IMG/VR virus record: IMGVR_UViG_3300025695_000823
Coordinates: 1 to 20,974 of that record
Reading direction: 5' to 3' (one strand)
Length of the DNA stretch: 20,974 nucleotides
Source of the DNA: a virus
The notes beneath the pieces were generated by a model. That model was not told the origin of the DNA, made no database searches, and worked only from the letters and a program-made list of their open reading frames with translations. Shown in pieces: positions 1-20,974 of this stretch. Each line of letters starts with the position of its first letter. The first letter of the stretch is position 1. The translations under genes and the position numbers were made by a program.

Positions 1-16
1 CAATTTATTTTTAAAT

Positions 17-35
17 TATACGACAAATTCGTATA
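17..35. repeat. Perfect 7-bp inverted repeat upstream of the Hsp20 gene
   Basis: TATACGA (17-23) and TCGTATA (29-35) are exact reverse complements around a 5-base AT-rich spacer. The right arm runs into a TATATATA element at 32-39. It could be an operator or a weak hairpin. Only the symmetry is directly visible. Confidence 0.4.
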
Positions 36-39
36 TATA
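32..39 (+). promoter_or_regulatory. Possible T4-type late promoter for the Hsp20 gene
   Basis: TATATATA inside GTATATATAG differs by one base from GTATAAATAG, the perfect late element found at 15938-15947 in this window. T4-type late promoters need only this -10-like element, read by gp55. Initiation a few bases downstream would start the RNA at about position 45, just where a hairpin begins. It is a one-mismatch match in AT-rich DNA, so moderate to low confidence. Confidence 0.35.
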
Positions 40-44
40 GTAAC

Positions 45-68
45 GTACATGCCGATAGTCGGGTGTAC
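45..68 (+). other. Imperfect hairpin in the Hsp20 leader
   Basis: GTACA (45-49) pairs with TGTAC (64-68), and CCGA (52-55) pairs with TCGG (59-62) around a TAG loop, with a small internal bulge. It lies at the predicted 5' end of the transcript and does not cover the ribosome site AGGAG at 88-92. A 5' mRNA-protecting stem therefore fits better than a thermosensor that masks the ribosome site. Confidence 0.4.
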
Positions 69-101
69 ACAATCTTGCTAAAACATTAGGAGAAAACTAC
101 A

Positions 102-551
102 ATGACAAACGCAAAATCTTTATTTCCACGCCAATCTTTTGTTGGATTCGAACACCTTTTCAATGAACTAGACTTCATTGGTAGAAGTGCCAACGACAAT
201 TACCCACCTCACAACATTGTGAAAGTAGACAAAGAAAACTACTTGATTGAAGTTGCGTGTGCGGGTTTCGCAGAAGATGAACTGGAGATACAACAACACG
301 AAAGAACTCTAACGGTTTCGGCATCTCACGATAAGAGAGGACGAGACTATATACATCAAGGAATTTCTCAGAAACCGTTTAAGAGACAATTTCGTTTAAG
401 CGAATATGTACATGTAGATGGTGCTTCGCATAGGGACGGCATCCTGTCAATTAAATTGAAGGTAGTTCTGCCCGAAGAGAAGCGACCTCGTAAGATTAAA
501 ATCAATCAAAACGAGGAAACTACAAATGAGAAAGTGCAACAGCAAACATAG
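102..551 (+). CDS. hsp20: Small heat-shock protein (Hsp20/alpha-crystallin)
   Basis: The 149-residue protein is an ATP-independent holdase that would keep unfolding proteins soluble in the cytoplasm. The alpha-crystallin domain spans about residues 38-135. It shows the family's AxxxxGxL signature as A108..G113-I-L and ends with a basic IVI-like tail (KIKI, 131-134). The length is typical for bacterial and phage sHsps. Hsp20 genes are a recognised feature of marine T4-like phages, where they sit near late genes and are thought to help virion protein folding or host survival during infection; that role here is inference. The ribosome site AGGAG is at 88-92. The 3' end overlaps a small membrane-peptide gene starting at 526. 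The family call is confident, the role less so. Confidence 0.9.
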   Translation: MTNAKSLFPRQSFVGFEHLFNELDFIGRSANDNYPPHNIVKVDKENYLIEVACAGFAEDELEIQQHERTLTVSASHDKRGRDYIHQGISQKPFKRQFRLSEYVHVDGASHRDGILSIKLKVVLPEEKRPRKIKINQNEETTNEKVQQQT

Positions 552-633
552 TAAACTTGATACGTTTGGTATGTTAGTGGCAAGTGTAATGACGGTAGCA
601 ACTATCATTATCACCCTCACGCCACTGTTTTAA
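526..633 (+). CDS. Hidden 35-residue single-span membrane peptide
   Basis: This reading frame opens with ATG at 526 inside the 3' end of the Hsp20 gene and stops with TAA at 631-633, just before the terminator. A clear ribosome site (GAGGAA) precedes the ATG. The peptide has a basic N-terminus (MRKCNSKHSK) and then one hydrophobic stretch from about residue 14 to the end (LVASVMTVATIIITLTPLF), the pattern of a small inner-membrane peptide with its N-terminus inside. No family is recognised. The good ribosome site, the translational overlap and the terminator placed exactly after it argue that it is real. Its size would keep it out of most annotations. Confidence 0.6.
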   Translation: MRKCNSKHSKLDTFGMLVASVMTVATIIITLTPLF

Positions 634-638
634 ATCAT

Positions 639-661
639 GAGGGACTTCGGTCCCTCTTTTT
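639..661 (+). terminator. Rho-independent terminator with UUCG tetraloop
   Basis: GAGGGAC (639-645) pairs perfectly with GTCCCTC (650-656) around a TTCG loop, followed by five T residues. The C(UUCG)G loop is exceptionally stable. It ends the transcript of the Hsp20 gene and the small peptide and insulates the glycosyltransferase that starts at 675. Confidence 0.92.
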
Positions 662-674
662 ACTGGAATATAAT

Positions 675-1490
675 ATGAATCTAATCTATCAATACTGGGA
701 TGGTCCAGTTCGTGAATCTTGTCGTGCAGGTGTAGATGCAATGAAAGCATATGCAGAACGCATAGGTGCAGAATACATCTTCGAAGAGAACCCTCAGTTT
801 CTAAAGAATCACTTCGGTTATAACTTTGGTGGTTACACTCCGCACTACGGTGCATTCAAACCTATCTTTGATGAATCATTTGACAAATACGATAACATCT
901 TATTCGTAGATACAGATGTATTCCCATTAGAAGGTCTGACACAGAATATCTTTGATGAGTTTACTGGTGAGATTGGTATCTGTACAGAACCAGAACAACC
1001 ACGTATTCGTACAATCACAAAGGGTCGCATTACATCTAAACAAGATGAGAAATGGGCATCGTTGATAAAAGAATTATGGGACACTGAAGTACCACGTACA
1101 GATGATGGTCTTGTCGAAGTCTTTAATACTGGTATGGTATTGTATTCAAAACAAGCACGTGTTAAGGCACGTAATGAATGGTTAGACCCTGATGTATATG
1201 TTAACATATGCAGAACAAAAGGATTAGATTCGTTTTATACTTGCGACCAACCATATCTTCATGCTATGATGTTTATACACAAATTTGACGTACAGTACAT
1301 GGATAATGGATGGAACTCATACATTCACTTCGCACGTACAGTAGACAAAGAAGAACGTTACTTATGTGACTGGAGAAATGCATCCACTAAGTTTGTACAC
1401 GTACAGTTTGCAGGTGCAGATAACCTTGATGCGAAAACGCACCACAAGATAGTTAATCTACCTCAGAGTGAATGGGGTTTCAAACCGTAA
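675..1490 (+). CDS. DxD glycosyltransferase, paralogue of the one at 15164
   Basis: This 271-residue protein has the layout of a nucleotide-sugar-dependent GT-A glycosyltransferase (GT8-like). It opens with a beta strand (NLIYQYWDGP), and the metal-binding DxD sits at residues 79-81 in ILFVDTDVFPL. A later stretch, EVFNTGMVLYSK, resembles the acceptor-side NxG motif of this fold. The sugar donor and acceptor cannot be read from the sequence. The N-terminal third clearly matches the gene at 15164 (shared QxWxGP, IGAEY, a D-x-D and QNIF), so the phage carries two diverged copies. The ribosome site is weak (TGGA). The gene follows a terminator and overlaps the next glycosyltransferase by TAATG, so the two are probably translated together. 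Confidence 0.75.
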   Translation: MNLIYQYWDGPVRESCRAGVDAMKAYAERIGAEYIFEENPQFLKNHFGYNFGGYTPHYGAFKPIFDESFDKYDNILFVDTDVFPLEGLTQNIFDEFTGEIGICTEPEQPRIRTITKGRITSKQDEKWASLIKELWDTEVPRTDDGLVEVFNTGMVLYSKQARVKARNEWLDPDVYVNICRTKGLDSFYTCDQPYLHAMMFIHKFDVQYMDNGWNSYIHFARTVDKEERYLCDWRNASTKFVHVQFAGADNLDAKTHHKIVNLPQSEWGFKP

Positions 1491-2323
1491 TGAAAGTCTA
1501 TCAGATTGTAATGAAAGGCGATGAACGTTCAGAAGAGTATGCACGTATCTCACGTGAATCTTTTGAACCTCTTATATCTGCTGGTATTATTTCGGACATA
1601 ATAACATATGACGCAATTACTCCAGACAGTGAAGACTTTCAAGAACATGTAGACAAATATTCATGGGCACCCTCATTGATGGGTGCTGATATGAGCGGAC
1701 ACAGACCAGACGACCATTCGCCTACAGAGAAAGCAGGAATGTGTTCTCACTGGGATTTACTACGCATTGCATCTGAATCAGATGAACGTATTCTGGTATT
1801 AGAACATGACTCTTTCATGATACCAGAACACTTTGACTTGTTTTGTGAACTGATTGAATATATTGAATTGCATGATACAATGTATGCTAATATTGGTTTG
1901 TTTATGGGATGTTACACAATACATCCTCATGCGGCAGGTTGGATGTATGGTCTACTTACAGACGGAGTGCCTCAGGGATTTCGTCGTAGATTTCCAATCA
2001 ACTGCGGACCTTACTGTACACTACAAAGATTGTTTCGTACATACACAACAGGATATCTCGAACCAAATAACTTCCCTCGTGTAGTAGGTGATGCAAATAC
2101 TTGTATACATCCATATCACCATTGTGATACGCTATACTTTGGACGTAAATGTGAGATACCATTTAATGAACCTGACCCGAATAGAAAAGAGAACAGATGG
2201 AAGAATCCCACTACACAAGTAATATCAAAACGACTTTGTGTGACTCAAGACCATCATGGATATAAAGATGACTGGCAAGAAAAACCATGGGAGAGACATG
2301 CCTATTTCGAAGTTATTGATTGA
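1490..2323 (+). CDS. GT25-like glycosyltransferase
   Basis: The 277-residue protein resembles glycosyltransferase family 25 (LPS sugar transferases). It begins with a short strand and a conserved charged segment (MKVYQIVMKGDERSEEY). A block corresponding to the family's cysteine and serine-histidine motif follows (EKAGMCSHWDLL, residues 80-91), then the metal-binding site as ILVLEHDSF (residues 102-109). The family normally has E-D-D there; this protein has E-H-D at 105-107. I chose the ATG at 1490 because it overlaps the upstream stop as TAATG; an in-frame ATG at 1472 would add six residues. The acceptor could be host LPS or a virion protein. The promoter for the polymerase gene begins on this gene's stop codon. 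Confidence 0.65.
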   Translation: MKVYQIVMKGDERSEEYARISRESFEPLISAGIISDIITYDAITPDSEDFQEHVDKYSWAPSLMGADMSGHRPDDHSPTEKAGMCSHWDLLRIASESDERILVLEHDSFMIPEHFDLFCELIEYIELHDTMYANIGLFMGCYTIHPHAAGWMYGLLTDGVPQGFRRRFPINCGPYCTLQRLFRTYTTGYLEPNNFPRVVGDANTCIHPYHHCDTLYFGRKCEIPFNEPDPNRKENRWKNPTTQVISKRLCVTQDHHGYKDDWQEKPWERHAYFEVID

Positions 2324-2348
2324 CAAAAGGAGTCCACTATAGTATACT
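2320..2348 (+). promoter_or_regulatory. Consensus sigma70-type promoter for DNA polymerase
   Basis: TTGACA (2320-2325), a spacer of exactly 17 bases and TATACT (2343-2348) give a near-perfect host-type promoter. The -35 box contains the TGA stop codon of the upstream glycosyltransferase. Initiation near 2355 would give a leader of about 20 bases with the ribosome site AAGGTGAT at 2366-2373. It is probably an early promoter used by unmodified host RNA polymerase. Confidence 0.78.
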
Positions 2349-2376
2349 GTATGTTAATGATGAATAAGGTGATTGA

Positions 2377-4848
2377 ATGAACAAAGAATTTTACACATCC
2401 GTATGTCGATACGGCAACAATCTTTACTATCGCGGTTATAGTAATGACAAAAGAGTAGCACGTAAAGTGCCATTCAAACCTACACTCTTTGTGCAAGGCG
2501 ACAAAGGCACTCCTTGGCAATCGCTCGAAGGTCTTTCTGTAGAACCAATACAGTTCGATGACATGAAAGAAGCGACAGAGTTCACCAAACGTTATGAACA
2601 CGTTTCAAACTTCAAGACCTATGGTAACACCAATTATGTTGCTCAGTATATCACAGAGCAATTTCCTAACACGATTGAGTTTGACCGTTCTCTGGTTGAA
2701 GTACTAAACTTCGATATCGAGGTACAGTCTGACGATGGTTTCCCCGAACCTCTACAAGCGGCATATCCTGTAATCTCTATTGCTCGACGCATGAATGATG
2801 GAATCTACTGGGTATGGGGTCTTGGTGACTACTCAGTGACACGTGACGACGTTTTATATATTAAGTGCGACAATGAGTTAGACTTACTTACTAAGTTTGT
2901 TGACAACTGGTCGCACCACAGTCCTGATATCATTACTGGTTGGAACACACGATTCTTCGATATTCCATATCTGGTCAATCGTATGACTAAGATTACTGGT
3001 GATGATAAGTTAGCAAGGAAGATGTCTCCGTGGGGTCGTATCTCTGAACGTAATCAAACTATCATGGGTAAGAAGCACCAAGAGTTTATTATCGAAGGTA
3101 TTGAACACCTTGATTACATGGAGATATTCAAGAAGTTTACATACACACAACAAGAGTCATATCGTCTTGACCACATTGCGCACGTCATACTTGGTGAACG
3201 TAAGTTGTCATACGAAGAACATGGTAATCTCTATACTCTATACAAAGAAGACCACCAGAAGTTTATTGACTATAACATCAAAGACGTTGAGTTGGTTCAC
3301 AAGTTAGATGAGAAACTTGATTTGATATCATTAATCTTGACTATGGCATACAAAGCAGGTGTGAACTATGGCGATACTCTAGGTACTACAGCGATATGGG
3401 ATTCTATCATATATCGTTTGCTGAACAAGAAAAACATTGCAGTACCGCAACGTGTAGAGAAAGCAAAGACTGACTATCCTGGCGGTTACGTGAAAGAACC
3501 ACAAGTCGGTAGTCATGAGTGGGTTACCTCGTTCGATTTAAACTCACTCTATCCTAATATCATTGTACAATACAATATGTCTCCCGAGACTGTACTTGAC
3601 GGATTCTATAATAATGTGTCGGTCGATGCATTCTTGAATCGTGAAGTTGATGTAAGTGAGCATGACTATTCACTGGCACCAACTGGTATTTCATTTACTC
3701 ACAAGAGACGTGGTGTTGTACCTACAATAATCGAACAGTATTATTCTGAACGTCGAGTAATTAAAGATGCTATGCTTGAAGCACAGCAAGAGATGCAGAA
3801 CAATCCAAGTCAAGAACTTGAATATAAAATAACATCTCTAAACAACCAACAGATGGCAATCAAGATTCTGATGAACTCACTTTATGGTGCACTAGGTAAT
3901 CGTTGGTTCCGTTACTTTGACCAACGTGTAGCAGAATCAATTACACTTGCTGGTCAGTTAGCAATCAAATGGGCAGAGAGAGCAGTAAATAATGAAATGC
4001 AAAAACTTCTTAAAACAGATGAAGACTACGTTGTGGCAATTGACACCGATTCTGTTTATATTCGTATGGGGGATCTCGTTAATAAGTTTTCTCCTTCTAA
4101 TCCGGTAAAGTTTCTTGATAAGATATGTTCAGAACATTTCGAGAAAGTCCTTGAGAAAGCATATGATGAGATGGCATCTATTACTGGTGCATACACAAAC
4201 CGTATGGAGATGGGTCGAGAAGTTATTGCTGACCGTGGTATCTGGACTGCCAAGAAGCGTTACATTCTGAACGTACACAACAACGAAGGTGTACAGTACA
4301 AAGAACCTAAACTCAAGATGATGGGTATTGAAGCAATCAAGTCCAGTACTCCACAAGTCGTGCGTGATAAGTTCAAAGAAGTATTTCGGGTCATCATAGA
4401 AGGTACCGAATTAGATACACAACGGTTCATTTCAGACTTTAAGTCCCAGTTTAAGAACTTACCGCCCGAAGACATTTCGTTTCCTCGTGGCGTATCAGAA
4501 GTGACCAAGTGGTCTGACCGTAAGGTGATATACAAGAAAGGTACGCCTATTCACGTGCGTGGTGCGTTGGTATATAATAACGCAATCAAGAAAGAATCTC
4601 TTACCAAGAAGTACACAACCGTACAGAATGGCGAGAAGATTAAGTTCTGTTACTTGCGTCAACCAAACAAGGTTGGTGAGAATGTCATTTCATTCCCTCT
4701 GAACTTGCCACAGGAACTTGGTCTACATTCTTATATTGATTACGACTTGATGTTTAACAAAACATTTCTTGCTCCGCTCGAACCAATTCTAGATGCAGTT
4801 GGTTGGGAATCAGAACCACGTGCGTCATTAGAAGATTTCTTTGGTTGA
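2377..4848 (+). CDS. 43: Family B replicative DNA polymerase (gp43-like)
   Basis: This 823-residue replicative polymerase with 3'-5' proofreading copies the phage genome. The exonuclease motifs are intact: ExoI FDIEV with D113 and E115, ExoII around [12 protein letters not shown] with D195, and ExoIII YNIKDVE with D303. The polymerase motifs follow in order: motif A DLNSLYP at 387-393, motif B ending in NSLYG at 500-504 with an upstream lysine, and motif C DTDS at 556-559. A KKRY signature comes later. T4 gp43 has 898 residues, so this version is somewhat shorter. The start at 2377 has AAGGTGAT upstream. It has its own sigma70-type promoter, and its stop codon forms part of the -35 box of the next promoter. 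No frameshift or missing catalytic residue is seen. Confidence 0.97.
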
Positions 4849-4873
4849 CATATGCCTTTTAATTTGTTATGAT
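4845..4873 (+). promoter_or_regulatory. Consensus sigma70-type promoter giving a possible leaderless mRNA
   Basis: TTGACA (4845-4850), a 17-base spacer and TATGAT (4868-4873). The -35 box contains the polymerase gene's TGA stop. Initiation normally falls about 7 bases after the -10 box, at about 4880, one base before the ATG at 4881. No ribosome site precedes that ATG. Confidence 0.7.
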
Positions 4874-4880
4874 GGTTACT

Positions 4881-5849
4881 ATGAATTACGAACTTACTAT
4901 ATTTAAAAATCAGTTTGACAACAAGACCCATAAACGAGTCTCACTTCCAACGTGGGACAAGTTTGTGGAATTACTTCATGGGTTATCACAACAGAAAGGT
5001 GAGAAAGGTGGTAGAAATTCTAGTCCTCTTATTAGTCCTGCTATGTTTGCGACCGATACGACACGTTCTAATAAAAATACTTTATATTGGGGTAATTGGT
5101 GTTGCGTTGATGTGGACGACCACAATTATCCTACTACTTCTCTTGTCGATTTAGAAGACGCAATACGAGAAGACTTTGGTCATCTTGACTATGTTGTATA
5201 CAGCACAGCAAGTTCACGTGCGCCTACGCATTCCAAAGATGAAGAGAACTTTCCAAAGTTTCGTATTGTGTTTCGTCTTGATGAACAAGTAGAGAACGAA
5301 CGTATCAAAGCATTCTGGTTCGCATTGAACACAGAACTTGGTGAGATTGGTGATCCGCAGACTAAAGACTTAGCACGTATGTATTATGTACCTGCTCAGT
5401 ATCCTAATGCGTGGTCATTCTTTTTCACTAATAGCGGTGATGCATTGAATGTGAGTGAGTTGATTGCAAAGCATCCATATGTTGAGAAGACAGGTAATTC
5501 TTTCTTTGATAGATTACCACCAGAGATGCAGAAAGCAGTAATAGAGCATCGAAAATCAATCCTAAATAACACTGATTACAATTGGTCATCTTATCGTGAC
5601 TGCCCGTTCTGGCCGAGAAGACTTGGTGCAGAGTATCAGCAAATTACTGGTAGTGGTTGGTATACTAAGATGTATCAGATTATGGTTGCAGTTGCTGGCA
5701 ATGCGGTTAAGAAAGGGTATCCTATCACTGCACAAGAGATTGCCAATATGTGCAAAGAATTTGACAACGAGACAGGAAATTGGTATAATAATAGACCACT
5801 AACTGTTGAAGCAGACAGAGCATTAGAATATATTTACAGGAATGGATAG
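4881..5849 (+). CDS. Primase-like protein (possible archaeo-eukaryotic primase fold)
   Basis: The 322-residue protein is not firmly recognised. It carries a set of motifs that together recall the catalytic core of archaeo-eukaryotic-type (prim-pol) primases. These are a metal-binding acidic cluster in CCVDVDDH (D77, D79, D80), a serine/threonine-rich segment with histidine (YSTASSRAPTHS, 107-118), the strand PKFRIVFRL (125-133), and D158 followed by KDLARMYYVP (162-171). The C-terminal third is helical and aromatic-rich. Its place directly after the polymerase supports a replication role, and it may prime DNA synthesis for the gp41-type helicase at 9094. I chose the ATG at 4881 because ATGs at 4869 and 4872 overlap the -10 box. 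A non-catalytic replication protein is the main alternative. Confidence 0.5.
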   Translation: MNYELTIFKNQFDNKTHKRVSLPTWDKFVELLHGLSQQKGEKGGRNSSPLISPAMFATDTTRSNKNTLYWGNWCCVDVDDHNYPTTSLVDLEDAIREDFGHLDYVVYSTASSRAPTHSKDEENFPKFRIVFRLDEQVENERIKAFWFALNTELGEIGDPQTKDLARMYYVPAQYPNAWSFFFTNSGDALNVSELIAKHPYVEKTGNSFFDRLPPEMQKAVIEHRKSILNNTDYNWSSYRDCPFWPRRLGAEYQQITGSGWYTKMYQIMVAVAGNAVKKGYPITAQEIANMCKEFDNETGNWYNNRPLTVEADRALEYIYRNG

Positions 5850-6798
5850 AAACATGAACAGAAAATTTTTAGTAACAGGTGCCGCAGGGTTTATTGGTTC
5901 ACAACTAATGAATCGTTTACGTAATCAAGGTCATGACGTTGTTGGTCTTGATAATTATAACAACCACTTATATGATCCACAACTCAAACAAGACCGTTGT
6001 AAGCATTTTGATATTGATGTTACATGCCTAGATATGCGTGAAGAATCAAAACTGAAATCATTCTTAGTTACGCATCAACCAACAGATATCATTCATCTTG
6101 CCGCACTTGCAGGTGTTCGTGACTCTATGGGTAACGAGAAAGCATATCATGCAAACAATGTAGATGCGACTCAGAACCTTATCGACCTATGTAAGATGCA
6201 TTTACCTAAGACTCGTATCGTATATGCGTCAACGTCTTGTGTCTATGCAGGTTCAGAACTGCCTTGGACAGAGGGTAATGAATCTGGTAAGCAGATGAAC
6301 GCATACGGTTATACTAAGTGGGCAAATGAATGTCAGTTTGGTTCTTCTGGTCTACATACTATCGGTTTACGTTTCTTTACAGTCTATGGTCCGTGGGGTC
6401 GTCCTGATATGGCACTGTTTGATTTCACTAAGAACATTCTTGCAGGTAATGAGATTACCATCTACAACTACGGTGATATGAAAAGAGATTTCACATATGT
6501 TGAAGATATACTTGACGGAATAGAAATAGTACTGTATAATGATACTATTGACGCTGGTGAAGTATTCAATATTGGTCGTGGCAAACAAGTCGAGTTGATG
6601 GACTTTGTTAACGAGATTGAGAAGAACGTTGGGATTACTGCAATTAAAAATCTTGCACCTAAACATCCAGCAGACACAAAAGAGACGTGGTCAAATACGT
6701 CTAAACTAGAAGCACTTGGTTATGTTCCTAAGACAGACGTAAGTGTTGGTATTAAGAATTTCTATGATTGGTATAAAGCATACAACGGAGTAAAATAA
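5842..6798 (+). CDS. NAD-dependent nucleotide-sugar epimerase (UDP-GlcA 4-epimerase-like)
   Basis: This 318-residue extended short-chain dehydrogenase has the NAD-binding GAAGFIG at residues 13-19, the catalytic YxxxK as Y155-GYT-K159, and the partner serine/threonine in ASTSCVYAG (about 129-137). The overall sequence is closest to nucleotide-sugar 4-epimerases of the UDP-glucuronate/UDP-galacturonate type, which interconvert the C4 configuration of the sugar. The next gene is a UDP-glucose dehydrogenase, so a UDP-Glc to UDP-GlcA to UDP-GalA route is the simplest reading, although 4,6-dehydratase relatives cannot be excluded by eye. The start at 5842 overlaps the previous stop; the ATG at 5854 is an equally possible start, since AGGA lies too close to 5842. 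It ends in a TAATG overlap with the dehydrogenase. Confidence 0.85.
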   Translation: MDRNMNRKFLVTGAAGFIGSQLMNRLRNQGHDVVGLDNYNNHLYDPQLKQDRCKHFDIDVTCLDMREESKLKSFLVTHQPTDIIHLAALAGVRDSMGNEKAYHANNVDATQNLIDLCKMHLPKTRIVYASTSCVYAGSELPWTEGNESGKQMNAYGYTKWANECQFGSSGLHTIGLRFFTVYGPWGRPDMALFDFTKNILAGNEITIYNYGDMKRDFTYVEDILDGIEIVLYNDTIDAGEVFNIGRGKQVELMDFVNEIEKNVGITAIKNLAPKHPADTKETWSNTSKLEALGYVPKTDVSVGIKNFYDWYKAYNGVK

Positions 6799-7730
6799 TG
6801 GCAGATAATTTTGATGATTTCGTCCCACAGCAACCTACGGGCGAAGCAACACCGCAACCTATCAGTCCCAACAACCCATTAAAGATGGGTATTGTTGGTC
6901 ATGGGTTTGTTGGTAAAGCAGTAGAGTATGCTTTCACGCATGATATGATTGAGCACTTCTTGGTAGATCCTAACTACGATACTACTATTGATGACTTGAT
7001 TGATGACCAACCACAAGTCGTGTTCGTGTGTGCACCTACGCCTATGAGTGATTCTGGTTTTGTTGATGCGTCTATCGTAGAAGATGCAGTACTAAAACTT
7101 ATGCACCATACGAATGCATTTGTTGTTGTTAAATCAACAATTACTCCTGACATTGTAGATAGAATCTATAACTCAATTCAACCAGAAGACTATGACCGTT
7201 TCGCATATAATCCAGAGTTCTTGACAGAGAAGTCTGCTTGTGAAGATTTTGTTAATGCTAAGTTCCACGTACTTGGTGGTACAGAACCTGCGTGTGATGA
7301 ACTTGCTAAACTGTATGAACTCTTCTCTAACTGTTCGTCAACTAACTTCTATCGTATGTCTGGTTGTGAAGCATCGTTTGTTAAGTATGGTATCAATTCA
7401 TTCTTGGCAACTAAACTTACTTTCTTTAACCAGTTTAAAGACCTAGTGAGTTCGTTTGATTGTTCTTACAATGTTGTATCACGTGCGATTGGTGAAGATG
7501 ACCGTGTTGGTATTGGTCATACTCGTGTGCCTGGACCAGACCGTAAGAAAGGTTTTGGTGGTGCATGTTTACCTAAAGATACAACCGCACTACTCAAGTT
7601 CAGTGAAACTCGCGGTGATGCACTATTCAGTTTGTTAGAAAATGTCTTGACAATCAATGACAAATATCGTAGTATATATGAGTTAGATGAACGTGAAAAA
7701 GTTAATAATATAAAATTTGGAGATAAGTAA
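6798..7730 (+). CDS. ugd: UDP-glucose 6-dehydrogenase-like protein, short C-terminus
   Basis: This 310-residue protein belongs to the UDP-glucose/GDP-mannose dehydrogenase family, which oxidises UDP-glucose to UDP-glucuronate with two NAD+. The Rossmann loop is GIVGHGFVGKAV (31-42), preceded by about 28 proline- and glutamine-rich residues. The conserved CAPTPMSDSG (78-87), KSTITP (112-117) and NPEFLTEKSA (138-147) are present, and the catalytic cysteine is C257 in GFGGACLPKD. Family members usually have about 390-450 residues with a C-terminal UDP-binding domain after the cysteine motif. Only about 50 residues follow here, so much of that domain is missing. It may be a phage-minimised enzyme or act on a different substrate. 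It overlaps both neighbours by TAATG, which ties sugar genes to uvsX translationally. Confidence 0.85.
   Translation: MADNFDDFVPQQPTGEATPQPISPNNPLKMGIVGHGFVGKAVEYAFTHDMIEHFLVDPNYDTTIDDLIDDQPQVVFVCAPTPMSDSGFVDASIVEDAVLKLMHHTNAFVVVKSTITPDIVDRIYNSIQPEDYDRFAYNPEFLTEKSACEDFVNAKFHVLGGTEPACDELAKLYELFSNCSSTNFYRMSGCEASFVKYGINSFLATKLTFFNQFKDLVSSFDCSYNVVSRAIGEDDRVGIGHTRVPGPDRKKGFGGACLPKDTTALLKFSETRGDALFSLLENVLTINDKYRSIYELDEREKVNNIKFGDK
7647..7675 (+). promoter_or_regulatory. Weak candidate promoter before uvsX
   Basis: TTGACA (7647-7652), a 17-base spacer and TAGTAT (7670-7675, 4 of 6 matches) lie inside the end of the dehydrogenase gene, about 55 bases before uvsX. The -35 box is perfect but the -10 is poor, so it may be chance. 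Confidence 0.25.
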
Positions 7731-8785
7731 TGAGTATTATGAATAAACTCAAGAAGAACTCTAAGATTAAAGAAGTCTCGGTACTTTCTGAATCTAAGTT
7801 CTTCAATACAAACGATATGGTCCCGACCAATGTACCCATGGTAAATGTTGCATTGTCAGGTGAGATGGATGGTGGTGTTGCGCCCGGTCTAACAGTTCTT
7901 GCAGGTCCATCAAAACATTTTAAAACATCATTCGCACTACTCATGGCAGGTGCATACTTAGAGGCAAAGAAAGATGCAGTACTTTTATTCTATGATAGTG
8001 AATTCGGTTCACCACAGTCATACTTTGAACAATTTGGTATCGATACTTCTCGTGTACTCCACACCCCTATTGCGAACGTAGAAGAGTTAAAGTTTGACTT
8101 AATCAGTCAACTTGAAGAGATTGGTGCTGACGATGACGTTATCATTGTAATCGATTCTATCGGTAACCTTGCGTCTAAGAAAGAACTTGATGATGCATTG
8201 AATGAGAAGTCTGTTGCTGATATGTCACGTGCCAAAGCATTGAAAGGTCTATTCCGTATGGCAACACCATACTTGACTATGCGTAGTATCCCATTACTTG
8301 CAATCAATCACACATATCAAGAGATTGGTTTGTTCCCTAAAGCAGTCGTATCTGGTGGTACAGGTATCTATTACTCTGCTGATAACATCTGGATTCTTGG
8401 TCGTCAACAAGAGAAACAAGGTCAAGAGATTGTCGGTTACAACTTCGTAATCAATGTCGAGAAGTCTCGTTATGTAAAAGAGAAGTCTAAGATTCCGATT
8501 GGTGTATCATGGGATGGTGGTGTACAGAAGTATTCTGGTTTACTTGATGTTGCTATGGCAGGTGGATATGTTATCAAACCAAGTAATGGTTGGTATCAGA
8601 AAGTAGACAAAGAGACTGGCGAATTGATTGATGGTAAGTATCGACTCAAAGATACATTGAACGCAGACTTTTGGGATCCTATTCTTGAGTTTACAGACTT
8701 CAAAGAGTTTGTGACAAAACAATTCAAAATTGGGTTGCCAACAGTGGTAGATCCTGATACAATAGTAGAAGTTGCAGATGATTAA
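7730..8785 (+). CDS. uvsX: UvsX RecA-like recombinase
   Basis: The 351-residue strand-exchange ATPase drives recombination-dependent replication and repair. The Walker A loop is GPSKHFKTS (59-67), with phenylalanine in place of the usual glycine before lysine, as in T4 UvsX (GPSKSFKS). Walker B is IIVID at 138-142. T4 UvsX has 391 residues, so this is a shorter member. GGAGATA sits upstream of the ATG, which overlaps the dehydrogenase stop as TAATG. It would work with the polymerase and helicase in this operon; a UvsY or gp32 partner is not in the window. The 3' end overlaps the next small gene by 8 bases. Confidence 0.95.
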   Translation: MSIMNKLKKNSKIKEVSVLSESKFFNTNDMVPTNVPMVNVALSGEMDGGVAPGLTVLAGPSKHFKTSFALLMAGAYLEAKKDAVLLFYDSEFGSPQSYFEQFGIDTSRVLHTPIANVEELKFDLISQLEEIGADDDVIIVIDSIGNLASKKELDDALNEKSVADMSRAKALKGLFRMATPYLTMRSIPLLAINHTYQEIGLFPKAVVSGGTGIYYSADNIWILGRQQEKQGQEIVGYNFVINVEKSRYVKEKSKIPIGVSWDGGVQKYSGLLDVAMAGGYVIKPSNGWYQKVDKETGELIDGKYRLKDTLNADFWDPILEFTDFKEFVTKQFKIGLPTVVDPDTIVEVADD

Positions 8786-9140
8786 TATCGAGAAAGCAAG
8801 TGAGGGTATCGACTATGAGTTGATACCTGTTGAATATGTAAACAATGAAGCGGCGTGGGATATTCGTATCCTGCGTGGCGAGTTTACAGAATCCGTTTTA
8901 CGTTATGGTACAATCAAGTTTGATGGTGAACGAGATTGTTTAACTTTTGATTTTAGAGTGGTGAGTTCGCCCGATGCAGATTTAGATTCTAACAATACAG
9001 ACTTACAAGACTTTGCAGGTCTGATATTGGAAGATGTTCTTGAACGTGGAATCAGTGAAGGTTGGGTGTACGGCACCGAGAAGAAGGATGATAATGGAAA
9101 TACAATTAGAACAGACGATACTTCGGAATCTACTGACTAA
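8778..9140 (+). CDS. Small conserved protein between uvsX and the helicase gene
   Basis: This 120-residue acidic protein is not assigned to a family. The N-terminal part (INIEKASEGIDYELIPVEYV) and a central strand-rich stretch (GTIKFDGERDCLTFDF) suggest an alpha/beta domain, followed by a helix (FAGLILEDVLERGISEG) and a disordered acidic tail. The ATG at 8778 is preferred over an in-frame TTG at 8772. It overlaps the uvsX stop by 8 bases and the helicase start by 47 bases, so it is embedded in the replication operon. A role as a small replication or recombination accessory is only inferred from position. Confidence 0.7.
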   Translation: MINIEKASEGIDYELIPVEYVNNEAAWDIRILRGEFTESVLRYGTIKFDGERDCLTFDFRVVSSPDADLDSNNTDLQDFAGLILEDVLERGISEGWVYGTEKKDDNGNTIRTDDTSESTD

Positions 9141-10485
9141 TGACCAGTTTGCGAGAAAGGTTGCCGCCTTTCTTGTGCCTGATTATTTTGAGGGTACTTA
9201 CAAGTCTCTATTCAAAGAGTTTACGAAGTTCATTGCTAAGTACAATCAACTCCCTACTATGGAAGCATTCAAGATTGAAATCGATGAAGGCGACCGACTG
9301 AACGATGAACAGTATAGACATGCTGTTGAAATCTTACCAAACATATTTACAAAACAAGATGAGAACCTAGACTGGTTACTTGAACGCACCGAGAAGTGGT
9401 GCCAAGACCGTGCAGTATACAATGCTATCATGGAGTCTATTCAAGTTATCGATGGTAAGCATCAAACGTTAACTAAGAATGCATTGCCTGATATACTCAG
9501 TAAAGCACTTGGTGTCTCGTTTGATACTAACATTGGTCACGATTATCTTGAGAATATAGAAGAACGTTTTGATTTCTACCATCGTGAAGAAGAGAAACTT
9601 CCGTTTGATTTAGATTACTTCAATCGTATCACTAAGGGTGGTTTACCTAAGAAGTCACTGAACATTGCACTTGCAGGTACTGGTGTGGGTAAGTCATTGT
9701 TTATGTGTCATGCCGCTGGCGCTAATCTGACAGAAGGTAAGAATGTTCTATATATCACCATGGAGATGGCAGAAGAACGTATCGCAGAACGTATCGATGC
9801 AAACTTACTGAATGTTCCTATCGACCAATTAGACCACTTGTCTAAAGATATGTTCTCAGAGAAAGTACGTAACATTGCACATAAGACAAATGGTAAACTG
9901 GTTGTAAAAGAGTATCCAACAGGTCAAGCAAATGCGAGTCATTTCCGTGCCTTGTTGAATGAACTGAAACTCAAGAAGAACTTTATTCCTGATATCATTT
10001 ACATTGATTATCTGAATATATGTGCTTCTGCTAGAATGAAGAGTATGGGCGGTGCGATTAATTCATATACGTATATTAAGTCGATTGCTGAAGAGTTACG
10101 TGGTCTTGCCGTTGAATTCGACGTGCCGGTCGTGTCAGCAACACAAACGACTCGTTCGGGTTACGGTAATGAAGATGTTGGGTTGGAAGATACGTCCGAA
10201 TCTTTTGGACTACCCGCAACCGCAGACTTCATGTTCGCACTTATCAGTAACGAAGAGTTGGCAAACAATCGTCAGATTCTGGTCAAACAGTTGAAGAACC
10301 GATACAACGACCCTACTGCATATCAGAGATTCGTAGTTGGTGTCGACCGTTCTAAGATGCGTCTCTATGATGTTGACCAGAACGATTCGCCTTTGAATAA
10401 AGACGAAGACAATGGTCCCGCATTTGATAACTCGTCAAGTGGTCAACGGGTAAACTCAGAGAAGTTCGATGGATGGAAAGTATGA
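9094..10485 (+). CDS. 41: gp41-like replicative DNA helicase
   Basis: The 463-residue DnaB-family hexameric helicase unwinds the fork 5' to 3' and is close to the 475 residues of T4 gp41. An N-terminal helical domain (1-150) precedes the RecA-like motor with Walker A AGTGVGKS (194-201), an ITMEMAEER segment at 221-229 and Walker B IIYIDYLNI (301-309). VVSATQTTRSG lies further on, matching the sensor and DNA-loop region. The ATG at 9094 has AAGG six bases upstream; an ATG at 9088 is too close to that site and one at 9034 would extend the protein into the previous gene. T4 gp41 loads with gp59 and pairs with a primase; neither classical gene is visible here, but the primase-like gene at 4881 may serve. 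Confidence 0.93.
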   Translation: MEIQLEQTILRNLLTNDQFARKVAAFLVPDYFEGTYKSLFKEFTKFIAKYNQLPTMEAFKIEIDEGDRLNDEQYRHAVEILPNIFTKQDENLDWLLERTEKWCQDRAVYNAIMESIQVIDGKHQTLTKNALPDILSKALGVSFDTNIGHDYLENIEERFDFYHREEEKLPFDLDYFNRITKGGLPKKSLNIALAGTGVGKSLFMCHAAGANLTEGKNVLYITMEMAEERIAERIDANLLNVPIDQLDHLSKDMFSEKVRNIAHKTNGKLVVKEYPTGQANASHFRALLNELKLKKNFIPDIIYIDYLNICASARMKSMGGAINSYTYIKSIAEELRGLAVEFDVPVVSATQTTRSGYGNEDVGLEDTSESFGLPATADFMFALISNEELANNRQILVKQLKNRYNDPTAYQRFVVGVDRSKMRLYDVDQNDSPLNKDEDNGPAFDNSSSGQRVNSEKFDGWKV

Positions 10486-10688
10486 TAGAATTACCAATAG
10501 AACCATGGCACGCGGCACTGATACTTGCAGGTATCATTGCTACTGCATATTATGTTGGACGTAAGTTAGGATTTCAAGAGGGTGTCAATGGCATGGCAGA
10601 AACACTTGTCGCACTTGAAATTGTTACAAGACAGGACTTACAAAAATTAGTAGACCTACAAGATGAATGGGATGAGGAAGATAAATAG
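10482..10688 (+). CDS. Small single-span membrane protein
   Basis: This 68-residue protein (71 if started at the ATG at 10473) has one membrane segment, about residues 8-25 (WHAALILAGIIATAYYVG), followed by a positively charged RK and a long charged helix ending in DEWDEEDK. The positive residues after the membrane segment suggest the C-terminal helix is cytoplasmic. No family is recognised. The start chosen gives an ATGA overlap with the helicase stop. The 3' end overlaps thyX by one base (TAGTG), and the GAGGAAG inside its last codons is the ribosome site for thyX, so the two are coupled. Confidence 0.65.
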   Translation: MIELPIEPWHAALILAGIIATAYYVGRKLGFQEGVNGMAETLVALEIVTRQDLQKLVDLQDEWDEEDK

Positions 10689-11347
10689 TGGAAGTAAATT
10701 TAGTAGCATTGAGTAAACCAAACGAAGCAACTGGTTGTCACACAGCAAGTGACTTAGTAGCATATGCCGCACGAGTGAGTAATCCTGCTAATCAGAACAA
10801 CACAGAGACAGCACCACGTCTCTTAAAGTATTTGATTAAGCATAAGCATTGGTCACCATTTGAGATGGTTCACTTAACACTTGAAATCAAAACAACTCGT
10901 GATATCTCACGTCAGATATTACGTCACCGTTCGTTTTCATTTCAAGAATTCTCACAACGTTATGCAGTGAGTGAGAACATTGGTGTTGAACGTGAAGCAC
11001 GACTTCAAGATGAGACTAACCGACAGAACTCAGTTGAAGTTGGTTCTGATGACGACATTCATCATGAGTGGTTACATGCACAAGGTCGTGTACGTTGGAT
11101 GGCAGAGAAAGAGTATAAAGCGGCACTCAAGATGGGTATCGCAAAAGAACAAGCACGTGCGTTACTGCCCGAAGGTCTTACAGAGACTACACTATACATG
11201 GCAGGTTCGTTACGTTCTTGGATTCACTATTGCGAACTACGCATGGCGAATGGTACTCAGAAAGAACATATGGACATTGCAAAGAGATGTTGGGAAATCA
11301 TTGTAGGTCATTTCCCTGAACTAACAGAGGCACTAGATAATGGATAG
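10688..11347 (+). CDS. thyX: Flavin-dependent thymidylate synthase ThyX
   Basis: The 219-residue enzyme methylates dUMP to dTMP using methylene-tetrahydrofolate, FAD and NADPH. The ThyX signature RHRxxSxxxxSxR is complete as RHRSFSFQEFSQR at 79-91. Upstream HWSPFEMVHLTLEI (54-67) and downstream LLPEGLTETTLYMAGSLRSW match the conserved flavin and substrate segments. The start is GTG at 10688, supported by GAGGAAG at 10674-10680. T4 itself uses the unrelated ThyA-type enzyme, while many marine phages carry ThyX. It ensures dTMP supply during replication. It overlaps the next small gene by 8 bases. Confidence 0.96.
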   Translation: MEVNLVALSKPNEATGCHTASDLVAYAARVSNPANQNNTETAPRLLKYLIKHKHWSPFEMVHLTLEIKTTRDISRQILRHRSFSFQEFSQRYAVSENIGVEREARLQDETNRQNSVEVGSDDDIHHEWLHAQGRVRWMAEKEYKAALKMGIAKEQARALLPEGLTETTLYMAGSLRSWIHYCELRMANGTQKEHMDIAKRCWEIIVGHFPELTEALDNG

Positions 11348-11525
11348 TTATAACAGATTCTTATGTCCCGTCGTTGAAGAAGACGGTGAACTATGTTTAG
11401 AATTTTCAGATGAATTGATGGAAGCACTTGACTTATCAGTAGGTGATGTGTTATCATGGGAACCTAGACCAAATGGGGTTTGGGAACTAAAACGTTTCAA
11501 AGAGGAGAAACAAGAAGATGAATAA
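11340..11525 (+). CDS. AbrB/MazE-like small protein
   Basis: The 61-residue acidic protein matches the swapped-hairpin pattern of AbrB/MazE-type domains: a first strand ending in GELCLEF, then SDELMEALDLSVGDVLSWEP (a helix followed by the L-x-x-G-D-x-L turn) and a last strand, VWELKR. Members bind DNA as transcription regulators or as antitoxins. Similar stand-alone small proteins occur in T4-like marine phages. No toxin gene is recognisable next to it, so an antitoxin role is not supported; a phage regulator is possible. AGAGG at 11326-11330 supports the ATG. It overlaps thyX by 8 bases and the next gene by 8 bases. Confidence 0.6.
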   Translation: MDSYNRFLCPVVEEDGELCLEFSDELMEALDLSVGDVLSWEPRPNGVWELKRFKEEKQEDE

Positions 11526-11787
11526 AGGTACAGTAGTAACAGTGATGACAACCGTTGGTGAATACATCGGTCGTCTTGATAAGTTTGAAGATGGGAATGT
11601 ACATGTTGACAATCCTCGTTTAATCGTTAAGTCACCTGATGGTGATATTGGTTTCGGTCGTGGCGTGTGTATGTCTGCAATCGAGAATCCGCCTAATGTT
11701 GTTTTCAATGACGTATTGTTTGTAGTACCTACGAATGACTCATTCGAGAAAGCATGGTTAGAAGCAACCAGTGGCATTATCATATAA
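11518..11787 (+). CDS. Small beta-rich protein, possibly Sm-like
   Basis: The 89-residue protein is beta-rich. The opening (GTVVTVMTTVGEYIGRLDKF) followed by GNVHVDNPRLIV resembles the first strands of an Sm-like (LSm/Hfq) fold, where a small barrel binds RNA or protein, and a second half follows (GFGRGVCMSAIENPPNVVFND). This is a shape impression, not a firm family call. An AGGAG-type site lies upstream of the ATG, inside the previous gene. It sits in a string of very small coupled genes after thyX. The next gene begins with GTG inside this gene, 17 bases before its end. Confidence 0.55.
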   Translation: MNKGTVVTVMTTVGEYIGRLDKFEDGNVHVDNPRLIVKSPDGDIGFGRGVCMSAIENPPNVVFNDVLFVVPTNDSFEKAWLEATSGIII

Positions 11788-11995
11788 ACGCCACTTAGCA
11801 AAGGCAGTTACTTGGCGCATTGTTGCGTCGGTAACTACCGTCTCTATTGCGCTGTTCTTTGGACTACCAATGACAGCGATAGGTGCAGTATTCTTTGCAG
11901 ACTTAGTTCTAAAGTTTGCAATGTATTATTTTCATGAACGATTGTGGTATAAACACATAAAGTACGGAGTAGACAATGAGCGAAGTTACGATTAG
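11771..11995 (+). CDS. DUF2061 membrane protein
   Basis: This 74-residue protein matches the DUF2061 family: a basic start with the conserved KAVTWRIVAS (residues 11-20), two membrane segments at about 17-33 and 35-53, and the terminal YYFHERLWYKHIKYG block (52-66). Family members are small bacterial inner-membrane proteins, often encoded beside sulfur-assimilation or sugar-related genes; no biochemical function is established. No in-frame ATG precedes the family motif, so the GTG at 11771 is the only sensible start, with a weak ribosome site. It overlaps both neighbours. The gene may have been taken from a host genome. Confidence 0.8.
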   Translation: MALSYKRHLAKAVTWRIVASVTTVSIALFFGLPMTAIGAVFFADLVLKFAMYYFHERLWYKHIKYGVDNERSYD

Positions 11996-12641
11996 AAATA
12001 AAGAAATTCTTGAAACATTGAATAGTTTCGTTGATGAGTTCTTTTCTAACTATGACGACAATCCTGCCTACAACGTATACAGTTCAGAAGAAGATAAGAC
12101 CAAGGGCGAGTATTATTGTGGTGAAGAATACTTGACAGAGTGTTTATCACGTGATACACTAGTTGGTGTACCAGACAGACATTGGGCACAACCCATATCT
12201 AAAATGGTTCGAGCAGATGATAAGTGGAAACCTTTCATGGACAGAGTTAAGTTTGACTTTGCCGCAGAGATTGGTGCACACACTTCAGCACTATTATCAT
12301 ATTATGCACCAGGCGGTTTTGTTGGTTGGCATACTAACTATGACGCAACTGCATATCAAGTATTATTTACATGGTCTAAGACTGGTAACGGATACTTCAG
12401 ATATTATGATAAAGAGAAAGACGAGATAGTGACAATTCAAGATGTGCCAGGATGGCAATGTCGTCACTATTATTTTGGACCAGAAAATGAACCGCACAAT
12501 CATTGTTGGCATTCTGCCTATGCGGGTGATGAACGTATTACCCTAGCATATAAGTTTGTTGGACATGGCGAAAATGATCCACGTGATGCACAAGCAAGAC
12601 ATTTACGTGATATGTTAATTGAGGAGATTGAAAGTGAGTAA
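11976..12641 (+). CDS. 2OG-Fe(II) oxygenase-like protein
   Basis: The 221-residue protein resembles the double-stranded beta-helix 2-oxoglutarate/Fe(II) oxygenases common in T4-like phages. The first metal ligand lies in GFVGWHTNYD (H119), where the usual HxD/E appears as H-T-N, with D123 two residues later. The distal histidine is H179 in HCWHSA, and the 2OG-binding arginine is probably R187 in DERITLAYKF. The strand FTWSKTGNGYFRYYD lies between. Substrates for phage members are mostly unknown; nucleic acid, protein and sugar hydroxylation are all possible. GGAG precedes the ATG. If N121 cannot bind iron, the protein may use a two-histidine site or be non-catalytic. It overlaps glutaredoxin by 8 bases. 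Confidence 0.65.
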   Translation: MSEVTIRNKEILETLNSFVDEFFSNYDDNPAYNVYSSEEDKTKGEYYCGEEYLTECLSRDTLVGVPDRHWAQPISKMVRADDKWKPFMDRVKFDFAAEIGAHTSALLSYYAPGGFVGWHTNYDATAYQVLFTWSKTGNGYFRYYDKEKDEIVTIQDVPGWQCRHYYFGPENEPHNHCWHSAYAGDERITLAYKFVGHGENDPRDAQARHLRDMLIEEIESE

Positions 12642-12879
12642 GTATACGATTTATAGTACCGTAGGATGTGGTTATTGCATTCAAGCAAAACGTTTGTTAG
12701 AGTCTAAAGAAATTGACTTTGATTATATCGACCTAAGTGAGTTAGACGGTGCCGGTAAAGCACAGTTACAAGAGATTGCTGGTATTCCGTTCCGTACAGT
12801 ACCACAAATTTTTAAAGAGAATGAAGAAGGTCAACTAGAATATGTTGGCGGGTTTACTGAACTAAAAGCGAGTTTATAA
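12634..12879 (+). CDS. grx: Glutaredoxin
   Basis: The 81-residue thiol-disulfide oxidoreductase has the active site CGYC at residues 11-14 after the first strand (KYTIYSTVG), a TVPQIF segment with the cis-proline that contacts the substrate, and GGFTEL near the C-terminus. It would reduce ribonucleotide reductase or other proteins, as phage glutaredoxins are known to do. The start is GTG at 12634: GAGGAG at 12621-12626 lies seven bases upstream and the resulting N-terminus fits the family. An in-frame TTG at 12619 has no ribosome site. It overlaps the oxygenase-like gene, a pairing that may be just operon packing. Confidence 0.92.
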   Translation: MSKYTIYSTVGCGYCIQAKRLLESKEIDFDYIDLSELDGAGKAQLQEIAGIPFRTVPQIFKENEEGQLEYVGGFTELKASL

Positions 12880-12880
12880 T

Positions 12881-13132
12881 ATGATTACATTGAATCCTAC
12901 AGAAAAGAAAGCAGTTGTAAGTGCAGTACAAGAAATGTCTGATTGTATGTTACGCATTGAAGCAGAACGTGAACTGATGAAAGACATCGTTGACGTGACG
13001 TTCGAGAAGTATGGTGTTGAGAAGAAGTACTTCAAGAAGTTATCAACTATCTTCCACAAACGTAATCTTGATGAAGTGCGTGGTGAACATGAAACTGTAG
13101 AATCATTGTACGAAGATTTGTTCAAGGAGTAG
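12881..13132 (+). CDS. dsbA: DsbA-like dsDNA-binding late-transcription protein
   Basis: The 83-residue basic-acidic helical protein resembles T4 DsbA (89 residues), a dsDNA-binding protein that helps late transcription with gp33 and gp55. The matching core is a helix (MLRIEAERELMKDIVDVTFE), a short loop with a hydrophobic pair (GVEKKYFKKLSTIFHK), and a C-terminal helix ending in ESLYEDLF. T4 DsbA is remembered to have the same order, with an L-Y-H-K segment and a terminal acidic helix; identity could not be measured. This would fit the T4 late promoter seen at 15939. The protein is unrelated to the bacterial disulfide oxidase of the same name. The ribosome site is weak. Confidence 0.65.
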   Translation: MITLNPTEKKAVVSAVQEMSDCMLRIEAERELMKDIVDVTFEKYGVEKKYFKKLSTIFHKRNLDEVRGEHETVESLYEDLFKE

Positions 13133-13136
13133 TATT

Positions 13137-13505
13137 ATGCCAGGAAGTGAATATTACGACGAGATTGACAGAATCAATCACACCGTGAGAAATGATGAAT
13201 ACTTTTCACGTATGAAAGAACGTATTCGTAAGATGAATGCCATTGGTTTAGATCCTGATAACACTGCTGATGTCGAGTTGTTTCTTGATATGGAACGTGC
13301 AGTAGAAGACCATAAATCTGTATCGATTGACCCTAATGTACAGTCTGTTATTGATAAGTATGAAGAACGTGCACGTGTTGGTTTTGAGAAGTATGGTACT
13401 AATACTACTCGTACTGACATTGACTTCATGGGTTGGTTAACTCACTTGCAAGAAGAGTTGATGGATGCAACTATCTACATTGAACGCTTGAAACATGAAA
13501 TCTAA
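13137..13505 (+). CDS. Phage protein with MazG-like C-terminal helix pair
   Basis: The 122-residue protein is mostly helical. The first 75 residues are charged and unassigned. The second half (KYEERARVGFEKYGTNTTRT, then WLTHLQEELMDATIYIERL) is the phage pattern R-x-G-x-x-K-Y-G followed by EE-x-x-D, which recalls MazG-type all-alpha NTP pyrophosphatases, whose EExxE and ExxD residues bind magnesium. The full MazG metal set is not evident. It could hydrolyse unwanted NTPs or dNTPs, but this is a weak inference. AAGGAG at 13124-13129 gives strong translation support. The next small membrane-peptide gene starts inside its last codons at 13495. Confidence 0.65.
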   Translation: MPGSEYYDEIDRINHTVRNDEYFSRMKERIRKMNAIGLDPDNTADVELFLDMERAVEDHKSVSIDPNVQSVIDKYEERARVGFEKYGTNTTRTDIDFMGWLTHLQEELMDATIYIERLKHEI

Positions 13506-13638
13506 GATAAAGACTATTATTATAGTATTGACCGCACCAATATGGATACCTGTTGTAATACTATGGAATGCTATATTTGATGACGGTACTATAGTTGATA
13601 GTGCTTACGAAGAAACGCGAAAGCGAGACGATATCTAA
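13495..13638 (+). CDS. Hidden 47-residue single-span membrane peptide
   Basis: The frame runs from ATG at 13495, inside the end of the preceding gene, to TAA at 13636-13638, overlapping the next ATG as TAATG. The N-terminus is basic (MKSKIK). A hydrophobic, tryptophan-bearing segment covers about residues 7-28 (TIIIVLTAPIWIPVVILWNA), followed by a charged tail ending in RKRDDI. It fills what would otherwise be the only gap of more than 100 bases in this stretch. Overlaps at both ends are the rule in this operon. No family is recognised and no strong ribosome site is visible; translation may depend on coupling. Confidence 0.6.
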   Translation: MKSKIKTIIIVLTAPIWIPVVILWNAIFDDGTIVDSAYEETRKRDDI

Positions 13639-14186
13639 TGGGGATAGTACTATCAAACGGTGATAGTTTTACGTATGGTGATGAACTGCCAGGTTCTCGA
13701 CAAGAGGTTGACCAGCACCATCATCATACGTTCACGCATAAACTAGCAGAAAAACTAAATCGTAAGTACGTAAACTTAGGTGCGAATGGTTCTTCAAACA
13801 TGAAGATTTACCGTCGCACCTTTGACTTTCTTATGACGACAAGTAAAGAGATTGACTTACTTGTTATCAACTGGTCTAACTTTGGTCGTTATGAGATATG
13901 TGAACCATTCACTCTTGAATCTGATAGTAAGATATTCATTCACTCTGAATCTAATATGAATCAGATTATACCTGACCATCATAAAAAATGTATGAAATTG
14001 CGTGAAGCAGGTGAGATAAAAGAACGTTCCGATATCTTAAAGTTGTATACAAAAGAAGTATTGACTACACAGACACAGATATTCTATACACTTACCTACA
14101 TGACACACATTCAGTGGTTGTGTGATAAGTTGAAAATACCAGTACTACAAGGCGTGATTCATGGAGACATGTATCAATCTTTCTAA
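13638..14186 (+). CDS. SGNH-hydrolase-like protein, N-terminal part of a split gene
   Basis: This 182-residue frame has the start of an SGNH/GDSL hydrolase: GDSFTYGDEL with the nucleophile candidate S10, and the block NLGANGSSN (47-54) carrying a GxN-like oxyanion site. It aligns along its length with the intact neighbour at 14409, but stops at 14184-14186 where the neighbour continues. The missing C-terminal third, including the catalytic histidine region, is encoded in the -1 frame from about 14183 to 14422. Together the two pieces match the neighbour's length. A sequencing or natural frameshift, a programmed shift at TTC-TAA, or a true split are all possible. On its own it would lack the catalytic histidine. 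Such enzymes commonly remove acetyl groups from glycans. Confidence 0.7.
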   Translation: MGIVLSNGDSFTYGDELPGSRQEVDQHHHHTFTHKLAEKLNRKYVNLGANGSSNMKIYRRTFDFLMTTSKEIDLLVINWSNFGRYEICEPFTLESDSKIFIHSESNMNQIIPDHHKKCMKLREAGEIKERSDILKLYTKEVLTTQTQIFYTLTYMTHIQWLCDKLKIPVLQGVIHGDMYQSF

Positions 14187-14191
14187 GGTCT
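14181..14191 (+). other. Frameshift point joining the two halves of the SGNH gene
   Basis: In the upstream frame TTC (14181-14183) is followed by TAA. A -1 move re-reads C14183 and continues CTA-AGG-TCT-ATG into the downstream frame. The phenylalanine tRNA reading TTC could re-pair with TTT at 14180-14182, but there is no canonical X-XXY-YYZ heptamer. AAGG at 14185-14188 lies only three bases before the ATG at 14192, so reinitiation is a further option. Confidence 0.55.
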
Positions 14192-14422
14192 ATGAAGACT
14201 GAAGGGTTTGATGACTATCGTGCACGTATACAAGAGATGTATGGAATGTTACGTCCAGAGTGTAAGATTGGTCTTGGTTATTATAAAGATATATACAAGA
14301 CAGGTGCGCACAATCATACTATACTACCAATGGGTCATGTATGTGAGAATGCACACACAGAGTTTGCAGATATGCTTTATGATATAATAAAAGATGAGAG
14401 GTTATTAGATGTTACTGACTAG
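14192..14422 (+). CDS. SGNH-hydrolase-like protein, C-terminal part of the split gene
   Basis: This 76-residue frame continues the preceding gene in the -1 frame. Its segment KIGLGYYKDIYKTGAHNHTI aligns with VGLGRYEDLYSVGKRYKIKP of the neighbour, and MGHVCENAHTEFADMLYDI (47-65) aligns with YGHPGEEAQVDYADLLHHI. H49 matches H228 of the intact copy and is the likely catalytic histidine. Alone it has no hydrolase active site. The ATG at 14192 may be used by reinitiation after the stop at 14184-14186, or the frame may be read only by frameshifting from upstream. Its 3' end overlaps the intact paralogue by 14 bases and supplies its GAGAGG ribosome site. Confidence 0.6.
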   Translation: MKTEGFDDYRARIQEMYGMLRPECKIGLGYYKDIYKTGAHNHTILPMGHVCENAHTEFADMLYDIIKDERLLDVTD

Positions 14423-15164
14423 CGGATGTTCGTTCGTATGGGGAGATGAATTAGAAGGATATGATACAGATCCACCTTCGCATAAACATTTGACGTTTAC
14501 ACATTTACTTGCAGAGAAACTTGATATGCCATATGTCAATCTTGCAACATGTGGTGGATGTAATCAAAAGATATTTCGTGATATAATGCATTATCTAAAT
14601 GATCCTAATACTGAAGATCCTACTCATATGGTTGTGATATGGTCTGCATGGCAACGTGAAGAAGTCGCAGAGAATCATTCCGATGAATATGAGTCACAGA
14701 TTAAAGTGGAGCGTTTTCAGTGTATGACACAGATATCTCCTGCACGAGTCAACAACTTAAAACCAGAACTACGAAAACCTCTAGACGATTTGTATGAACA
14801 CTATGACGCTACACGTACTGGTATCATACGTACACTTGCGAATATGGAAGCACTTGAAGTTATCTGTAAAGCAAAAGGTATTAAGTTAATACAAGGTATC
14901 TTTCATGAACTGATGCTACGTAATCTACTTGACAAGATGCATAAACGTAATCGTAATACTGGTTGGACTCCATGGTTAAAATGGGTTGAAGAGACTATCG
15001 CAAGACTTCCAGATGCATCTCGTGTAGGTCTTGGTCGATATGAAGATTTGTATAGTGTGGGTAAGCGTTATAAGATTAAACCATATGGTCATCCAGGCGA
15101 AGAAGCACAAGTTGACTATGCTGATTTACTACATCATATTTTTAGAACACAATGGGAAGACTAG
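14409..15164 (+). CDS. SGNH-hydrolase-like protein (intact paralogue)
   Basis: The 251-residue protein resembles phage SGNH hydrolases. The nucleophile block is TSGCSFVWGDEL with S8, where the usual G-D-S is G-C-S. The second block is ATCGGCNQKI with N52, and the C-terminal block is YGHPGEEA with H228. A strand before the second half (MVVIWSAWQREE) fits the alpha/beta fold. These enzymes act as esterases or lipases on small acyl groups, often on polysaccharides. The gene is a tandem duplicate of the split gene upstream and is followed by a glycosyltransferase, so glycan modification or removal is the most natural role. GAGAGG at 14396-14401 supports the start. No signal peptide is seen, so it acts in the cytoplasm or in the virion. 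Confidence 0.7.
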   Translation: MLLTSGCSFVWGDELEGYDTDPPSHKHLTFTHLLAEKLDMPYVNLATCGGCNQKIFRDIMHYLNDPNTEDPTHMVVIWSAWQREEVAENHSDEYESQIKVERFQCMTQISPARVNNLKPELRKPLDDLYEHYDATRTGIIRTLANMEALEVICKAKGIKLIQGIFHELMLRNLLDKMHKRNRNTGWTPWLKWVEETIARLPDASRVGLGRYEDLYSVGKRYKIKPYGHPGEEAQVDYADLLHHIFRTQWED

Positions 15165-15853
15165 TGAAGAACATTATACTACAGCATTGGGCAGGTCCAA
15201 TGAACGAACTCGTAGAGAAATCTACTGCATCTATTAAATCATATGCAGAATCGATAGGTGCAGAGTATGAGTTTCTACGTGGTGTTGTGTATCGTCCTGA
15301 CGTTGCACATAAGATGGATTACCCTTGTCAGAAACTTATCTACTTAGATGAGAAGTATGATGAGTATGATTATGTTGTTATGGTTGATGCTGATATGTTT
15401 GTGTCAGTAAATTGTAATCAAAACATTTTTACAGATGACATTGGTATTGGTCGACACACTTCTATTCAGACGGGTCTACGTAAGAATCTTGCTGGACTAT
15501 ACCCGAATCTTGGTAGTGTGAATGCGCCCTACTTTGGTGGATCAGTCTTTAGATTATCACGTGAAGTACGACAGGCATTTCGTAGTCAACTTACAGATGA
15601 GATACTATTATCATTCGCACGTAGATATCATGATGAAGGTGTTATGCATGCCTTAGCACACAAGTGTGGTATGAAACATAATGACGATGGCGTATATCTC
15701 AATGGTCAAATGTGGAACTACTCTTCGTTCGAACCAGATGTAGATAAAGCAAACTTCATTCATATTCGTACTAAGGTAACACCGAAAGGTCCGAAGCGAG
15801 AGAAGATTGAAAACTATCGTGAACTTGTGAAACGTGGTTTAATAGCAGAATAG
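15164..15853 (+). CDS. DxD glycosyltransferase, paralogue of the one at 675
   Basis: The 229-residue GT-A type transferase carries D-A-D at residues 75-77 in YVVMVDADMFV. Its N-terminus (KNIILQHWAGP, then SIKSYAESIGAEYEFL) and NQNIF after the DxD match the gene at 675, although it is about 40 residues shorter. I chose the GTG at 15164, which forms a TAGTG overlap with the previous stop, has GGGAAGA just upstream and gives an N-terminus that aligns with the paralogue; an ATG at 15152 has no ribosome site. Donor and acceptor are unknown. It closes the sugar-related block of region 5 and is followed by a short untranslated stretch with the late promoter. Confidence 0.75.
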   Translation: MKNIILQHWAGPMNELVEKSTASIKSYAESIGAEYEFLRGVVYRPDVAHKMDYPCQKLIYLDEKYDEYDYVVMVDADMFVSVNCNQNIFTDDIGIGRHTSIQTGLRKNLAGLYPNLGSVNAPYFGGSVFRLSREVRQAFRSQLTDEILLSFARRYHDEGVMHALAHKCGMKHNDDGVYLNGQMWNYSSFEPDVDKANFIHIRTKVTPKGPKREKIENYRELVKRGLIAE

Positions 15854-15869
15854 TCCCACTACCTGGGAC
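15853..15869 (+). other. Hairpin after the glycosyltransferase gene
   Basis: GTCCCA (15853-15858) pairs with TGGGAC (15864-15869) around CTACC. No T-run follows, so it is not a normal intrinsic terminator. It may protect the 3' end of the upstream message or be a processing site. Confidence 0.4.
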
Positions 15870-15938
15870 CGATACACCTAAGCACGTGTCTAAACTGCTC
15901 CCCCCTCAAAATAATTCATATCTTAAACTTCTATCTCG

Positions 15939-15946
15939 TATAAATA
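15939..15946 (+). promoter_or_regulatory. T4-type late promoter TATAAATA
   Basis: A perfect match to the T4 late element (TATAAATA), which is recognised by RNA polymerase carrying gp55, the late sigma-like factor. It lies in a 130-base gene-free stretch (15854-15983), 38 bases before the first gene of the exported-protein block. It is the only perfect copy in the window. Confidence 0.78.
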
Positions 15947-15983
15947 GGTTTGTATACTATTTTTAAACAATGAGGTATTGAAC

Positions 15984-16556
15984 ATGAACTATATTCATGC
16001 TATCGTCTTAGTGACGGTCATGCTAACTATATCTGTTGCACAGGCACAGGAAGAAGCAGTTGACCCGAACTTAATTAAAACTGAAAGTAAAACAGAAAGC
16101 ACAGTGACAACCAATGGTAATATGACGACTACGTTGAAGTCACCACCACCGTCTGCAATTAGTCCGACTATCAATACGTCGAACTCAGACTTGTGTACAT
16201 TTGGTGTGGCAGGTGCAGTACAGACTCAGATACTTGGTATCTCGATGGGTTCACAAGTAACAGATGAGAATTGTGAACGACTGAAGAATGCAAAGACGAT
16301 GTATGATATGGGCATGAAGGTTGCGGCAGTATCCGTAATGTGTCAAGACAAACGTGTATTTGATGCTATGTGGAATGCAGGTACTCCATGCCCTAAAGAT
16401 GGTTTGATTGGTGACGAAGCAAAACTTGCATGGGAAGTAGATGCATCTACAATACCGAAAGAAGGTGAAGAGAAGGAAAAGAACAGTGTTGAAGAAGATA
16501 CTGCTTGGGGTGCTGGTGCCGTTGGTACTTTGTTACTCCTCTTACTCTTACTCTAA
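15984..16556 (+). CDS. Exported protein with four cysteines and a poly-leucine membrane tail
   Basis: The 190-residue protein has an N-terminal signal peptide (hydrophobic residues 4-18, likely cut after AQA at 21), a Thr/Ser/Pro-rich linker (33-65), and a cysteine-containing domain (71-140) with C71, C97, C120 and C136 in contexts such as SDLCTFGVAG and GTPCPKDG. An acidic linker then leads to a C-terminal hydrophobic tail, GAGAVGTLLLLLLLL, with no charged residue after it. It would therefore be anchored in the inner membrane with its domain in the periplasm, probably disulfide bonded. The start is the ATG at 15984 because GAGGT at 15972-15976 is seven bases before it; an in-frame TTG at 15978 lies too close. 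No family is named. The last 71 bases are also read in another frame as the next gene's signal peptide. Confidence 0.75.
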   Translation: MNYIHAIVLVTVMLTISVAQAQEEAVDPNLIKTESKTESTVTTNGNMTTTLKSPPPSAISPTINTSNSDLCTFGVAGAVQTQILGISMGSQVTDENCERLKNAKTMYDMGMKVAAVSVMCQDKRVFDAMWNAGTPCPKDGLIGDEAKLAWEVDASTIPKEGEEKEKNSVEEDTAWGAGAVGTLLLLLLLL

Positions 16557-17382
16557 TCCACCAGATGTGGTTAACGGCACTACTGGTAATGCCGCTAGTG
16601 CTGGATACAACTGGGTAATGCAAAACGTTCTGCCACAACAGGCAGGACTAGAGGTGAATAACGTTATCTATCGTTACACCGCAGTAAAAGATACTGATGC
16701 TGATATGGTAGTGACAGTGCAGAACGAAGATGCACGAAACCCAGGTCAGTATATTTTTAGAGAAGTTGACGACTGGTCACAGAAACCAGGAAAGGCAATC
16801 TTCAAAGTTGTTCCCCAACCAGATGTGTTGATTGACAGATGGGGTGATGGTTCTATTGTAGTAGAAGGCGAAGGCACTATAGAAGATGCTCAAGTCACTT
16901 ACGACTACAGATATGACCCTTGTTTCGATCCTCAAAGTCGTACTGACTGTCCTGGTTACGTTCCCCCTATTCCCGATATTTACGAACCAGATTTGACAGA
17001 AGTCTATGAACAGAATGATAGATTCATAGAAGACAACGAAGAACGAAAAGAAGTCGAAGCAGACGATGGTGACGACGAAGAACGTGACCGTCGTAAAGCA
17101 ATGATGCAGAAGAGAAAAGAAAGATTAGAGATTGCGCTTGGTGGTGTTAACTCAGCACTACTGACAGCAGATGCCACAGCAAAACATAGTCAACTTCTTG
17201 CATTGAGTATCGTACCAGAGTCATACACTGTACAGACAATACCTACTACAACGTATGAAGAAACAGTTTCGTTAGATGGTGGTGAAATACCAGATAACAA
17301 AAAAGCAAGACGTGTTAGTTTTGCACAACAATTAAAGCATGAGCAGATGGTGAATTTACAATACAAACAGGAGAACAACTAA
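16486..17382 (+). CDS. Exported protein with an acidic coiled region
   Basis: The 298-residue protein starts with GTG at 16486, supported by AAGGA at about 16473-16477. This gives a textbook signal peptide: MLKK, a hydrophobic core (ILLGVLVPLVLC) and a Ser/Tyr-rich cleavage region near residue 23. Starting at the ATG at 16441 would add 15 very basic residues and spoil the signal. The mature part holds a beta-like domain (24-145), a two-cysteine loop YDPCFDPQSRTDCPGY (C146, C155), a proline stretch, and a highly charged helical region (168-215). The signal-peptide codons overlap the C-terminal tail of the previous gene out of frame. No family is recognised. The position in a late operon suggests a periplasmic or surface role late in infection. 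Confidence 0.7.
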   Translation: MLKKILLGVLVPLVLCYSSYSYSNPPDVVNGTTGNAASAGYNWVMQNVLPQQAGLEVNNVIYRYTAVKDTDADMVVTVQNEDARNPGQYIFREVDDWSQKPGKAIFKVVPQPDVLIDRWGDGSIVVEGEGTIEDAQVTYDYRYDPCFDPQSRTDCPGYVPPIPDIYEPDLTEVYEQNDRFIEDNEERKEVEADDGDDEERDRRKAMMQKRKERLEIALGGVNSALLTADATAKHSQLLALSIVPESYTVQTIPTTTYEETVSLDGGEIPDNKKARRVSFAQQLKHEQMVNLQYKQENN

Positions 17383-17883
17383 ATGTTCAAGCAAGCACTT
17401 ATTGCGTCAACCATGTTTTTGACGTTCAATGCACTAGCACAATCTGAAGTACCTATCACTGGTAATGTTGCATCTAAATGTGTAATTACTACTGATACGC
17501 CAGGAGTATATGGTCAACCAACTACTAACGTACTAAGTACTAATCCACAAGACGGTGGTGTTACTCCAATCGTTCGTTACGATATTATTGAAGCGGATGC
17601 ATACAAAGCACAGATTTCATATCCTAACGCATTTACTTCATCACCAGTATTGAATGATGTGGTAAACTGGGCAGGTGCGGTAGAAGTATCTGAAGTATCT
17701 AACTCAGAAATGGCGGCATTTGAGACTAACAAAATCGAATGGGATAATGTCACAGAGTTTGACTTAACACTTGCTGGTTCAGTATGGTTTAAGATTGATT
17801 CGATAGCAGATTATGGATATGAGAAATCATTTCCTGGTGGTATCTATCGTGCATCGGTACTAGCAGAATGTATCGCAAAATAA
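17383..17883 (+). CDS. Exported beta-rich protein, possibly pilin/SCPU-like
   Basis: The 166-residue protein has a clear signal peptide cut after NALA (residue 19). The mature chain is beta-rich, with one cysteine near the start (GNVASKCVITT, C33) and one at the end (LAECIAK, C163), which could form a disulfide closing the domain. The ending GGIYRASVLAEC has the rhythm of the last strand of spore-coat-U/pilin-type domains, and the next gene looks like a pilus-type chaperone. Both are inferences from pattern and context. AGGAG precedes the ATG by about nine bases, and the gene follows the previous stop directly. It overlaps the next gene by 16 bases. Confidence 0.65.
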   Translation: MFKQALIASTMFLTFNALAQSEVPITGNVASKCVITTDTPGVYGQPTTNVLSTNPQDGGVTPIVRYDIIEADAYKAQISYPNAFTSSPVLNDVVNWAGAVEVSEVSNSEMAAFETNKIEWDNVTEFDLTLAGSVWFKIDSIADYGYEKSFPGGIYRASVLAECIAK

Positions 17884-18245
17884 TACTATTAATGGTTCTC
17901 CTCAGTGGGTACGCAAGTGCCCACGAATGGACACCGACATATCCTAAGTTAGAGTATTCTTTTCTTAATAACATTATGGTTACTAAGATGAATCTCTATA
18001 ACAACAGAAAAGACGTAGAGTATTACGAAGTTTCTGTATATGACAAAGACTGGATACCTATCAAGTTTTCGGTAGGTGAAGGTAAAATAGTACATGTTTC
18101 TTATCTAGAAAGAAAGAGTGTGGATGTGTACATTCGTAAGAAAGATGAGCGTAGAGTCGTGTACGTTTGTTCTCAGTCGAAATCTAGAGTAGGTGAGAAG
18201 GGTGTTACCTTTCTATCATCGAGGATATGTTCTAAAATAAAGTGA
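17868..18245 (+). CDS. Exported Ig-like protein, possibly a pilus-chaperone relative
   Basis: The 125-residue protein carries a signal peptide cut after ASA (residue 18). The mature domain has alternating strands (VEYYEVSVYDKDWIPIKFSV, then IVHVSYLERKSVDVYI and RRVVYVC). This recalls the N-terminal Ig domain of PapD-type periplasmic chaperones, in which such strands and basic residues bind subunit C-termini. It is far shorter than a complete two-domain chaperone (about 230 residues). C101 and C121 form a likely disulfide. The start overlaps the preceding beta-rich protein by 16 bases, so the two should be made together and may be partners. No family can be proven by eye. Confidence 0.6.
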   Translation: MYRKIILLMVLLSGYASAHEWTPTYPKLEYSFLNNIMVTKMNLYNNRKDVEYYEVSVYDKDWIPIKFSVGEGKIVHVSYLERKSVDVYIRKKDERRVVYVCSQSKSRVGEKGVTFLSSRICSKIK

Positions 18246-18252
18246 GTATATT

Positions 18253-18684
18253 GTGAAGTATATTATATTGACATTGATGTTATTATCGTTTACAGTAAGA
18301 GCAGACAACAGTTCTCTTAACTTAAATATACCGACATCACCACAGAGTTATGCATCAGATCAGTTTCGTGCTGGTAGTATGGATTGTAGACAAGCAATAG
18401 GTTCGTCAACGAATCTTGAGTTTGGTGTAGTTGGTGTAATAAACCAACAAGACCCGATGCAAAGTAATGTTGGTTTACCAAACGAGTTTACATCGTCTAA
18501 TGATATGATGAAAGACATTGGTGTATATGCACGTATCACGATACCGATTGGTGCACCTAAAGAACGTATCGATTGTAACTCATTCTTTAAACTTGAGATG
18601 GAAAGACGTAGATTAGAAGTCTTGAAATTACAACAAGAAATAACCAACTTACGTAGACTTCAATTTGAAGGAGATGATAAATAA
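18253..18684 (+). CDS. Exported protein with a C-terminal coiled coil
   Basis: The 143-residue protein begins with GTG at 18253 and a signal peptide (residues 2-17, likely cut after VRA). The mature domain contains GSMDCRQAIG (C45) and ERIDCNSFF (C108), a possible disulfide pair, with a beta-like stretch DIGVYARITIPIGAP between them. The C-terminus is a helix (112-137) with heptad-like hydrophobics (LEMERRRLEVLKLQQEITNL). It would sit in the periplasm, possibly as an oligomer or bound to the coiled-coil protein encoded next. No lipobox is present, so it is not an obvious lipoprotein. AGTGAG is the only weak ribosome site. It overlaps the following ATG as TAATG. Confidence 0.65.
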   Translation: MKYIILTLMLLSFTVRADNSSLNLNIPTSPQSYASDQFRAGSMDCRQAIGSSTNLEFGVVGVINQQDPMQSNVGLPNEFTSSNDMMKDIGVYARITIPIGAPKERIDCNSFFKLEMERRRLEVLKLQQEITNLRRLQFEGDDK

Positions 18685-19262
18685 TGTCAGAGAAAGATTT
18701 AGGTGAGATTACCGAGAACCTTGAAGAAGGTATCGAGAATCTACAGAACAAAGAGTTTAGACTTTTTGGTATCAAGATGACACCTGCCACTATCATGGGT
18801 GCGTTTGCATTGATTGGTTCTATCTTGGGTACTATGTATGCAGGATTCGAATCATACAAAGCATTTCAAGAAATGGCAGAGAAACTTGAAGTTATGGATA
18901 TTGACGCAGTTGAAGCACGTAATGTTGCTATCGAACGCAAGTTAGACGACGCAGTTGATTATACTCGTGATATTAAAAACGGTTTGCGAGACGACCTGAT
19001 TTCTATGGAAGAACAGGTTGATAGAGTCGAAGATGATAATCGTGAACTAGAAAACAGATTACGTCTTATGATTCGTGAAGCACAAACTTCTTTTGATAAT
19101 AAGAGAGACAGATTACAAACTGATTATGATAACCGAGCACAACGTCTACAAGACAGAAGTGACTCAGAAATAAAAGACTTACGTGCGGCAATGGAGCAGT
19201 TAGAGAAAGAACTCGAAAACAAACTCCAGAAAGCACTAGACAACCCACTATCGGATAACTAA
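18684..19262 (+). CDS. Membrane-anchored coiled-coil protein
   Basis: The 192-residue protein has an acidic N-terminal helix (1-30), one membrane segment at about 34-53 (TIMGAFALIGSILGTMYAGF) and a long charged coiled coil from about 60 to 188. Basic residues (K22, R26, K31) lie before the membrane segment, so the N-terminus is probably inside and the coiled coil in the periplasm. It has no cysteine, unlike the five genes before it. The topology resembles an inner-membrane spanin or a periplasmic scaffold, but no family is recognised. AAGGAGATGAT upstream gives strong translation. The TAATG overlap with the preceding gene suggests the two are partners. Confidence 0.65.
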   Translation: MSEKDLGEITENLEEGIENLQNKEFRLFGIKMTPATIMGAFALIGSILGTMYAGFESYKAFQEMAEKLEVMDIDAVEARNVAIERKLDDAVDYTRDIKNGLRDDLISMEEQVDRVEDDNRELENRLRLMIREAQTSFDNKRDRLQTDYDNRAQRLQDRSDSEIKDLRAAMEQLEKELENKLQKALDNPLSDN

Positions 19263-19263
19263 A

Positions 19264-19977
19264 ATGGCAATTTCACATTACATAGATGGCGACTTAGCAC
19301 TAAACATAGCACGTGGTGTTACTCGTGCATCTAACATACACAAGTTCGGTGCAGTACCTGCAATGTCTCAAAACCAGACTGGTACTATATGGGACGTAAG
19401 TGATACGACATATCCATGGTCTGCATTTGACACAGCAGGTATTCTTGTTGCGGCACAAGCAAATGCGTCTGACAATAATAAGACAGTTGTTGTTATTGGT
19501 CTTGATTCAGACTATAACGAAATCAGTGAAGAGTTCACTCTATCAAGTTCTGGTACAGTAGACGGCACATCCATATTCAAACGTGTTTATCGTGCTTATA
19601 TGACAGACGGTGATAATGTAGGGAATGTGTCATTCAGTCGTGGTGGTACAGAAGTTCTACGTATCACAGCAGGTAAGTCACAGACACTTATGGCAATCTA
19701 CACAGTGCCAGCAGGTTACACTGCATATATAATGCAAGGCGTAGGTACTATACAATCAGGAGCAGATGCAACTGGTAATATGTTTGTTCGCTATGCAGGT
19801 CAATCTGCATTTCGTATTGGACATACATTCGAAGTATCAGGTGGTGGTCAATACACATATAACTTTGCTGTCCCTATGGCAATACCTGCAAAGTCTGATA
19901 TTGATGTACGTGCGACGGTACGTTCAAACAATGCACGTTTCACAGCGGCATTTGATATTATATTGATACCCAACTAA
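19264..19977 (+). CDS. Beta-rich phage virion structural protein (probable)
   Basis: The 237-residue protein has no signal peptide and is rich in beta strands, glycine and threonine. Its order of segments (HKFGAVPAM near the start, an IWDV strand, VVVIGLDSDYNEISEEFTL, FKRVYRAYM and YTVPAGYTAYIMQG) matches a pattern I associate with structural proteins of marine tailed phages. Its exact place in the particle (head decoration, fibre or tail) cannot be read. It is the last gene of the late operon and is followed within 25 bases by a strong terminator. The ribosome site is weak (GGAT), so translation may depend on the preceding gene. Confidence 0.65.
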   Translation: MAISHYIDGDLALNIARGVTRASNIHKFGAVPAMSQNQTGTIWDVSDTTYPWSAFDTAGILVAAQANASDNNKTVVVIGLDSDYNEISEEFTLSSSGTVDGTSIFKRVYRAYMTDGDNVGNVSFSRGGTEVLRITAGKSQTLMAIYTVPAGYTAYIMQGVGTIQSGADATGNMFVRYAGQSAFRIGHTFEVSGGGQYTYNFAVPMAIPAKSDIDVRATVRSNNARFTAAFDIILIPN

Positions 19978-19997
19978 AAATAATTGAAAATAAATGA

Positions 19998-20028
19998 AAA
20001 AAACCCTTGACAAGTTCAGGGGTTTTTT
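19998..20028. terminator. Strong terminator, A- and T-flanked in both directions
   Basis: A 13-bp stem (19998-20010 with 20016-20028, one T-G wobble) surrounds a CAAGT loop. The stem base is six A-T pairs, so the transcript ends in a U-run on the + strand, and the A-run would give the same on the other strand. It ends the late operon. The next promoter's -35 box lies in its left arm and loop. Confidence 0.9.
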
Positions 20029-20035
20029 GTATAAT
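20007..20035 (+). promoter_or_regulatory. Perfect sigma70 promoter interleaved with a terminator
   Basis: TTGACA (20007-20012), a 17-base spacer and TATAAT (20030-20035): both hexamers are perfect. The -35 box forms part of the left arm and loop of the terminator hairpin, and the spacer contains its right arm. Initiation near 20042 would give a leader of about 24 bases with GAGGGAG at 20049-20055. Confidence 0.85.
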
Positions 20036-20065
20036 GAACTTACTGTTTGAGGGAGATTATATACT

Positions 20066-20413
20066 ATGAAATTACAACTTATCGATTTATTTTTGAATGA
20101 TGTTACTGACTGCGGTCTTTACTTCAAAAACACAACTCGTGTCTATCACGAATGTCTTGAACTTCTTGCACAAAATGGTTATCCAGTTATTCTGTCTACA
20201 GGTGAAGCAACTAAGGGTGAACCTATTCTCACTTGCTTTCAACCTAAAGAACTTATCATGATGATTGATGAAGCACGTGAAGCGGCATTCATACATGTTC
20301 GTACTCGTAAAGATGCTGAAGAGAAACTTCGAGCAAACTTGAAACGTCTTGATGAACAACGTAAAGCAGAAGCACGTTACTACGAAAAACATGGCACTAA
20401 GGGAGAGTTCTAA
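20066..20413 (+). CDS. Small unknown protein with basic C-terminal helix
   Basis: The 115-residue protein is not recognised. The first 75 residues look alpha/beta (MKLQLIDLFL, then NGYPVILSTGEA and ELIMMIDEAREAAFI), and the last 40 form a strongly charged helix (KDAEEKLRANLKRLDEQRKA). It has two cysteines (C16, C57) and no signal peptide, so it is probably cytoplasmic. GAGGGAG lies ten bases before the ATG. It is the first gene of a transcript made from a perfect sigma70 promoter, which suggests early expression. It overlaps the cell-wall hydrolase gene as TAATG. Confidence 0.7.
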   Translation: MKLQLIDLFLNDVTDCGLYFKNTTRVYHECLELLAQNGYPVILSTGEATKGEPILTCFQPKELIMMIDEAREAAFIHVRTRKDAEEKLRANLKRLDEQRKAEARYYEKHGTKGEF

Positions 20414-20886
20414 TGAAGTATCTTCCTTTGTTCTTACTGTTACTTATACCTGATGTAAATGCTAATGATTTGGAAACTGAATGTCTTGCATTGAATGTCT
20501 ATCATGAAGCACGTGGCGAATCTCTTGCAGGTCAATATGCTGTTGCTGATGTTGTACTAAACAGATTGACAGACAAACGATATCCTGATACAATATGTGG
20601 TGTAGTGAAAGAAGCACAGACTTGGAAAGGTAATCCAGTACGTGACAAATGTCAGTTTAGTTGGTATTGTGACGGTAAACCTGACGACGCAACACAGACT
20701 AATGCGTGGATGCAAGCAGTAGAAGTTGCTATCTCTATTCTATACTACGATAAGTTTAGAGGTATCACCGAGGGTGCGACACACTACCACACAGACTATG
20801 TGAACCCTAACTGGAATCGACACTACAGATTAGTCGGTACTATTGGTGACCATATCTTTTATATTAATAATGGGAGAGACAGATGA
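20413..20886 (+). CDS. SleB-type cell-wall hydrolase with signal peptide
   Basis: The 157-residue protein belongs to the Hydrolase_2/SleB family, which cleaves peptidoglycan glycan strands. After a signal peptide (LPLFLLLLIPDVNA, cut near residue 18) comes the family core ECLALNVYHEARGESLAGQ with HEARGE at 31-36, then YAVADVVLNRL and a C-terminal block ATHYHTDYVNPNW. The mature chain has four cysteines (ETEC, TIC, DKC, WYC), which suits an oxidising periplasm. It could be a lysis enzyme or could remodel the wall. Unlike most phage endolysins it carries its own export signal, so no holin is needed to reach the wall. It is driven by a sigma70-type promoter rather than the late promoter seen upstream. 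GGGAGAG supports the start. Confidence 0.9.
   Translation: MKYLPLFLLLLIPDVNANDLETECLALNVYHEARGESLAGQYAVADVVLNRLTDKRYPDTICGVVKEAQTWKGNPVRDKCQFSWYCDGKPDDATQTNAWMQAVEVAISILYYDKFRGITEGATHYHTDYVNPNWNRHYRLVGTIGDHIFYINNGRDR
20566..20594 (+). promoter_or_regulatory. Possible promoter inside the cell-wall hydrolase gene
   Basis: TTGACA (20566-20571), a 17-base spacer and TACAAT (20589-20594, 5 of 6 matches) lie within coding sequence. It could drive the gene cut by the window end, but chance occurrence in AT-rich coding DNA is quite possible. Confidence 0.28.
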
Positions 20887-20974
20887 TACATGGTAATATG
20901 AGAACATATGCGAATGGTCGTAAGAAGAAGTATAACGCCTGGGGCACAACTAAGAAACCACAAGTTGAGTTCAC
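20883..20974 (+). CDS. Partial gene running off the window end
   Basis: The frame begins with ATG at 20883, overlapping the hydrolase stop as ATGA, with GGGAGAG about five bases upstream. It stays open for 30 codons to the window edge. The visible part is basic and glycine/lysine-rich (TYANGRKKKYNAWGTTKK). It has no signal peptide and no recognisable domain. It is probably the third gene of the transcript starting near 20042. Confidence 0.6.
   Translation, partial: MIHGNMRTYANGRKKKYNAWGTTKKPQVEF

Follow-up and report, generated by a model that had tools for sequence, protein, structure and literature searches.

The window analysed here is a complete IMG/VR record of 20974 bases with the character of a T4-like phage, in which a family-B DNA polymerase, Hsp20 and ThyX were confirmed by Pfam. 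It contains an ordered cassette of six genes (g1 to g6) that is conserved as a unit in many marine phages, appears from sequence comparison to travel between otherwise different phage backbones and matches no described system. The fourth gene, g4, very likely encodes a chaperone-type fold, as judged from its structural model. The cassette probably makes a periplasmic complex, and it may help the virus to break, guard or modify the outer layers of its host.

The first-pass annotation of this DNA reported five consecutive genes starting at 15984, 16486, 17383, 17868 and 18253. These positions were confirmed; the coiled-coil protein that it left out of the block is g6, which synteny places in the conserved unit. 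The features are as follows.

15939–15946, forward strand: T4-type late promoter element TATAAATA, single copy in the 20974-base record
15984–16556, forward strand: g1, 190 aa; exported; core domain with four conserved cysteines; hydrophobic C-terminal tail
16486–17382, forward strand: g2, GTG start, 298 aa; exported; N-terminal domain, acidic linker and conserved C-terminal segment
17383–17883, forward strand: g3, 166 aa; exported beta-sandwich; two invariant cysteines
17868–18245, forward strand: g4, 125 aa; exported single-domain PapD/FimC-like chaperone domain; two invariant cysteines
18253–18684, forward strand: g5, GTG start, 143 aa; exported; two invariant cysteines; charged, probably helical C-terminus
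18684–19262, forward strand: g6, 192 aa; N-terminal membrane segment followed by a coiled coil; no cysteines
20007–20035, forward strand: consensus sigma-70-type promoter TTGACA-17-TATAAT, identified by consensus alone, with agreement at 12 of 12 positions

An alternative, longer ATG start of g2 is possible at 16441, and the ATG of g4 overlaps the 3′ end of g3.

The six genes form a conserved and mobile unit

IMG/VR was searched with g2, g4 and g5, and the loci, many of them fragments, were mapped by profile HMMs. The results showed that at least 63 non-redundant phage loci (near-duplicates removed) carry all six genes, and that the order g1-g2-g3-g4-g5-g6 is kept nearly everywhere among the mapped loci, with genes that mostly overlap or nearly abut. 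The distances between genes co-varied in the 63 non-redundant sets (Mantel r 0.34–0.82, p 0.001 each), and all six genes are under purifying selection, with a dN/dS of about 0.07–0.22 for pairs with a finite estimate. Chance is excluded because the block is both conserved and under purifying selection. Tested for co-occurrence versus separate scatter in related phages, the genes were found together as an ordered block.

The surroundings of the cassette differ. It lies in T4-like genomes, sometimes as a forward-strand island amid reverse-strand genes; it adjoins terminase, portal and tail genes; or it has portal and capsid genes before it and holin-like and endolysin genes after it. Several cassette-carrying relatives have a gene for Gp23, the major capsid protein of T4. 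The presence of the same six genes in such differing surroundings suggests that the cassette moves between otherwise different phage backbones as one unit.

Cassette-bearing contigs were also found in metagenome-assembled genomes (MAGs) labelled Bacteroidetes and Rhodobacteraceae. These are probably phage contigs binned alongside, and the labels were therefore not used for host assignment.

A late promoter element is enriched upstream of g1

A single perfect TATAAATA had been noted ahead of the genes. It was indeed located at 15939–15946 as the sole copy in the record, and none was found on the opposite strand of the whole record. Of 59 non-redundant six-gene loci, 29 had an exact TATAAATA near g1, either within the preceding 120 bases or so or just inside the gene, against an expectation of about 1.4 from the local density; the enrichment upstream of g1 was about 20-fold. 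This enrichment makes late transcription of the cassette likely in its T4-like members; the six-gene loci with no TATAAATA near g1 include non-T4-like phages.

Export signals and paired cysteines are conserved

A permissive signal-peptide rule (charged start, hydrophobic core and A-x-A-like cleavage site) was applied to the non-redundant members of each family. The rule was passed by g1 (60/60), g2 (61/61), g3 (61/61), g4 (59/61) and g5 (60/60), and by 142 of 757 neighbouring ORFs. Most g6 proteins also passed, so the rule cannot tell signal peptides and N-terminal membrane anchors apart. The first-pass claim that each of the five proteins has a signal peptide extends to their families in the sense that signal-like N-termini, by this permissive rule, are near-universal in them.

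The cysteine counts claimed for the mature proteins (4, 2, 2, 2 and 2, with none in the coiled-coil protein) were reproduced for g1 to g6. Within the families, four cysteines were found in 57 of 60 g1 proteins and none in 58 of 58 g6 proteins, while two were found in g3 (60/61), g4 (58/61), g5 (55/60) and g2 (42/61); the extra cysteines of g2 are probably an artefact of where the rule cut the signal peptide. Disulfides in the exported proteins are plausible because the cysteines are conserved.

The cassette appears to join two modules

Sequence comparison indicates that the window cassette is a fusion of two older modules, A (g1, g2 and g6) and B (g3, g4 and g5). Profile searches of whole records showed that the Pelagibacter phages HTVC115P and Mosig have g1 and no g4, and that three Vibrio phages have g4 and no g1. 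In IMG/VR, 49 of 80 loci with a pelagiphage-type g1, among the matches listed, read g1-g2-g6, and most of the remaining ones are cut by the contig end. The g2 of these three-gene loci is longer (mostly 480–780 residues), and the long pelagiphage-type g2 matches the short g2 by its C-terminal half only. Both the six-gene form and the three-gene form are closed by g6.

A Vibrio-type g4 was found in 179 records of the phages collection, all of them Vibrio phages. In the Vibrio phages examined, a large fibre-like gene (phrog_10818 in those tested) stands directly before module B, and a gene for a small protein comes after it (the lipoprotein phrog_16916 in those tested), but no lipoprotein follows g5 in the window. 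Module B is carried by isolated Vibrio phages, such as Brizo. Scans of the viral collection matched at least 600 stretches with g5 and at least 600 with g1, indicating that the modules are frequent among environmental phages; no function has been assigned to any of their six families.

g4 is predicted to be a one-domain chaperone fold beside a beta-sandwich protein

For structure prediction, folding alignments were built from the window and the contig-collection loci, and rows from named phage records were left out. The AlphaFold2 model of g4 (64 aligned relatives) had a pLDDT of 91.7. A Foldseek search of the PDB with this model returned pilus chaperone entries in all of the top 32 rows (DraB, FaeE, FimC, SafB, PapD, Caf1M and SfaE). 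In VIA-align, the first domains of DraB and FimC each matched g4 with a Z score of 10.8 over about 100 of its 107 residues, and CsuC was also listed. Other Ig-like proteins scored nearly as high (Z 10.6 for a glucosaminidase domain and 9.5 for an MSP domain), so the fold alone is no proof of g4 function; the chaperone reading is favoured because g4 has an export signal and adjoins an exported beta-sandwich protein. The 64 members of the g4 family showed no detectable sequence similarity to the Pfam chaperone models and no convincing Pfam match. A search of a viral structure library with g4 found no named relative, and no phage PapD-like or chaperone genes were found in open-licence PMC papers.

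g4 thus resembles the PapD/FimC/Caf1M/CsuC-type chaperones in that its predicted fold corresponds to their N-terminal domain over its full length, in being exported and in lying beside a beta-sandwich gene. It differs from them in ending where the first domain ends: the mature protein, 107 residues long, is matched along its entire length by FimC 2–114 only, and the second chaperone domain is absent. The phages also differ in having no usher; the usher family (PF00577) was absent from 29 phage records, some of them fragments, whereas the E. coli control was positive. With no usher in those 29 records and no second domain in g4, a chaperone-usher pilus was rejected.

The AlphaFold2 model of g3 (pLDDT 93.4) is a beta-sandwich in which the N-terminal dozen residues are poorly ordered. 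Foldseek gave weak matches to the pilins FimF, CfaB, PapG and CsuA/B (TM about 0.45), while the best structural Z score, 7.5, was to staphylococcal Sdr/Clf adhesin domains (SdrD) and not to a pilin. In the model the two cysteines sit in the first and last strands, so that, if bonded, they would close the groove that a donor strand needs. No convincing match of the g3 family to the Pfam models was found. Gene order alone makes g3 a possible client of g4.

These structures bear on whether the cassette builds a surface appendage or an adhesive fibre of g3 chaperoned by g4, for instance to clump sibling cells. Such a fibre would agree with the pilus-chaperone domain of g4 and with a weakly pilin-like g3 bearing a poorly ordered N-terminal extension, and the curli genes of pelagiphages show that phages are able to carry fibre systems (PMC9599517). 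The structural match of g3 outside the pilins, its potentially closed groove and the missing second domain of g4 all argue the other way, as does the absence of both usher and CsgG from the 29 records searched, and we consider an appendage quite unlikely. CsgG (PF03783) was absent from 29 records with the cassette or its modules, some of them fragments, while four control genomes were positive; for want of CsgG, curli (type VIII secretion) was ruled out. The appendage option of the first-pass annotation is accordingly disfavoured.

Phage-borne curli is the nearest published idea in the open-licence PMC literature. Curli genes occur in pelagiphages and in the methylophage Melnitz, where lysis, superinfection defence or aggregation has been proposed as their role (PMC9599517; PMC9004378). 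Like the curli genes, the cassette is an exported module of several genes that occurs in more than one marine phage family, but its genes are different and the CsgG family is absent from the 29 cassette or module records.

The remaining proteins match no family of known function

g1 matched phrog_20531 (E 1.3e-15) and g5 matched phrog_37374 (E 1.6e-5), both annotated as unknown function. Profile families gave nothing of known function for g1, g2 and g5 and only coiled-coil proteins for g6, and the sequences of g1 to g5 had no significant match among solved structures. The hydrophobic C-terminal tail of g1 is a possible inner-membrane anchor. In g2, the N-terminal domain has a CFDPQ..C pair and is exchangeable among loci, while the C-terminal part, with the segment LAQQ..H..MV..QY, is constant. 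The C-terminus of g6 is conserved as ALDNPL[AS]D.

PADLOC profiles gave no match for g1 to g5 and only weak coiled-coil matches for g6; a known anti-phage defence or exclusion family was ruled out by the lack of a match for g1 to g5. Taking over the host or protecting its envelope during infection, by blocking for instance a periplasmic protease, a stress sensor or an envelope-acting defence, would fit the export, the conserved cysteines, the mobility between phage lineages and the lack of a known family match. It is nevertheless improbable, since nothing points to it positively and late expression would leave little time to act.

Lysis genes are frequent neighbours of the cassette

Lysis-type genes within 2.5 kb were found downstream of the cassette in 13 of 37 six-gene loci and downstream of module A in 4 of 15 module-A loci, and upstream in 5 of the 37. 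The association is moderate: lysis genes are frequent neighbours but not universal. In one lineage, genes for an EF-hand membrane protein, a 3-TM membrane protein and a GH19 endolysin directly follow the cassette, and in seven non-redundant loci a holin-like family gene lies inside it, in several loci between g5 and g6. Some pelagiphage-type loci have a lysozyme and a GTA-type holin downstream of module A. Module B is followed by a holin (phrog_860) and an M15-type endolysin (phrog_894) in Brizo and by a holin in VPT02, and in D60 an endolysin lies about 2.6 kb downstream. In the window, a Hydrolase_2 gene lies 1.2 kb downstream of the cassette, while three large T4-like contigs have a cell-wall hydrolase about 10–60 kb away.

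The Rz family (PF03245) had no match in 26 records, by which a recognised Rz/Rz1 spanin pair was ruled out. Judged by its sequence, g6 may share the layout of an Rz-type i-spanin, with a coiled coil after an N-terminal membrane anchor. The cassette is also often near lysis genes; it differs in lacking a PF03245 match and in encoding five further exported proteins. No conserved lipobox was seen in the g1 to g5 alignments, from a reading of the signal peptides only. In a published survey, 91 of 677 phages had no identifiable spanins, 20 of these being from marine cyanobacteria, and other routes of outer-membrane disruption were called for (PMC6139136). The cassette may bear on how phages with no recognisable spanin open the outer membrane. 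Module B need not replace spanins, as a two-component spanin was assigned (PMC6139136) to the T5-like phage pVp-1, which shares its subfamily with Brizo and VPT02.

We tentatively propose, at somewhat less than even probability, that the cassette makes a late, inner-membrane-anchored periplasmic complex that, as infection ends, has a part in the breach of the envelope or in its timing. g4 would aid the periplasmic folding of an exported beta-sandwich partner, most likely g3, whose gene it overlaps. The assembly would be tied to the inner membrane by the hydrophobic C-terminal tail of g1 and the N-terminal anchor of g6. The helical ends of g5 and g6 may pair, and g2 would serve as a modular arm whose N-terminal domain can be exchanged and whose constant C-terminal segment docks. 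The complex would have this part in phages with no recognised Rz-type spanin. The most specific form of this proposal is a doubtful one: an undescribed phage machine, spread among unrelated marine phages, in which a periplasmic assembly, provided with a PapD-type chaperone of one domain, would perform or time the outer-membrane breach in phages that have no spanins.

The first-pass annotation had suggested a dedicated late envelope machine. That idea is upheld by the conservation of the block over unrelated backbones, the enrichment of TATAAATA and the chaperone domain of g4, whereas its five-gene unit and its surface appendage are not. Holin and endolysin neighbours and the lack of an Rz-family gene in 26 records were counted for a role in lysis; counted against it were the moderate adjacency, the distant hydrolase of the T4-like contigs, the spanin of pVp-1, the fibre neighbours and the lack of any outer-membrane lipoprotein seen.

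Fibre genes are about as frequent neighbours as lysis genes

Tail-fibre-type genes are about as frequent beside the cassette as lysis genes, and in 18 loci g1 is immediately preceded by a tail-fibre-assembly-type gene. No fibre gene adjoining the cassette was recognised in the window or in the large T4-like contigs.

The main rival to the lysis reading is receptor masking or superinfection exclusion, in which the envelope proteins would block other phages or spare the progeny from the dying cell and its debris. It would explain why module B lies between a large fibre-like gene and a small protein or lipoprotein gene in the Vibrio phages examined and why the fibre-assembly gene precedes g1 in those 18 loci, and an exchangeable N-terminal domain of g2 is expected under target-driven selection. 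Yet late expression is late for excluding, no adjoining fibre gene was recognised in the window or the large T4-like contigs, PADLOC defence families are unmatched beyond the coiled-coil similarity of g6, and the known exclusion proteins, to our knowledge, need far fewer than six genes; we regard exclusion as unlikely. Llp of phage T5, a single lipoprotein, acts in receptor masking and exclusion. Compared by description only, the cassette is similar in specifying exported phage proteins near receptor-binding or fibre genes, but Llp is one lipoprotein and the cassette has six proteins, including a chaperone domain.

The same neighbours could also reflect a role in the virion, the proteins maturing or decorating some part of the particle, for example the large fibre-like protein encoded next to module B. 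The constant position of g3-g4-g5 next to that gene in the Vibrio phages examined and the tail-fibre genes upstream in many loci are in line with this. Tailed virions assemble in the cytoplasm, however, while all five proteins carry export signals, and module A adjoins differing fibre genes or none, which makes a virion role very improbable.

The region downstream of g6

In the window, g6 is directly followed by g7 (19264–19977), which is placed elsewhere in most relatives. The consensus promoter at 20007–20035 probably marks the start of the next unit, outside the cassette.

Genes flanking the cassette in the window

Comparison of the sequences on either side of the late envelope cassette (g1-g6) with those of related loci showed that its surroundings vary among relatives. 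The features of the window outside the cassette were as follows.

Features of the window outside the cassette
102-551, Hsp20
6798-7730, UDP-glucose/GDP-mannose dehydrogenase
10688-11347, ThyX
11771-11995, DUF2061 membrane protein
13638-14422, pair of short ORFs encoding 182 and 76 aa
19264-19977, g7 (phrog_8198, E 7.6e-49)
20007-20035, match to the consensus promoter TTGACA-17-TATAAT, in the gap 3′ of g7
20413-20886, cell-wall hydrolase (Hydrolase_2, E 1.8e-23)

In the window g7 abuts g6, whereas in most relatives it lies upstream of the cassette or further downstream; DNA resembling the g7 stretch is also present in Synechococcus phage S-H9-2. Judged from its sequence, the region at 20007-20035 looks like the point where the late unit gives way to an early one. 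The promoter match overlaps a hairpin-like stretch bearing a T run, and the hydrolase has its own signal-like N-terminus. Upstream of the cassette, the position of the two short ORFs is occupied in relatives such as L012 and L011 by a single protein of approximately 264-270 aa, and by this comparison the gene appears to be split in the window.

Neighbouring families in related loci

Three families were recorded near or inside the cassette or its modules.

Families in related loci
L088:6468-6926 and related loci, ~153-aa family
L037:3267-3581 and 70 ORFs resembling it, small membrane protein whose N-terminus bears an EF-hand-like motif
L003:2924-5488, L004:3196-5508 and L227-L229, large protein 5′ of module B

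A member of the ~153-aa family separates g5 from g6 in several relatives, and others have it 3′ of g6. The EF-hand-like protein, a frequent cassette neighbour, is possibly a holin. In the Vibrio phages examined, the large protein lies immediately 5′ of g3-g4-g5 (module B), and in Brizo and pVco-14 it is phrog_10818.

The cassette was also observed on contigs of metagenome bins labelled Bacteroidetes and Rhodobacteraceae Water_Bin34 (L137-L142), which are probably phage contigs binned together with bacteria. One bin holds several divergent copies.
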